From Pseudomonas sp. FP1742 (lineage in GTDB: Bacteria > Pseudomonadota > Gammaproteobacteria > Pseudomonadales > Pseudomonadaceae): a DNA stretch of 64,000 nt. The stretch spans positions 620,001-684,000 of the forward strand of contig NZ_CP117460.1 in the NCBI RefSeq assembly GCF_030687145.1, in the 5' to 3' direction. The position numbers were made by a program, and so were the translations under genes. Below the pieces are notes generated by a model. The model did not search any database. It was given only the letters and a program-made list of their open reading frames with translations, and was not told where the DNA came from. This document shows positions 1 through 64,000 of this stretch, one piece after another (the first letter of the stretch is position 1; the number at the start of each line of letters is the position of its first letter).

Positions 1-518
1 GGATCGACCTGGAAATGACCGGGCTGAACCCTGATACCGACGTCATCATCGAAATGGCCACCATCGTCACCGACAGTAATTTGAACACCTTGGCTGAAGG
101 TCCGGTGATCGCCATCCATCACAGCGACGAGATCCTCGCCGGCATGGACGAGTGGAATACCCGTCAACACGGCGGCTCCGGGCTGACCCAACGGGTTCGC
201 GACAGCCGCATCAGCATGGCCGAAGCAGAAGCGCAGACGATCGCCTTCCTGGAAAAATGGGTACCGAAGGGCAAGTCGCCGATCTGTGGCAATAGCATTT
301 GCCAGGATCGTCGCTTCCTTTATACCCACATGAAATCCCTGGAAAGCTATTTCCACTACCGCAATCTCGACGTGTCGACCCTCAAAGAATTGGCCGCGCG
401 CTGGGCACCGGACGTGCGCGACAGCTTCAAAAAGGGCAGCACGCACCTGGCCCTGGACGACATCCGCGAATCGATCGCCGAGCTGCAGCACTACCGCAAG
501 AATTTCATCAAGTTCTGA
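1..518 (+). CDS. orn: Oligoribonuclease, 5' end outside the window
   Basis: This 3'-to-5' exoribonuclease degrades 2-5 nt RNAs, including pGpG from cyclic-di-GMP turnover. The reading frame is already open at base 3 with [10 protein letters not shown], which is the first DEDDh exonuclease motif, so only a few N-terminal residues are missing. The later acidic motif lies in [11 protein letters not shown], and the [11 protein letters not shown] segment near the C-terminus supplies the catalytic His and last Asp. The in-frame ATG at 15 lies inside the first motif and is not the start. The length and motif order are those of gammaproteobacterial Orn. It is followed by a REP palindrome rather than by a co-transcribed gene. 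Confidence 0.95.
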
Positions 519-542
519 TTCAGCGGGGCCTGCACTGGCCTC

Positions 543-607
543 ATCGCGGGCAAGCCCGCTCCCACAAGGTTGTTCGCCGACCCTGTGGGAGCGGGCTTGC
601 CCGCGAT
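543..607. repeat. REP palindrome pair (REPIN-like)
   Basis: Two inverted copies of the Pseudomonas REP core (ATCGCGGGCAAGCCCGCTCC and its complement) flank a short spacer. The doublet lies between orn and the next gene. Related copies recur through the window. Confidence 0.9.
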
Positions 608-718
608 AGCGTCCGCCCAGTCACCCTGTGATTGTGCGAGGTGAAAGTTCTTGGGTGCGCTCTTTTGGTGCTTCAGTGAAGTGAGTAGACTGCGCGCCTT
701 CTTGTAAGGACCGCCACC

Positions 719-1330
719 ATGTTGCTGATGCTCTACCTGATCGCCATTACTGCCGAAGCCATGACTGGCGCCCTGTCTGCGGGCCGTCGCGGCATGGACT
801 GGTTTGGCGTGGTATTGATTGCATGCGTCACGGCGTTGGGCGGCGGTTCGGTGCGCGATGTGTTGCTTGGCCATTACCCGCTGACCTGGGTCAAACACCC
901 GGAATACCTGGTGCTGACGTCGATCGCAGCGATGTTCACCGTCTTCGCGGCGCGCTGGATGCGCCATCTGCGCTCGCTGTTTCTGGTGCTCGACGCCGTG
1001 GGCCTGGTGGCGTTCACCCTGATCGGCTGCATGACCGCCCTGGAAATGGGCCACGGCATGCTGGTGGCCTCGGTCAGCGGCGTGATCACCGGGGTATTCG
1101 GTGGCATTCTGCGGGACATCTTCTGCAACGACATCCCGCTGATCTTCCGCCGCGAACTCTACGCCAGCGTCTCGTTCGCCGCGGCATGGTGCTATCTGCT
1201 CTGCATCTACCTGCAATTACCCGGTGAACAGGCAATCCTGATCACCCTGTTCGGCGGCTTTCTGCTGCGCTTGCTGGCAATCCGTTTCCACTGGGAAATG
1301 CCCAAGTTTGTTTATAACGACGAGGCCTGA
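719..1330 (+). CDS. Trimeric intracellular cation (TRIC) channel family protein, UPF0126/YicG type
   Basis: This 203-residue membrane protein has about seven hydrophobic segments and two internal copies of a three-helix unit. Each copy carries a glycine-rich GG..RD motif: GGGSVRDVLL at residues 41-50, and GGILRDIFCND in the second half. This is the hallmark of the former UPF0126 family, now recognised as prokaryotic TRIC-type cation channels. The physiological ion in Pseudomonas is not known. The ATG at 719 is followed directly by a membrane helix. The gene stands alone between a REP element and the convergent queG gene. Confidence 0.85.
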   Translation: MLLMLYLIAITAEAMTGALSAGRRGMDWFGVVLIACVTALGGGSVRDVLLGHYPLTWVKHPEYLVLTSIAAMFTVFAARWMRHLRSLFLVLDAVGLVAFTLIGCMTALEMGHGMLVASVSGVITGVFGGILRDIFCNDIPLIFRRELYASVSFAAAWCYLLCIYLQLPGEQAILITLFGGFLLRLLAIRFHWEMPKFVYNDEA

Positions 1331-1357
1331 CCAGATCCTTGCCTTTTAGGGGCGTTC

Positions 1358-2422
1358 CTACGCGAGGCCGTGTTGTTTCAGAGCCCATTCCACGTGTTCG
1401 CGCACCAGTTCCGACGGATAGTCCCGCCGGGCCTTCAGTGCCTCCAGCACCGGAATACTCGACGGCGCATTGCCCAGGCCGACCGCCAGATTGCGCAACC
1501 AGCGCTCGTAACCCGCACGTCTGAGCGGTGAGCCCTCGGTGCTGCTAAGGAATTTCTCTTCGTCCCACATGAACAGTTCGGCCAGCTCGGCGTTGTCCAG
1601 GTTGTGCCGGGGCTTGAAATCGCTTTCCCCGGAAGGTCGTGCGAAACGGTTCCAGGGGCAGACGATCTGGCAGTCATCGCAACCGAACACCCGATTGCCG
1701 ATCAGCGGTCGCAAATCTTCAGGGATCGCGCTTTTCAGTTCGATGGTCAGGTACGAAATACAGCGCCGGGCGTCCAGCACATAGGGACCGACGAAGGCGT
1801 TGGTCGGGCAGATGTCCAGGCAGGCCGTGCAGCGACCGCAGTGTTCGGTGGCGTGGGGCGGGTCCACTGGTAGCGGCAGGTCGACGAACAGTTCGCTGAG
1901 GAAGAAGTAACTGCCGGCCTTGCGATTCAAGACCAGCGTGTTTTTGCCGATCCAGCCCAGGCCGGCCTGTTCGGCGATGGCCTTTTCCAGCACCGGGGCA
2001 CTGTCGACGAAGGCGCGGTAGCCGAACGGGCCAATCACTGCCTGGATTTTTTCTGCCAGTTGTTGCACACGTTTACGAATTAATTTGTGGTAATCGCGGC
2101 CCAAGGCATAACGCGAGACGTAGGCTTTTTCCGGTTGGGCCAGCCGTTGCGCCATGTGCGTGTCGCCCGGCAGGTAGTCCATGCGCAGGGAAACCACCCG
2201 CAGGGTGCCCGGCACCAGCTCTTCCGGGTGCGAGCGTTTGCTGCCATGGGCGCCCATGTACTCCATTTCGCCGTGGTAGCCGGCGGCGAGCCAGCGTTCC
2301 AGGTGCTGCTCATGCTCGGCCAGGTCGAGGCCGCTGATGCCGACTTGCTGAAAGCCCAGCTCGCGGCCCCAGTCCTTGATGGATTGGGCGAGGGCGGGCA
2401 GGTCTGTGGTAATAGCGGGCAT
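1358..2422 (-). CDS. queG: Epoxyqueuosine reductase
   Basis: QueG catalyses the last step of queuosine synthesis, reducing epoxyqueuosine in tRNA using cobalamin and two [4Fe-4S] clusters. The first cluster motif CGRCTACLDIC is at residues 195-205, followed by CDDCQIVCPWN. The conserved Asp region FVDSAPVLEKAIAEQAG is near residue 140, and WIGKN follows. I place the start at ATG 2422 (MPAITTDLPALAQS, 354 aa). An upstream in-frame ATG at 2494 would overlap the divergent nnr gene and add unconserved sequence. The gene is divergent from nnr with a 63-bp gap. Confidence 0.93.
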   Translation of the reverse strand: MPAITTDLPALAQSIKDWGRELGFQQVGISGLDLAEHEQHLERWLAAGYHGEMEYMGAHGSKRSHPEELVPGTLRVVSLRMDYLPGDTHMAQRLAQPEKAYVSRYALGRDYHKLIRKRVQQLAEKIQAVIGPFGYRAFVDSAPVLEKAIAEQAGLGWIGKNTLVLNRKAGSYFFLSELFVDLPLPVDPPHATEHCGRCTACLDICPTNAFVGPYVLDARRCISYLTIELKSAIPEDLRPLIGNRVFGCDDCQIVCPWNRFARPSGESDFKPRHNLDNAELAELFMWDEEKFLSSTEGSPLRRAGYERWLRNLAVGLGNAPSSIPVLEALKARRDYPSELVREHVEWALKQHGLA

Positions 2423-2485
2423 GAGGCGAGAGAAACCGGAGCTGAGATGCGTATAATTCTGCCAGACATCGGAGCCTGAAGACGC

Positions 2486-3985
2486 ATGCCGCACACTAAA
2501 GATGAATTACCCGACGCGCTGTATGGTGCCGCCCAAGTCCGAGGGCTCGATGCGAGCCTGATCGCGGCCGGCACACCGGGCTTTGAATTGATGCAGCGTG
2601 CGGCGCGGGCGACCTGGCGTGCGCTGGTCCGCCATTGGCCGACGGCACACGAATTGAGCGTGGTGGCCGGCCACGGCAATAACGCGGGCGACGGTTATCT
2701 GGTGGCGGTGCTGGCCCGACGCGCCGGCTGGCATGTGCGGGTATTGGCGGCTGGCGACCCAGGGCGTTTGCAAGGCGATGCCGCGTCGGCCCATGCCGAG
2801 GCGGTGGCCGAAGGTGTCGCCATTCAAAGCTGGAGCCCGCACTCCGAATTACGCGGCATTGTGCTGGACGCCTTGCTCGGCACCGGCCTGACCGGGGAAG
2901 TGCGCGAGCCGTACGCCAGCGTCATCGCCACGATCAACGCCAGTGGGCTACCGGTTGCGGCGGTGGATATCCCCTCGGGGCTGTGCGCCGATACGGGGCG
3001 CCAGCTCGGCGTGGCGGTGCGAGCCGACCTGACGGTGACGTTCATCGGTTTGAAACTGGGGCTGTTCACCGGTGACGCTGCCGACTTGGTGGGCGATTTG
3101 GTCTTCAACGATCTGCAAGCCGCCCCCGAGACATATATAGGGGCCGAGATCAGTGCCTGTCGCCTGACGGCCGGTAATGTGCCGCGTCTGGCGGGTCGAG
3201 CGCCAACCGCCCACAAAGGCAAGTTCGGCCACGTATTGCTCATCGGCGGGGATCGCGGTTTTGGCGGCGCCATCCTGCTCAGCGCACAAAGTGCCCTGCG
3301 CAGCGGTGCCGGCATGGTGTCCGTGGCTACCCGCAGCGAACATGTCCCCGCCGCCCTGGCGCGTTTACCTGAAGCCATGGTGCTCGGCACGTCGTCGGCC
3401 AATCAGTTGATGGGCCTGCTGCACAAGGCCACCGTGCTGGTGGTCGGCCCGGGGCTGGGGCAGGCCGCCTGGGGGCGCAGTCTGTTGTCGGCCGCGGCCA
3501 ATGCATCAGTGCCACAAGTCTGGGATGCCGATGCGCTGAACCTGTTGGCCGAAGGTGGCGTGAGCTTGCCTGCAGGCTGTGTCATCACCCCGCATCCGGG
3601 CGAAGCGGCGCGATTACTGGGAATATCGACGGTCGAGGTTCAGGCCGACCGCCCGGCTGCGGCCCATGCGTTGAGCAAAAAATATACAGCGGTGGTGGTG
3701 CTCAAGGGCTCCGGCAGTTTGATCGCCAGCCCCGATGGGCGTCTGGCGTTGTCTCATCAGGGCCATCCGGCCATGGCCAGCGCGGGCTTGGGCGATGTGT
3801 TGGCTGGTCTGCTCGGCGCCTTGCTCGCTCAGGGCATGGACGCGTATGACGCGGCGTGCCTGGCGGTCTGGCTGCACGCCAATGCCGGCGAGCAACAAGG
3901 TAAATTCGGCCGCGGGCTGGCGGCCAGTGATCTGATTCCAGCCATTCGTCAGTTGTTGGAGGAGCAAGCGCCGTGTCTGAAGTAA
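2486..3985 (+). CDS. nnr: Bifunctional NAD(P)H-hydrate repair enzyme (epimerase + ADP-dependent dehydratase)
   Basis: This enzyme repairs hydrated NADH and NADPH. The N-terminal YjeF_N domain (about residues 1-225) epimerises the R and S hydrates and contains VVAGHGNNAGDGYLVA. The C-terminal ribokinase-like domain (about 235-495) dehydrates the S form with ADP. It shows KGKFGHVLLIGGD, GPGLG, DADALNLL, TPHPGEAARLL and the GLGDVLAG catalytic loop. The 499-residue length is normal for the fused form. Its 3' end overlaps the tsaE start by 13 bases, so the two are translationally linked. Confidence 0.94.
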   Translation: MPHTKDELPDALYGAAQVRGLDASLIAAGTPGFELMQRAARATWRALVRHWPTAHELSVVAGHGNNAGDGYLVAVLARRAGWHVRVLAAGDPGRLQGDAASAHAEAVAEGVAIQSWSPHSELRGIVLDALLGTGLTGEVREPYASVIATINASGLPVAAVDIPSGLCADTGRQLGVAVRADLTVTFIGLKLGLFTGDAADLVGDLVFNDLQAAPETYIGAEISACRLTAGNVPRLAGRAPTAHKGKFGHVLLIGGDRGFGGAILLSAQSALRSGAGMVSVATRSEHVPAALARLPEAMVLGTSSANQLMGLLHKATVLVVGPGLGQAAWGRSLLSAAANASVPQVWDADALNLLAEGGVSLPAGCVITPHPGEAARLLGISTVEVQADRPAAAHALSKKYTAVVVLKGSGSLIASPDGRLALSHQGHPAMASAGLGDVLAGLLGALLAQGMDAYDAACLAVWLHANAGEQQGKFGRGLAASDLIPAIRQLLEEQAPCLK

Positions 3986-4443
3986 CCCTGTACTTGGCCG
4001 ATGAACAGGCCATGAGCGATTTTGGCGCACGTATCGCCAAAACCACCGGAGGGCACGGTCTGATCTTTCTTGAGGGGGATCTGGGCGCGGGGAAAACCAC
4101 GCTGTCCCGGGGCATCATTCGTGGCCTGGGGCACACCGGCGCGGTAAAAAGTCCGACCTTCACCCTGGTCGAGCCTTACGAGATCGGCGACGTCCGCGCC
4201 TTCCATTTCGACTTATATCGATTGGTCGACCCCGAGGAGCTGGAGTACCTCGGCATCCGCGACTATTTCGATGACGACGCATTATGTCTTATTGAATGGC
4301 CCCAGAAGGGTGCAGGCTTTTTGCCAAAGCCCGACCTGACCATTACCATTAGCCCGCAAGACAGCGGGCGTTCGCTGAAAATTTTGCCCCAGGGCTCGCG
4401 TGGCGAGTCGTGGTGTGCCGCTTTGGCATTGGAATCCAATTAA
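3973..4443 (+). CDS. tsaE: tRNA threonylcarbamoyladenosine biosynthesis ATPase TsaE
   Basis: TsaE is the ATPase that resets the TsaB-TsaD complex making t6A37 in ANN-decoding tRNAs. The P-loop is in LEGDLGAGKTTLSRGI (about residues 34-49), followed by the conserved SPTFTLVEPY and FDLYRL segments. At 156 residues it is of normal family size. Translation begins with GTG at 3973 inside the end of nnr, and the stop abuts amiB. The order nnr-tsaE-amiB-mutL-miaA is the usual gammaproteobacterial arrangement. Confidence 0.94.
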   Translation: MSEVTLYLADEQAMSDFGARIAKTTGGHGLIFLEGDLGAGKTTLSRGIIRGLGHTGAVKSPTFTLVEPYEIGDVRAFHFDLYRLVDPEELEYLGIRDYFDDDALCLIEWPQKGAGFLPKPDLTITISPQDSGRSLKILPQGSRGESWCAALALESN

Positions 4444-5874
4444 ATGATGGGGTTAGGTATGCGCTTTCGCGCGTTGGTTGCTGCCGTAGGGGTGTTGTTT
4501 TTGGCGGTGACCGTCGACGCTGTGGCCGAGACCAAGGTCAACAGTGTTCGCCTGTGGCGGGCGCCGGACAACACTCGACTGGTGTTCGACCTGACGGGAC
4601 CAGTCCAACACAGCGTCTTCACCCTGAGCGCGCCGGACCGGCTGGTGATCGACATTAATGGCGCGACACTGGGTTCGCCACTGAACGTCTCTACTGCCAA
4701 CACCCCGATTACGGCAATGCGTTCGGCCCAGCGCACGCCGACCGATCTGCGGGTGGTCATCGACCTGAAAAAAGCCGTCACACCGAAAAGCTTCACCCTG
4801 GCGCCGAATGCCCAATACGGCAATCGCCTGGTAGTCGACCTGTTCGACAACCCGTCCGACGCCGCGCCACCGCCTGCACCAACGCCATCTGTGGCCACGT
4901 TGCCCGCTGTGCCCGTCACACCATCCGAGCCTTCGCTCAAACTGCCGCCCGCTCCGGCCGGCAAGCGCGACATCATCGTGGTGATCGATGCCGGCCACGG
5001 TGGCGAAGACCCGGGCGCCTCGGGCTCTCGCGGTCAGCGTGAAAAAGACGTGGTGCTGGCCATCGCCCGCGAGCTGCAGCGGCAGGTCAATGGCATGAAA
5101 GGTTTCCGTGCGGAACTGACCCGTACCGGCGACTACTTCATTCCGTTGCGTGGCCGTACTGAAATCGCCCGCAAGAAAGGCGCCGACCTGTTCGTCTCGA
5201 TCCACGCCGACGCCGCGCCTTCAGCGGCCGCGTTCGGTGCGTCGGTGTTCGCGCTGTCCGACCGTGGCGCTACGTCGGAGACCGCCCGTTGGCTGGCCGA
5301 CAGCGAAAACCGTTCCGACTTGATCGGCGGTGCCGGCAACGTCAGCCTTGACGACAAAGACCGGATGCTGGCCGGCGTGCTGCTCGACCTGTCGATGACC
5401 GCTTCCCTGACCTCCAGCCTGAACGTTGGCCAGAAGGTTCTGAGCAACATCGGTCGTGTCACGCCGCTGCACAAACAGCGCGTGGAACAAGCCGGATTCA
5501 TGGTGTTGAAGTCGCCGGACATCCCCTCGATCCTGGTGGAAACCGGGTTCATCTCCAACGCCAACGAAGCTTCGAAACTCGCGGCATCGAGCCACCAGCA
5601 GGCGCTGGCGCGCTCCATCAGCAGCGGCGTGCGGCAGTTCTTCCAGCAGAACCCGCCGCCGGGCACCTACATTGCCTGGCTGCGTGATTCCGGCAAGATC
5701 GCCCAAGGCCCGCGTGACCATCGCGTGAGCCCCGGCGAAACCCTGGCGATGATCGCCGTGCGTTATCAGGTGTCCGCGGCCACCTTGCGCAGCGCCAACA
5801 ACTTGCAAAGTGACGAGTTGAAAATCGGTCAGACGTTGACCATTCCCGGCACAGAACTGGCGGCCAAAGAATGA
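4444..5874 (+). CDS. amiB: N-acetylmuramoyl-L-alanine amidase with AMIN and LysM domains
   Basis: This periplasmic zinc amidase cleaves septal peptidoglycan during daughter-cell separation. A signal peptide (about residues 1-28) is followed by an AMIN domain (about 30-135), a proline-rich linker (140-170), an Amidase_3 domain (about 178-395) and a C-terminal LysM (about 425-470). Zinc-binding motifs include [18 protein letters not shown] and VETGFISN. An alternative start at ATG 4459 would also leave a signal peptide. The 3' end overlaps mutL by 4 bases (ATGA). Confidence 0.94.
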
Positions 5875-7781
5875 ACCAGGTGCTGACCAACACGGCGCGT
5901 ATCGAGCTACTCAGCCCGCGGCTGGCGAACCAGATCGCCGCCGGTGAAGTGGTTGAACGCCCGGCCTCGGTGATCAAGGAGTTGCTGGAAAACAGCCTCG
6001 ACTCCGGCGCCAGGCGCATTGATGTCGATGTGGAGCAGGGCGGCGTCAAGCTGCTGCGGGTGCGCGACGATGGCAGCGGCATTTCCGCCGATGACCTGCC
6101 CCTGGCCCTGGCCCGTCACGCCACCAGCAAGATTCGCAACCTGGAAGACCTCGAACAGGTCATGAGCTTGGGGTTTCGTGGTGAGGCGCTGGCCTCCATC
6201 AGTTCCGTGGCGCGTCTGACCCTGACTTCCCGCACTCGCGATGCCGATCAGGCCTGGCAAGTGGAAACCGAAGGCCGGGACATGGCGCCCCGCGTGCAAC
6301 CGGCGGCCCATCCGGTGGGCACTTCGGTGGAAGTGCGCGATTTGTTCTTCAATACCCCGGCGCGCCGCAAGTTTCTCAAGACCGAAAAAACCGAATTCGA
6401 TCACCTGCAAGAAGTGATCAAGCGTCTGGCGCTGGCGCGGTTCGATGTGGCGTTCCATCTGCGCCATAACGGCAAAACCATCCTCAGCCTGCACGAAGCC
6501 CATGATGACGCGGCCCGCGCCCGGCGTGTGGCGGCGATCTGCGGGGCGGGCTTTCTGGAGCAGGCGCTGCCGATCGAAATCGAACGCAATGGCCTGCATT
6601 TGTGGGGTTGGGTCGGGTTGCCGACCTTCAACCGCAGCCAGGCGGATTTGCAGTATTTCTTTGTGAATGGCCGTGCCGTGCGCGACAAACTGGTGGCGCA
6701 CGCGGTGCGTCAGGCTTATCGCGACGTGTTGTTCAACGGTCGGCACCCGACATTCGTGCTGTTTTTCGAAGTCGATCCGGCGGGCGTCGACGTCAACGTG
6801 CACCCGACCAAACACGAAGTGCGTTTCCGTGACGGGCGCATGGTTCACGATTTCCTTTACGGCACTTTGCACCGCGCCTTGGGCGATGTGCGTCCGGAAG
6901 ACCAGTTGGCCGCGCCTGTCGCGACAGCCATGGTCCGACCGAGCGGGATCGAAGCCGGCGAGTTTGGTCCGCAGGGCGAGATGCGTCTGGCGGCTAACGC
7001 GTTGCTGGAACAGCCTCAGGCCCAACCGTCGTTCAACACTCCGGCCGGCTCCGGCGCTGGCGCGGGTTATCAGTATCAATACACGCCGAGGCCTCAGTCC
7101 GGCGTGCCCGTCGCTGAAGCCCAGGCGGCCTATCGCGAATTCTTCGCGCCGTTACCCGAAGCCAACGCAGTCGCGCTGCCGGCCGGGCAAGATGACATTC
7201 CGCCGTTGGGCTATGCACTGGCGCAGCTCAAGGGCATCTACATTCTTTCGGAAAACGCCCAAGGCCTGGTGTTGGTGGACATGCATGCCGCCCATGAGCG
7301 GATCATGTACGAACGCCTGAAAGTCGCCATGGCCAGCGAAGGCCTGAGCGGTCAGCCGTTGCTGGTGCCGGAATCCCTGGCGGTCAGCCAGCGCGAAGCC
7401 GATTGCGCCGAAGAAAACGTCGCCTGGTTCCAGCGGCTGGGCTTTGAATTGCAGCGCCTTGGCCCGGAAACCCTGGCGATTCGGCAAATCCCCGCGTTGC
7501 TGAAACAGGCCGAGGCCAACCGACTGGTTAGCGATGTGCTGGCGGATTTGATGGAATACGGCACCAGCGACCGTATTCAGGCGCACCTGAACGAACTGCT
7601 CGGCACCATGGCCTGCCACGGCGCGATTCGTGCGAATCGGCGCCTGGCCTTGCCGGAAATGAACGGTCTGCTGCGGGACATGGAAAACACCGAACGCAGC
7701 GGCCAATGCAACCATGGCCGACCGACCTGGACCCAGCTGGGCCTGGACGATCTGGACAAACTGTTCTTGCGCGGTCGTTGA
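5871..7781 (+). CDS. mutL: DNA mismatch repair protein MutL
   Basis: MutL couples mismatch recognition by MutS to strand incision. The N-terminal GHKL ATPase shows [20 protein letters not shown], the Mg-binding Glu-Asn of [14 protein letters not shown] and [10 protein letters not shown] (residues about 20-110). A variable, Pro/Gln-rich linker spans about 335-430. The C-terminal dimerisation domain contains [12 protein letters not shown], which fits the metal-binding endonuclease motif DQHA(X)2E(X)4E except for Met at the Gln position. That agrees with the absence of MutH in Pseudomonas. The 636-residue length is typical. The stop shares one base with the miaA start. Confidence 0.95.
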
Positions 7782-8752
7782 TGAGCCAGTTCCCTCCCGC
7801 GATTTTCCTGATGGGGCCGACGGCTGCCGGCAAGACCGACCTGGCCATCGAACTCACCAAGGTACTGCCTTGCGAGCTGATCAGCGTCGATTCGGCGCTG
7901 GTTTATCGCGGCATGGACATCGGCACCGCCAAACCCTCCAAAGAGATTCTGGCCGAATTCCCGCACCGTCTGATCGATATCCTCGATCCGGCCGAGAGTT
8001 ATTCCGCCGCGGATTTCCGCCACGATGCGCTGCAAGCCATGGCCGAGATCACCGCACGGGGCAACATTCCGCTGCTGGTGGGCGGTACAATGCTCTATTA
8101 CAAGGCTTTGCTCGAAGGTCTGGCAGACATGCCGGCGGCCGATCCGGCCGTTCGCGCGCAAATCGAAGAAGAGGCTGCACGCCTTGGCTGGCAGGCCCTG
8201 CACGATCAATTGGCGGTAATCGATCCGCAATCTGCGGCACGTATTCACCCGAACGATCCGCAGCGCCTCAGTCGTGCACTGGAAGTTTATCGCGTCAGTG
8301 GTCAGAGCATGACTGAGCTACGCTTGCGACAATCTGCGCAAAGTACTGAAGCAGCCGCTTCGGGACTGCAACAATTGCCCTATACTGTCGCGAACTTGGC
8401 CATCGCTCCGGCAAATCGCCAAGTACTGCACGAGCGCATTAAACAAAGATTCACAAATATGTTGGAACAGGGATTCATAGACGAGGTCGTAGCCCTGCGA
8501 GATAGAGGTGACCTGCATTCAGGGTTGCCGTCTATACGTGCTGTAGGCTATCGACAAGTCTGGGATTACCTGGATGGCAAGCTGACGCAAGCCGAGATGC
8601 AGGAGCGTGGAATCATTGCCACGCGCCAATTGGCGAAACGTCAGTTCACCTGGCTGCGCAGTTGGGCTGATTTACACTGGTTGGACAGCCTCGATTGCGA
8701 CAATCTGCCGCGCGCCTTGAAATACCTCGGGACCATCTCCATATTGAGCTGA
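7781..8752 (+). CDS. miaA: tRNA dimethylallyltransferase
   Basis: MiaA transfers dimethylallyl to the N6 of A37 in tRNAs reading UNN codons. The P-loop [10 protein letters not shown] is near the N-terminus, followed by the substrate-binding [17 protein letters not shown] and [11 protein letters not shown]. The ATG at 7781 overlaps the mutL stop (TGATG) and gives 323 residues. An upstream extension to 7706 lies within mutL and is not conserved. Downstream is hfq, the usual miaA-hfq-hflXKC superoperon. Confidence 0.95.
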
Positions 8753-8846
8753 GTCCTTGCAATTGCCGTCTATCCTTGGGGGTGTGACGGCCCCAAGCCA
8801 TCTGTTTACCTATTTTTTATATTGAATCCTTAAAGGAGTGCGGCAC

Positions 8847-9107
8847 ATGTCAAAAGGGCATTCGCTACAAGACCCTTACTTGAATACTTTACGTAAAGAG
8901 AAAGTGGGGGTTTCCATCTACCTGGTCAACGGGATCAAACTGCAAGGCACGATCGAGTCTTTCGACCAGTTCGTTATCCTGCTGAAAAACACCGTTAGCC
9001 AGATGGTTTACAAACACGCTATCTCTACAGTGGTGCCGGTTCGTCCAATTCGTCTGCCTAGCGCAACCGAATCCGAAGCAGGTGACGCTGAGCCAGGTAA
9101 CGCCTGA
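8847..9107 (+). CDS. hfq: RNA chaperone Hfq
   Basis: Hfq is the hexameric Sm-like RNA chaperone that pairs small RNAs with mRNAs and, in Pseudomonas, helps Crc repress catabolic genes. The Sm1 region contains [20 protein letters not shown] and the Sm2 region contains [10 protein letters not shown]. At 86 residues it has the short acidic C-tail typical of Pseudomonas. The start is ATG 8847, preceded by AAAGGAG. An in-frame ATG at 8838 would displace this RBS. The 94-bp gap after miaA contains a GC hairpin (8775-8797, CTTGGGG/CCCCAAG) without a T-run. Confidence 0.97.
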
Positions 9108-9119
9108 TAGGAGTCTCCT

Positions 9120-10421
9120 TTGTTCTTTGAGCGCCACGGTGGTGGTGAGCGGACAATTCTCGTTCACTTGGATGGTCAGGACCCTGAGGCGCGCGAAGAT
9201 CCGCAGGAGTTTCAGGAGTTGGCAATTTCGGCTGGTGCCGAGACCGTCGCGTTTTTTAACGTGCCGCGTCATCGGCCAACCGCCAAAACCCTGATCAGCA
9301 GCGGCAAGGTCGAAGAGTTACGCGACCTGGTCAAAGCCGAACAGGTTGATCTGGTGATTTTCAATCACATCCTCACGCCCAGTCAGGAACGTAACCTCGA
9401 ACGTATTTTCGAGTGTCGCGTGATCGATCGCACGGGGCTGATTCTCGATATCTTCGCCCAACGCGCCCGCACCCATGAAGGCAAGCTGCAGGTCGAACTG
9501 GCCCAGCTTGAGTACATGAGTACGCGGCTGGTTCGCGGCTGGACTCACCTTGAGCGGCAGAAGGGCGGTATCGGTCTGCGCGGCCCGGGTGAAACCCAGC
9601 TGGAAACCGACCGGCGCCTGTTGCGGGTTCGCCTGCGGCAGATCAAGGGGCGCCTGGAAAAGGTCCGCAGCCAGCGCGAGCAGTCTCGTCGCGGGCGCAA
9701 ACGTGCTGACATTCCGACGGTTTCACTGGTGGGCTATACCAACGCCGGCAAATCGACGCTGTTCAACTCGGTCACCGATTCCGACGTCTTCGCCGCCAAC
9801 CAGCTATTCGCGACCCTCGACCCGACTTTGCGCCGACTCGAACTCGATGACCTCGGGCCGATCGTGCTGGCCGACACCGTGGGCTTCATTCGCCACTTGC
9901 CGCACAAACTGGTCGAGGCATTTCGGGCTACGCTCGAAGAGTCGAGCAACTCCGACCTGCTGCTGCACGTGATCGATGCGCACGAGCCTGAACGCATGGC
10001 CCAGATCGAACAGGTCATGGTGGTGCTCCAGGAGATCGGAGCACAAGACTTGCCGATCCTTGAGGTATACAACAAACTCGATTTGCTCGAGGGGGTTGAG
10101 CCGCAGATCCAGCGCGATGCCGATGGCAAGCCGCAGCGGGTCTGGTTGTCGGCCAAGGACGGTACCGGTCTGGACTTGCTCAGGCAGGCCGTGGCGGAAC
10201 TGTTGGGCAGTGATTTGTTTGTTGGCACCTTGCGCTTGCCGCAACGTTTTGCTCGACTGCGTGCGCAGTTTTTCGAACTCGGTGCGGTGCAAAAAGAAGA
10301 ACACGACGAAGAAGGCATCAGCCTGCTGGCCGTTCGCTTGCCACGGATCGAATTGAATCGACTCGTGAGCCGCGAGGGTTTGCAACCGATGGAATTCATC
10401 GAGCAACACACTTTGCAATAA
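9120..10421 (+). CDS. hflX: Ribosome-associated GTPase HflX
   Basis: HflX is a GTPase that splits stalled or stressed ribosomes. An N-terminal HflX domain (about residues 10-190) is followed by a GTPase domain with G1 GYTNAGKSTLFN, G3 DTVGFIRHLPH and G4 NKLDLL. The 433-residue length is normal. The apparent start is TTG at 9120, with GGAG eight bases upstream and 12 bases after the hfq stop. No ATG precedes the conserved FFERHGGGERTILVH segment. A rare start codon would set the HflX level below that of Hfq in the same transcript. Confidence 0.93.
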   Translation: MFFERHGGGERTILVHLDGQDPEAREDPQEFQELAISAGAETVAFFNVPRHRPTAKTLISSGKVEELRDLVKAEQVDLVIFNHILTPSQERNLERIFECRVIDRTGLILDIFAQRARTHEGKLQVELAQLEYMSTRLVRGWTHLERQKGGIGLRGPGETQLETDRRLLRVRLRQIKGRLEKVRSQREQSRRGRKRADIPTVSLVGYTNAGKSTLFNSVTDSDVFAANQLFATLDPTLRRLELDDLGPIVLADTVGFIRHLPHKLVEAFRATLEESSNSDLLLHVIDAHEPERMAQIEQVMVVLQEIGAQDLPILEVYNKLDLLEGVEPQIQRDADGKPQRVWLSAKDGTGLDLLRQAVAELLGSDLFVGTLRLPQRFARLRAQFFELGAVQKEEHDEEGISLLAVRLPRIELNRLVSREGLQPMEFIEQHTLQ

Positions 10422-10517
10422 AAGCCTGAGAAAGCGGTTGTGCCGCGGTGACAGGCATTCTGTAGCATTGGTCGGCGCGCCGTGGGTGCGTCTTTGCTTT
10501 ATCAGATGGAGAGCGCT

Positions 10518-11690
10518 ATGGCTTGGAATGAGCCGGGTGGCAACTCGAATAATCAGGATCCTTGGGGTGGCAAGCGCCGCAATAATGGCGACCGCAAGGG
10601 ACCACCGGATCTCGACGAGGCCTTCCGAAAGCTGCAGGAAAGCCTGAACGGGTTGTTCGGTGGTGGCAAGAAACGCGGTGACGAGGGCGGTGGTCCGGGC
10701 AAGAGTGGCGGCTTTGGCGGCCTGCTCGGCATCGGTCTGACCGTGCTGGCGGCCGTGTGGCTGTACAGCGCTGTATACGTGGTCGACGAGCAGGAGCAGG
10801 CCGTGGTGCTGCGCTTCGGCAAATACTATGAAACCGTCGGCCCGGGCCTGAACATCTATTTCCCGCCGATCGATCGCAAGTACCTGGAAAACGTCACGCG
10901 TGAGCGTGCCTACACCAAGCAGGGTCAAATGCTGACTGAAGACGAAAACATCGTCGAAGTGCCGCTGACCGTGCAGTACAAGATCAGCAACCTGCAGGAC
11001 TTCGTGCTGAACGTCGATCAGCCGGAAATCAGCCTGCAGCATGCGACCGACAGTGCCTTGCGCCACGTGGTGGGTTCTACCGCCATGGATCAGGTGCTGA
11101 CCGAAGGTCGTGAATTGATGGCCAGCGAAATCAAGGAGCGTCTGCAACGTTTCCTCGATACCTATCGCACCGGTATCACCGTCACTCAGGTCAACGTGCA
11201 GAGTGCTGCCGCACCGCGTGAAGTCCAGGAAGCCTTCGATGACGTGATCCGCGCCCGTGAAGACGAGCAGCGTTCGCGTAACCAGGCTGAAACCTATGCC
11301 AACGGCGTCGTGCCGGAAGCCCGTGGTCAGGCCCAGCGCATCCTCGAGGATGCCAACGGTTACCGCGACGAGACCGTCTCCCGCGCCAAGGGTGAGGCTG
11401 ACCGCTTCACCAAGCTGGTGGCCGAGTACCGCAAGGCGCCTGAAGTTACCCGTCAGCGTCTGTACCTGGACACCATGCAGGAAATCTTCAGCAACACCAG
11501 CAAGGTTCTCGTGACCGGCAACAAGAATGGCCAGAGCAATCTGCTGTATCTGCCGCTGGACAAGATGGTCGAGGATGGTCGCCGCACCAGCGCTCCGGTG
11601 ACCGGCGCGGCAGCCAGCAGCAATGAAGTGAATGTGCGTGCGGCAGCTGATCTGCAGCAACAGCAGGCACGTACCAGGGAGAGTCGCTGA
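10518..11690 (+). CDS. hflK: FtsH protease modulator subunit HflK
   Basis: HflK forms with HflC a large SPFH-domain cage around the FtsH protease in the inner membrane. A Gly/Asn-rich cytoplasmic N-tail (about residues 1-80) is followed by one membrane helix (LLGIGLTVLAAVWLYSAVYV) and the SPFH/band-7 domain from VVDEQEQAVVLRFGKY. The ATG at 10518 (MAWNEPGG, 390 aa) has a better context than an upstream in-frame start at 10482. The stop overlaps the hflC ATG by one base. Confidence 0.95.
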   Translation: MAWNEPGGNSNNQDPWGGKRRNNGDRKGPPDLDEAFRKLQESLNGLFGGGKKRGDEGGGPGKSGGFGGLLGIGLTVLAAVWLYSAVYVVDEQEQAVVLRFGKYYETVGPGLNIYFPPIDRKYLENVTRERAYTKQGQMLTEDENIVEVPLTVQYKISNLQDFVLNVDQPEISLQHATDSALRHVVGSTAMDQVLTEGRELMASEIKERLQRFLDTYRTGITVTQVNVQSAAAPREVQEAFDDVIRAREDEQRSRNQAETYANGVVPEARGQAQRILEDANGYRDETVSRAKGEADRFTKLVAEYRKAPEVTRQRLYLDTMQEIFSNTSKVLVTGNKNGQSNLLYLPLDKMVEDGRRTSAPVTGAAASSNEVNVRAAADLQQQQARTRESR

Positions 11691-12559
11691 TGAGCAATAA
11701 ATCGCTGATCGCCCTTATTATCGGCGTCGTCGTGGCGATCGTTGCCTGGAACTGCTTCTACATCGTGGCTCAGACCGAGCGCGCGGTGTTGCTGCAGTTC
11801 GGTCGCGTGGTCCAGGCCGATGTTCAGCCGGGCCTGCATGTGAAAGTGCCTTACGTCAACAAGGTGCGCATATTCGACGCGCGCCTGATGACGCTGGATG
11901 CACCGACGCAGCGCTTCCTGACGCTGGAAAAGAAAGCCGTGATGGTCGATGCCTATGCCAAATGGCGCGTGAAGGATGCCGAGCGCTTCTACACCGCGAC
12001 TTCCGGCCTCAAGCAGATTGCCGACGAACGTCTGTCCCGTCGTCTGGAGTCGGGCCTGCGTGACCAGTTCGGTAAGCGCACCCTGCACGAAGTCGTGTCC
12101 GGTGAGCGTGATGCGCTGATGGCGGACATCACCGCTTCGCTGAACAAGATGGCGGAAAAAGAGCTGGGCATTGAAGTTGTCGATGTCCGGGTCAAGGCCA
12201 TCGACCTGCCGAAGGAAGTGAACCGCAGCGTGTTCGAGCGTATGAGCACCGAACGTGAGCGTGAAGCCCGCGAACACCGCGCCAAGGGTAACGAGCTGGC
12301 CGAAGGCATCCGTGCCGATGCCGATCGTCAACGCCGCGTGCTGCTGGCTGAAGCCTATCGTGAATCCGAAGAGGTTCGTGGTGATGGTGACGCCCAGGCA
12401 GCTGCGATCTACTCCAAGGCATACGGTCAGGATCAGGAGTTCTACGCGTTCTACCGTAGCCTGCGCGCCTACCGTGAAAGCTTCGCGAACAAATCCGACG
12501 TCATGGTCCTGGACCCGAGCAGTGACTTCTTCCGCTACCTGGAAAAAGCCAAGCCTTGA
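11690..12559 (+). CDS. hflC: FtsH protease modulator subunit HflC
   Basis: HflC is the partner SPFH protein of HflK. Its N-terminal membrane helix (about residues 4-25) is followed by the band-7 domain beginning QTERAVLLQFGRVV. A coiled segment rich in Glu, Arg and Ala (REREAREHRAKGNELAEG) lies near 185-205. At 289 residues it is of normal size. It closes the hfq-hflX-hflK-hflC transcript, and a strong intrinsic terminator follows at 12646. Confidence 0.95.
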   Translation: MSNKSLIALIIGVVVAIVAWNCFYIVAQTERAVLLQFGRVVQADVQPGLHVKVPYVNKVRIFDARLMTLDAPTQRFLTLEKKAVMVDAYAKWRVKDAERFYTATSGLKQIADERLSRRLESGLRDQFGKRTLHEVVSGERDALMADITASLNKMAEKELGIEVVDVRVKAIDLPKEVNRSVFERMSTEREREAREHRAKGNELAEGIRADADRQRRVLLAEAYRESEEVRGDGDAQAAAIYSKAYGQDQEFYAFYRSLRAYRESFANKSDVMVLDPSSDFFRYLEKAKP

Positions 12560-12876
12560 TACGGCGTTGACCTGAATCATCCCCCGCTTGGCGGCTAAAG
12601 CCTCGGGCGGGGTGATCCTTTGGGAAAACGTGTGTATGATGCGGCAGCCGGGAAATTCCCGGCTTTTTTGCGTCTGCACGTTTGATTGCTGTTTTTATGC
12701 AGGCGCCCGAGTTGAATGACTCGACAGGTTTTTCGAGGAAAGTGGTTGGCGAAGCCGGTTACAGGCTGTTCGCCACGTTGTTCATGCGCGGGGTTTGTGC
12801 GCATGAACCGATCATTTTCTGCTTCACTCAAGGCTCGCCCAAAGGCTGGCTGCCCGGATCATAGGGGAATGGCGTA
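12560..12876. other. Intergenic region hflC-hisZ
   Basis: This 317-bp gap holds the hflC terminator and presumably the hisZ promoter. In many gammaproteobacteria a short DUF2065 (YjeT) membrane protein gene sits here. I see no matching two-helix small protein. A 60-codon frame at 12682-12864 has no membrane segment or clear RBS and is not called. Confidence 0.6.
12646..12669 (+). terminator. Intrinsic terminator after hflC
   Basis: A perfect AGCCGGGAA/TTCCCGGCT stem is followed directly by a T-run. Confidence 0.85.
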
Positions 12877-14064
12877 ATGGCAACGGTAGACCGCTGGCTG
12901 CTGCCAGATGGCATCGAAGAAGTACTGCCACCGGAGGCTGCGCGCATTGAAGTTGCGCGTCGCCAGGTGTTGGATCTGTTCCAGAGCTGGGGTTACGAGT
13001 TTGTCGTGACCCCCCATATCGAGTACCTGGAATCCCTGCTGACCGGCGCAGGCCAGGACCTCGATCTGCGCACCTTCAAGGTCATCGACCCGCAGTCGGG
13101 TCGGCAGATGGGTTTCCGTGCCGACATCACGCCACAAGTGGCACGCATCGATGCGCACACCCTGCGTCGCGAAGGCCCGAGCCGTCTGTGCTATGCCGGT
13201 AGCGTGCTGCATGCTCAGCCGCGTGCCTTGTCGTCCTCGCGCAGCCCGATTCAACTGGGCGCCGAGTTGTACGGCGATGCCAGCCCGAGCAGCGACGTGG
13301 AAGTCATCAGCCTGATGCTGGCCATGCTGCAACTGGCCGATGTGCCGGATGTACACATGGACCTCGGTCATGTCGGCATCTACCGTGGCCTGGCCCGTGC
13401 CGCCGGTTTGTCCGGCGAAGTCGAGCAACAGTTGTTCGATGCTTTGCAACGTAAAGCCATCGACGAGGTCATTACCTTGACCGAAGGCCTGCCTGCCGAT
13501 TTGTCGGGCATGCTGCGGGCGCTGGTCGACCTGTGTGGCGGGCGTGAAGTGTTGAGTGCTGCCCGCGAGCGTCTGGCCAATGCGCCAGCGGCTGTTCTGG
13601 CGGCGCTGGACGACTTGCTGGCCATTGCCGAACGCCTGTCCACGCGTTTTCCGGAGTTGCCGTTGTACTTCGACCTGGGCGAGTTGCGCGGCTACCACTA
13701 CCACACCGGTGTGGTGTTCGCTGTGTTCGTACCGGGTGTCGGCCAGTCCATCGCTCAGGGCGGTCGTTACGACGACATCGGCGCCGACTTCGGCCGCGCC
13801 CGTCCGGCGACGGGTTTCTCCACCGATTTGAAAACCCTGGTGACCCTGGGGCGTGCTGAGATCGAGTTACCGTCTGGCGGTATCTGGATGCCTGACAGTA
13901 CGGATGCAGCACTCTGGCAGCAGGTTTGCCAGTTGCGCAGTGAGGGTCAGCGTGTCGTTCAGGCATTGCCTGGGCAACCTTTGGCCGCCGCCCGTGAAGC
14001 GGACTGCGACCGGCAATTGATTCAGCAGAACGGGCTTTGGCAAGTATCGCCACTGGCTTCTTGA
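12877..14064 (+). CDS. hisZ: ATP phosphoribosyltransferase regulatory subunit HisZ
   Basis: HisZ is a catalytically inactive class II aminoacyl-tRNA synthetase paralogue that pairs with short-form HisG for the first step of histidine synthesis. Family segments visible include [16 protein letters not shown] at the N-terminus, motif-2-like [16 protein letters not shown] (about residues 85-100) and [18 protein letters not shown] (about 265-285). At 395 residues it lacks the C-terminal anticodon domain of HisRS. The purA gene follows 54 bases downstream, an association common in pseudomonads. Confidence 0.93.
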
Positions 14065-15411
<1,347 letters not shown>

Positions 15412-15430
15412 TAAGTCGTTGATGTAAAAC

Positions 15431-15458
15431 ACAAAGGCCCCTTCATCGGGGCCTTTGT
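15431..15458 (+). terminator. Intrinsic terminator after purA
   Basis: The stem ACAAAGGCCCC/GGGGCCTTTGT encloses a short loop, in the usual A-stem-T arrangement of a bidirectional terminator. Confidence 0.85.
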
Positions 15459-15550
15459 CGTTTATGCCTGTCGCACGGCATGACCTTTGCTGTGATTATC
15501 ACCTTCTGGTGTGCCATCAATTTAATGGCGCCCAAGCGGAGGGATTTCTC

Positions 15551-17485
15551 GTGTCGGCCGTTCTCTCATTGTTACAAAGCCGTCTCCTGCGGCCTGTGTT
15601 CGTTACCCTTGGTATCGCCCTTTTGGTGCAAGTGCTGGTGGCTGTTGCTCTGACCCGAAGCACGGTGACTGCACTGGAAGCTGATCTGGGTGTGCGCCTG
15701 AGCGCCGATAGCCAAAAGCTCTCCGGTGAGCTTGAGCAAGCCGGGCGTGAAGTCACGTCGAGTCTGGATAACCTGTCCAGCAGCACCCGCCAGCGCCTGA
15801 CTGCCGGGCTGTCTGCGCGCCTGAAAGACGAACAGGCTCAACTGCGTACGACGCTGGAGAAGGACCTGAAGGAATCGGCCAACGACATGGCGCAACTTCT
15901 GGCCTCGGTCGCGCCCCGTGCCATGTGGGACAGCGACATTCCCACCCTGTCTGAATTCGCTCGCCGCGCCCAGCGTAATCCCAATGTGTTGTTCGTGGTC
16001 TACGACGACGCCACGGGCCAGCACCTGACGCGCTACCTCAACCGGGAGAACCCGATCAACAAGGCACTGCTGGAGAAAGGCCAGGGCGAGCGGGCGCTGG
16101 ACAAGGTGCTGGATGCAGCGAAGAACGATCCGTCGGTCTACTACCTCGAAGCCTCGATCAACCCCAATGGGGTGGAAATCGGCAAGGTCGTGATGGGTGT
16201 CTCCACCGCCTCCGTGGAAACCGATCTGGCGGCGCTGGACAAGCGCTTCTCGGCGTTGATCGCCAGTGGCGATCAATTGGTGGGTGACAGCCTTAAAGGC
16301 GCCGCGGCGGACAGCGCAACAGCGATGCGCGGGCGTCTGCAGTCGGCGCAGTCCACGGCCTCTGAAATGAAAGCCAACACCACTGGTGCCGTGCAGGAAG
16401 CCGCGGGGGCTTTGCGCTGGCGCATCGGCATGGGCCTGGCGGTGGTGGGTTTCGGTGTGCTGCTGTTGCTGGCGGTGGTGCTGGGTCGCCGAGTGGTCAA
16501 TCGCTTGAAAATGCTGATCGCCGCCATGGATGACCTGGCGGCGGGTGAGGGCGATCTGACCAAGCGTGTGCAGATCAACAGCCAGGATGAGATCGGTGAC
16601 ATGGCCTCGGCGGTCAATCGCTTTGTGGATAAGTTGCAGCCGATCGTGCGTGAGGCAGGCGATGTGGCCCAGCGTACCGGCGTGGAAATCGGCGCCATGA
16701 CCCTGCGTAATGCCGGTGCCGATGCGGCGGCCGGTATGCAGCGCGACGAAGTGGCGGAAAGCTTGCGCGCGTTATCGCAAATGGCTGACGAGGCTCAGTC
16801 TGAAAGTCACGCCATGCAGGCCGCCTTGAAGCAGGTGGTGGATATTCGTCAGGCTACGGATGAGAACACCCGTACTTCGGCGAAAGTCGGCAGCCTCATC
16901 GAGGCATTGGCCGGGCAAGTCGACACCGGGGCGAAAGTCATCGAGCGCCTGGCGCAGCAGAGTGAGCAGATTGAAGTGGTGTTGACGGTGATTCACGGGA
17001 TTGCCGAGCAAACCAACTTGCTGGCGTTGAACGCGGCGATTGAGGCGGCGCGTGCCGGCGAGACCGGTCGCGGATTTGCCGTAGTGGCGGACGAGGTGCG
17101 GGCATTGGCGAGCAAGACGCAGAGCTCCACCGGCGACATTCAGGCGCACATCGTTGCGCTGCAGCAGGGCGCGCGCGAGGCTGTTGCGGCAATCGGGCAG
17201 GCTGGGCGTCAGGCCAGTGAAGGATTGCTGGTGTTGCGCGACAGTGCGCGGTTGCAGCAGTCGGTGCAGGCGTCGGTCGAGCAGGTGCATGCGGCGATCG
17301 GTCTGGCGACCCAGGCCGCGGCGCATCAGGCGCAAGGTGCGCAGGCGGTGCGTGGGCGGGTTGAGACTATCCACGCTCAAGCTGAGAAAGCGGCACGGGC
17401 AGTGGTGGAGACTACGGCCAGTGGCAAGGTTCTGGATAGTTTGGCGGCGCAGTTGAAGGCGAGCCTGGGGCAGTTCAGGGCTTGA
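15551..17485 (+). CDS. Methyl-accepting chemotaxis protein
   Basis: This transmembrane chemoreceptor would signal through CheW and CheA. The order is a membrane helix (about residues 13-35), a periplasmic sensor of about 260 residues, a second helix (about 297-317), HAMP (about 318-375) and a cytoplasmic signalling domain. The hairpin tip of the latter contains [19 protein letters not shown] and [15 protein letters not shown]. The GTG start at 15551, with GCGGAGGG upstream, gives 644 residues. Earlier in-frame starts would run back into the purA terminator. The sensor contains [20 protein letters not shown], but I cannot assign a ligand. Confidence 0.9.
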
Positions 17486-17506
17486 GTTTAGTATTGTTTG
17501 TGCGGA

Positions 17507-17534
17507 CGCCATCGCGGGCTTGCCCGCGATGGCG
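17507..17534. repeat. Compact REP palindrome
   Basis: A perfect 13-bp inverted repeat, CGCCATCGCGGGC with a TT spacer, sits between the convergent chemoreceptor and permease genes. It may also act as a transcript end. Confidence 0.85.
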
Positions 17535-17537
17535 ATC

Positions 17538-19103
17538 TCAGCGGCTCAAATACATCCGAGTCGTCAGGAGATAAACCGGCAACCCCGACACCACAATCAA
17601 CAACGCCGCATAAGGCGCCGCCGCCGCAAACTCCACGTTCGCGGTGTGCGCCCAGACTTCCGTCGCCAGCGTATTCAGTCCGGTCGGACTTAGCAGCAGC
17701 GTCGCCGTCAGCTCCTTCATCGCGTCCAGAAACACCAGCGCAAACGCTGCGCCCAGGGCGGGAAAGATGATGGGCAGAGTCACCCGACAAAACGCGCTGA
17801 AAGACGATGCCCCCAGCGTGCGTGCAGCCTCTTCCAGTTGCGGCGCGGCCTTGTTCAGCGCAGTGCGAATCGGCGCCTGCGCCAGTGGCAGAAACAGCAG
17901 CGCATAGGCAATCAGCAGCAGCGCCGAGGTCTGGTACAGCACTGGCACGTAATGCAGGGCGAAATACACCAGGGTCAGCGCAATCACCAGTCCCGGCAGT
18001 GCGTGCAACAGATACGGCAAGCGCTCGGCCCAGATCGCCAGGCGGCCTTTGTGACGGACCACCAGCAACCCCACCGGCACCGCCAGCACCAGGCACAGCC
18101 CGGCGCCGCCTAGTGACAGTGCCAGGGACGATAACAATGCCTCACTGATTGCTGCGACCGGGAACGCCGCCGATGAACCTACCATCAGCCAGTACGCCAG
18201 CATTCCCAGTGGAATGCCGCTGCCGATGATTGCCAGCGACAAGCAGTAGAGCTGTCCGGCCGTCGCCCATGGCCCCAGGCGAACCTGCCCGGCTTGCCGC
18301 GCCGCGCCTTGGCCGGTGCGTACATGTCGACCTTTGCCACGCACTCGCAATTCGAGCCACAGCAGCATAAGACACAGCGCCAGCAATACCGCGGAAAGCA
18401 TCGCCGCATTGGCGTTGCTGAACTCCAGTTCGAACTGCTGATAGATTGCCGTGGTAAACGTTTGCAGGCCGATGATCGACAGCGCGCCGAACTCCACCAG
18501 CATGTGCAGCGCAATCAGCAGGGATCCGGCCAGCAGTGACGGCCAGAGCAGGGGCAGGGTGATTTTGAAAAACACGCCCCAACGATTCTGTCCCAGGGTC
18601 CGTGCGGACTCCTCAAGAGAAGGGTCGAGATTGCGCAGCGTCGCCGCGACCGGCAGAAAGATCAGCGGGTACTTGGACAGGGTCATCACCAGGATCGCCC
18701 CGCCCAACCCTTCGAAGTGAGCGCTCAAGGAGACCCAGGTAAAGCTGCTGACAAACGCTGGTACCGCGAACGGCAGACACAGGATCACGCCCCATAGCCG
18801 TCGCCCCGGCAAATTGCTGCGTTCCAGCAACCAGGCGAGCGACAAGCCAATCACGCCGCAGGCCAGTGTGACGCCCACCATCAGCGCCAGTGTATTGCGC
18901 AGCAGGCCAAATACATACGGGCGCCACAGCAGATGCAGAGCCTCGGCCCAGCCGGCTTGCCAGGTTTTGAGGCCGACGTAAGCCAGCGGCAGCAGACTGA
19001 GCACCACCAGCAAAAGAACCGGCAGCAGCAACCAGATTGATGGCCGCTTGCGTCGTGGCAGGTAACCCCCGCGCGAGGCGGGGGCGGGTAACGATGCGCT
19101 CAT
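17538..19103 (-). CDS. Ferric-iron ABC transporter permease (FbpB/SfuB type)
   Basis: This inner-membrane permease would import Fe(III) delivered by the adjacent binding protein. It is a fused permease of 521 residues with about twelve hydrophobic segments in two halves. Each half carries an EAA-loop for the ATPase: EESARTLGQNRWGVFFKI in the first and EEAARTLGASSFSAFCRV in the second. The start overlaps the binding-protein stop by one base (TGATG). No ATPase gene lies beside it; the next gene is a chemoreceptor. Confidence 0.88.
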   Translation of the reverse strand: MSASLPAPASRGGYLPRRKRPSIWLLLPVLLLVVLSLLPLAYVGLKTWQAGWAEALHLLWRPYVFGLLRNTLALMVGVTLACGVIGLSLAWLLERSNLPGRRLWGVILCLPFAVPAFVSSFTWVSLSAHFEGLGGAILVMTLSKYPLIFLPVAATLRNLDPSLEESARTLGQNRWGVFFKITLPLLWPSLLAGSLLIALHMLVEFGALSIIGLQTFTTAIYQQFELEFSNANAAMLSAVLLALCLMLLWLELRVRGKGRHVRTGQGAARQAGQVRLGPWATAGQLYCLSLAIIGSGIPLGMLAYWLMVGSSAAFPVAAISEALLSSLALSLGGAGLCLVLAVPVGLLVVRHKGRLAIWAERLPYLLHALPGLVIALTLVYFALHYVPVLYQTSALLLIAYALLFLPLAQAPIRTALNKAAPQLEEAARTLGASSFSAFCRVTLPIIFPALGAAFALVFLDAMKELTATLLLSPTGLNTLATEVWAHTANVEFAAAAPYAALLIVVSGLPVYLLTTRMYLSR

Positions 19104-20113
19104 CAGTTCAAGCCAACGTCGCGTTCCAGGTCCAGGGCTTCTTCGGCGTTGCCAAGGTCGGCCGGTGTGACTTTCGGTGCTTGCAGTTCACTGAACGGTT
19201 TGAGGCCGCGATCAGACTCCATGCCTTTGTGCAGCGGGTATTCGGCGGTGGTCTGGGTGATCAAGCGCTGACCTTCTTCACTGGCCATATAGGCAAGCAA
19301 CTGCTGGGCTTCTTTTGGATGTTTGCTGGATTTCAGTACCGCAGCGCTGGAAACGGTGATCAGTCCGCCGACATCGCCGCCAGTGAAATAATGCAGTTTC
19401 GAGTCGAGCTGGCCTTTTTCACGCTGCAGGGCGAACCAGTAATAGTTGTTCACCAGTACGGTGGCGACTTCGCCATTTTCCACGGCCTTCAACGCCACCA
19501 TGTTGTTGCTGTAGGTCTTGCCGAATGCCCGCAGGCCGGTCAGCCACTCTTCGGCCGCGTCCTTCCCGTGGACCTTGATGATCGCCACGGCCTGTTCCTG
19601 GAACGCGCCGCTGCTGGGCACGAAGCCGACCTTGCCTTGCCATTTTGGATCGGAGAATTCCATGACCGACTTGGGCAGGTCTTTTTCGTCGATCAGTTTG
19701 GGGTTGAACGCGACGACCCGGACACGCGCAGTGATACCGATCCAGGTGCCGTTGCCGGCAACGTAGTCCTTGGGCAGGACTTCAAGGGTGGAGGCATCGG
19801 CTTTCGCCAGCAGGCCTTGTTCGCCGAGTTTATTCAGTGGCGGAGATTCTTCGGTATAGATCACGTCGGCGGGGGAGCGATCGCCTTCTTCGACAATCTG
19901 GCTGGCGAGCTGGTTGCTGCTGCCCTTGCGCACATTGACGTGAATCCCGGTCTTGGCTTCGAAGGCTTTGGCGACGGCGTCGCCGACTTCCTTGTGTTGG
20001 CCGTTATAGAGCGTCAGGGAAACCGGGTCGGCGGCTTGGGTGAGGGGAGTGGCGAGTGTCAGGCCGAGGAGGGTGATGGTCAGGCCGCGGCGCAGGGTAT
20101 TTCGAAGCATCAT
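19103..20113 (-). CDS. Ferric-iron ABC transporter substrate-binding protein (FbpA type)
   Basis: This periplasmic iron-binding protein has a signal peptide (about residues 1-27, ending TPLTQAAD) and then SLTLYNGQHKEVGDAVAKAF, the classical start of the mature FbpA/SfuA/AfuA fold. The Tyr pair in VLVNNYYWFA (about residues 218-227) matches the Fe(III)-coordinating tyrosines of the family. At 336 residues it has the usual length. It heads a two-gene operon with the permease and has a Fur-like palindrome just upstream. Confidence 0.9.
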   Translation of the reverse strand: MMLRNTLRRGLTITLLGLTLATPLTQAADPVSLTLYNGQHKEVGDAVAKAFEAKTGIHVNVRKGSSNQLASQIVEEGDRSPADVIYTEESPPLNKLGEQGLLAKADASTLEVLPKDYVAGNGTWIGITARVRVVAFNPKLIDEKDLPKSVMEFSDPKWQGKVGFVPSSGAFQEQAVAIIKVHGKDAAEEWLTGLRAFGKTYSNNMVALKAVENGEVATVLVNNYYWFALQREKGQLDSKLHYFTGGDVGGLITVSSAAVLKSSKHPKEAQQLLAYMASEEGQRLITQTTAEYPLHKGMESDRGLKPFSELQAPKVTPADLGNAEEALDLERDVGLN

Positions 20114-20148
20114 TCGCAGGGTTCCTCACTGTCGCATTGCAAAAACTT

Positions 20149-20174
20149 GAAACAATGATAAACGATATTGTTTC
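20149..20174 (-). promoter_or_regulatory. Candidate Fur-type operator upstream of the iron transporter
   Basis: A perfect inverted repeat, GAAACAAT with a 10-bp AT-rich spacer and ATTGTTTC, lies 36-61 bases upstream of the binding-protein start. It contains TGATAAACGATATTG, loosely like a Fur box. The position and target gene fit iron repression, but the match to the 19-bp consensus is imperfect. Confidence 0.45.
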
Positions 20175-20292
20175 TCATGTGCGGCTTGTGGGCCTGAGGA
20201 GTGTTTGCTAGAGGGGCAGGGCGGGCCTGGCACTTGATCTCCCTACAGAGACCGTGCTGACATGCTCATGAGTTTTTCGAAAGCCAGAAACG

Positions 20293-20318
20293 CAAAAACC
20301 CGCTTTCGCGGGTTTTTG
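20293..20318 (-). terminator. Terminator of tRNA-Leu copy 1
   Basis: A CAAAAACCCGC/GCGGGTTTTTG stem with a TTTC loop lies 33 bases past the tRNA 3' end and has A/T runs on both sides. Confidence 0.85.
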
Positions 20319-20350
20319 TGAAATTCAAGATCGTGACCTTGAATTTGAAT

Positions 20351-20437
20351 TGGTGCCCAGAAGAAGACTCGAACTTCCACGACCTTGCGGTCACCAGCAC
20401 CTGAAGCTGGCGTGTCTACCAATTTCACCATCTGGGC
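20351..20437 (-). tRNA. tRNA-Leu (anticodon CAG), copy 1
   Basis: On the minus strand an 87-nt gene runs from GCCCAGATGGTGAAATTGG to an encoded CCA. The acceptor stem is GCCCAGA/TCTGGGC. The anticodon stem CCAGC/GCTGG encloses the loop TTCAGGT (anticodon CAG, reading CUG). A long variable arm (TGACCGCAAGGTCG) marks a class II tRNA. It is identical to the second copy 252 bp away. Confidence 0.97.
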
Positions 20438-20471
20438 ATGATCTTCAGCGTTGCCGCTGTTGATGTGGCGC

Positions 20472-20500
20472 ACTATACGGAGAGCATTTTGATCTGTAAA
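20472..20500 (-). promoter_or_regulatory. Sigma-70 promoter of tRNA-Leu copy 1
   Basis: Read on the minus strand: -35 TTTACA, a 17-bp spacer and -10 TATAGT, about 35 bp upstream of the tRNA 5' end. Confidence 0.75.
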
Positions 20501-20539
20501 CCCCTGATTTGGTTTTAATAAATCAGAAGCCTGAAATGC

Positions 20540-20566
20540 AAAAACCCGCTTTCGCGGGTTTTTGTG
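20540..20566 (-). terminator. Terminator of tRNA-Leu copy 2
   Basis: It has the same CAAAAACCCGC/GCGGGTTTTTG stem as the terminator of copy 1 and lies between the two tRNA genes, so each copy is a separate transcription unit. Confidence 0.85.
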
Positions 20567-20602
20567 TGAGCCTTGAAATTGATCTAATCTCAAGCTCGAA
20601 AT

Positions 20603-20689
20603 TGGTGCCCAGAAGAAGACTCGAACTTCCACGACCTTGCGGTCACCAGCACCTGAAGCTGGCGTGTCTACCAATTTCACCATCTGGGC
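20603..20689 (-). tRNA. tRNA-Leu (anticodon CAG), copy 2
   Basis: It is identical over 87 nt to the first copy, with encoded CCA, anticodon CAG and a class II variable arm. It has its own promoter and terminator. Confidence 0.97.
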
Positions 20690-20725
20690 AGTATCGACAG
20701 CGCTAGTGCGTCGTCGATGGCGCGC

Positions 20726-20754
20726 ACTATACGGAGCGTCTTTTTAACTGTAAA
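20726..20754 (-). promoter_or_regulatory. Sigma-70 promoter of tRNA-Leu copy 2
   Basis: Minus-strand -35 TTTACA, 17-bp spacer, -10 TATAGT. It is the same promoter as that of copy 1, with a diverged spacer. Confidence 0.75.
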
Positions 20755-20915
20755 CCCCTGCCATCAAAAAAACCTGGAAAATTTTACCGGCGGCATTCAA
20801 ATCAGCTTTGCGGTGTCGATAAAGAGCTTTAGATGGGCTGTCATAGCTTGAAATTTCCCGTTTCATTACGCCTATGCCAAACTAACCCGCATATAGACAA
20901 GGTGAAAACTCTCTA

Positions 20916-23546
20916 ATGGCCGATTGGCAGTCCCTCGATCCCGAGGCCGCTCGTGAAGCGGAAAAATATGAAAACCCTATTCCTAGCCGCGAACTGATCC
21001 TTCAGCACCTTGCTGATCGAGGTTCGCCTGCTAACCGCGAGCAGCTGGTCGAAGAGTTTGGTCTGACCACGGAAGACCAGATCGAAGCCCTGCGCCGCCG
21101 TCTGCGCGCCATGGAGCGCGACGCTCAACTCATCTATACCCGTCGCGGCACGTATGCGCCGGTGGATAAGCTCGACCTGATCCTGGGCCGCATCAGCGGT
21201 CACCGTGACGGCTTCGGCTTCCTGGTCCCGGACGACGGCAGTGATGACCTGTTCATGAGCCCGGCGCAAATGCGCCTGGTGTTCGATGGCGACCGTGCCC
21301 TGGCACGTGTTTCCGGCCTCGACCGTCGCGGTCGACGCGAAGGCATGATCGTCGAAGTGGTGTCTCGTGCCCACGAAAGCATCGTCGGTCGTTACTTCGA
21401 AGAGGGCGGTATCGGTTTCGTCGTTGCGGACAATCCGAAGATCCAGCAAGAAGTGCTGGTGACGCCGGGCCGCAACGCCAACGCGCAGATCGGTCAGTTC
21501 GTCGAAGTGAAGATCACTCACTGGCCGACGCCACGCTTCCAGCCGCAAGGTGACGTGGTCGAGGTCGTGGGCAACTACATGGCCCCGGGCATGGAAATCG
21601 ATGTTGCCCTGCGCACTTACGATATTCCGCACGTCTGGCCTGAAGCGGTCTTGAAAGAAGCCGCCAAGCTCAAGCCTGAAGTCGAAGAAAAAGACAAAGA
21701 GAAACGCATCGACCTGCGTCATCTGCCGTTCGTGACCATCGATGGCGAAGATGCGCGCGACTTCGATGACGCGGTTTACTGCGAAGCCAAACCGGGCAAA
21801 CTGCGCCTGTTCTCCGGCGGCTGGAAGTTGTACGTGGCGATTGCCGACGTTTCCAGCTACGTGAAAATCGGTTCGGCGCTGGATAACGAATCCCAGGTTC
21901 GTGGCAACTCGGTGTACTTCCCCGAGCGCGTGGTGCCGATGCTGCCTGAGCAGCTGTCCAACGGCCTGTGTTCGCTGAACCCGCACGTCGATCGCCTGGC
22001 CATGGTTTGCGAGATGACCATCTCCAAATCCGGTGAAATGACCGACTACTGCTTCTACGAAGCGGTGATTCACTCCCATGCCCGCCTGACCTACAACAAA
22101 GTCAGCGCCATGCTGGAAACGCCGAAAGCCACCGAAGCGCGTCAGCTTCGTGGTGAATACACCGACGTCCTGCCGCACCTCAAGCAGCTGTACGCGCTGT
22201 ACAAGGTTCTGCTGGCGGCCCGTCATGTGCGCGGCGCGATCGATTTCGAAACCCAGGAAACCCGGATCATCTTCGGTTCCGAGCGCAAGATTGCCGAAAT
22301 CCGTCCGACCGTGCGCAACGATGCGCACAAGCTGATCGAGGAATGCATGCTGGCGGCGAACGTGGCCACCGCCGAATTCCTGAAAAAGCACGAAATCCCT
22401 GCGTTGTATCGCGTCCACGATGGTCCGCCACCGGAGCGTCTGGAAAAACTGCGCGCCTTCCTCGGCGAGCTCGGCCTGTCCCTGCACAAAGGCAAGGACG
22501 GTCCGTCGCCGAAGGATTACCAGGCATTGCTGGCAAGTATCAAGGACCGTCCGGATTTCCATCTGATCCAGACCGTCATGCTGCGCTCGTTGAGCCAGGC
22601 GGTGTACAGCGCCGATAACCAGGGCCACTTCGGTCTGAATTACGAAGCCTATACCCACTTCACTTCGCCGATCCGCCGCTACCCGGACTTGCTCACGCAC
22701 CGGGCGATCCGCAGCGTCATCCATTCGAAAATGGACACCCCGCACGTTCGCCGTGCCGGCGCGATGACCATTCCGAAGGCGCGAATCTATCCGTACGACG
22801 AAGCGATCCTGGAGCAGCTCGGCGAGCAGTGCTCGATGAGCGAGCGCCGTGCCGACGAAGCCACCCGCGACGTCGTGAACTGGCTCAAGTGCGAGTTCAT
22901 GAAAGACCGCGTAGGCGAATCGTTCCCGGGTGTGATCACTGCCGTGACCGGTTTTGGCCTGTTCGTCGAGCTGACCGACATTTATGTCGAAGGCCTGGTG
23001 CATGTCACCGCGCTGCCGGGCGACTATTACCACTTCGATCCTGTGCATCACCGCCTCGCCGGTGAGCGTACCGGTCGCACCTTCCGCCTGGGCGACACCG
23101 TTGAGGTGCGCGTGATGCGCGTCGACCTCGACGAACGCAAGATCGACTTCGAGATGGCTGAAAAAACCCTCAGCGCGCCGATCGGTCGCAAGAAACGTGG
23201 CACTGAAACCACAGCGCCTGCTGCCAAGACAACTGCCGAGCCGGCACCGGCGAAAGCCGGGCGTCGTCCTGCCAAGGAAAAGGTCGTCGAGGCCTATCGC
23301 CCGAGCGATGCGGCGGCAAAAAATGCCGAGTTGCGCAAAAGCCGTGAACTGAAACAGGCGTTGCTGTCTGAAGCGAAAAGCGGCGGTAAAGCGGCGTCTG
23401 GGGGAAAGACCGGGCGGTCGGCGCCTGACAAGGCCTCCGGCGGCAAGCCAGCCAAACCAAGCAAACACCGTAAAGGCCCGCCAAAAGCGGGTTCCGCTCC
23501 AGCCGCCAGAAGCGGCGGGGCGCGTAAACCTAAGGCCAAGTCATGA
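20916..23546 (+). CDS. rnr: Ribonuclease R
   Basis: RNase R is a processive 3'-to-5' exoribonuclease that degrades structured RNA and acts in rRNA and tmRNA quality control. The order is an N-terminal helix-turn-helix (about residues 20-85), cold-shock/OB folds (about 85-240), the RNB catalytic domain containing DGEDARDFDDAVYCE (about 280-295), an S1 domain (about 665-750) and a Lys/Ala/Pro-rich basic tail from about 755 to 876. The start ATG 20916 begins MADWQSLDPEA. The stop overlaps the rlmB start by 4 bases. Confidence 0.95.
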   Translation: MADWQSLDPEAAREAEKYENPIPSRELILQHLADRGSPANREQLVEEFGLTTEDQIEALRRRLRAMERDAQLIYTRRGTYAPVDKLDLILGRISGHRDGFGFLVPDDGSDDLFMSPAQMRLVFDGDRALARVSGLDRRGRREGMIVEVVSRAHESIVGRYFEEGGIGFVVADNPKIQQEVLVTPGRNANAQIGQFVEVKITHWPTPRFQPQGDVVEVVGNYMAPGMEIDVALRTYDIPHVWPEAVLKEAAKLKPEVEEKDKEKRIDLRHLPFVTIDGEDARDFDDAVYCEAKPGKLRLFSGGWKLYVAIADVSSYVKIGSALDNESQVRGNSVYFPERVVPMLPEQLSNGLCSLNPHVDRLAMVCEMTISKSGEMTDYCFYEAVIHSHARLTYNKVSAMLETPKATEARQLRGEYTDVLPHLKQLYALYKVLLAARHVRGAIDFETQETRIIFGSERKIAEIRPTVRNDAHKLIEECMLAANVATAEFLKKHEIPALYRVHDGPPPERLEKLRAFLGELGLSLHKGKDGPSPKDYQALLASIKDRPDFHLIQTVMLRSLSQAVYSADNQGHFGLNYEAYTHFTSPIRRYPDLLTHRAIRSVIHSKMDTPHVRRAGAMTIPKARIYPYDEAILEQLGEQCSMSERRADEATRDVVNWLKCEFMKDRVGESFPGVITAVTGFGLFVELTDIYVEGLVHVTALPGDYYHFDPVHHRLAGERTGRTFRLGDTVEVRVMRVDLDERKIDFEMAEKTLSAPIGRKKRGTETTAPAAKTTAEPAPAKAGRRPAKEKVVEAYRPSDAAAKNAELRKSRELKQALLSEAKSGGKAASGGKTGRSAPDKASGGKPAKPSKHRKGPPKAGSAPAARSGGARKPKAKS

Positions 23547-24310
23547 GTCAGTTGGAAAAGATCTACGGCGTGCACGCGGTAGAAGCGTTGCTGCGTCATC
23601 ACCCAAAACGCGTCAAGCAGATCTGGCTGGCTGAAGGCCGCAGTGATCCGCGGGTGCAGACGTTGATCGAACTGGCTGCCGAAAATCGCGTAGCCGTCGG
23701 TCAGGCCGAGCGCCGTGAGCTGGACGCCTGGGTTGAAGGCGTGCACCAGGGTGTGGTGGCGGACGTGAGCCCGAGCCAGGTCTGGGGCGAGGCGATGCTT
23801 GACGAATTGCTGGATCGCACCGAAGGCGCGCCGTTGCTGCTGGTGCTAGACGGCGTGACCGATCCGCACAACCTTGGCGCTTGCCTGCGCTCGGCCGATG
23901 CGGCCGGTGCGCTGGCGGTGATCGTGCCGAAGGATAAGTCAGCCACCCTGACGCCGACGGTACGGAAAGTCGCCTGTGGCGCGGCGGAAGTGATTCCGCT
24001 GGTTGCGGTGACCAATCTGGCGCGCACTCTGGAAAAGCTCAAGCAGCGTGGCTTGTGGGTCGTCGGTACGGCGGGTGAGGCTGAGCAGGATCTGTATCAG
24101 CAGGATCTGACCGGTCCGACCATCCTGATCATGGGTGCGGAGGGCAGCGGCATGCGCCGCCTGACTCGCGACCTTTGCGACTATCTGGTACGCCTGCCGA
24201 TGGCGGGCAGCGTCAGCAGTCTCAACGTATCCGTCGCCACCGGTGTCTGCCTGTTCGAAGCGCTGCGCCAGCGCGGCGTCAAAGCTGCCGGGACCGCCAA
24301 AAAGTCTTAA
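23543..24310 (+). CDS. rlmB: 23S rRNA (guanosine-2251-2'-O)-methyltransferase
   Basis: RlmB methylates G2251 in the peptidyl-transferase P loop. A substrate-binding N-domain (EKIYGVHAVEALLRHHPKR) precedes the SPOUT trefoil-knot domain. Motif 1 is GVTDPHNLGACLRSADAAG, motif 2 is GAEGSGMRRL and motif 3 is PMAGSVSSLNVSVA. At 255 residues the length is normal. The ATGA overlap with rnr indicates coupled expression. Confidence 0.95.
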   Translation: MSQLEKIYGVHAVEALLRHHPKRVKQIWLAEGRSDPRVQTLIELAAENRVAVGQAERRELDAWVEGVHQGVVADVSPSQVWGEAMLDELLDRTEGAPLLLVLDGVTDPHNLGACLRSADAAGALAVIVPKDKSATLTPTVRKVACGAAEVIPLVAVTNLARTLEKLKQRGLWVVGTAGEAEQDLYQQDLTGPTILIMGAEGSGMRRLTRDLCDYLVRLPMAGSVSSLNVSVATGVCLFEALRQRGVKAAGTAKKS

Positions 24311-24327
24311 GCCGCACGCGATCCAAA

Positions 24328-24417
24328 TGTGGGAGCGGGCTTGCTCGCGAAAGCGGAGTGTCATTCAGCAAAAATGTTGGATGTGATACCGCATTCGCGA
24401 GCAGGCCCGCTCCCACA
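24328..24417. repeat. REP doublet
   Basis: Inverted TGTGGGAGCGGGCTTGCTCG-type units flank a spacer of about 35 bp containing ATGTTGGATGTGATACCGC, a spacer type seen again at 46123. Confidence 0.9.
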
Positions 24418-24480
24418 ATGGTTTGTGTCAGGGCAAAACTTGATGGTGTGAACGAACTGTTCAAATAATCACCAATTGCC

Positions 24481-24509
24481 TTGCACCTCTCTCGACCCTT
24501 CTCTACAAT
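24481..24509 (+). promoter_or_regulatory. Candidate sigma-70 promoter of the rpsF operon
   Basis: TTGCAC, a 17-bp spacer and TACAAT. The -10 is strong and the -35 weak. The predicted start is near 24516, leaving a leader of about 110 nt. Confidence 0.6.
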
Positions 24510-24627
24510 TGCGCCCCTTGCTGTGACGGCAGGCACGCATGTGTCTATCGCAAGCAAGTCCATAAGTGTCATTCACTCCTTGTCTGACCGCTTTTGAGCG
24601 GCAGGCTACAACCCGTAAGGAGCATTC
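24510..24627 (+). promoter_or_regulatory. rpsF leader, candidate S6:S18-binding autoregulatory element
   Basis: The leader ends with a hairpin CCGC-TTTTGA-GCGG (24588-24601) followed by GGCTACAACCCGTAAGGAGC, which includes the RBS. Many bacteria control rpsF-rpsR through an RNA that mimics the 16S site for the S6:S18 pair. The position and the CCG-bearing hairpin fit, but I have not matched it to a covariance model. Confidence 0.45.
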
Positions 24628-25050
24628 ATGCGTCATTACGAAATCATCTTTTTGGTCCACCCGGATCAAAGCGAGCAAGTCGGCGGCATGGTTGAGCGTT
24701 ACACCAAGCTGATCGAAGAAGACGGCGGCAAAATCCACCGTCTGGAAGATTGGGGCCGTCGTCAACTGGCCTACGCAATCAACAATGTTCACAAGGCTCA
24801 CTACGTGATGCTGAACGTTGAGTGCACTGGCAAGGCCCTGGCCGAGCTGGAAGACAACTTCCGCTACAACGATGCAGTGATCCGTAACCTGGTCATCCGT
24901 CGCGAAGAAGCCGTTACCGGCCAATCCGAGATGCTCAAGGCTGAAGAAAACCGCAGTGAGCGCCGTGAGCGTCGCGATCGTCCTGAGCACTCCGACGCTG
25001 AAGGCGTTGACAGTGATGACAGCGCCGACAGCGATAACGCTGACGAGTAA
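24628..25050 (+). CDS. rpsF: 30S ribosomal protein S6
   Basis: S6 binds 16S rRNA with S18 on the 30S platform. The start [18 protein letters not shown] is typical, as are [18 protein letters not shown] and [15 protein letters not shown]. The C-terminal tail is acidic ([13 protein letters not shown]), the kind extended by RimK in some bacteria. At 140 residues it matches other Pseudomonas S6 proteins. It heads the rpsF-rpsR-membrane protein-rplI cluster. Confidence 0.97.
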
Positions 25051-25078
25051 TCCACGGACCTTTTGAGGAGCCTATTAC

Positions 25079-25309
25079 ATGGCACGTTTCTTCCGTCGTC
25101 GTAAATTCTGCCGCTTCACCGCTGAAGACGTGAAAGAGATCGATTACAAAGATCTCAACACTCTGAAAGCTTACGTATCCGAGACCGGCAAAATCGTTCC
25201 AAGCCGCATCACCGGTACCAAAGCACGTTATCAGCGTCAGCTGGCCACCGCTATCAAGCGCGCCCGCTTCCTGGCCCTGCTGGCCTACACCGACAGCCAC
25301 GGCCGCTGA
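25079..25309 (+). CDS. rpsR: 30S ribosomal protein S18
   Basis: S18 is a 76-residue basic protein beginning [16 protein letters not shown]. It includes the family segment [13 protein letters not shown] and ends with [15 protein letters not shown]. It lies 28 bases after rpsF with its own RBS (TTTGAGGAG). Binding with S6 to the platform rRNA is established for the family. Confidence 0.97.
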
Positions 25310-25345
25310 GACCGGGCAGTCGACACGTAGCAAAGGATTGAATGC

Positions 25346-26239
25346 ATGCGCGCCTTAGCTGAGTTCATCATGCGCGGCCGTATGCAGGCCACTCTGGTAG
25401 TGGCCGGATGCGCAACATTGCCGTTGTTGTATTGGTTGGGTGCTGCCGCCGGATGCCTTGTGCTCCTGCGGCGCGGATTGAAGGACGCCGTTGGCGTACT
25501 TGCTCTGGGACTGCTGCCGGCGTTGATCTGGTGGCTTTACTCCGACGACCCACGGGCACTTCTGGTGCTGCTGGGGTCTTCGGGCCTTGCGCTGGTTTTG
25601 CGCGCAAGCGAGTCCTGGAACCGCGTGCTGCTGGTCAGCATAGCGATGGGATTGGTGTTTTCAGTGGTGCTGGGGGCGGCTTTTGCGCCCCAGATCGAGA
25701 TGCTGGCGCAGGCTTTGATAAAAGTCATGCCGTCGCTACTCGGTGATGTCTACCAGCAATTGTCGGTAGACGAGCAAGCGCGTTTCGCGTCCCTGATCGC
25801 ACCGGTCCTGACCGGCCTGATTGCGGCCTTGTTGCAAATCGTCAGTGTGCTGAGCCTGATTGTAGGGCGCTACTGGCAGGCGTTGTTGTACAACCCGGGT
25901 GGTTTTGGTCGCGAGTTTCGCGCCATCCGAATCCCGCTGGGACCGGCGATGTTGCTGCTGGCGTTAATGCTTCTGGGGCCAAATCTGGGCCCGCAGATGG
26001 CCATGTTGACGCCGTTGTGCAGCGTACCGCTGGTGTTCGCCGGGCTGGCCCTGATTCACGGGCTGGTGGCGCAAAAGCGGCTGGCCAAATTCTGGCTGGT
26101 GGGGTTGTACGTCACGCTGTTGCTGTTCATGCAGCTGATCTATCCGTTGCTGGTGGTCCTGGCCATCGTCGACAGCCTGATTGATTTTCGCGGTCGTTCG
26201 GCGCCGAAAGATGCCGATAACGCGAACGGTGAAGGTTAA
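25346..26239 (+). CDS. DUF2232 family membrane protein
   Basis: This 297-residue protein has about eight hydrophobic segments and a short charged C-terminus (FRGRSAPKDADNANGEG). It belongs to the YybS/DUF2232 membrane proteins that commonly sit between rpsR and rplI in pseudomonads. The function is unknown, and the S-component-like fold suggested for the family is only inference here. It lies 36 bases after rpsR and 19 before rplI, so it is co-transcribed with ribosomal genes. Confidence 0.8.
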   Translation: MRALAEFIMRGRMQATLVVAGCATLPLLYWLGAAAGCLVLLRRGLKDAVGVLALGLLPALIWWLYSDDPRALLVLLGSSGLALVLRASESWNRVLLVSIAMGLVFSVVLGAAFAPQIEMLAQALIKVMPSLLGDVYQQLSVDEQARFASLIAPVLTGLIAALLQIVSVLSLIVGRYWQALLYNPGGFGREFRAIRIPLGPAMLLLALMLLGPNLGPQMAMLTPLCSVPLVFAGLALIHGLVAQKRLAKFWLVGLYVTLLLFMQLIYPLLVVLAIVDSLIDFRGRSAPKDADNANGEG

Positions 26240-26258
26240 AAGTTAAGAGGATTTTCAC

Positions 26259-26705
26259 ATGCAACTGATCCTTCTGGAAAAAGTCACCAACCTGGGCAAC
26301 CTGGGTGACAAAGTGAACGTTAAGGCTGGTTACGGTCGTAACTACCTGCTGCCTTACGGCAAAGCTACCGCTGCGACCGCTGCCAACCTGGCTGCGTTCG
26401 AAGAGCGTCGCGCTGAGCTGGAAAAAGCCGCAGCAGACCGTAAAACTTCGGCTGAAAGCCGTGCCGCCCAACTGGCTGAGCTGGAAGTGACTATCACTGC
26501 CACCGCCGGTGACGAAGGCAAGCTGTTCGGTTCGATCGGCACCCACGACATCGCTGATGCACTGACCGCCTCTGGCGTTGAAGTTGCAAAAAGCGAAGTT
26601 CGTCTGCCGAACGGCACCATCCGCAACGTAGGCGAATTCGACGTAGCCGTGCACCTGCACGCCGAAGTTGAAGCCACCGTACGCGTTGTCGTGGTAGCAG
26701 CTTAA
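26259..26705 (+). CDS. rplI: 50S ribosomal protein L9
   Basis: L9 binds domain V of 23S rRNA at the base of the L1 stalk and helps keep reading frame. The N-domain begins [20 protein letters not shown] and shows [14 protein letters not shown] long helix links it to the C-domain ([16 protein letters not shown]). At 148 residues it is complete. A terminator follows. Confidence 0.97.
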
Positions 26706-26750
26706 GCAGTACTTGTCGGCTGGCACCCTCGGGTGCTTGCCGGTAACATC

Positions 26751-26788
26751 GGGCACGATCCTGTTTACAGGTCGTGCCCTTTGTCTTT
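26751..26788 (+). terminator. Terminator after rplI
   Basis: GGGCACGA/TCGTGCCC with an inner CCTG/CAGG stem, followed by TTTGTCTTT. A second hairpin with a GGCACCC arm lies just before it (26717-26744). Confidence 0.75.
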
Positions 26789-26841
26789 CTGCAGTACCTG
26801 ATTTTCACAACCCCTGCTTTTCCTGAATAAACCAAGTGGCC

Positions 26842-28236
26842 ATGAACGATATCTCCGCTCCTGAGCAATACGATCTGCAAACCGCTGCCCTGAAGGTGCC
26901 GCCGCATTCCATCGAGGCCGAACAGGCCGTGCTCGGTGGTCTGATGCTGGACAACAACGCCTGGGAACGCGTACTCGATCAAGTCTCCGACGGCGATTTC
27001 TATCGGCATGACCACCGCCTGATTTTCCGTGCGATCGCCAAACTGGCGGACCAGAACCAGCCGATCGATGTCGTGACCCTGGCCGAGCAATTGGACAAGG
27101 AAGGGCAGACCTCCCAGGTTGGCGGCCTCGGTTACCTCGGTGAGTTGGCAAAAAACACGCCGTCCGTCGCCAACATCAAGGCGTATGCGCAGATCGTCCG
27201 CGCGCGGGCGACCCTGCGACAGCTGATTGGCATCGCCACTGAGATTGCCGACAGCGCTTTCAACCCGGAAGGGCGCACGGCTGAAGAGATCCTCGACGAA
27301 GCTGAACGGCAGATCTTCCAGATCGCCGAGGCCCGGCCAAAAACCGGCGGCCCGGTGAGCGTGAACGACCTGTTGACCAAGGCCATCGACCGTATCGACA
27401 CCCTGTTCAACACGGATAACTCGATCACCGGTCTGTCCACCGGTTACACCGACCTCGATGAGAAGACCAGTGGCCTGCAACCGGCCGACCTGATCATTGT
27501 CGCCGGCCGTCCGTCCATGGGTAAAACCACCTTTGCGATGAACCTGGTGGAAAACGCCGTGTTGCGCAGCGATAAGTGCGTACTGGTCTACTCGCTGGAG
27601 ATGCCAGGTGAATCGCTGATCATGCGTATGCTTTCATCCCTTGGCCGTATCGACCAGACCAAGGTCCGTGCCGGTCGCCTGGACGACGACGATTGGCCGC
27701 GCCTGACCTCTGCGGTCAATCTGCTCAATGATCGCAAGCTGTTCATCGACGATACGGCCGGTATCAGCCCATCGGAAATGCGTGCGCGGACCCGGCGCCT
27801 GGTGCGTGAGCATGGCGACATCGCCTTGATCATGATCGACTACCTGCAATTGATGCAGATCCCGGGTTCGGGCGGCGACAACCGGACCAACGAGATTTCC
27901 GAGATCTCCCGTTCCTTGAAGGCTCTGGCCAAGGAATTCAACTGCCCGGTGGTGGCGTTGTCCCAGCTCAACCGCTCCCTGGAGCAACGACCGAACAAAC
28001 GCCCGATCAACTCCGACCTCCGGGAATCCGGAGCGATCGAGCAGGATGCTGACGTGATCATGTTCGTGTACCGGGACGAGGTGTACCACCCGGAAACCGA
28101 GCACAAAGGCATCGCCGAGATCATCATCGGCAAGCAGCGGAACGGCCCGATCGGTACATCCCGACTGGCGTTCATCGGTAAATACACCCGCTTCGAGAAC
28201 CTCGCGCCGGGCAGCTACAACTTCGACGACGAATAA
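26842..28236 (+). CDS. dnaB: Replicative DNA helicase
   Basis: DnaB is the hexameric fork helicase. The N-terminal collar domain (PPHSIEAEQAVLGGLMLD) is joined by a linker to a RecA-like ATPase with Walker A GRPSMGKTTFAMN (about residues 212-224), Walker B LIMIDYLQLM and the DnaB motif SRSLKALAKEFNCPVVALSQ. No intein is present. I choose ATG 26842 (MNDISAPEQYD, 464 aa); a GTG two codons upstream is in frame. A REP doublet follows directly. Confidence 0.95.
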   Translation: MNDISAPEQYDLQTAALKVPPHSIEAEQAVLGGLMLDNNAWERVLDQVSDGDFYRHDHRLIFRAIAKLADQNQPIDVVTLAEQLDKEGQTSQVGGLGYLGELAKNTPSVANIKAYAQIVRARATLRQLIGIATEIADSAFNPEGRTAEEILDEAERQIFQIAEARPKTGGPVSVNDLLTKAIDRIDTLFNTDNSITGLSTGYTDLDEKTSGLQPADLIIVAGRPSMGKTTFAMNLVENAVLRSDKCVLVYSLEMPGESLIMRMLSSLGRIDQTKVRAGRLDDDDWPRLTSAVNLLNDRKLFIDDTAGISPSEMRARTRRLVREHGDIALIMIDYLQLMQIPGSGGDNRTNEISEISRSLKALAKEFNCPVVALSQLNRSLEQRPNKRPINSDLRESGAIEQDADVIMFVYRDEVYHPETEHKGIAEIIIGKQRNGPIGTSRLAFIGKYTRFENLAPGSYNFDDE

Positions 28237-28239
28237 CCT

Positions 28240-28328
28240 TGTGGGAGCGGGCTCGCTCGCGAGTGCGGCAGTACATTCAACCTGATTGCTGAATGGCACA
28301 CCGCTTTCGCGAGCAAGTCCGCTCCCAT
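28240..28328. repeat. REP doublet
   Basis: Inverted GTGGGAGCGGGC units flank a spacer of about 35 bp, between dnaB and the radical SAM gene. Confidence 0.9.
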
Positions 28329-28427
28329 TTGGGTTACGCGTAATTTCCGACTATAGCCGTCGGAATTGGTTATTTTTTGTGCTATATTCCGCGCCCGCGA
28401 TTTTTCATCTCAACACCGGTCATCGAC

Positions 28428-30731
<2,304 letters not shown>

Positions 30732-30747
30732 TCTCCGCGCCATATCG

Positions 30748-30782
30748 CAAAACGCCAGCCTCAGTGCTGGCGTTTTGTTTTC
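30748..30782 (+). terminator. Strong intrinsic terminator after ygiQ
   Basis: A perfect 12-bp stem CAAAACGCCAGC/GCTGGCGTTTTG with a 6-nt loop is followed by a T-rich tract. Confidence 0.9.
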
Positions 30783-30867
30783 TAGCGAGTGTGCGGCCTG
30801 TTTGCTAAGGTGGCGCGCACTTCAACGGCTGCCCGGACAACCGATTTCCCTGTATAACGCCCAATCC

Positions 30868-30892
30868 TGTGGGAGCCGGGCTCGCCCGCGAT
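30868..30892. repeat. Single degenerate REP unit
   Basis: TGTGGGAGCCGGGCTCGCCC resembles one arm of the REP palindrome, with an inserted base. No partner arm is nearby. Confidence 0.6.
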
Positions 30893-30945
30893 GACGGCGG
30901 CACAGGCAATAAAGATCTCACCCCCGATTCTCAAGGACGATTTAC

Positions 30946-31866
30946 ATGAGCAACCCCTTACCGGGTATCGGCATGGATTACAGCCCCTCCCAGTTCATGG
31001 CCCGCCAACGCATCGAAAGCCAGATCAACCTGCCACGCCTGTTCGCCGCCATCGACGCCGACCCCGGAATCGTCGGCGCGGGCGTTGTGTACATTGACGC
31101 TGAGTTCAACGTAGTGACCCTGCGCGAGTTCAAGCCGATTTGCAGCATCAAGCCCAAGCGGATCATTTTGCGCGAGGCGCAGAAGTACATTGCGCCTGCG
31201 CAATTCGTCCAGCAGGTGCAGGACAATCCGCGCGAATCGCGCCTGGTTGGTGAGGCAGTCAACACCAGCTTATCGTGCGCGGGTGCAGTGATCGGCTGGA
31301 TCGTAGTGCTCAGTGGCTCCGTGGCTATTCCGTTTTCGGCAGGGGCAAGTACGGTGGTCGCTGCGCTCGGTTATACCGCTGCGGCTGCCAGCTCAGTGCA
31401 GTGTTTTGCCAGCGGCTATCGGACCCGCAATGAGATCGTCAACCCCGCCCGTAACGATGAGCTCGACAGCGAAGAGTGGTACCAGTACACCATGATTGCG
31501 CTGGATGCTGCGTCCTTGGTCGGGGTAGGCGCATCCACGCTGACAACGCTCAAACTGGTCAGGCTGAATAAGGCCACGACCGGGAAAAGTGTCAGGGAAG
31601 TGCTCAGGGGGCTGAATCGACAGGAGCGTGCCAAACTGACCAAAGAACTATTGAGCATCAACGACCCGCGCTTGACGTCGAAGATGATCAAGTTGAAGCA
31701 GTTGTCGGGTGAATTGCCCAAGCGTTTCACACCCACCGAGGTCAAGAATGCAACGGTCACTCAGATAAAAGACGCCTTGGGCGCCGCTATCGGTTTTACC
31801 GGCAGTGCAATTTCGGGCAATGTCCGCACCATTGCCGTAGGTCTGTACGAGGAGGCTGAGCAATGA
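30946..31866 (+). CDS. Hypothetical protein with glycine/alanine-rich hydrophobic core; candidate toxin/effector
   Basis: I do not recognise this 306-residue protein by name. It has no signal peptide and no PAAR, VgrG or Rhs part. A soluble N-terminal 100 residues precede a strongly hydrophobic Gly/Ala/Ser-rich stretch (about 108-154, containing IGWIVVLSGSVAIPFSAGAS), a second at 182-204 and a third, amphipathic one at 276-302. Between them lies a Lys/Arg-rich helical segment (205-262). This layout resembles pore-forming bacterial toxins and type VI effectors. The next gene overlaps it by 4 bases and encodes a four-helix membrane protein, as an immunity gene would. The toxin role is inference. 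Confidence 0.5.
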   Translation: MSNPLPGIGMDYSPSQFMARQRIESQINLPRLFAAIDADPGIVGAGVVYIDAEFNVVTLREFKPICSIKPKRIILREAQKYIAPAQFVQQVQDNPRESRLVGEAVNTSLSCAGAVIGWIVVLSGSVAIPFSAGASTVVAALGYTAAAASSVQCFASGYRTRNEIVNPARNDELDSEEWYQYTMIALDAASLVGVGASTLTTLKLVRLNKATTGKSVREVLRGLNRQERAKLTKELLSINDPRLTSKMIKLKQLSGELPKRFTPTEVKNATVTQIKDALGAAIGFTGSAISGNVRTIAVGLYEEAEQ

Positions 31867-32312
31867 ATGAGCTGCCCAGCATTCGCAATTTTCTATCGAA
31901 GTATTTCCCGGTCTTCATGGGGGCAATATTCGCGTCAATTTTTACCCTGGTCTTTGCGGTGCCTTTGTTTTTCGAAAGCTATTTTCGAAACCTTCCGTTG
32001 GCTGACAGCGCCAAGTACTCGTTTTTCGGGGGGATCGCGCTGACCCTCATTGTCGCGCACTGCCATTTCATGGTCGCGCGCGGTCGTCCGCATTGGGTGC
32101 GGCCTCTGGTTGTGCTTCTGGCCCTTTGTTTTCTTGGGGTATTGCCCACCATTGCATATGAGGTGCATCCCCTGACTTATGCTGTGACGTTGTTGTTCCC
32201 ATTGCTGGCGCTATTGCTGCTCAACAGCAAGCGTCACCGCGAGATGCGCCAGAAGCTGCTTGAAGTACGTCACTTGCGCCAAGCTGTTATTGCAAAGCAC
32301 AAAGCCCGTTAG
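31863..32312 (+). CDS. Four-helix membrane protein; candidate immunity partner
   Basis: This 149-residue protein has four predicted membrane helices (about residues 15-37, 52-70, 79-98 and 103-121) and a basic cytoplasmic tail (NSKRHREMRQKLLEVRHLRQ). It has no family signature I recognise. The ATGA overlap with the preceding gene means the two are translated together. Inner-membrane immunity proteins against pore-forming effectors often look like this. Its base composition is more AT-rich than the flanking housekeeping genes, in keeping with an accessory cassette. Confidence 0.5.
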   Translation: MNELPSIRNFLSKYFPVFMGAIFASIFTLVFAVPLFFESYFRNLPLADSAKYSFFGGIALTLIVAHCHFMVARGRPHWVRPLVVLLALCFLGVLPTIAYEVHPLTYAVTLLFPLLALLLLNSKRHREMRQKLLEVRHLRQAVIAKHKAR

Positions 32313-32368
32313 TTGAGTAGATTCGGGCCCCGCCCTTCACACGTGCGCCACAAATATGTGCAACTCTC

Positions 32369-32414
32369 GCACCATAACCGCGGCCACGGCGCCGTTTTGG
32401 TGCTGTACTGCACC
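32369..32414 (+). promoter_or_regulatory. NtrC-like half-sites upstream of the amidoligase cluster
   Basis: GCACC at 32369-32373 and an inverted pair GGTGC-N6-GCACC at 32399-32414 lie about 60-105 bp upstream of the predicted sigma-54 start. GCACC/GGTGC are NtrC half-site sequences, but here the inner pair faces outward, so the assignment is tentative. Confidence 0.35.
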
Positions 32415-32447
32415 GGGTCTGTTGATAAAGCGCAATGACCGCCGCTC

Positions 32448-32462
32448 TGGCATAAGTCTTGC
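32448..32462 (+). promoter_or_regulatory. Candidate sigma-54 promoter of the amidoligase cluster
   Basis: TGGCATAAGTCTTGC has GG and GC exactly ten bases apart and fits TGGCAC-N5-TTGC except at one position. The predicted start is near 32474, 27 bases before the GTG start codon. Confidence 0.6.
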
Positions 32463-32500
32463 GCGCTTTGTGTCTATGCCCTGGCTCGCAGGAGGCCGCC

Positions 32501-35500
32501 GTGTCGATTCATGTCGCATTGCATCACGTCACGCATTACCGCTACGACCGCGCCGTCGAGCTCGGTCCGCAGATCGTTCGCCTGCGCCCGGCTGCCCACA
32601 GCCGCACGCGGATACTGTCCTATGCGCTGAAAGTCTCGCCCGAGCAGCATTTCATCAACTGGCAGCAAGACCCCCAGGGCAATTACCTGGCGCGGTTGGT
32701 GTTCCCGGAGAAAACCGATGAGCTGCGGATCGAAGTCGACCTGCTGGCCGAGATGGCAGTCTTCAATCCCTTCGACTTCTTCCTCGAGCCCTACGCCGAG
32801 AAGATCCCTTTCGCCTATGCAGCGGACGAGCGCAAAGAGCTGGCGCCGTACCTGGAAACCTTGCCGCTGACGCCGACATTCAAGGCCTATCTGGACGGCA
32901 TCGACCGCACGCCGTTGCCCAGCGTGGATTTCCTCGTCGCACTCAACCAGCGCCTGAGCGAAGACATCGGTTATCTGATTCGTATGGAACCGGGGGTACA
33001 GACCCCGGAATACACCCTTGAACAGGCCTCGGGTTCCTGCCGTGACTCGGCGTGGTTGCTGGTGCAATTGCTGCGCAACCTTGGCCTGGCGGCACGATTC
33101 GTCTCCGGTTACCTGATCCAGCTGACTGCCGATGTCAAAAGCCTCGATGGCCCCTCGGGCACCGACGTGGATTTCACTGACCTGCACGCCTGGTGCGAAG
33201 TGTATTTACCCGGCGCCGGCTGGATCGGCCTGGACGCGACCTCAGGGCTGTTTGCCGGTGAAGGACACATTCCGTTGGCGTGCAGTCCCGATCCGTCCTC
33301 TGCGGCGCCGATCAGTGGCCTGGTGGAACCGTGCGAGTGCGAATTCACCCACGAAATGTCAGTCGAGCGGATTTGGGAAGCGCCAAGGGTTACCAAACCC
33401 TACACCGAAGACCAATGGCTGGCGATTCAGGCCTTGGGCCGGCAGATTGATGCTGATTTGCTTGAAGGTGACGTGCGCCTGACCATGGGCGGCGAGCCGA
33501 CGTTCGTTTCCATCGATGACCCGGACGGCGCCGAGTGGAACACTGCCGCGCTCGGGCCAGACAAGCGTCGGCTGTCAGCCGAACTGTTCCAGCGCATGCG
33601 CAAGCATTACGCGCCCAAGGGCCTGGTGCATTTCGGTCAGGGTAAGTGGTACCCCGGCGAGCAACTGCCGCGCTGGTCGCTGAACTGCTACTGGCGCCGC
33701 GATGGCGTGCCGATCTGGCACAACAGCGCGCTGATCGCCGATGAGCAGGAAGACTACGGCGCCGATGGTGAACTGGCCGGGCGTTTTCTGGCGAGTGTCG
33801 CCGAGCGCTTGAAAATTCCGACACGCTTCGTGTTCCCGGCCTACGAAGACAATTTCTATTACCTCTGGCGCGAAGGCGCATTGCCGCAGAACGTCAGCGC
33901 CGAAGACTCACGCCTGGAAGAGCCGCTGGAGCGGGCGCGACTGCGCAAAGTCTTCAGTCAGGGCCTGGATAAGGTGATCGGTCAGGTCCTGCCGCTGGCG
34001 CGTACCGCCAAGGGCGATCAATGGCAAAGCGGCCGCTGGTACCTGCGCGAAGAACACTGCCGGCTGGTACCGGGGGATTCGCCGCTGGGTTATCGCTTGC
34101 CGCTCGGCTCGCAGCCTTGGGTGAAAGCCGCGGAGTACCCGTTCATTCACCCCACGGACCCGAATCAGGACTTCCCTGAGCTGCCGGGTACCGACCAGCT
34201 ACGGAATCACGCTCAACCGAAAACGGCTGACGAACGTGTGCCCGAGATCGACCAATCCGCCGACTGGCTGACTCGCACTGCGTTCTGCGCCGAAGCCCGA
34301 GAAGGCCGGTTGTACCTGTTCATGCCGCCGCTGGAGCGGGTCGAGGATTACCTCGAACTGGTTGCCGCCATCGAAGCCACCGCCGAGGAACTGCATTGCC
34401 CGGTTCTGCTGGAAGGCTATGAGCCACCGAGCGATCCGCGCCTGAGCAACTTCCGCATTACCCCGGATCCGGGGGTGATCGAGGTCAATGTCCAGCCGTC
34501 CGCGACCTGGGATGAGTTGGTGGAACGCACCGAATTCCTATACGAAGAGGCGCGCCAGACCCGGCTGACCACCGAGAAATTCATGATCGACGGCCGGCAC
34601 ACCGGCACCGGCGGCGGTAACCATTTCGTCCTGGGGGGCGCAACCCCGGCTGACTCGCCGTTTCTACGTCGTCCCGACCTGCTGCGCAGCCTGATCAGCT
34701 ACTGGCATAACCACCCGTCCTTGTCCTACCTGTTTTCCGGGCTGTTCATCGGCCCGACATCCCAGGCACCGCGGGTGGACGAAGCGCGCAACGATTCGTT
34801 GTATGAACTGGAAATCGCTTTTGCACAGATGCCGAAGCCGGGTGAAGAGTGCCCGCCATGGCTGGTGGACCGCTTGCTGCGCAATTTGCTGATCGACGTG
34901 ACCGGCAACACTCACCGTGCTGAATTTTGCATCGACAAACTCTATTCGCCGGACGGCGCCACCGGGCGCCTCGGCTTGCTGGAACTGCGAGCCTTTGAAA
35001 TGCCGCCCCATGCGCGCATGAGCCTGGCTCAGCAGTTGTTGCTGCGGGCGCTGGTGGCGCGGTTCTGGCGCGAGCCTTATGCGCCGCCGAAGCTGGCGCG
35101 TTGGGGCACCGAACTGCACGACCGGTTCCTGCTGCCGCACTTCATCGAGCAGGATTTCGCCGATGTGATCGTCGACCTCAATGCCGCCGGTTATCCCGTG
35201 CGGGCCGAGTGGTTCGCGGCGCATCTGGAGTTCCGTTTTCCCAAGGTCGGCGACTACGCCGTCAGCGGCATCGAACTGGAATTGCGTCAGGCGCTGGAGC
35301 CTTGGCATGTGTTGGGCGAGGAGGGCAGCGCGGGCGGTACGGTGCGTTATGTGGATTCGTCCCTAGAGCGCTTGCAGGTCAAGCTTACGGGGCTACCGCC
35401 GCAACGTTATCTGCTGACCTGCAACGGCATTCCGGTGCCGTTGCAACCTACCGGTCGGGTCGGCGAGTTCGTCGCCGGTGTACGTTTCCGTGCCTGGCAA

Positions 35501-35776
35501 CCATACAACTGCCTGCAGCCGACCATCCCGGTCCATGCGCCGCTGGTGTTCGATTTGCTCGACACCTGGATGGGGCGTTCTCTGGGCGGTTGTCAGTACC
35601 ACGTCGCCCATCCGGGCGGGCGCAACTACGACAGCCTTCCGGTGAACGCCAATGAGGCCGAGAGCCGGCGAATGGCGCGTTTCTTCCGTATCGGACACAC
35701 GCCTGGGAAACTTCCTGTACCGAAACTGGAAATCAACGACGAGCTGCCGATGACGCTCGATTTACGACGTTTCTAA
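32501..35776 (+). CDS. Transglutaminase-DUF2126 amidoligase fusion protein
   Basis: This 1091-residue protein joins a transglutaminase-like peptidase unit (about residues 1-290) to a DUF2126 putative amidoligase region (about 300-1090). The transglutaminase triad is intact: Cys in GSCRDSAWLLVQLL, His in DLHAWCEVY and Asp in GLDATSG. The amidoligase part starts near LTMGGEPTFVSIDD, and DUF2126 proteins are described as glutamine-synthetase-like COOH-NH2 ligases. The GTG start at 32501, with CAGGAGG upstream, is preferred because MRALCLC upstream is unlike the family. It is the first of three genes predicted by comparative genomics to make or modify a small peptide; no product is known. Confidence 0.85.
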   Translation: MSIHVALHHVTHYRYDRAVELGPQIVRLRPAAHSRTRILSYALKVSPEQHFINWQQDPQGNYLARLVFPEKTDELRIEVDLLAEMAVFNPFDFFLEPYAEKIPFAYAADERKELAPYLETLPLTPTFKAYLDGIDRTPLPSVDFLVALNQRLSEDIGYLIRMEPGVQTPEYTLEQASGSCRDSAWLLVQLLRNLGLAARFVSGYLIQLTADVKSLDGPSGTDVDFTDLHAWCEVYLPGAGWIGLDATSGLFAGEGHIPLACSPDPSSAAPISGLVEPCECEFTHEMSVERIWEAPRVTKPYTEDQWLAIQALGRQIDADLLEGDVRLTMGGEPTFVSIDDPDGAEWNTAALGPDKRRLSAELFQRMRKHYAPKGLVHFGQGKWYPGEQLPRWSLNCYWRRDGVPIWHNSALIADEQEDYGADGELAGRFLASVAERLKIPTRFVFPAYEDNFYYLWREGALPQNVSAEDSRLEEPLERARLRKVFSQGLDKVIGQVLPLARTAKGDQWQSGRWYLREEHCRLVPGDSPLGYRLPLGSQPWVKAAEYPFIHPTDPNQDFPELPGTDQLRNHAQPKTADERVPEIDQSADWLTRTAFCAEAREGRLYLFMPPLERVEDYLELVAAIEATAEELHCPVLLEGYEPPSDPRLSNFRITPDPGVIEVNVQPSATWDELVERTEFLYEEARQTRLTTEKFMIDGRHTGTGGGNHFVLGGATPADSPFLRRPDLLRSLISYWHNHPSLSYLFSGLFIGPTSQAPRVDEARNDSLYELEIAFAQMPKPGEECPPWLVDRLLRNLLIDVTGNTHRAEFCIDKLYSPDGATGRLGLLELRAFEMPPHARMSLAQQLLLRALVARFWREPYAPPKLARWGTELHDRFLLPHFIEQDFADVIVDLNAAGYPVRAEWFAAHLEFRFPKVGDYAVSGIELELRQALEPWHVLGEEGSAGGTVRYVDSSLERLQVKLTGLPPQRYLLTCNGIPVPLQPTGRVGEFVAGVRFRAWQPYNCLQPTIPVHAPLVFDLLDTWMGRSLGGCQYHVAHPGGRNYDSLPVNANEAESRRMARFFRIGHTPGKLPVPKLEINDELPMTLDLRRF

Positions 35777-35864
35777 ACCGTACGCGACGCTCGGATTTTT
35801 CGTATATCCGGGCGTCATGAGCCTGCGGTAGTCTGATCGTTCTTTGCTGTCTGCCGAGCTTTCC

Positions 35865-38351
35865 ATGCCTGACCTGCTTGACCGCTACCCGCTGACCGCG
35901 GGCACTTACCACGAACTGCTCGACGACAGCGGCGCCGTGCGCCCGCACTGGCGGCGGCTGTTCGATCAATTGCAACGCAGCACGCCAGCGCAACTGGTGC
36001 AGCGGCAGGCACTGCTGGCTCGGCAGATCCAGGAAAACGGCGTGACCTACAACGTCTACGCCGACCCCAAGGGGGCCGACCGGCCGTGGGAGCTGGACCT
36101 GCTCCCCCATGTGATTGCCGCCGATGAGTGGCAGCAGTTATCGGTCGGGATCGCGCAACGGGCGCGTTTGCTCAATGCTGTGCTGGCGGACCTGTACGGT
36201 CCGCAGCGTTTGATCGCCGAAGGCCTGCTGCCGGCTGAGCTGGTATTCGGTCACAACAATTTCCTTTGGCCGTGTCAGTGCATTGCACCGCCCGAGGGGG
36301 CCTTTCTGCATCTGTATGCCGTGGACTTGGCGCGCACGCCTGACGGTTGCTGGTGGGTGACCGCGGATCGCACTCAAGCGCCATCCGGTGCCGGTTACGC
36401 CCTGGAAAACCGCACCATCGTGTCCCGTGCCTTCCCCGAGCTGTACCGCGACTTGAAGGTGCGGCACCTGGCCGGGTTCTTCCGCACCCTTCAGGAAACC
36501 CTTGCCCGTCAGGCGCCGAGCGACGACGAAGTGCCGCTGGTGGTACTGCTGACTCCGGGGCGTTTCAACGAAAGCTATTTCGAACACTTGTATCTGGCTC
36601 GCCAGCTCGGCTATCCATTGGTGGAAGGCGGCGACCTGACCGTGCGCAATGCCACGGTATACCTGAAGACCTTGAGCGGCCTGCGCCGGGTTCACGCGAT
36701 CATGCGTCGGCTCGACGATGACTTCTGCGATCCGCTGGAGCTGCGCACCGACTCGGCCCTTGGCGTGCCGGGGCTGCTCGAAGCGGTGCGTCAGGGCCGG
36801 GTGCTGGTGGCCAACGCCCTCGGCAGCGGCGTGCTGGAGTCGCCGGGGTTGCTGGGTTTCCTGCCGAAGATCAATCAGTTCCTGTTCGGTGAAGAACTGA
36901 TCCTGCCGTCCATCGCGACCTGGTGGTGCGGTGAAGCGCCGGTGCTGGCCCAGGCCCTGGAAAAACTGCCGGAACTGTTGATCAAGCCGGCGTTTCCGTC
37001 ACAGAGCTTCGCGCCGGTATTTGGTCGCGATTTGAGTGAAAAACAGCGCCAGGCTCTGGCCGAGCGCATGCAGGCACGGCCTTACGCCTATGTTGCGCAA
37101 GAATTGGCGCAACTGTCCCAGGCGCCGATCTGGCAGGCCGAAGGCGGACAGTTGCAACCGCGAGCCATCGGCATGCGCGTGTATGCGGTGGCCAGTCGGG
37201 AGGGTTATCGCGTGCTGCCCGGTGGCCTGACCCGGGTTGCCGCCGAGGCCGATGCCGAAGCGGTGTCGATGCAACGCGGTGGCGCGAGCAAGGACACCTG
37301 GGTGCTGGGCGATCGGCCGCCCAGCGGTGAACAATGGAGGGCCCAGCGCAACATTGGCGTTCACGATCTGGTGCGCCGCGATCCGTATCTGCCATCGCGG
37401 GTGGTCGAGAACCTGTTCTGGTTCGGTCGTTACTGCGAGCGCTGCGATGACAGCGCGCGGCTGCTGCGGGTCATGCTCGCACGCTATGTCGATGGCGATG
37501 ACCCGCAAGCCCTGGAAGCGGCGGTCGATCTAGGTGAGCGCCTGAATCTGTTGCCGGAGGAGGGCGAGTTGCCGCAGCGATTGCTGGCGGCGCTGCTCGG
37601 CGATGATTGGCCGTTCAGCCTGCGCTCCAATCTGCAGCGTTTGCAGTGGGCGGCGTCGCAAGTACGCGGCAAGCTCTCGCGAGAGAACTGGCAAGCGCTG
37701 GTGGAGTTGCAGCGCGAGGCCATGGAGCTGGAAACCGAAGAGCCGGATTTCGGCGAGTTGCTGGATTTCCTCAACCGGTTGGTGATGTCGCTGGCGGCGT
37801 TGTCTGGTTTTGCCCTCGACGACATGACCCGGGATGAAGGCTGGCGCTTCCTGATGATCGGTCGACGGATCGAGCGGCTGCAATTTCTCAGCGGCAGCCT
37901 GGCCGCGTTTTTGCGCGGCGCCGGGGCTTTCGATCAGGCCGGGCTGGAGTGGCTGCTGGAACTGGGTAACAGCAGCATCACCTACCGCTCGCGGTACCTG
38001 GCGGTGGCGCAATTGATCCCGGTGCTCGACCTGTTGCTGCTCGATGAACAAAACCCGCACGCGGTGCTGTTCCAGTTGAAACTGGTGACCCGTACGTTGA
38101 AGCGCTTGAACGACGACTTCGGCGCGCCGCGCGAACCAGGTCTGCCGCAATTGGTGGAGCGGCTGGCGCGCTTCGATCTGGGCTGCCTGGAGAACTCGCT
38201 GTTCGGCCAGGCCAGTGTTCGCGCCGCTGTAGAAGGGCTGGCCGATCTGCTGCAGGAGATCGCCGATGCCAGCGGACAGGTGTCGGATCGCCTGGCCTTG
38301 CGCCATTTCGCCCATGTCGATGATGTCAGCCAGCGCACGGTGTCCGTCTGA
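35865..38351 (+). CDS. Circularly permuted ATP-grasp ligase fused to an alpha-E domain
   Basis: This 828-residue protein combines a circularly permuted type 2 ATP-grasp (DUF404/DUF407, about residues 60-490) with a helical alpha-E domain (DUF403, about 500-820). Visible features are YNVYADPKGADRPWELDLLP near the start, KPAFPSQSFAPVFGRDL in the nucleotide-binding part and VVENLFWFGRYCERCDDSAR, the typical opening of alpha-E. The family is thought to form peptide-like amide bonds with ATP. The start is set at ATG 35865 (MPDLLDRYP). The stop shares a base with the next ATG (TGATG). Confidence 0.87.
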   Translation: MPDLLDRYPLTAGTYHELLDDSGAVRPHWRRLFDQLQRSTPAQLVQRQALLARQIQENGVTYNVYADPKGADRPWELDLLPHVIAADEWQQLSVGIAQRARLLNAVLADLYGPQRLIAEGLLPAELVFGHNNFLWPCQCIAPPEGAFLHLYAVDLARTPDGCWWVTADRTQAPSGAGYALENRTIVSRAFPELYRDLKVRHLAGFFRTLQETLARQAPSDDEVPLVVLLTPGRFNESYFEHLYLARQLGYPLVEGGDLTVRNATVYLKTLSGLRRVHAIMRRLDDDFCDPLELRTDSALGVPGLLEAVRQGRVLVANALGSGVLESPGLLGFLPKINQFLFGEELILPSIATWWCGEAPVLAQALEKLPELLIKPAFPSQSFAPVFGRDLSEKQRQALAERMQARPYAYVAQELAQLSQAPIWQAEGGQLQPRAIGMRVYAVASREGYRVLPGGLTRVAAEADAEAVSMQRGGASKDTWVLGDRPPSGEQWRAQRNIGVHDLVRRDPYLPSRVVENLFWFGRYCERCDDSARLLRVMLARYVDGDDPQALEAAVDLGERLNLLPEEGELPQRLLAALLGDDWPFSLRSNLQRLQWAASQVRGKLSRENWQALVELQREAMELETEEPDFGELLDFLNRLVMSLAALSGFALDDMTRDEGWRFLMIGRRIERLQFLSGSLAAFLRGAGAFDQAGLEWLLELGNSSITYRSRYLAVAQLIPVLDLLLLDEQNPHAVLFQLKLVTRTLKRLNDDFGAPREPGLPQLVERLARFDLGCLENSLFGQASVRAAVEGLADLLQEIADASGQVSDRLALRHFAHVDDVSQRTVSV

Positions 38352-39241
38352 TGAGCGCCCATTACCAGATTTTCCACGACACCCATTATCACTACGACAG
38401 CCCGGTGTCCCTGGCCCAGCAACTAGCGCATCTGTGGCCGCGCGCCTGTGCCTGGCAGCGCTGCACCGAACAGCAGTTGCAGATCAGTCCCGAGCCGACT
38501 TCACGCCGGGATGAGCTGGATGTGTTCGGCAATCCGCTGACCCGGTTGGCGTTCGAGCGCCCCCACGATGAATTGCTGGTCAACGCTCGGCTCACCGTCG
38601 AAGTGCTGGAACGGCCGTCGCTGGACTTCAATCAATCGCCGGCCTGGGAAGAGACCTGCAACGCGCTGACCTACAGCACTCAACCACTCTCCCCAGAGCT
38701 GCTGGACGCCTGCCGTTACCGATTCGAATCGCCCTACGTGCATTTGAAGCGCAGTTTCGTCGAGTTCTCCGAAAGTTGCTTTCCTGCTGGTCGGCCATTG
38801 CTGTTGGGTGTTCAAGCATTGATGGAGAAGATCTTCAGCGAATTCACCTTCGACGCCGAGGCGACTCAAGTGGCGACGCCGCTGGTGGAAGTGCTGGAGC
38901 GGCGGCGTGGGGTTTGCCAGGACTTTGCCCATCTGATGCTCGCTTGCCTGCGCTCGCGCGGGTTGGCGGCGCGGTACATCAGCGGCTATCTGCTGACCCA
39001 GCCACCGCCGGGCCAGCCGCGGCTGATCGGCGCCGATGCGTCGCATGCCTGGGTGTCGGTGTTTTGCCCGGTGCTGGGGTGGGTGGATTTTGACCCGACC
39101 AACAATGTGCAACCGGCGCTGGAGCACATCACTCTGGCCTGGGGCCGGGATTTTTCCGATGTGTCGCCGTTGCGTGGAGTGATTCTGGGCGGTGGCAGCC
39201 ATGATCCCGAGGTTAGGGTAACGGTAATGCCATTGGAGTAA
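38351..39241 (+). CDS. Transglutaminase-like cysteine peptidase, third gene of the amidoligase cluster
   Basis: This 296-residue protein has a transglutaminase N-terminal beta domain (YQIFHDTHYHYDSPVSLAQQ) and a core with an intact triad: Cys in RGVCQDFAHLML, His in DASHAWVSVF and Asp in WVDFDPTNN. It is translationally coupled to the ATP-grasp gene. Alpha-E/ATP-grasp operons typically carry such a protein, which may cleave or ligate the peptide product. No signal peptide is visible, so it acts in the cytoplasm. Confidence 0.88.
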   Translation: MSAHYQIFHDTHYHYDSPVSLAQQLAHLWPRACAWQRCTEQQLQISPEPTSRRDELDVFGNPLTRLAFERPHDELLVNARLTVEVLERPSLDFNQSPAWEETCNALTYSTQPLSPELLDACRYRFESPYVHLKRSFVEFSESCFPAGRPLLLGVQALMEKIFSEFTFDAEATQVATPLVEVLERRRGVCQDFAHLMLACLRSRGLAARYISGYLLTQPPPGQPRLIGADASHAWVSVFCPVLGWVDFDPTNNVQPALEHITLAWGRDFSDVSPLRGVILGGGSHDPEVRVTVMPLE

Positions 39242-39252
39242 CGAAGATCCAG

Positions 39253-39276
39253 TGTGGGAGCGAGCTTGCTCCCACA
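39253..39276. repeat. Short REP-related palindrome
   Basis: TGTGGGAGCGAGCTTGCTCC is part of a perfect 24-bp palindrome just past the amidoligase cluster. It may double as a transcript end. Confidence 0.8.
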
Positions 39277-39317
39277 GGGTATGTGCAGTTTTTTGAAGGG
39301 ATTTCAGACTGGTCTGT

Positions 39318-39346
39318 GAGGGTCAGCAACATCGTTGCTGACCCTG
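39318..39346. other. Strong hairpin between convergent genes
   Basis: A perfect 11-bp stem GGGTCAGCAAC/GTTGCTGACCC with a 3-nt loop spans 39320-39344. No T-run follows on either strand. A second short stem CCTGAG/CTCAGG is near 39384. It may be a factor-dependent terminator or an RNA 3' end. Confidence 0.5.
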
Positions 39347-39392
39347 GACACAGATCCGGTGGGCCTGATCAGATCATCGGGCCCTGAGGGTC

Positions 39393-39584
39393 TCAGGCGT
39401 CGGGCGCCTGATCTTTCGGTGCTTCAACATCACTTTCTGCGGCCACTTCACCTTCTGTATCCGGGTTCAGTGCGGCTGCTTCTTCTTCAGCTGTAGCTTT
39501 CTTGCGCTGAAGCTTTTCCTCTTTCTTCTGCTCCTTGGCCAAGTCTCTCTGACGTTTGGCGAAGGAATAATTAGGTTTAGCCAT
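39393..39584 (-). CDS. Small highly charged cytoplasmic protein
   Basis: This 63-residue protein begins MAKPNYSFAKRQRDLAKEQK. A Lys/Glu-rich helix (about residues 8-36) is followed by an acidic, Ala-rich disordered tail. Similar short proteins occur in pseudomonads with no known role. ATG 39584 is chosen since the 31 codons upstream look non-coding. It lies 68 bases downstream of the LOG gene on the same strand and may share its transcript. Confidence 0.7.
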   Translation of the reverse strand: MAKPNYSFAKRQRDLAKEQKKEEKLQRKKATAEEEAAALNPDTEGEVAAESDVEAPKDQAPDA

Positions 39585-39652
39585 GGGCGATCCTCTGGGG
39601 TCGAAGGTGAGGTTGAGCGGCGCATATTCTGCCCTGTATCGGCACCGAGCCG

Positions 39653-40240
39653 TTAGCTGGGTTTTTGCTCGGTCCATTTTGGCGGCACCGAGGGTTGCCA
39701 GGCGTCCAATGCATCGAGCAGGGTTTGCGGCGATTCGCTCATTTGCAGCATGTCACGGTGTGCTTCGCGAACGAAGCCTTCGCCGACGATATGATCGAGA
39801 AAAGACGTCAATTTGCTGTAGAAACCGTTCACTTCCAGCAAACCCAGCGGCTTGCCGTGATAGCCGAGCTGGCCCCAGGTCCAGACTTCGAACAGCTCCT
39901 CCAGCGTGCCCAGGCCCCCAGGCAGGGCGATGAAGGCATCGCTGAGCTCAGCCATTCGCGCCTTGCGCGCATGCATGCCGTCGACCACTTCCAGGCGGGT
40001 CAGGCCACTGTGGCCGATTTCCTTGTCCTTGAGGCTCTGCGGGATGATCCCGATCACTTCACCACCGGCCGCCAGTGCGGCGTCGGCCACAATCCCCATC
40101 AGCCCGACGGCACCACCGCCATAGACCAGGGTCAGCTTGCGCTCGGCCAATGCTCGCCCCAGGGCGACAGCCGCTTCACGATAAGCCGGATTGGTGCCGG
40201 TGCTGGCACCGCAAAATACACAAACGGACGCTAAAGACAT
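39653..40240 (-). CDS. LOG family nucleotide 5'-monophosphate phosphoribohydrolase (TIGR00730)
   Basis: This 195-residue protein carries the LOG/lysine-decarboxylase-like signature [20 protein letters not shown] and an N-terminal Rossmann GGGAVGLMG. The family cleaves cytokinin riboside 5'-phosphates and related AMP-type nucleotides. The frequent database name 'lysine decarboxylase' is not supported by experiment for the family. In bacteria it probably acts in nucleotide salvage. It lies between the small charged protein and the 29-codon peptide frame on the same strand. Confidence 0.88.
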
Positions 40241-40300
40241 GCCTTACTCCATGGTCAATCAGGAGCACAGAGTAAAGGCAGGCTTGCATCGTTCCAAGGA

Positions 40301-40390
40301 TTAAACCTCGCGTTCAGGTGTTTCGCAGGTGCCACTGGCACCGCAGGCGTAGGCGGCGAGCAAACTGCTCAATAAGCTGTTCAATGACAT
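40301..40390 (-). CDS. Possible 29-residue peptide gene
   Basis: A minus-strand frame runs ATG to TAA and encodes a peptide with a hydrophobic Leu/Ser/Ala start (MSLNSLLSSLLAAYA) and two cysteines (CGASGTC) before an acidic end. GGAG stands 8-9 bases before the ATG. A perfect 9-bp hairpin (40414-40437) lies upstream. It sits 60 bases before the LOG gene on the same strand and could be a leader peptide or small membrane-associated peptide. I know no family for it. Confidence 0.4.
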   Translation of the reverse strand: MSLNSLLSSLLAAYACGASGTCETPEREV

Positions 40391-40413
40391 GACAGACGCT
40401 CCAAATGAGAGAT

Positions 40414-40437
40414 GACGGCCCTGATGATAGGGCCGTC
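40414..40437. promoter_or_regulatory. Hairpin upstream of the peptide frame
   Basis: GACGGCCCT-GATGAT-AGGGCCGTC is a perfect stem with no T-run on either side. On the minus strand it would sit in the 5' leader of the 29-codon frame. Confidence 0.5.
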
Positions 40438-40499
40438 CCAGAGGTCTGGCTGGTAGATTGTTTCGATGGGTGTCATAGCCCGAAAGTTGTATACAATTT

Positions 40500-40513
40500 T
40501 TGATTCAGGTCAT
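40500..40513 (+). promoter_or_regulatory. Candidate ANR/FNR-type site upstream of azurin
   Basis: TTGATTCAGGTCAT has a perfect left half (TTGAT) and a partial right half compared with TTGAT-N4-ATCAA. It lies 73 bases before the azurin ATG. ANR control of azu is known in P. aeruginosa. Confidence 0.45.
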
Positions 40514-40585
40514 AGGAACTTGCGAAGATTTCAGGCAGTCTTCTGTCCATTAGCACTTTCGTTAACCCTGCCTTGGAGATTCACC

Positions 40586-41032
40586 ATGTTTGCCAAACTT
40601 GTTGCGGTATCCCTGCTGACACTGGCCAGCAGCCAATTGATGGCTGCCGAGTGCAAGACGACCATCGACTCCACCGATCAGATGTCCTTCAACACCAAGG
40701 CCATTGAAATCGACAAAAGCTGCAAGACCTTCACCGTTGAACTGACCCACTCCGGCAGCTTGCCGAAAAACGTCATGGGCCATAACCTGGTGATCAGCAA
40801 AGAGGCTGACATGCAGCCGATCGCCACCGACGGCCTGGCGGCTGGCATCGACAAGAATTACCTGAAAGAAGGTGATACCCGCGTCATCGCTCACACCAAA
40901 GTCATTGGCGCTGGCGAAAAGGATTCTCTGACCATCGATGTATCGAAGCTCGATGCGGCCGGAAAATACGGCTTCTTCTGCTCGTTCCCGGGCCACATCT
41001 CGATGATGAAAGGCACTGTGACCCTGAAGTAA
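40586..41032 (+). CDS. azu: Azurin
   Basis: Azurin is a periplasmic type 1 blue-copper electron carrier. A 20-residue signal peptide ([20 protein letters not shown]) precedes a mature protein beginning [15 protein letters not shown]. Copper ligands are visible: His in NVMGHNLVI, and Cys, His and Met in [12 protein letters not shown]. The disulphide cysteines are in AECK and DKSCKTF. At 148 residues it is complete. The start ATG 40586 has GGAG upstream. Azurin accepts electrons from cytochromes in denitrification or stress metabolism, and no partner genes are adjacent. Confidence 0.97.
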
Positions 41033-41056
41033 GGCGGGCTACCGCGTTATCGTTCT

Positions 41057-41130
41057 TCGCGAGCAAGCCCGCTCCCACATTGAATCTGTGTCGTATACAA
41101 ATCAAATGTGGGAGCGGGCTTGCTCGCGAA
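41057..41130. repeat. REP doublet
   Basis: CGCGAGCAAGCCCGCTCCCA and its inverted copy flank a 30-bp spacer, just past azurin. Confidence 0.9.
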
Positions 41131-41167
41131 TGGGCCTTCAGCATCGACAAATGCTTAAGCCAAAGAA

Positions 41168-41205
41168 AAGCCCGCTGAGGATCAACTCCTCAGTGGGCTT
41201 TTTCG
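41168..41205. terminator. Bidirectional terminator between azurin and nadE
   Basis: AAAGCCCGCTGAGGA/TCCTCAGTGGGCTTT stem with an A-run before it and a T-run after it, between convergent genes. Confidence 0.85.
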
Positions 41206-41217
41206 TTCATTCACGGT

Positions 41218-42045
41218 TCACGGCGCGAATGGCATCACCCGCTTGTGATGGGTCTTCTTGTACGTATCGCAGATGATCTTGAACGCTTCCTCCCGCACCG
41301 GTTCGCCATGCAGGAAGGCATCGATCTCGGCGTAGGTCACGCCGTGGGACGCTTCGTCCGGTTTGCCCGGCGACAGGTCTTCGAGGTCGGCGGTCGGGAC
41401 TTTTTCCACCAGCGACTCCGGCGCGCCGAAGCTGCGGGCAATCGCCCGGACCTGATTTTTCACCAGGCCGCTCAGCGGGGCGAGGTCGCAGGCGCCGTCA
41501 CCGAATTTGGTGAAGAAGCCCATTACCGCTTCCGCTGCGTGATCGGTGCCGATCACCAGGCCATGAGCCGCGCCGGCGATGGTGTATTGCGCGACCATGC
41601 GCATCCGCGCCTTGGTGTTGCCCAATACGAAATCCACCCAGACCGCTTGCTTGCCTTCAAACGCCGCCACTTCACTGGCCAGGGACTTGACCGCCGGGCC
41701 GATATTCACCGTATGGCGCTCGTCCGGGGCAATGAAGTCCACCGAGGCCTGGGCGTCGAGCTCATCGAACTGCGTCTGGTACGGCAGGCGCACGGCGATG
41801 AACTTGTAGCTGTCGTCACCGGTGCGCTCGCGCAGTTCACGCATGGCGCGCTGGGCCAGCAGGCCGGCGGTCAGTGAATCGACACCGCCACTGATGCCGA
41901 GCACCAGCGTCTTGAGCCCGGAATTGACCAGGCAATCCTGAATGAAAGTGATCCGCCGGGCGACTTCAGCCTCGAGGGCGAGTTGATCTGCGAAGGGCGG
42001 TTGGACCTTGAGCTGTTCAGCAATCTCACGCTGTACGGCTTGCAT
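41218..42045 (-). CDS. nadE: NH3-dependent NAD+ synthetase
   Basis: NadE amidates nicotinic acid adenine dinucleotide to NAD+. The PP-loop is in [37 protein letters not shown] and [13 protein letters not shown] are typical of the short, ammonia-using form, since no nitrilase domain is present. From ATG 42045 ([12 protein letters not shown]) it is 275 residues. A 36-residue upstream extension would overlap pncB. It lies four bases after pncB, forming a Preiss-Handler salvage operon. Confidence 0.95.
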
Positions 42046-42049
42046 GAAT

Positions 42050-43276
42050 TCACTCCTTGCTTGATGTACTGGAAAGGGTGGCAGGTACTTGGAAAACGTG
42101 TCGCAAATAGGCGACGAAATTCGGGTCTTTGCAGTGAGTCTTGCCAGGCTCATCAGAAATCTTGGCCACCGGTTGGCCGTTGCACGCAGTCATTTTAAGC
42201 ACGATGCTCATCGGTTCGACACCCGGAATATCGCAGGTCAGGTTAGTGCCGATACCGAAGCTGACATTGATCCGACCGCGCAACGCCCGAAAAATCTCCA
42301 GAGACTTGGGCAACGTCAGGCTGTCGGAAAACACCAGGGTCTTGCTCATCGGGTCGATGCCCAACTTGTGGTAGTGGGCGATGGCTTTTTCCGCCCAGAG
42401 CACCGGATCACCGGAATCGTGACGCAAGCCGTCGAAGAGCTTGGCAAAGAACAGGTCGAAATCGCTGAGGAAGGCATCGGAAGTGATGCAGTCGGTCAGG
42501 GCGATCCCCAACAGGCCACGGTACTCGCGGACCCAGCAGTCGAGGGCGGCAATCTGGCTGTCGATCAGTCGCGGACCGAGTTGCTGGTGGGCCATGATCC
42601 ACTCATGGGCCATGGTGCCCAATGGCTTCATGTCCAGCTCCCGGGACAGGTGCACGTTGCTGGTGCCGACGAAACGACCGGGGAAGTCATGCTTGAGCAC
42701 GTTCACCACTTCTTCCTGCACGCGGTACGAGAAGCGCCGGCGAGTGCCGAAATCGGCTACCTGCAACTCGGACAATTCATCGCTGCCGGCGTTGGCGGTC
42801 AGCCAGTCGAACTTGCGATAGAGCTGCTCGCGGGCCTGTTCCAGGACGATTTCCCGGTAGCGATAGCGGTTGCGCACTTCACTGACCATGGCCAGCAGCG
42901 GCACTTCGAACAGAATCACGTGCAGCCATGGCCCGCGCAGGCGGATGAACAATTCGCCGTTCTCAATGCCGGTGTGGATATAACGCAGATTGAAACGGAA
43001 CAGCCCGAGAAAACGCAGGAAATCCGGTTTCAGAAAACTGATGCGCTCCAGGAAACTCAACTGATCGGCGCTCAGGCTCAGCTCGGCCAGGCGTTCGATC
43101 TGGAAGCGGATTTCCGCCAGATACGGGCGCAGGTCCTCGCTGTTACGGCAACGAAACTCCCATTCGACTTCCACGTTAGGGTAGTTGTGCAGCACCGCCT
43201 GCATCATCGTCAGTTTGTAGAAGTCGGTGTCGAGCAGGTTCTGCACGATGCGATCGGCAAACACACTCTCGCTCAT
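42050..43276 (-). CDS. pncB: Nicotinate phosphoribosyltransferase
   Basis: PncB makes nicotinate mononucleotide from nicotinate and PRPP, the entry step of NAD salvage. Family segments include [19 protein letters not shown] at the N-terminus, the His-bearing [13 protein letters not shown] (about residues 220-232) and the phosphate-binding [11 protein letters not shown]. At 408 residues the length is normal. With nadE immediately downstream it supplies two steps of NAD salvage; the middle enzyme NadD is not in the window. Confidence 0.94.
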
Positions 43277-43400
43277 AACGGGGTTCTCCAGGCGGGCCGC
43301 GGTCTGTGGCAGCGACGTTGCAGCTGTTTCAATGAATGGGGCTAGTGGCGCATATCAGCGGTGAGGATTGCCAGCAATTTTTTGGATCGCAGCAGATCCG

Positions 43401-43490
43401 TGGGGGAGCGGGCTTGCTCGCGAAGGGGCCGGCACATTCAATATCAATGTTGAATGACACACCGCTTTCGCGAGCAAGCCCGCTCCCACA
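43401..43490. repeat. REP doublet
   Basis: Inverted GGGAGCGGGCTTGCTCGCG units flank a 40-bp spacer between pncB and the LysR gene. Confidence 0.9.
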
Positions 43491-43506
43491 GGTATCAGGT
43501 ACAACC

Positions 43507-44418
43507 CTAAATTTGTGGCATGTCCGGACTATCGAGCTGCTCCAGCATCCACTTCACAAAATCCCGTACCTTGGGCACTTCCGCCGCATGCTCCGGGTAC
43601 GCCAGGTAATAGGCGTCGGTGCTGGGCATTGCATGCTTCCAGGGAATGACCAGTTTGCCGTCGGCCAATTCCTCTTCCACCAGAAACTTCGGCAATAGCG
43701 CCACGCCGCAGCCGACCTGGGCGGCGCGGATGCACATATAGAATGTTTCGAAACGCGGGCCGTGGTAGCTGTGTTCGGTGTGGTAGCCCTGGCTGTCGAA
43801 CCAGTCATGCCAGGCCTGGGGCCGGGAGGCGTTTTGCAGCAGGACCAGGTCGGTAAGCTGCGTAGGATCGGTGAACGGCGTGTCCGGCAGACTGCCCGGT
43901 GCGCACACAGGAACAAGCTCTTCGCCAAACAGCTTCAGGCATTCGGTGCCGGGCCGTGAGCCTTGGCCGAAATAAAACGCCAGGTCACTACGACCTTGCA
44001 GCAGATCGTCGGCCTCCTGTTCGCTGCACAGGTCCAGATGAATTGACGGATGACGCAGACGCCAGCCTTTCAGACGGGGCACCAGCCAGCGTGCACCGAA
44101 GGTCGGAGGCGTGGAGACACGCAAGACTTCGGTGTCACCGCCGTAAGAGCGCAGGTAATGGGTCGACATTTCGACTTGGGTGAGGATTTTTCGTACTTCC
44201 ACCAAGTACAAATCCCCCGCCGGGGTCATTTGCAAACGGCGGCGCACCCGACGGAACAGCAGGTGCTGCAACAATTCTTCGAGTTGCGCGACCTGCTTGC
44301 TCACGGCGCTCTGCGTCAGGTTCAGCTCTTCGGCAGCACGGGTGAAGCTCAAATGCCGGGTCACCGCTTCGAAACACTGCAGCGCAGTGATCGACGGCAA
44401 ATAGCGTTTATTCAGCAT
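43507..44418 (-). CDS. LysR family regulator, GcvA-like, probable regulator of pipecolate catabolism
   Basis: This 303-residue LysR-type regulator has an N-terminal winged helix-turn-helix (LPSITALQCFEAVTRHLSFT then AAEELNLTQSAVSKQVAQLE) and a GcvA-like effector domain. ATG 44418 follows GGAGAA, and this start is preferred to an upstream ATG at 44451. It is divergent from amaB with a 189-bp gap, the usual place for a pathway regulator. In P. putida a LysR gene neighbours amaB-amaA, so the target is probably that pair, induced by pipecolate or a lysine catabolite. The ligand is inference. Confidence 0.85.
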   Translation of the reverse strand: MLNKRYLPSITALQCFEAVTRHLSFTRAAEELNLTQSAVSKQVAQLEELLQHLLFRRVRRRLQMTPAGDLYLVEVRKILTQVEMSTHYLRSYGGDTEVLRVSTPPTFGARWLVPRLKGWRLRHPSIHLDLCSEQEADDLLQGRSDLAFYFGQGSRPGTECLKLFGEELVPVCAPGSLPDTPFTDPTQLTDLVLLQNASRPQAWHDWFDSQGYHTEHSYHGPRFETFYMCIRAAQVGCGVALLPKFLVEEELADGKLVIPWKHAMPSTDAYYLAYPEHAAEVPKVRDFVKWMLEQLDSPDMPQI

Positions 44419-44607
44419 CGGTTCTCCTTGTTCTTGTCGCTCTACTGGCACTTTACGTTGCCGGCAGATTCACAGCATGAATAAACGGAATGATATCTCG
44501 CTTAATCGTCGTTTGTTGGAGAACCTCGGGAGCGCTAAAACTACAGGCCTGATCAGTCGAATCAATCCGGCTGTACGTTTCTGTTTTTCTGCTTGAGGAG
44601 TGACCCC

Positions 44608-46098
44608 ATGGTTGCCGCATTGCTTGATCGTCTTGGTGTAAACCAGGCCCTGTACCAGAACGGCAAAGTGCCGGTGCACTCGCCGATCGATGGCAGCCGT
44701 ATTGCTGCCGTGAACTGGGAAGGGGCTGCTGAAGTCGAGCAGCACATCAGTCGCGCAGATCATGCGTTCGAACTGTGGCGCAAGGTTCCGGCACCGCGCC
44801 GTGGCGAACTGGTGCGTCAATTGGGCGACATCCTGCGTGAATACAAGGCCGATCTCGGTGAGCTGGTGTCCTGGGAGGCCGGCAAGATCACTCAGGAAGG
44901 CCTGGGTGAAGTTCAGGAAATGATCGACATCTGCGACTTCGCGGTCGGTCTGTCCCGTCAGCTGTACGGCTTGACTATCGCCTCCGAGCGTCCTGGCCAC
45001 CACATGCGCGAAACCTGGCACCCGTTGGGCGTCGTTGGCGTGATCAGCGCGTTCAACTTCCCGGTTGCCGTCTGGGCCTGGAACGCGACGCTGGCGCTGG
45101 TCTGCGGTAACCCGGTGATCTGGAAGCCCTCGGAGAAAACCCCGTTGACCGCGCTGGCCTGCCAAGCGCTGTTCGATCGCGTCCTGAAGAACTTCAGCGA
45201 TGCCCCGCCGCACCTGAGCCAAGTGATCATCGGTGGCCGCGATGCTGGCGAAGCCCTGGTCGATGACCCGCGTGTCGCGCTGGTCAGCGCCACCGGCAGC
45301 ACCCGCATGGGCCGCGAAGTGGCGCCGAAAATCGCTGCGCGTTTCGCCCGCAGCATCCTGGAACTGGGCGGTAACAACGCGATGATCCTCGGCCCGAGCG
45401 CCGATCTGGACATGGCCGTACGGGCGATTCTGTTCAGCGCCGTCGGCACTGCCGGTCAACGTTGCACCACCTTGCGTCGGTTGATCGCTCACGAGTCGGT
45501 TAAAGAAGACATCGTCACCCGCCTGAAAGCCGCTTACTCCAAGGTGCGCATTGGCCATCCTCTGGAAGGTAACCTGGTCGGGCCGCTGATCGACAAGAAC
45601 AGCTTCGAAAACATGCAGGAAGCGCTGGAGCAGGCCTTGAGTGAAGGCGGTCGGGTGTTTGGCGGCCAGCGTCAGCTGGAAGACAAATTCCCCAACGCTT
45701 ACTACGTTTCGCCAGCCATCGTCGAAATGCCGGAGCAGAGCGACGTGGTGCGCGACGAAACCTTCGCGCCGATTCTGTACGTGATCGGATACACCGATTT
45801 CGAAGAGGCATTGCGCCTGAACAACGCCGTGCCACAAGGGCTGTCGTCATGCATTTTCACCACTGACGTGCGTGAAGCCGAGCGGTTTATGTCGGCGGTG
45901 GGCAGCGATTGCGGCATCGCCAACGTCAACATCGGCCCGAGCGGCGCGGAAATCGGCGGCGCGTTTGGCGGCGAGAAGGAAACGGGCGGCGGTCGTGAGT
46001 CGGGTTCCGATGCATGGCGCGGGTACATGCGCCGTCAGACCAACACCGTGAACTATTCGCTGGAGCTGCCGTTGGCTCAGGGCATTACGTTCGACTAA
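44608..46098 (+). CDS. amaB: L-piperidine-6-carboxylate (2-aminoadipate semialdehyde) dehydrogenase
   Basis: AmaB oxidises piperidine-6-carboxylate/aminoadipate semialdehyde to 2-aminoadipate in lysine breakdown. It is an ALDH7 (antiquitin-like) enzyme of 496 residues. The NAD-binding VISAFNFPVAVWAWNA and WKPSEKTPLT, catalytic Glu in LELGGNNAMI and catalytic Cys in GTAGQRCTTLRRL are all visible. The active site ends with NIGPSGAEIGGAFGG. ATG 44608 follows GAGGAG. The oxidase amaA lies downstream across a REP doublet. Confidence 0.93.
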   Translation: MVAALLDRLGVNQALYQNGKVPVHSPIDGSRIAAVNWEGAAEVEQHISRADHAFELWRKVPAPRRGELVRQLGDILREYKADLGELVSWEAGKITQEGLGEVQEMIDICDFAVGLSRQLYGLTIASERPGHHMRETWHPLGVVGVISAFNFPVAVWAWNATLALVCGNPVIWKPSEKTPLTALACQALFDRVLKNFSDAPPHLSQVIIGGRDAGEALVDDPRVALVSATGSTRMGREVAPKIAARFARSILELGGNNAMILGPSADLDMAVRAILFSAVGTAGQRCTTLRRLIAHESVKEDIVTRLKAAYSKVRIGHPLEGNLVGPLIDKNSFENMQEALEQALSEGGRVFGGQRQLEDKFPNAYYVSPAIVEMPEQSDVVRDETFAPILYVIGYTDFEEALRLNNAVPQGLSSCIFTTDVREAERFMSAVGSDCGIANVNIGPSGAEIGGAFGGEKETGGGRESGSDAWRGYMRRQTNTVNYSLELPLAQGITFD

Positions 46099-46122
46099 AC
46101 CTCAAATCGAACAGTGATCCAA

Positions 46123-46211
46123 TGTGGGAGCGGGCTTGCTCGCGAATGCGGTCTGGCAGTCACATCAATGTTGGATGTGCTGCCGTCTTCGCGGGCAAGC
46201 CGGCTCCCACA
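46123..46211. repeat. REP doublet inside the amaB-amaA gap
   Basis: TGTGGGAGCGGGCTTGCTCG and an inverted arm flank ATGTTGGATGTGCTGCCG. Placed between two genes of one pathway, it may tune their relative mRNA stability. Confidence 0.9.
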
Positions 46212-46254
46212 GGGAAATGGTGTGTTGGTTAGGTTTCATTTTCGGAGTCTGGCA

Positions 46255-47538
46255 ATGCCGTTACGCGAAGAATGTCTTTGGGAAAAACTGACGCCGCAAA
46301 GGCCCGACCACGCGGCGCTCAAAGGGGAAGTGACGGTGGATGTCTGCGTCATCGGTGCCGGTTTTACCGGGCTGTCGGCGGCGGTGCATCTGCTGGAACA
46401 AGGCAAAAGTGTCTGTGTGCTGGAAGCACATCGCGCCGGGCATGGCGGTTCGGGGCGTAACGTCGGGCTGGTCAACGCCGGGATGTGGATTCCTCCGGAC
46501 GAAATCGAAGCAGGGTTTGGCGAGACAGTCGGCAGTCAGCTCAACCGTATGCTTGGTGCGGCGCCGTCGCTGGTGTTCAGTCTGGTCGACAAATACAACA
46601 TCGATTGCCAGTTACGCCGCGAAGGCACGCTGCACATGGCGCACAACGCCCGTGGCGAAGCGGATCTGCGAAGTCGTGAAGAGCAATGGAAGCGCCGCGG
46701 AGCACCGGTGGAGTTGCTGACCGGCGATGCCTGCGAACAAGCCACGGGCACCAAAAAGATCGCCGCCGCATTGCTCGACCGACGGGCCGGCACAATCAAC
46801 CCGATGGCCTACACCACGGGACTGGCCAATGCGGCCATCGGTCTCGGCGGTCAGTTGTTCGACCATTCCCCGGTGACCCGGCTCGAACGTCAGGGGCAGC
46901 GCTGGTCGGTGCAGACCGCCCAGGGTTCGGTGCTGGCCGAGCAGGTGGTGATCGCCTCCAATGCCTACACCGAAGGTGACTGGACGGAGCTGCGTCGCAA
47001 CTTCTTCCCCGGTTATTACTATCAAGTGGCCTCGGTGCCGCTGACCGAAGAGGCTGCGCAACGGATTCTGCCCGGTGGCCAGGGTTCCTGGGACACCCGG
47101 CAGGTGCTCAGCAGCATCCGTCGCGATGCCGAAGGGCGGTTGTTGCTCGGCAGCCTGGGCAATGGCAATCAGAAACCGACCTGGTTCCTTAAAGCCTGGG
47201 CCGACCGGGTTCAACAGCATTATTTCCCCTACCTGAAACCGGTGGAGTGGGAGTGCACCTGGACTGGCTGTATCGCCTTTACTCCCGATCATTTGATGCG
47301 TCTGTTCGAACCGGCGCCAGGTCTGGTGGCCGTTACCGGTTACAACGGTCGAGGCGTGACCACCGGTACAGTAGTCGGCAAAGCCTTCGCCGACTATTTG
47401 TGTAACGGAAATCCGCAAGCCTTGCCGATTCCCTTTGCACCCATGCAGCCATTGGCGGGTGTGGGGCTGAGAAGCTGTCTATATGAGGCTGGATTTTCGC
47501 TGTATCACGCGGGCCAGTGCCTGCGGATCGTGATTTGA
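46255..47538 (+). CDS. amaA: L-pipecolate oxidase (FAD-dependent)
   Basis: AmaA oxidises L-pipecolate to piperideine-6-carboxylate, the substrate of AmaB. It is a DAO-family flavoprotein of 427 residues with the dinucleotide motif DVCVIGAGFTGLSAAVHLLE (about residues 28-47) and GHGGSGRNVGLVN, which positions FAD. The C-terminal FAD-contact segment is AVTGYNGRGVTTGTVVGKA. ATG 46255 follows TCGGAG; longer upstream frames run through the REP element. The pair completes the pipecolate branch of lysine catabolism. Confidence 0.9.
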   Translation: MPLREECLWEKLTPQRPDHAALKGEVTVDVCVIGAGFTGLSAAVHLLEQGKSVCVLEAHRAGHGGSGRNVGLVNAGMWIPPDEIEAGFGETVGSQLNRMLGAAPSLVFSLVDKYNIDCQLRREGTLHMAHNARGEADLRSREEQWKRRGAPVELLTGDACEQATGTKKIAAALLDRRAGTINPMAYTTGLANAAIGLGGQLFDHSPVTRLERQGQRWSVQTAQGSVLAEQVVIASNAYTEGDWTELRRNFFPGYYYQVASVPLTEEAAQRILPGGQGSWDTRQVLSSIRRDAEGRLLLGSLGNGNQKPTWFLKAWADRVQQHYFPYLKPVEWECTWTGCIAFTPDHLMRLFEPAPGLVAVTGYNGRGVTTGTVVGKAFADYLCNGNPQALPIPFAPMQPLAGVGLRSCLYEAGFSLYHAGQCLRIVI

Positions 47539-47828
47539 TTGTCGAAATATGTTGCTGGAAGCGGCGCTTTTCGACGAAGCGGCTAGCCTGTAATGGTGCG
47601 GGTTGTAGCAATTGCGCACCAGCAGTGTGCAGTTCGGTGACGCAGGCTGTTACAGGCAGGTTGCACATCGTTTGGCGTCGTGGTTGCAATGATGGCGCGT
47701 GCGGGTTGCGCCTTAAAAAATAAAAGGTATCACCTCCCGCGGTTTAGACGGTTGCACACCCAATGAAAATGGGATCGAAACAGTCGAAATAACAAGAAAG
47801 CAGCGACTTTTTTCAGAATAAAAAACCG
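47539..47828. other. Intergenic region amaA-braC with NtrC-like sites
   Basis: No gene is visible. GCACCAGCAGTGTGC (47616-47630) fits the NtrC dyad GCACY-N5-RGTGC with one mismatch, about 225-240 bp upstream of the predicted braC start. A further GGTGC is at 47595-47599 and TGCAC occurs near 47753. Confidence 0.45.
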
Positions 47829-47844
47829 ATGGCACGGCCCTTGC
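47829..47844 (+). promoter_or_regulatory. Sigma-54 promoter of the braC operon
   Basis: TGGCACGGCCCTTGCT is a near-perfect match to TGGCACG-N4-TTGCW, with GG and GC ten bases apart. The predicted start is near 47855, 47 bases before the braC ATG. Confidence 0.8.
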
Positions 47845-47901
47845 TCTGAGCATTCAGTGAAGTCGCAGTGCCAACTAAAAAAAACCTTGGAGCACCACCT
47901 C

Positions 47902-49035
47902 ATGTCCCAGACGTTTTACAAGAAAGGCTTTCTGGCCCTCGCAGTGGCAGCTGCGTTGGGTGTTTCTGCGTTTGCACAGGCTGATGTGAAAATCGGTGTG
48001 GCGGGTCCGATGACAGGTGCCAACGCGGCATTTGGCGAGCAGTACATGAAGGGTGCACAGGCAGCCGCTGATGCGGTCAACGCAGCCGGCGGTGTCAATG
48101 GGGAAAAAATCGTACTGGTCAAAGGCGATGACGCCTGCGAACCGAAACAGGCTGTGACGGTCGCCAAGGACCTGACCAACCAGAAAGTCGCCGGCGTGGT
48201 CGGTCACTTCTGCTCCTCGTCGACCATCCCGGCCTCCGAGATCTACGACGAAGCGGGCATCATCGCAATCACTCCAGGCTCCACCAACCCACAGGTCACC
48301 GAACGCGGCCTGAGCGCCATGTTCCGTATGTGCGGCCGTGACGACCAGCAAGGCATCGTCGCCGGCGACTATATCGTCGACGTGCTCAAGGGCAAGAAAG
48401 TTGCCGTGCTGCACGACAAAGACACCTATGGCCAAGGTCTGGCGGATGCCACCAAGGCTCAGCTGATCAAGCGTGGCGTAACACCAGTGCTGTATGAAGG
48501 CCTGACTCGCGGCGAGAAAGACTTCAGCGCCGTGGTCACCAAGATCCGTGCGGCCGGTGCCGATGTTGTCTACTTCGGCGGTTTGCACCCAGAGGCTGGT
48601 CCGCTGGTTAAACAGCTGCGTACCGAAGGCCTGAAAGACGTGAAGTTCATGTCCGATGACGGCATCGTGACCGACGAACTGGTGACCACTGCCGGCGGCC
48701 CACAATACGTCGACGGCGTGCTGATGACCTTTGGCGCCGACCCACGCCTGCTGCCAGACAGCAAGACTGTCGTGGACGAGTTCCGCAAAAAAGGCACTGA
48801 GCCTGAAGGCTACACGCTCTACGCCTACGCTTCGGTTCAGGCCCTGGCGGCTGGTTTCAATGGCGCCAAGTCCAACAAGGGCGACGATGCGGCCAAATGG
48901 CTGAAAGCCCACCCGGTAAAAACCGTGATGGGTGAGAAGACCTGGGACTCCAAAGGCGACCTTAAAGTCTCCGACTATGTGGTTTACCAGTGGGACAAGG
49001 ACGGTAAATACCACCAACTGGAAAAACAGAAGTGA
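47902..49035 (+). CDS. braC: Branched-chain amino acid ABC transporter, substrate-binding protein
   Basis: BraC captures Leu, Ile and Val (also Ala and Thr in P. aeruginosa) in the periplasm for LIV-type import. A signal peptide (about residues 1-26, GFLALAVAAALGVSAFAQAD) leads to KIGVAGPMTGANAAFGEQYM, the typical mature start of the LivJ/LivK fold. The disulphide cysteines in GDDACEPKQ and VGHFCSSSTIP are present. At 377 residues from ATG 47902 it is complete. It lies 171 bases before braD in the same operon, where a transcript drop would favour excess binding protein. Confidence 0.93.
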   Translation: MSQTFYKKGFLALAVAAALGVSAFAQADVKIGVAGPMTGANAAFGEQYMKGAQAAADAVNAAGGVNGEKIVLVKGDDACEPKQAVTVAKDLTNQKVAGVVGHFCSSSTIPASEIYDEAGIIAITPGSTNPQVTERGLSAMFRMCGRDDQQGIVAGDYIVDVLKGKKVAVLHDKDTYGQGLADATKAQLIKRGVTPVLYEGLTRGEKDFSAVVTKIRAAGADVVYFGGLHPEAGPLVKQLRTEGLKDVKFMSDDGIVTDELVTTAGGPQYVDGVLMTFGADPRLLPDSKTVVDEFRKKGTEPEGYTLYAYASVQALAAGFNGAKSNKGDDAAKWLKAHPVKTVMGEKTWDSKGDLKVSDYVVYQWDKDGKYHQLEKQK

Positions 49036-49206
49036 TATGAGCTGCTGATCTGCCCGACGCCGCGTGCGCCGGGCAGTCAAAGAGCATGTCCGTGCAGTAC
49101 CTGTCTTTTCTCGTAGAGCTGCACACCAGCGTGTTGCATCGGCGGCTGAACCCCGGTCCGTTGCAACTGGCTTCTGTGCAGTCTCTCAAGTGCGTGAGAT
49201 TGCGTT

Positions 49207-50121
49207 ATGGATGGTATTTTCCTGCAGCAACTGGTCAACGGCCTGACCCTCGGGTCGGTCTATGGCCTGATCGCCATCGGCTACACAATGGTCTATGGCA
49301 TCATCGGCATGATCAACTTCGCCCATGGCGAGGTTTACATGATTTCTGCGTACCTCGCGGCGATCAGTCTGGCTCTGCTGGCATACTTCGGTATTGAATC
49401 CTTTCCTCTGCTGATGCTCGGCACACTGGTATTCACCATTGTCGTCACTGCGGTGTATGGCTGGGTCATCGAGCGCGTCGCCTACAAACCGCTACGCAAC
49501 TCCACTCGACTGGCACCGCTGATCAGTGCCATCGGTATTTCGCTGATCCTGCAAAACTATGCACAGATTGCCCAGGGTGCCCGTCAACAGGGTGTACCCA
49601 CACTGCTGACCGGTGCATGGCGAGTCGAGGTCGGGAGTGGCTTCGTCCAGCTCACCTACACCAAGATCTTCATTCTGGTTGCCGCGTTCGTCGGCATGGG
49701 ATTGCTGACCTACGTCATCAAGTACACCAAACTCGGCCGCATGTGCCGTGCCACCCAGCAAGACCGCAAGATGGCTTCGATTCTGGGGATCAACACCGAT
49801 CGGGTGATTTCCTATGTGTTCATCATCGGTGCAGCAATGGCGGCCCTGGCCGGCGTGCTGATCACCATGAACTACGGCACGTTCGACTTCTATGCGGGCT
49901 TCGTCATCGGGATCAAGGCGTTCACCGCGGCGGTACTCGGCGGCATTGGCTCACTGCCCGGCGCCATGCTGGGAGGGATCATTCTCGGGATCTCCGAGTC
50001 GCTGTTCTCGGGGCTGGTCAACTCGGATTACAAAGACGTTTTCAGCTTCTCGCTGCTCGTTCTTGTTCTGGTCTTTCGGCCTCAAGGCCTGCTCGGCCGT
50101 CCTCTTGTGTCGAAGGTGTAA
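49207..50121 (+). CDS. braD: Branched-chain amino acid ABC transporter permease LivH/BraD
   Basis: This inner-membrane permease has 304 residues and about eight membrane helices. It begins MDGIFLQQLVNGLTLGSVYG and contains GYTMVYGIIGMINFAHGEVY, the hallmark of LivH proteins. The C-terminal GGIGSLPGAMLGGIILGISE is the contact loop with the ATPases. It pairs with BraE, which starts three bases after its stop. Confidence 0.94.
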   Translation: MDGIFLQQLVNGLTLGSVYGLIAIGYTMVYGIIGMINFAHGEVYMISAYLAAISLALLAYFGIESFPLLMLGTLVFTIVVTAVYGWVIERVAYKPLRNSTRLAPLISAIGISLILQNYAQIAQGARQQGVPTLLTGAWRVEVGSGFVQLTYTKIFILVAAFVGMGLLTYVIKYTKLGRMCRATQQDRKMASILGINTDRVISYVFIIGAAMAALAGVLITMNYGTFDFYAGFVIGIKAFTAAVLGGIGSLPGAMLGGIILGISESLFSGLVNSDYKDVFSFSLLVLVLVFRPQGLLGRPLVSKV

Positions 50122-50124
50122 GCG

Positions 50125-51405
50125 ATGTCTTCAACCACTAAAACCATTGATGTCAAAAAAAGCCTGGTTGACGCGATTCTTGCCGGCCTTATCGCCCTGA
50201 TTGTGTTCGGCCCGATTGTTGGCGTGGTCCTCGACGGCTACGGCTTCAACCTGCAACCGACGCGCGTGGCGTGGATAGTCGCCATCGTCATGGCTGGCCG
50301 CTTTGCCCTGAGCCTGTTCTTGCAAACCCCCAAAGGCCTGAGAATTCTCGAAGGCTTCGAGAGCACCGGCTCCGGGGTTCATGTTCTGGCGCCTGATTAC
50401 AAATCCCGGTTGCGCTGGGTCGTCCCGCTGGTGATCGTTGTTGCCGTGGTATTCCCGTTCTTCTCCAACTCTTACCTGTTGGGCGTGGTCATTCTTGGAT
50501 TGATCTACGTGCTGCTGGGGCTGGGGTTGAACATCGTGGTCGGTCTGGCCGGTCTGCTCGATTTGGGTTATGTGGCGTTCTACGCCATCGGTGCTTACGG
50601 CCTTGCGCTCGGTTACCAATACCTGGGGCTGGGCTTCTGGACCGTATTGCCGCTGGCGGCGATCACCGCCGGATTGGCCGGGTGCATCCTGGGCTTCCCG
50701 GTGTTGCGCCTGCACGGTGATTACCTGGCGATCGTGACCCTGGGGTTCGGTGAAATCATCCGGTTGATCCTCAATAACTGGCTGTCCCTGACCGGTGGCC
50801 CGAATGGCATGGCGGCGCCGTTGCCAACTTTCTTCGGTCTCGAATTCGGTAAACGAGCGAAGGACGGCGGGGTACCTTTTCATGAGTTCTTCGGCATCGC
50901 CTACAACCCGGATGTGAAGTACTACTTCATTTATACGGTGTTGTTCCTGGTGGTCATGGCCGTGCTGTACATCAAGCATCGCTTGACCCGCATGCCGGTC
51001 GGTCGCGCATGGGAAGCCTTGCGTGAAGACGAAATCGCCTGTCGCTCCATGGGGCTGAATCACGTACTGGTCAAACTGTCGGCGTTCACCATCGGCGCAT
51101 CGACGGCGGGTCTGGCCGGCGTGTTTTTCGCGACCTACCAGGGCTTTGTGAACCCGACCTCGTTCACCTTCTTCGAATCGGCATTGATCCTCGCCATCGT
51201 GGTACTTGGCGGCATGGGTTCGACCATCGGCGTGGTGATGGCCGCATTCGTGCTGACCGTCGCCCCGGAACTGCTGCGCGGCTTCGCTGAATATCGCGTG
51301 CTGCTGTTCGGCATCCTGATGGTGTTGATGATGATCTGGCGACCGCGCGGACTGATTCGGATCAGCCGCACCGGTGTGGCCCCGCGTAAAGGAGTAGCGC
51401 CATGA
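50125..51405 (+). CDS. braE: Branched-chain amino acid ABC transporter permease LivM/BraE
   Basis: This second permease has 426 residues and an N-terminal extension of about 100 residues, typical of LivM. The core shows GLGLNIVVGLAGLLDLGYVA and LRLHGDYLAIVTLGFGEIIR, and the GGMGSTIGVVMAAFV loop for ATPase contact. It overlaps braF by 4 bases. Confidence 0.94.
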   Translation: MSSTTKTIDVKKSLVDAILAGLIALIVFGPIVGVVLDGYGFNLQPTRVAWIVAIVMAGRFALSLFLQTPKGLRILEGFESTGSGVHVLAPDYKSRLRWVVPLVIVVAVVFPFFSNSYLLGVVILGLIYVLLGLGLNIVVGLAGLLDLGYVAFYAIGAYGLALGYQYLGLGFWTVLPLAAITAGLAGCILGFPVLRLHGDYLAIVTLGFGEIIRLILNNWLSLTGGPNGMAAPLPTFFGLEFGKRAKDGGVPFHEFFGIAYNPDVKYYFIYTVLFLVVMAVLYIKHRLTRMPVGRAWEALREDEIACRSMGLNHVLVKLSAFTIGASTAGLAGVFFATYQGFVNPTSFTFFESALILAIVVLGGMGSTIGVVMAAFVLTVAPELLRGFAEYRVLLFGILMVLMMIWRPRGLIRISRTGVAPRKGVAP

Positions 51406-52274
51406 GTGAAGTCGTACTCTCGGTCGAAAATCTGATGATGCACTTCGGTGGCATCAAGGCGCTGAGTGACGTCAGCCTGAAGGTCAAACGCAATTCGATC
51501 TTCGCGTTGATCGGCCCCAATGGCGCGGGCAAGACCACCGTGTTCAACTGCTTGACCGGGTTCTACAAAGCGACCGGCGGGCATATCGAACTCAATACCC
51601 GTGGGGTGAAAACCGACGTCATTAAAATGCTCGGGGAGCCGTTCAAGGCAATCGATTTCGTTTCGCCAAAAAGCTTCATCGGCCGGCTTCACTACAAGAT
51701 GTTCGGTGGCACGCACCTGATCAACCGTGCCGGTCTGGCGCGGACTTTCCAGAACATTCGCCTGTTCAAGGAGATGTCGGTGCTGGAAAACCTGTTGGTA
51801 GCCCAGCACATGTGGGTCAACCGCAACATGCTGGCCGGTATCCTCAACACCAAGGGGTACCGCAAGGCCGAAAGCGATGCGCTGGACCACGCGTTCTACT
51901 GGCTGGAAGTGGTGGACCTGGTGGACTGCGCCAACCGCCTGGCCGGTGAACTGTCCTACGGTCAGCAACGCCGTCTGGAAATCGCCCGGGCCATGTGCAC
52001 CCGGCCGCAGATCATCTGCCTCGACGAACCGGCCGCCGGCCTCAACCCTCAGGAAACCGAAGCGCTGAGCGCGATGATCCGGCTGCTGCGTGACGAGCAT
52101 GATCTGACCGTGGTGCTGATCGAACACGACATGGGCATGGTCATGAGCATTTCCGACCACATCGTGGTGCTGGACCACGGCGTTGTCATCGCCGAGGGCG
52201 GGCCCGAAGCGATCCGACACGATCCGAAAGTGATTGCCGCCTACCTGGGCGCCGACGAAGAGGAACTGGTATGA
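51402..52274 (+). CDS. braF: Branched-chain amino acid ABC transporter ATPase LivG/BraF
   Basis: This cytoplasmic ATPase has 290 residues. Walker A is GPNGAGKTT (about residues 37-45), the signature is LSYGQQRRLEIARAM and Walker B is IICLDEPAAGL, followed by the switch His in VVLIEHDMGMV. A long insertion between Walker A and the Q-loop is normal for LivG. It overlaps braG by 4 bases. Confidence 0.95.
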   Translation: MSEVVLSVENLMMHFGGIKALSDVSLKVKRNSIFALIGPNGAGKTTVFNCLTGFYKATGGHIELNTRGVKTDVIKMLGEPFKAIDFVSPKSFIGRLHYKMFGGTHLINRAGLARTFQNIRLFKEMSVLENLLVAQHMWVNRNMLAGILNTKGYRKAESDALDHAFYWLEVVDLVDCANRLAGELSYGQQRRLEIARAMCTRPQIICLDEPAAGLNPQETEALSAMIRLLRDEHDLTVVLIEHDMGMVMSISDHIVVLDHGVVIAEGGPEAIRHDPKVIAAYLGADEEELV

Positions 52275-52987
52275 GTCAACCGATCCTCGAACTGAAAGAG
52301 ATCGACGTGTTCTACGGACCGATCCAGGCCTTGAAGAAAGTCTCGTTGCACATCAATGAAGGGGAGACTGTCAGCCTGATCGGCTCCAATGGTGCCGGCA
52401 AGTCGACTCTGCTGATGTCGATTTTCGGCCAGCCACGGGCGGCTGATGGGCAAATCGTCTATCAGGGTGTGGATATCACTCACAAGTCGTCCCACTACAT
52501 CGCCTCCAACGGTATCGCTCAATCGCCGGAAGGTCGGCGGGTGTTCCCTGACATGACCGTCGAGGAAAACCTGTTGATGGGTACCATTCCAATCGGTGAC
52601 AAGTACGCCAAGGAAGACATGCAGCGCATGTTCGAGTTGTTTCCACGGCTCGAAGAGCGGCGTACCCAACGTGCCATGACCATGTCGGGCGGCGAACAGC
52701 AAATGCTCGCCATCGCCCGGGCGCTTATGAGCCGGCCGAAGCTGTTGCTGCTCGATGAGCCGAGTCTGGGGCTGGCGCCGATTGTGGTGAAACAGATCTT
52801 CGCGACTCTGCGGGAACTGGCCAAGACAGGGATGACCATTTTCCTGGTGGAGCAGAACGCCAACCACGCCCTCAAGCTGTCGGACCGGGCATATGTGATG
52901 GTCAACGGTCAGATCCGCCTCAGCGGCACCGGCAAGGAGCTGCTGGTGAACGAGGAAGTGCGTAACGCCTACCTCGGCGGGCACTGA
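52271..52987 (+). CDS. braG: Branched-chain amino acid ABC transporter ATPase LivF/BraG
   Basis: This second ATPase has 238 residues. Walker A is GSNGAGKSTLLMS, the signature is MSGGEQQMLAIARAL, Walker B is LLLLDEPSLGL and the switch His position is occupied in LVEQNANHAL as the LivF-typical Asn. It ends the five-gene bra operon and is followed by an intrinsic terminator. Confidence 0.95.
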   Translation: MSQPILELKEIDVFYGPIQALKKVSLHINEGETVSLIGSNGAGKSTLLMSIFGQPRAADGQIVYQGVDITHKSSHYIASNGIAQSPEGRRVFPDMTVEENLLMGTIPIGDKYAKEDMQRMFELFPRLEERRTQRAMTMSGGEQQMLAIARALMSRPKLLLLDEPSLGLAPIVVKQIFATLRELAKTGMTIFLVEQNANHALKLSDRAYVMVNGQIRLSGTGKELLVNEEVRNAYLGGH

Positions 52988-53006
52988 GTTCAGCCTCGCG
53001 GCAACA

Positions 53007-53037
53007 AGCCCCGACGAGCAATCGCCGGGGCTTTTTT
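53007..53037 (+). terminator. Terminator of the bra operon
   Basis: AGCCCCG with an inner loop and CGGGGCT, then TTTTTT. Confidence 0.88.
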
Positions 53038-53062
53038 CTATCTATCAAACATCACTCGCCCC

Positions 53063-53151
53063 GTGGGAGCGGGCTTGCCCGCGAAGGCGGTGTGCCAGGC
53101 AACATTGATGTCGAATGACACTCCCTCTTCGCGGGCAAGCCCGCTCCCACA
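53063..53151. repeat. REP doublet
   Basis: Inverted GTGGGAGCGGGCTTGCCCGC units flank a spacer containing AACATTGATGTCGAATGACA. Confidence 0.9.
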
Positions 53152-53268
53152 GGGACTGCGGAAAATTGTGGAAAACAATATTCACGACCTCGTAAAGCGC
53201 GACATAAAGCCGCTGCAAATTGCTGTTTTATCAAGGTTTTGACTTGTCCCCGTTTGCTGTGGAGCTGG

Positions 53269-53302
53269 CTGTGAATAACGTGGGAGTAGCTGGCTGCAAG
53301 CC
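53269..53302 (+). repeat. 34-bp direct repeat, copy A, containing a DnaA-box-like site
   Basis: CTGTGAATAACGTGGGAGTA followed by GCTGGCTGCAAGCC matches the copy at 53644 at about 26 of 34 positions, including the DnaA-box part and the TGGCTG.AAGCC end. Confidence 0.6.
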
Positions 53303-53643
53303 TTTGAATCCGTGGCTTACAGAGATGTGGTTGTTTTTTGATCAGGTGTTTTTGACGGACCTCGAGCCGGCTTTGTCAACCTTTTTGTTAGGGGTGGACA
53401 GGGTACGAATCGAGGTGGGCAAGCCTGTGGATAAGTCTGTGATTAAACTCTGGAAAGACTCGGCTGAGGGCCGTGGTTACTGGCTTGGCGCCATCGTCGG
53501 TTTGACCGCTCGGTCGTGCAAATTGCCCGGGGTTACACAACAGATGCCACAGGGTCAAGGAAAAAACTTTCTAATCTGCCCGCAAAGCCTTGTGAATAGC
53601 GGCTTTCAGCTTTTCCACTTGCCCCCGGAAACTGTGGACCGGC

Positions 53644-53677
53644 CTGTGGATAAGGTGCGCGTACATGGCTGTAAGCC
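53644..53677 (+). repeat. 34-bp direct repeat, copy C, containing a perfect DnaA box
   Basis: CTGTGGATAAGGTGCGCGTA followed by CATGGCTGTAAGCC is the counterpart of the 53269 copy, 375 bp away, in the same orientation. Confidence 0.6.
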
Positions 53678-53770
53678 ACGGTCTATATGGCGTTGCCGGC
53701 ATTGATCGTTTTTTGTACGGTTTTTGCGACGGTTGCCGCTGTGGGCAAGGCCGGGCATGCTGGTAACTGA

Positions 53771-54586
<816 letters not shown>

Positions 54587-54587
54587 T

Positions 54588-54716
54588 TGTGGCGAGGGGG
54601 CTTGCCTGTGGCGAGGGGGCTTGCCCCCGTTCGGGTGCGAAGCAGCCGCCTGCGATGCAACTGATAAAACACTAGGGCTGCTGCGCAGCCCAACGGGGGC
54701 AAGCCCCCTCGCCACA
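54588..54716. repeat. Second-type REP element (GTGGCGAGGGGGCTTGCCCCC)
   Basis: TGTGGCGAGGGGGCTTGCC occurs twice in tandem at the left end and once inverted at the right end (CGGGGGCAAGCCCCCTCGCC). An inner stem GGGCTGCTGCGCAGCCC lies between. It differs from the GGGAGCGGGC family seen elsewhere in the window. Confidence 0.85.
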
Positions 54717-54722
54717 AAAAAC

Positions 54723-55850
54723 TCAGGCGAGATACTCGACCAACCCGCGATAACAGGTCGCCAAGTGATAAGGCGTGGTCGAAGGCATGTCCTTGCGGCT
54801 CACTTCGCCCTGCTCGTCGCGACACTCATACCAGCCGCCTGCATGCAGAAAACGCTGTTGCAACGCCTGCAATTGGCGCTGTACAGAGGCTTCGCTGCCC
54901 GGACGCAAGGTCAGGGCGCGCAGGTATTCGGCCTGGGCCCAGATGCGTTGGGTCGCGTCGCGTGGGCGGTCGTCCAGTTCCAGCATTGCGCGCACGGCAC
55001 CGGTCTGCTGATCGATGCCCCGTTGTTCGGTGAGCGTAAACGCGCGCTCCAGCGAGGCGTGCAGTTTCGAACCGCGCAGCAATGGCGAGGACTCCAGCAG
55101 GAAATACCATTCGAACTGATGGCCCGGCTCGAACCAGTTATCCACAGCGCCCAGCGGCTTTTCCATCAATACCGCGTGTTGCGGGTCGATGAAGCGCTTG
55201 TGCATGGCTGTGCATAACTCGAGGAGCGCTTTTTGTACGGCCACGTCTTCGCGCACCGAAAGGGTGGCAAGGAAGGCTTCGGCCAAATGCATCAAGGGAT
55301 TCTGCAGCGGCCCGGACTCGAGCGAGGACCAATCCCGGTCAAGGCTGGCCTCGTACAGGCCGTCGCCCGTGGCGAAACGCCGCGCAACCACTTCCAGCGC
55401 GGCGTTGAGTACCGACTCCGCCAGTGGTTCGCGAACCTTGTCCCAGTAATGGGCGCAGGCAAACAGGATGAAGGCGTGGGTGTAGAGGTCTTTGCGCTGA
55501 TCCAGCGGCGCACCTTGCGGGTCGATGCTGTAGAACCAGCCGCCATGCTCGGCATCGTGGAAATGCCGCTGCAAGGAACGAAACAGCGCCGCCGCACGCT
55601 CTTCGGCCTGGGGCACCTGGCCGATCAGGCTGGAAAACAGGTACAGCTGCCGCGCGCAGGCCATGGCCCGGTAGCGCTGAGGGGGCAGTGGTCGATGCTC
55701 GGCGTCCAGCGCTTCATAAGGCAATGCCATGTCGGCGTTCCAGCCGGGACCTTGCCAGAGCGGCACGATCACGTTCTGGAAGTGCTGTTGCACCGAGGCG
55801 AACAGGGTGGTCAATTCAGGCTGGGAGGCAGAGCGGGAAACAGGGAGCAT
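54723..55850 (-). CDS. AGE family epimerase/isomerase (probable D-mannose isomerase)
   Basis: This 375-residue (alpha/alpha)6-barrel protein belongs to the N-acylglucosamine 2-epimerase superfamily. Visible segments are HGGWFYSIDPQGAP, KDLYTHAFILFACAHYW, NPLMHLAEAFLATLS and the His-bearing PGHQFEWYFLLE. Bacterial members without N-acetyl-sugar context are often mannose isomerases (YihS/ManI type), interconverting mannose and fructose; this assignment is by family only. It is convergent with the SDR gene and has no sugar-transport genes near it. Confidence 0.8.
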   Translation of the reverse strand: MLPVSRSASQPELTTLFASVQQHFQNVIVPLWQGPGWNADMALPYEALDAEHRPLPPQRYRAMACARQLYLFSSLIGQVPQAEERAAALFRSLQRHFHDAEHGGWFYSIDPQGAPLDQRKDLYTHAFILFACAHYWDKVREPLAESVLNAALEVVARRFATGDGLYEASLDRDWSSLESGPLQNPLMHLAEAFLATLSVREDVAVQKALLELCTAMHKRFIDPQHAVLMEKPLGAVDNWFEPGHQFEWYFLLESSPLLRGSKLHASLERAFTLTEQRGIDQQTGAVRAMLELDDRPRDATQRIWAQAEYLRALTLRPGSEASVQRQLQALQQRFLHAGGWYECRDEQGEVSRKDMPSTTPYHLATCYRGLVEYLA

Positions 55851-55934
55851 TGGCTGGCGTCGTCACGGCAGGGGCGATTGCGCGACATGGTAGCAGAGAG
55901 GCAGGCTTGAGAGAGGCGGTGTCTGATCGGACGC

Positions 55935-56028
55935 TATCGCGGGCAAGCCCGCTCCCACAGGGATCTTTCGGTATTCACACAACCTGTCCGGCAGCGAATA
56001 TCCTGTGGGAGCGGGCTTGCCCGCGAAG
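55935..56028. repeat. REP doublet
   Basis: ATCGCGGGCAAGCCCGCTCC and the inverted arm flank a spacer of about 45 bp between hupE and the AGE gene. Confidence 0.9.
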
Positions 56029-56049
56029 GGGCCAATCCAGACGCTAGAA

Positions 56050-56622
56050 TTAACCCGCCAGCAACCACACCCCGGTCGCCGCCGACGCCGCACCCGCCAG
56101 CCGAACCAGCGGCGCCGCGGCCTGAGGCAAGAGGCGAACCACCGCATAACCCGCGGCATGCAACGCCGCTGTCGCCACCACAAACCCTGCGGCATACGCC
56201 CAGGGACTGGACATGTCCGGCAATTCCAAACCATGCGCCACGCCATGAAACAGCGCGAACAACGCGGTCGCCGCCACCGCCAGGCTCAATGGCGGACGCA
56301 CTGCCAACGCCACCGCCAGGCCCAGCGCCAATACCGATGCCGCAATCCCGCTTTCCAGCGCCGGCAGGTCCAGCCCTTCAAAACCCAACAAACCGCCGAT
56401 CAGCATGGTGCCGACGAACGTGCACGGCAGCACCCAGCGCGCGGCGCCTTTCTGCTGCGCGGCCCATAACCCTACGGCAACCATCGCCAGCAAGTGATCG
56501 AGGCCACCGATCGGATGGCTGATGCCGGCGATCAGGCCATTATCGCCATGGCCCGGGTGGGCGAAGGCGATGGCCGGGGTCAACAGCAGGGCCATGGCGC
56601 CCAGAATGCGTTTCAGTGTCAT
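56050..56622 (-). CDS. hupE: HupE/UreJ family metal permease
   Basis: This 190-residue membrane protein has an N-terminal signal-like helix ending at AFAHPGHGDNG, the conserved HPGHGD motif, and then HPIGGLDHLLAMVAVGLWAA. About six helices follow. The family moves Ni(II), or Co(II), and in ure clusters is called UreJ. Here it is the last gene after ureG, on the same strand with a 34-bp gap, so nickel supply for urease is the likely role. Confidence 0.88.
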   Translation of the reverse strand: MTLKRILGAMALLLTPAIAFAHPGHGDNGLIAGISHPIGGLDHLLAMVAVGLWAAQQKGAARWVLPCTFVGTMLIGGLLGFEGLDLPALESGIAASVLALGLAVALAVRPPLSLAVAATALFALFHGVAHGLELPDMSSPWAYAAGFVVATAALHAAGYAVVRLLPQAAAPLVRLAGAASAATGVWLLAG

Positions 56623-56656
56623 GGATTAGCTTCCTTGTTGATAAGTGTGAGCGTGA

Positions 56657-57271
56657 TCAGGCCGCCGTCAGCAAGCCCTGGCGTTCGATGAAGGCGATGA
56701 TTTCTTCAAGGCCCTGGCCGGTTTTCTGGTTGCTGAAGACAAACGGCTTGCCGTTGCGCATGCGTTGGGTGTCGCTGTCCATCATCTCCAGCGACGCGCC
56801 CACCAGTGGGGCCAGGTCGATCTTGTTGATCACCAGCAAGTCGGATTTGCAGATCCCCGGCCCGCCTTTGCGCGGCAGCTTGTCGCCGGCCGAGACATCG
56901 ATCACGTAAATGGTCAGGTCGGACAGTTCCGGGCTGAAGGTGGCCGAGAGGTTGTCGCCCCCGGACTCCACCAGAATCAGGTCCAGCCCCGGAAAGCGCC
57001 GGTTCAGTTGATCCACGGCTTCGAGGTTGATCGAGGCATCTTCGCGGATCGCCGTGTGCGGGCAGCCGCCGGTTTCCACGCCGATGATCCGCTCCGGCGC
57101 CAAGGCTTCGTTGCGCACCAGAAAGTCGGCGTCTTCGCGGGTGTAGATGTCGTTGGTCACGACGGCCAGGTTGTAGCGTTCGCGCAGGGCCAGGCACAGG
57201 GCCAGGGTCAGGGCGGTTTTGCCGGAGCCGACCGGGCCGCCGATGCCGACGCGCAGGGGTTGTGTGTTCAT
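56657..57271 (-). CDS. ureG: Urease accessory GTPase UreG
   Basis: UreG is a SIMIBI-class GTPase that drives Ni(II) delivery to apo-urease with UreE, UreF and UreD. Visible are P-loop [12 protein letters not shown] (about residues 11-22), the metal-binding Cys-Pro-His in [11 protein letters not shown] and the guanine motif VINKIDLA. From ATG 57271 it has 204 residues. An ATG 12 bases upstream is possible but less typical. Confidence 0.96.
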
Positions 57272-57294
57272 GTGCTTCTCCAAACTAAAAGGCC

Positions 57295-57969
57295 CTAGGA
57301 ACGGAACAGACGGCTGTACTGGCGCTCATGGGCCATGCACGCCAGGGACAGGCCGAAAGCGGCACTGCCGAAGTGTTCGGGATTGATTCGGGTGGCGTCT
57401 TGCTGCGCCTGTTGCAGCAACGGCAGCAGTTCGCTGGTCAGGCGTTGTGCGGCTTGCTGGCCCAACGGGAGGGTCTTCATCAACACCGCCAGTTGGTTTT
57501 CCAGCCAGCTCCAGAGCCAGGCGGCCAGCGCGTCTTGCGGGCTGATGTTCCAGGCGCGAGCCGCCAGCGCCCAGCCGAGGGCCAGATGCGGTTCGGGGCG
57601 TTGGTCAAGAAAGGCCCGGGCCGGCGCATCCAGTTCCGGCAAGCCGTTGAGCAGTTGCTGCAGCGAATAACCCATCTGCCGGCTCTCCTGATGCAGCTCG
57701 CGGGTTTCGCGGCTGGCGCGATGTTCTTCGCAGCGTTGCAGCAACTCGGCCCAGTTTTCTTCGGCGGCGGCGGTGCAATGGGCGAGCAGTAGCGGTGCTT
57801 CGAAACGCGCCAGGTTCAACAGCAACTGATCGCTGATCCAGCGTCGCGCGCTGTCGGGATCATTGACCCGGCCGTTATCCACCGCCATTTCCAGGCCCTG
57901 GGAATAGCTGTAGCCGCCAATCGGCAGCTGCGGACTGGCCAGGCGCAGCAGCGCCCAGGCTGGGTTCAT
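57295..57969 (-). CDS. ureF: Urease accessory protein UreF
   Basis: UreF is an all-helical adaptor that links UreG to the UreD-urease complex and gates GTP hydrolysis. The start [20 protein letters not shown] then [13 protein letters not shown] is diagnostic. At 224 residues it is complete. It overlaps the end of ureE by 4 bases and is followed 23 bases later by ureG. Confidence 0.95.
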
Positions 57970-58466
57970 AAACGCACGCCGAACTGGTGCAGTTTCGGCG
58001 GGTAGTTGAAGTCCTCGTCACCGTGGCGCGAGTGGTGATGGCCACCACCGTAGGCACCGTGTTCCGGCTGGAACGGTGCTTCGATGTTCTCGGCCTTGGC
58101 GCCAAGCTGTTCGAGCATGGCCTTGAGCACGTAATCGTCGAGCAGGCGCAACCAGCCGTCGCCGACTTGCAGGGCCACGTGGCGGTTGCCCAGGTGATAG
58201 GCGGCGCGGGTCAGTTCGAATGCATTGGCGCAGGTGACATGCAGCAGTTGCTCGGGACGAGCACAGACGCGAACGACGCGCCCGTCTTCGGCTTGCAGGC
58301 ATTCGCCGTCATACAGCGGCGGCTGGCCGCGCTCCAGAAACAAGCCGACGTCTTCACCCTCGGCACTGAAACAGCGCAAGCGGCTTTTGCTCCTGGCTTC
58401 GAAGGTCAGGTGCAACTCGGCGGCCCAGACGGGTTGAGGGTCGATTCTGCGATGAATCACCAGCAT
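57966..58466 (-). CDS. ureE: Urease accessory nickel chaperone UreE
   Basis: UreE is a dimeric nickel-binding chaperone that hands Ni(II) to UreG. The conserved HLGNRHVALQVG, with the interface metal-binding His, is near residues 90-100, and a short His-rich tail GGGHHHSRHGDED is near the C-terminus. ATG 58466 (MLVIHRR, 166 aa) is chosen over an ATG 24 bases upstream. It heads ureE-ureF-ureG-hupE; the catalytic subunits ureABC and ureD are outside the window. Confidence 0.95.
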   Translation of the reverse strand: MLVIHRRIDPQPVWAAELHLTFEARSKSRLRCFSAEGEDVGLFLERGQPPLYDGECLQAEDGRVVRVCARPEQLLHVTCANAFELTRAAYHLGNRHVALQVGDGWLRLLDDYVLKAMLEQLGAKAENIEAPFQPEHGAYGGGHHHSRHGDEDFNYPPKLHQFGVRL

Positions 58467-58502
58467 CGGAAGGCTTCCAGCAATGGACAATGCTCAGGCT
58501 AG

Positions 58503-58518
58503 AGCAAGGGGCTTGCCA
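58503..58518 (-). promoter_or_regulatory. Sigma-54 promoter of the ureEFG operon
   Basis: On the minus strand TGGCAAGCCCCTTGCT has GG and GC ten bases apart and differs from the consensus at one strongly conserved base. The predicted start is near 58492, about 25 bases before ureE. Confidence 0.7.
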
Positions 58519-58591
58519 ATCGGGGGAGGCGTAGGAAATCCCTGTCGGAGCGTAGCGGATGTTTCAAGATGTTGCGGGATTTTGATTTAAA

Positions 58592-58620
58592 TTGGTGCGA
58601 TGGTTTTTTTACTGCACCAA
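58592..58620. promoter_or_regulatory. GGTGC/GCACC palindrome upstream of the ureE promoter
   Basis: TTGGTGC (58592-58598) and GCACCAA (58614-58620) form an inverted repeat with a 15-bp T-rich spacer, about 100-130 bp upstream of the predicted ureE start, a typical enhancer distance for sigma-54 activators. The half-sites match NtrC, but facing outward. Confidence 0.45.
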
Positions 58621-58647
58621 ATTGCAGCGAGCGCCTGTGTGGGAGCG

Positions 58648-59280
58648 TTACTCGGTGCTGCCGAGCCCTTGCCAATGTTTGAGGCCGATAAAGATAAACC
58701 GCAACTGCTGAGTGATTTTCGCCTGTGGGGTCAGATGCTCCGGCAGCGCTTCGGCGGGCGGATCGATGATGTCCGGCAAGGTGGCGAACACGCTCTTGAC
58801 GATCAGATCGGCCATGACGCTCAGGCCGGCGATGTCCAGGTGCTGCAGTTTTGGCATCAACGACAAGTCGGCTGCCAGGTCCGAGCTGATGTCTTCACGC
58901 AAACGGCCAATGGCCTGGCGCACCGGCAGCGAACCGCCGTATTGCTCACGGGCCAGAAACAGGAACTGCGAGCGGTTGGCCGTGACCACGTCGAGGAAGA
59001 TCCGCACCGAGGCGTCGATGATGCCGCCCATGACGAACTCGTTATGGCGCACCAGGCGGATGGTTTCGCGGAAGGTCTGGCCGACTTCGCTCACCAGCAC
59101 CAGGCCCAGTTCATCCATGTCGGCGAAATGCCGGTAGAAACCGGTGGGCACGATTCCGGCGGTCCTGGTCACTTCACGCAGGCTCAGGCTGCCGAATCCT
59201 CGGCCGCTTTCCATCAAGTGGCGGGCAGCGTCCATCAGGGCGTTGCGGGTCTGTTGTTTCTGTTCGGCGCGGGGCAGCAT
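58648..59280 (-). CDS. TetR family regulator, FabR-like
   Basis: This 210-residue regulator begins MLPRAEQKQQTRNALMDAAR and has a TetR helix-turn-helix (SLSLREVTRTAGIVPTGFYR) closely resembling E. coli FabR, with the shared YRHFADMDELGLVLV segment. FabR and DesT sense the saturated/unsaturated acyl ratio and repress fab or desaturase genes. None of those is adjacent, so the target must be elsewhere if the role holds. ATG 59280 is used because the upstream codons are Arg-rich and unlike the family. Confidence 0.82.
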   Translation of the reverse strand: MLPRAEQKQQTRNALMDAARHLMESGRGFGSLSLREVTRTAGIVPTGFYRHFADMDELGLVLVSEVGQTFRETIRLVRHNEFVMGGIIDASVRIFLDVVTANRSQFLFLAREQYGGSLPVRQAIGRLREDISSDLAADLSLMPKLQHLDIAGLSVMADLIVKSVFATLPDIIDPPAEALPEHLTPQAKITQQLRFIFIGLKHWQGLGSTE

Positions 59281-59393
59281 CGCAAAGGTGTTTTCTGGAC
59301 AGGGACAGCGGCGCACTCTAACAAATCGGCTTCGCTGGCGTCGAACGGACTGTCGGGGGATCACGCGGGGAAAATGCAGCAGCTATAAAGTCA

Positions 59394-59424
59394 AAAGCCC
59401 AATCCGGAGATTGGGCTTTTTTTC
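59394..59424. terminator. Bidirectional terminator after the repeat-protein gene
   Basis: AAAGCCCAATC/GATTGGGCTTT with A-run and T-run flanks, 16 bases past the stop of the minus-strand repeat-protein gene. Confidence 0.85.
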
Positions 59425-59439
59425 CAGGCCGTCATGGGC

Positions 59440-59910
59440 TTAGCTCACAGCGCTGTTGCGTTCGATCACACGGTCACCACCACCTTCAGCCAGGGTTTGG
59501 CCTTGTGGGGTGCGGTCGGTACCGTCGGCAGCCAGGGTCTGGCCTTGTGGGGTGCGGTCTGTACCGTCGGCAGCCAGGGTCTGGCCTTGTGGGGTGCGGT
59601 CGGTACCGTCGGCAGCCAGGGTCTGGCCTTGTGGGGTACGGTCGGTACCGTCGGCAGCCAGAGTCTGGCCTTGTGGAGTGCGGTCCGAACCATCCTGAGT
59701 GATCAGGCCTTTTTCTTTCAGGCGATCATTGCCACCTTCGGCAAGGGTCTGACCTTGTGGGGTACGGTCGGTACCGTCAGCAGCAACGGTTTGGCTGAAC
59801 ACCGAGTGGCTGTCTTTGACTTGTGGAGTGGCCTGATCAGCGGCTGGCAGGGCAAAAGCGGTGCTGGCTAACATCGAAAGGGTCAGGCTAAGCAGTAATT
59901 CGCGTTTCAT
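59440..59910 (-). CDS. Secreted tandem-repeat protein
   Basis: This 156-residue protein has a signal peptide (MKRELLLSLTLSMLASTAFA) and a mature part dominated by a 14-residue repeat, roughly AADGTDRTPQGQTL. DRTPQGQTLA occurs six times, four of them in near-identical succession, with related DR-containing segments (GGNDRLKEKG, GGGDRVIERN) between and after. It has no cysteines and is hydrophilic, so it is probably unfolded or repeats as a simple beta unit in the periplasm. I know no established function. ATG 59910 follows GGAG and gives the signal peptide; the upstream extension is not credible. Confidence 0.75.
   Translation of the reverse strand: MKRELLLSLTLSMLASTAFALPAADQATPQVKDSHSVFSQTVAADGTDRTPQGQTLAEGGNDRLKEKGLITQDGSDRTPQGQTLAADGTDRTPQGQTLAADGTDRTPQGQTLAADGTDRTPQGQTLAADGTDRTPQGQTLAEGGGDRVIERNSAVS
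59490..59699. repeat. 42-bp tandem repeat, five adjacent units
   Basis: Units start at 59490, 59532, 59574, 59616 and 59658, each with GGCCTTGTGG.GT.CGGTC; a sixth diverged unit is near 59740. The period is a multiple of three, so it keeps the coding frame and also leaves other frames open. Confidence 0.9.
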
Positions 59911-60288
59911 GATGGGTTGCTCCTTGGGAGGGCGATAAAGTGGGTACGAGAACAATGCTACTCTCGATAAGTCGATATAAAAGTTCATAAACGCAATGGT
60001 AATAATCAACGGAATTGATTGTTTCGCCGGATGGCTCTAGAACGGGCGTTTCCGGCGAGTGATTTTGCACTGAGGTGGGTATTTTCGACTCACTTTTGCC
60101 TCGCAAAAGTGCGGGCCAAGTAACGCAAAAAGGGGCGAGGCGGGACGGTCATTTGCGTCCGAATCGTCTTCCGGTTAAACCTGCGAGCCATTTTCCAGTC
60201 GTACATTTCATGACAGGCCGGTTCTGGCCTAACGTTTCATCAGTGCGTCGTTGTCAGGGCGCTCAGTCGTATTCAGGAGCTCTGTGCA
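59911..60288. other. Intergenic region between divergent repeat-protein and asmA genes
   Basis: No gene is seen. A perfect 9-bp hairpin CACTTTTGC/GCAAAAGTG lies at 60091-60111, followed by AGTAACGCAAAAAGGGGCGA. The left part (59940-60020) is AT-rich, as a promoter for the repeat-protein gene would be. Confidence 0.5.
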
Positions 60289-62364
60289 ATGACGCGCACT
60301 CGTAAAGTTTTTACATGGACCTTTGCCGGGCTGGTTGTCCTGCTGGCCATCCTGGTGCTGATCATCGCGTTCTTCGATTGGAACCGGATCAAACCGCCAC
60401 TGAACGCCAAAGTATCCGAAGAGCTGCATCGTCCTTTCGCTATCAATGGCAACCTTGCTGTGACCTGGCAGCGCGAGCCCGACGAAGGTGGCTGGCGCGC
60501 CTGGGTGCCGTGGCCGCATGTGGTGGCGCAAGACCTGAGCCTGGGCAACCCTGACTGGTCGAAGCAACCGCAGATGGCCACTCTCAAGCGTGTCGAACTG
60601 CGCATTTCGCCACTGGCCTTGCTGACGCAACGGGTGGTGATCCCGCGCATCGACCTGACCGGGCCCAATGCCGACCTACAACGTCTGGCCGACGGCCGCG
60701 CCAACTGGACATTCAAGTTCGACCCCAAGGACCCGAACGCCGAGCCTTCGAACTGGGTGCTGGACATCGGCGCCATCGGCTTCGACAAGGGCCACATCAC
60801 GCTCGACGACCAGAGCCTGAAGACTCAACTGGATCTGCTTATCGATCCGCTGGGCAAGCCGATTCCATTCAGCGACATCGTCGGCGACAAAGCGGCGAAA
60901 ACCGCGCTTGAGAAGGGCGGTTCGCCGCAGGATTACGCGTTCGCGTTGAAGGTCAAAGGCCAATACCACGGCCAGAATCTGGCCGGCCAAGGCAAAATCG
61001 GTGGTTTGCTGGCCTTACAGGATGCCGCCAAGCCGTTCCCGCTTCATGCGCAAATGAAGATTGCCGACACCAGCGTCGAACTGGCCGGCACGCTCACCGA
61101 TCCATTGAACCTCGGCGCCCTGGATCTGCGCCTGAAGCTGGCCGGTGCCAGCCTGGGCAATCTCTATCCGCTGATCGGCGTGACCCTGCCGGATACCCCG
61201 CCGTACGCCACGGATGGGCATTTGACCGCCAAGTTGCATGAGTCGGGCGGGGCGGTTTACCGCTATGAGGACTTCAACGGCAAGATCGGCGAGAGTGATA
61301 TCCATGGCAATCTGGCCTATGTCGCGAGCCAACCGCGGCCCAAGCTCAGCGGGGCGGTGGAGTCCAATCAACTGTTGTTTGCCGACCTGGCCCCACTGAT
61401 CGGCGCCGACTCCAATGCCAGGCAAAAGGCCCGCGGCGGTGAAAGCAAGCAGCCGGCGGACAAGATACTGCCGGTCGAGGAATTCAAGACCGAGCGCTGG
61501 CGCGATATGGACGCTGACGTCGAGTTCACTGGCAAGCGCATTGTCCACAGCGAAAAACTGCCGTTCAACGACCTCTACACCCATTTGGTGCTCACCGATG
61601 GCGTGCTCAGCCTCGAACCTCTGCGTTTCGGCGTGGCCGGCGGCAATCTGGATGCGCAGATTCGTCTGAACGGGCGCGCCGAGCCATTGGAAGGCCGGGC
61701 CAAACTGACCGCGCGCAAGTTCAAGCTCAAGCAGTTGTTTCCCTCCATCGAGCGAATGAAAACCAGTTTTGGTGAGCTCAATGGCGATGCCGACCTTGTC
61801 GGTCGTGGCAACTCGGTGGCCAAGTTGCTGGGCACTGCCGACGGCAATTTGAAGATGCTGATCAATGATGGCGCGATCAGTCGCGAGTTGATGGAGCTGG
61901 CGGGGCTCAATGTCGGCAACTATGTGGTCGGGAAAATCTTTGGCGACAAGGAAGTGAAGATCAACTGCGCGGCGGCCAATTTCGACATCAAGAGCGGTCT
62001 GGCGACCACGCAGTTGTTCGTCTTCGATACCGAGAACGCGATTGTCTACATCGATGGCACGGCGAACATGGCGACCGAGCAACTGGACCTGACCATCAGC
62101 CCGGAATCCAAGGGCTGGCGCTTGATTTCGCTGCGTTCGCCGCTGTATGTGCGGGGCAAGTTCATCAAGCCGGACGCAGGGGTCAAACCGGTGCCGCTGA
62201 TGCTGCGTGGGGCCGGGATGGTGGCGCTGGGGGTGATTGCCGCGCCGGCGGCGGGCCTGCTGGCGCTGATCGCGCCGAGCGCCGGCGAGCCGAATCAGTG
62301 TGCGCCGTTGCTGGAGCAGATGAAGGCGGGCAAGGCGCCGGTGACGGTCAAGCCAACCAAGTAA
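60289..62364 (+). CDS. AsmA family protein
   Basis: This 691-residue protein has an N-terminal membrane anchor (VFTWTFAGLVVLLAILVLII) and a long periplasmic part with the AsmA features RISPLALLTQRVVIPRIDL and FNDLYTHLVLTDGVLSLEPL, then GELNGDADLVGRGNSVAKLL near the C-terminal AsmA_2 region. Family members are repeating beta-groove proteins thought to move phospholipid between membranes. The ATG at 60289 has no strong RBS (GAGCTCTGTGCA). A Gly/Ala-rich hydrophobic stretch near 635-660 is present. Confidence 0.88.
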   Translation: MTRTRKVFTWTFAGLVVLLAILVLIIAFFDWNRIKPPLNAKVSEELHRPFAINGNLAVTWQREPDEGGWRAWVPWPHVVAQDLSLGNPDWSKQPQMATLKRVELRISPLALLTQRVVIPRIDLTGPNADLQRLADGRANWTFKFDPKDPNAEPSNWVLDIGAIGFDKGHITLDDQSLKTQLDLLIDPLGKPIPFSDIVGDKAAKTALEKGGSPQDYAFALKVKGQYHGQNLAGQGKIGGLLALQDAAKPFPLHAQMKIADTSVELAGTLTDPLNLGALDLRLKLAGASLGNLYPLIGVTLPDTPPYATDGHLTAKLHESGGAVYRYEDFNGKIGESDIHGNLAYVASQPRPKLSGAVESNQLLFADLAPLIGADSNARQKARGGESKQPADKILPVEEFKTERWRDMDADVEFTGKRIVHSEKLPFNDLYTHLVLTDGVLSLEPLRFGVAGGNLDAQIRLNGRAEPLEGRAKLTARKFKLKQLFPSIERMKTSFGELNGDADLVGRGNSVAKLLGTADGNLKMLINDGAISRELMELAGLNVGNYVVGKIFGDKEVKINCAAANFDIKSGLATTQLFVFDTENAIVYIDGTANMATEQLDLTISPESKGWRLISLRSPLYVRGKFIKPDAGVKPVPLMLRGAGMVALGVIAAPAAGLLALIAPSAGEPNQCAPLLEQMKAGKAPVTVKPTK

Positions 62365-62386
62365 TTTGCGGTGACTGTAAAGACGC

Positions 62387-62478
62387 CATCGCGGGCAAGC
62401 CATGCTCCCACGGGTTTCGTGTCGCATGCCGACAATGGGCACGACGCAAAACCCGTGGGAGCGTGGCTTGCCCGCGAA
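62387..62478. repeat. REP doublet
   Basis: ATCGCGGGCAAGCCATGCTC and the inverted GAGCGTGGCTTGCCCGCG arm flank a spacer of about 50 bp. Both arms share the same change from the usual core (CCATGC for CCCGC), so pairing is kept. Confidence 0.85.
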
Positions 62479-62566
62479 GGCGGTTCAAGAATCGCTAGAG
62501 ATCTTTCAGAATATCGGCGAGTCATCTGCATGCTCTATGTCCCAGGCCAGGATGTCTTCGATGCTC

Positions 62567-63511
62567 CTACATTGGAATGCGTTCCCCTGTAGGAACTGCC
62601 GCAGACTGCGATCTTGGCAACAGACCAGACAATCGGGCCTCCTCCTGCAACCACGCGAAAAACGCCCGCACCGGCGGATGCCGCTCGCGTCCCGGTACGC
62701 ACAGTGCGCTGTATCCAGCCCCATCAACCTGAATCTCACCCCGATAAGGCACCAGCAAACCGCTGGTCACACTCTCCGACACCAGAATATTGCTCGCCAG
62801 TACCAGGCCTTGCCCGGCGATGGCGGCTTGCAGGGCGTAATGCTCTTCGTCGTATTCACGTACCGCTGGCTGCCCGGTCAGCCAGGTTTCGCCGGATTGC
62901 GCGCACCAGGCTTCCCAACCGTGGGCATACAGTTTGGAGTTATGCCACTGCACGCTGATCAGGGTGGGTACCCGACTGGTCGCCAGGGCCACTTGTTCAG
63001 GCGAGCCATAAACCCCGAAGGATTCGTCGAACAGGCACAACCCATACAGGTTCGGATAATCGTCGAGGCTGTAGCGCAGCACCAGTTCGACGCTGGCGTC
63101 CTGATGCAAGTCGATGACTTCGCAGTGAGTGTCCAGCCGCACGCTGATGTGCGGATGCCGGGTGTAGAACCGTCCCAGTCGAGGCACCAGCCAGAGGGCG
63201 GCGAAGGCGGCGGTGGTGGAGATCGTCAGACTCGTGCCGCTGCGTTGCGGGCGCAAGGTATCGACGCTCTGCGCCACTTCCAGCAGGGCGCCGTGCAGAC
63301 TGCGGAACAGCCGTTCGCCGCACTCGGTCAGGCGCACCTGGCGTGGCAGTCGTTCGAACAGCGGCACGCCGAGCCAGTTTTCCAGGGAGCGGATCTGGTG
63401 GGAAACCGCCGTCGGCGTCACGGACAGCTCTTCGGCGGCAGCCTTGAAACTCAGCAGGCGCGAGGCGGATTCGAAAGCCCGCAGGGCGGTCAATGGCAGC
63501 GAGGCAAACAT
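62567..63511 (-). CDS. LysR family transcriptional regulator
   Basis: This 314-residue regulator has an N-terminal winged helix-turn-helix (ALRAFESASRLLSFKAAAEE then LSVTPTAVSHQIRSLE) and a GcvA/AmpR-like effector domain. It is divergent from the azoreductase gene with a 121-bp gap, so it probably controls that gene and perhaps itself. The ligand is unknown. Confidence 0.87.
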   Translation of the reverse strand: MFASLPLTALRAFESASRLLSFKAAAEELSVTPTAVSHQIRSLENWLGVPLFERLPRQVRLTECGERLFRSLHGALLEVAQSVDTLRPQRSGTSLTISTTAAFAALWLVPRLGRFYTRHPHISVRLDTHCEVIDLHQDASVELVLRYSLDDYPNLYGLCLFDESFGVYGSPEQVALATSRVPTLISVQWHNSKLYAHGWEAWCAQSGETWLTGQPAVREYDEEHYALQAAIAGQGLVLASNILVSESVTSGLLVPYRGEIQVDGAGYSALCVPGRERHPPVRAFFAWLQEEARLSGLLPRSQSAAVPTGERIPM

Positions 63512-63632
63512 TTAAAACTCCATGGATGAAATAGATTCATCCAGACTGATTTTTGCTCATTTGAAGGCAGGCGGCTGTGCGCTTCAAGCTGCAGCCACAA
63601 GCCGTTTCAGTTTAGCCCTTAAGGAGATTCAG

Positions 63633-64000
63633 ATGAGCACAATTCTTGCCATTCACGCCAGCCCCCGTGGCGAACGCTCTCATTCGCGGCGGTTGGCCGA
63701 GGTGTTTCTTTCAGCCTGGCAGGTCCGTAACCCGCAGTCGCAATTGACCCGCCGTGAAGTCGGCCGGGCCTTGATCCCGGCCGTCAACGAAGCCTTCGTA
63801 GCGGCTGCTTTTCATCCGGAGCCTCAAGCGCGACCGCTGTCGATGCAGGCCGACCTGGCACTCAGCGATGAGTTGGTGGGGGAGTTGCTCGGTCATGATC
63901 TGCTGGTGATTTCCACGCCGATGTACAACTTCAGCGTGCCCAGTGGCCTCAAGGCCTGGATCGACCAGATTGTGCGGCTCGGGCTGACGTTCAATCACAC
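63633..64000 (+). CDS. azoR: FMN-dependent NADH-azoreductase, 3' end outside the window
   Basis: AzoR reduces quinones and azo compounds with NADH and FMN. The start [20 protein letters not shown] shows the flavodoxin-like FMN phosphate loop, and [20 protein letters not shown] is the flavin-contact segment typical of the family. ATG 63633 follows AAGGAG. At least 122 codons are present of about 200 expected. The divergent LysR gene is the likely regulator. Confidence 0.9.

Follow-up and report, generated by a model that had tools for sequence, protein, structure and literature searches.

Clusters that combine a DUF2126 protein, an alpha-E domain and an ATP-grasp enzyme are widespread and the enzyme family has long been known; a literature search found no described product for them. 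When does a cell call on such a cluster, and for what chemistry? We addressed this for one cluster in a 64-kb stretch of the Pseudomonas sp. FP1742 genome (the window, whose numbering is used below for all features). The reading that we favor, at a probability of roughly 0.75, is that the cluster forms a sigma-54-dependent operon for nitrogen limitation, most probably activated by NtrC.

Domain architecture of the cluster

A domain profile search of the window's open reading frames identified three co-directional genes on the + strand, spanning 32501-39241:

32501-35776, + strand: gene 1, transglutaminase-like domain fused to DUF2126, a predicted amidoligase of the glutamine-synthetase fold (1091 aa; PF08379, PF01841 and PF09899 (1359 bits))
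35865-38351, + strand: gene 2, circularly permuted ATP-grasp fused to alpha-E (PF14403/PF04174 and PF04168)
38351-39241, + strand: gene 3, transglutaminase-like protein with an intact Cys-His-Asp triad (PF08379 and PF01841)

Gene 1 begins at a GTG (32501) preceded by AGGAGG. The mechanical reading frame of gene 2 opens at 35844, with the ATG at 35865 as its likely start, and the ATG of gene 3 overlaps the gene 2 stop codon. The initial annotation had proposed a permuted ATP-grasp with alpha-E, a DUF2126 ligase and two intact transglutaminase triads. The profile matches confirm the domains of the first two, and both triads are invariant in alignments that include the window's own sequence (C180/H229/D245 of gene 1 in 24/24 sequences, C189/H232/D248 of gene 3 in 18/18). 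PDB entry 3n6x matches residues 27-490 of gene 2 (E 3.4e-92).

An AlphaFold2 model of the DUF2126 part of gene 1 (816 aa), of middling confidence (pLDDT 71.3, pTM 0.75), has glutamine synthetases as its fold matches in Foldseek, and the DUF2126 domain is thus predicted to adopt a glutamine-synthetase-like ligase fold. The model shares this fold with enzymes that include GmaS (7cqn) and Dop (5lrt), at 6-15% identity among the matches listed. The domain differs from these enzymes in being about twice as long and in its fusion to a transglutaminase domain. Dop, which also appears among the Foldseek matches, cleaves amides, an observation that counts against reading DUF2126 as a ligase.

Gene 1 is found in 220/298 Pseudomonas genomes (E 1e-100 or better), and DUF2126 in 50/274 genomes of the class Gammaproteobacteria; at class level, 17/20 DUF2126 loci also carry a circularly permuted ATP-grasp gene within the fetched stretch. 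As cited in PMC6376114, PMC5666114 and PMC3597751, Iyer et al. 2009 (Mol Biosyst 5:1636) described amidoligase/circularly permuted ATP-grasp/alpha-E/transglutaminase neighborhoods, whose signature domains are all present here in a single gene run. To the extent that the citing papers describe them, these neighborhoods place the same families side by side and carry the same prediction of ATP-dependent amide synthesis; the promoter and the link to nitrogen are what the present analysis adds.

A conserved GG-N10-GC element precedes gene 1

Immediately upstream of gene 1, we noticed the following elements:

32448-32462, + strand: sigma-54 promoter core TGGCATAAGTCTTGC (-24 GG at 32449-32450, N10, -12 GC at 32461-32462)
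32474-32500, + strand: inferred leader between the expected transcription start and the GTG; its conserved segment GGCTCGCAGGAGGC (32483-32496) includes the Shine-Dalgarno sequence

The core contains a TGGC...TTGC pair and scores 0.90 of the maximum with a consensus and weights of our own choosing. Judged from the distance to the -12 GC, transcription is expected to start at about 32474, 27 nt before the GTG, and these coordinates agree with the promoter that the initial annotation had placed 27 bp before the start codon. The string TGGCATAANTCTTGC occurs once in this genome, and no sigma-70-like promoter was found in 31800-39600.

By sequence alone the match is unremarkable: seven places on the two strands of the window reach this score, the element itself being one of them. 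High conservation also extends to parts of the leader and the start region, so the box might be a chance match that was carried along by conservation of the whole leader or by recent sharing. We regard this explanation as very improbable. The promoter gains its significance from conservation rather than from its score. The GG-N10-GC is kept in 110/110 distinct Pseudomonas upstream regions, with positions of -52 to -55 relative to the start codon, and in the alignment of these 110 sequences the core stays constant while its flanks vary and show indels. The string TGGCATAANTYTTGC accompanies gene 1 (same threshold, E 1e-100 or better) in 203 of 220 Pseudomonas genomes; among the 78 genomes that lack gene 1, 4 carry the string. 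In those four, DUF2126 has been lost, genes 2 and 3 are kept, and the promoter is retained before gene 2.

The 17 gene-bearing genomes that lack the string inform the same question. Ten have a changed box in the same place (-54), eight of which read TGGCAC like the consensus, so that letters change in diverged orthologues and GG-N10-GC persists. Six form a clade of 57-61% identity with GG-N10-GC at -96 to -99, about 98 bp upstream; these boxes are weaker (0.80-0.83) and placed elsewhere, which counts against the promoter reading. The seventeenth has a broken gene, and the spacing count covers the other 16. Conservation of the GG/GC spacing in orthologues, on which the initial annotation had staked its proposal, was therefore borne out in 110/110 close upstream regions and in 16 of 17 further genomes, six of them with weaker, shifted boxes. 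Outside Pseudomonas such sites are enriched: among 20 other Gammaproteobacterial loci, a site scoring at least 0.85 lies within 300 bp upstream of gene 1 in 7/20 (55/1504 control stretches), and in 6/20 when only the zone from -120 to -50 is considered (16/1504 control stretches). The remaining 13/20 have no strong sigma-54 site in these 300 bp, and neither does the third alpha-E operon of the FP1742 genome. Taken together, 32448-32462 very likely acts as a sigma-54 promoter, as judged from sequence comparison.

Upstream elements resemble NtrC sites

NtrC binds the consensus GCACY-N5-RGTGC. Two conserved palindrome-like elements upstream of the promoter resemble it:

32347-32361, + strand: element A GCCACAAATATGTGC, putative NtrC site (consensus GC[CA]AC-N5-YGTGC, center at about -120)
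32389-32403, + strand: element B GCGCCGTTTTGGTGC, putative NtrC site (center at about -78; 9/10 matches to GCACY-N5-RGTGC)

Element A is recognizable by its GTGC in 99/110 upstream regions, with a left half that starts with GC in 95 of those, and lies 42 bp from element B in 82/99. Element B retains GTGC in 110/110 and GGTGC in 101/110; it is the best-scoring palindrome, ties included, in 26/33 non-redundant upstream regions (7 to 9 of 10, none perfect). The best palindromes score modestly above shuffled sequences (mean 8.15 versus 7.23 of 10). The initial annotation had pointed instead to GCACC/GGTGC half-sites at enhancer distance. All of these exist, and GGTGC at 32399 is conserved (exact in 101/110), whereas the GCACC copies at 32369 and 32410 are not (29/110 and 25/110); the conserved units, 32347-32361 and 32389-32403, overlap the half-sites only partly. 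Within this genome, a sequence similar to element A, GCACTGTTGTTGTGC, precedes the only P-II gene, and A and B also resemble sites before a gene for a PAS histidine kinase that adjoins a sigma-54 activator, as in an ntrB-ntrC arrangement.

NtrC is the probable activator of the promoter, as suggested by two conserved NtrC-like sites at mostly constant spacing and by the lack of an enhancer-binding-protein gene within the 64-kb window. The promoter might instead answer to a different enhancer-binding protein, one whose signal is not nitrogen limitation in general but, for example, a particular amine or amino acid. The genome offers candidates: of its 30 Sigma54_activat matches, 25 are strong. 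Both A and B depart from the NtrC consensus, falling short of a perfect GCACY-N5-RGTGC palindrome, and neither is recognizable in the diverged orthologues L200-L203, where the box persists. NtrC also fails to account for the conservation that continues beyond element B (CTGTACTGC) and takes in AAAGCGC at 32427-32433. We nevertheless consider this alternative unlikely: specific sigma-54 activators are often linked to their targets and the window contains no such regulator, and a comparable Burkholderia cluster depends on ntrC (PMC5491218).

Comparable clusters respond to nitrogen limitation

In Burkholderia cenocepacia H111, I35_5080-5083 were named common sigma-54/NtrC targets under nitrogen limitation and changed by log2 -8.2, -9.4, -9.4 and -6.0 in an ntrC mutant (PMC5491218). 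Like the FP1742 cluster, they encode DUF404/407 (ATP-grasp), DUF403 (alpha-E) and transglutaminase-like proteins, including a 'large protein containing transglutaminase-like domain' (PMC5491218); I35_5083 may, to go by its name, be a DUF2126 protein. The two clusters, compared by description, differ in that ATP-grasp and alpha-E are listed as separate genes in H111. A further tie to nitrogen comes from marine metagenomes, where an association of Bact_transglu_N, DUF403, DUF404 and DUF407 with urea-metabolism domains has been described (PMC3597751).

The Anbu operon of P. putida (PP_2685-2688), which is nitrogen-induced (PMC8050072, PMC3325844, PMC7801951), provides a second comparison. It shares ATP-grasp, alpha-E (by homology to the FP1742 Anbu locus, L139) and transglutaminase with the DUF2126 cluster; unlike the latter, it has the proteasome-like subunit Anbu and no DUF2126. 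In FP1742 the Anbu operon is a separate one (L139): the DUF2126 cluster contains no Anbu gene, and the genome's only Anbu match lies at 3,135,153-3,135,899. In Pseudomonas, all eight of the ATP-grasp gene starts beside Anbu that were examined have a sigma-54-like site scoring at least 0.90 within 450 bp. Together with the dependence of the B. cenocepacia cluster on ntrC, nitrogen induction of the P. putida operon supports control by NtrC. A P. putida rpoN mutant retained 14- to 20-fold induction of PP_2686-2688, which argues, in one data set, against strict sigma-54 dependence; urtA-D, attributed to NtrB/NtrC, likewise remained induced in that mutant (PMC7801951). Also on the opposing side, two of the upstream fragments in PMC8050072, those of PP_2685 and glnK, proved nitrogen-agnostic, while the one upstream of PP_2688 responded 3.7-fold.

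Proposed mechanism and function

A conserved sigma-54 promoter and probable NtrC control point to nitrogen limitation as the condition under which the system should be on. Upon nitrogen shortage, phosphorylated NtrC would bind element A, about 120 bp before the start site, and element B, about 78 bp before it; DNA looping would then let it open the sigma-54 polymerase sitting at 32448-32462, giving what is probably one transcript across the three genes. Translated, this would supply two ATP-dependent carboxylate-amine ligases: the DUF2126 domain and, with helical alpha-E as its partner, the circularly permuted ATP-grasp. It would also supply two transglutaminase-like domains with Cys-His-Asp triads, which may move or cut amide bonds. 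Jointly, we infer, the enzymes most likely build amide bonds of the gamma-glutamyl or isopeptide type, either on a small molecule or on a protein, and cleave or transfer them at a later point, with a role in nitrogen stress metabolism; a peptide-like product is predicted. The tie to nitrogen stress makes the function of the cluster testable.

The same promoter reading accommodates a different purpose. PuuA and GmaS tag an amine or peptide, and by analogy the glutamine-synthetase-fold and ATP-grasp enzymes here might tag such a compound for the Cys-His-Asp enzymes to release its nitrogen, the product being usable nitrogen and not a peptide metabolite. Such deconjugation and scavenging is a serious possibility that we hold only tentatively: the domain search identified none of the three genes as a transporter or an oxidase, the ligases could equally make a storage or signaling compound, and the parallel with PuuA is an analogy.

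The probable sigma-54/NtrC link also places the DUF2126 and Anbu versions in one regulatory context. That they are alternative modules of a single NtrC-governed system of amide conjugation and deconjugation is a doubtful proposition. Read in this way, each module would consist of a Cys-His-Asp hydrolase, a ligase of the circularly permuted ATP-grasp/alpha-E type and one partner that can be swapped (DUF2126 or Anbu), and a nitrogen-rich substrate, possibly a protein, would be tagged and then dismantled for its nitrogen during starvation. An ATP-grasp protein of a Yersinia Anbu operon releases phosphate from ATP (PMC6376114).

A conserved, very likely sigma-54 promoter in front of the DUF2126 operon

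Three elements lie upstream of gene 1, which encodes the transglutaminase-DUF2126 protein:

32347-32361, conserved element A, from the alignment of Pseudomonas upstream regions
32389-32403, conserved element B, from the same alignment
32448-32462, sigma-54 promoter core TGGCATAAGTCTTGC, GG-N10-GC

The GG-N10-GC promoter that the initial annotation had placed 27 bp upstream of the predicted start codon region of gene 1 is present at 32448-32462, and from the sequence of TGGCATAAGTCTTGC transcription is predicted to start at about 32474, 27 nt 5' of the GTG start codon. By sequence alone the box carries little weight, because seven places in the 64-kb window, the box included, score equally high with our sigma-54 consensus scorer (weights set by us). 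In the comparison across Pseudomonas orthologues that the annotation had suggested, the GG-N10-GC spacing is kept at -52 to -55 in 110 of 110 distinct upstream regions, and the flanking bases are variable, with indels.

Genus-wide, the string TGGCATAANTYTTGC occurs in 203 of 220 Pseudomonas genomes with gene 1, versus 4 of 78 without it. Upstream reading covered 16 of the 17 genomes that have gene 1 but lack the string, all except G087, a genome whose DUF2126 gene is in pieces (G087:C3:462846-464714). Ten carry an altered box at -54, consensus-like (TGGCAC) in eight and weaker at locus L200 (0.80 of the maximum score). Six genomes from a clade of 57-61% protein identity have a lower-scoring GG-N10-GC at -96 to -99 (GGCATGAATTCTGC in five, GGCATGAAACCTGC in locus L207). 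The four genomes with the string but no DUF2126 (loci L227, L228, L229 and L230) retain genes 2 and 3, and here the promoter stands 29-78 bp upstream of the aligned gene 2 start; the ATP-grasp/alpha-E and transglutaminase genes are therefore separable from DUF2126. Together, the genus-wide co-occurrence, the variant boxes and the DUF2126-less operons indicate, on comparative grounds, that the box belongs to the operon.

Paired upstream elements and probable nitrogen control

NtrC-type palindromes follow the consensus GCACY-N5-RGTGC; B in the window matches this form at 9 of 10 positions and ranks first among the palindromes of 26 out of 33 non-redundant upstreams, although the best palindrome scores only modestly above shuffles (8.15 versus 7.23). 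A resembles a site upstream of the genome's only P-II gene, and the A-B distance is 42 bp in 82 of the 99 sequences in which both were located. Palindrome scoring recognized neither element in loci L200-L203. Of the half-sites claimed initially, GGTGC at 32399 survives as the right half of B, whereas the two GCACC sites are poorly conserved (exact in only 29/110 and 25/110 upstreams). Conservation also runs on past B at 32403-32411 (CTGTACTGC), and AAAGCGC is conserved at 32427-32433, between B and the promoter; neither block is accounted for by NtrC or sigma-54.

The window contains no sigma-54 activator gene; the matches closest to it are those at contig positions 391 kb and, on the other side, 1,700 kb. 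A perfect GCACY-N5-RGTGC site, GCACCAACATGGTGC, stands at contig position 393309 before a PAS-histidine-kinase gene, which adjoins a sigma-54 activator gene at 391104; the two are presumably ntrB and ntrC.

Published expression data, in the portions available, cover a Burkholderia cluster, the P. putida Anbu operon and metagenomes rather than the Pseudomonas DUF2126 operon. The B. cenocepacia H111 cluster, similar in make-up (DUF404/407, DUF403 and two transglutaminase-like proteins, one of them large), is reported to be under NtrC and sigma-54 control: it is listed as a joint target, and under nitrogen limitation the mutation of ntrC lowers expression of its four genes by log2 8.2, 9.4, 9.4 and 6.0 (PMC5491218). 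In P. putida, PP_2685 and PP_2688 of the Anbu operon are reported higher on nitrate than on ammonium, with a 3.7-fold response of the PP_2688 promoter fragment to nitrogen limitation (PMC8050072), and PP2685-2687 rise under nitrogen limitation (PMC3325844). Against this, PP_2685 and glnK fragments were nitrogen-agnostic (PMC8050072), and PP_2686-2688 were induced 14- to 20-fold in an rpoN mutant too, as were urtA-D (PMC7801951). The cluster's domains are also reported to associate with urea metabolism in marine metagenomes (PMC3597751).

Most likely, NtrC bound at A and B switches on sigma-54 polymerase at 32448-32462. Nitrogen limitation would lead to phosphorylation of NtrC, which would bind both elements and activate the polymerase, and the operon would then provide a pair of ATP-dependent carboxylate-amine ligases together with two thiol domains of acyl-transferase or hydrolase type, a set predicted to be able to form and undo amide bonds. 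Given the regulon context, nitrogen release is as reasonable a role as the peptide synthesis first proposed.

Later papers credit Iyer et al. 2009 with the description of this enzyme neighbourhood. Our search of the open-licence literature found no paper on regulation of the Pseudomonas DUF2126 operon. What appears to be new here is its conserved putative sigma-54 promoter with paired upstream elements, the persistence of that promoter where DUF2126 is missing, and a sigma-54 logic probably common to DUF2126 and Anbu operons.

Sigma-54-like sites in other loci and Anbu operons

Beyond Pseudomonas, 20 additional loci of the class were scored: 7 carry a site of 0.85 or higher in the 300 bp preceding gene 1, versus 55 of 1504 control stretches, and 6 carry one at -120 to -50, versus 16 of 1504. 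Since the other 13 lack a strong site in the 300 bp scored, the feature is not universal. In some class loci gene 1 lies behind or faces other cluster genes; there, a site of at least 0.85 precedes 4 of 7 ATP-grasp starts tested and 0 of 3 Anbu starts. Anbu is present in 8 of 59 Pseudomonas genomes examined, and each of these eight shows a site of 0.90 or higher in the 450 bp preceding its Anbu-linked ATP-grasp gene.

The FP1742 genome holds two more ATP-grasp/alpha-E/transglutaminase operons, L139 and L140. L139 includes Anbu and carries a sigma-54-like site at -306; L140 has neither. Outside Pseudomonas, five of the 20 loci (L239, L245, L250, L251 and L252) have an Anbu gene adjoining DUF2126. 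Genome G560 (L257) makes a sixth with Anbu, here placed before the ATP-grasp gene that lies upstream of DUF2126. Genome G460 of the class (L253, 1005-9566) has three DUF2126 regions in a row, two with their own transglutaminase domain.

Leader and upstream neighbour

The leader block GGCTCGCAGGAGGC (32483-32496) is almost invariant across Pseudomonas, a conservation beyond what a Shine-Dalgarno sequence requires; post-transcriptional control is possible. Directly upstream of the operon, 30946-31866 matches the NCBIfam Ssp4-family type VI secretion effector (397 bits). A 149-aa gene, for which no family match was found, overlaps the effector gene (region 30946-32312) and perhaps encodes its immunity protein.
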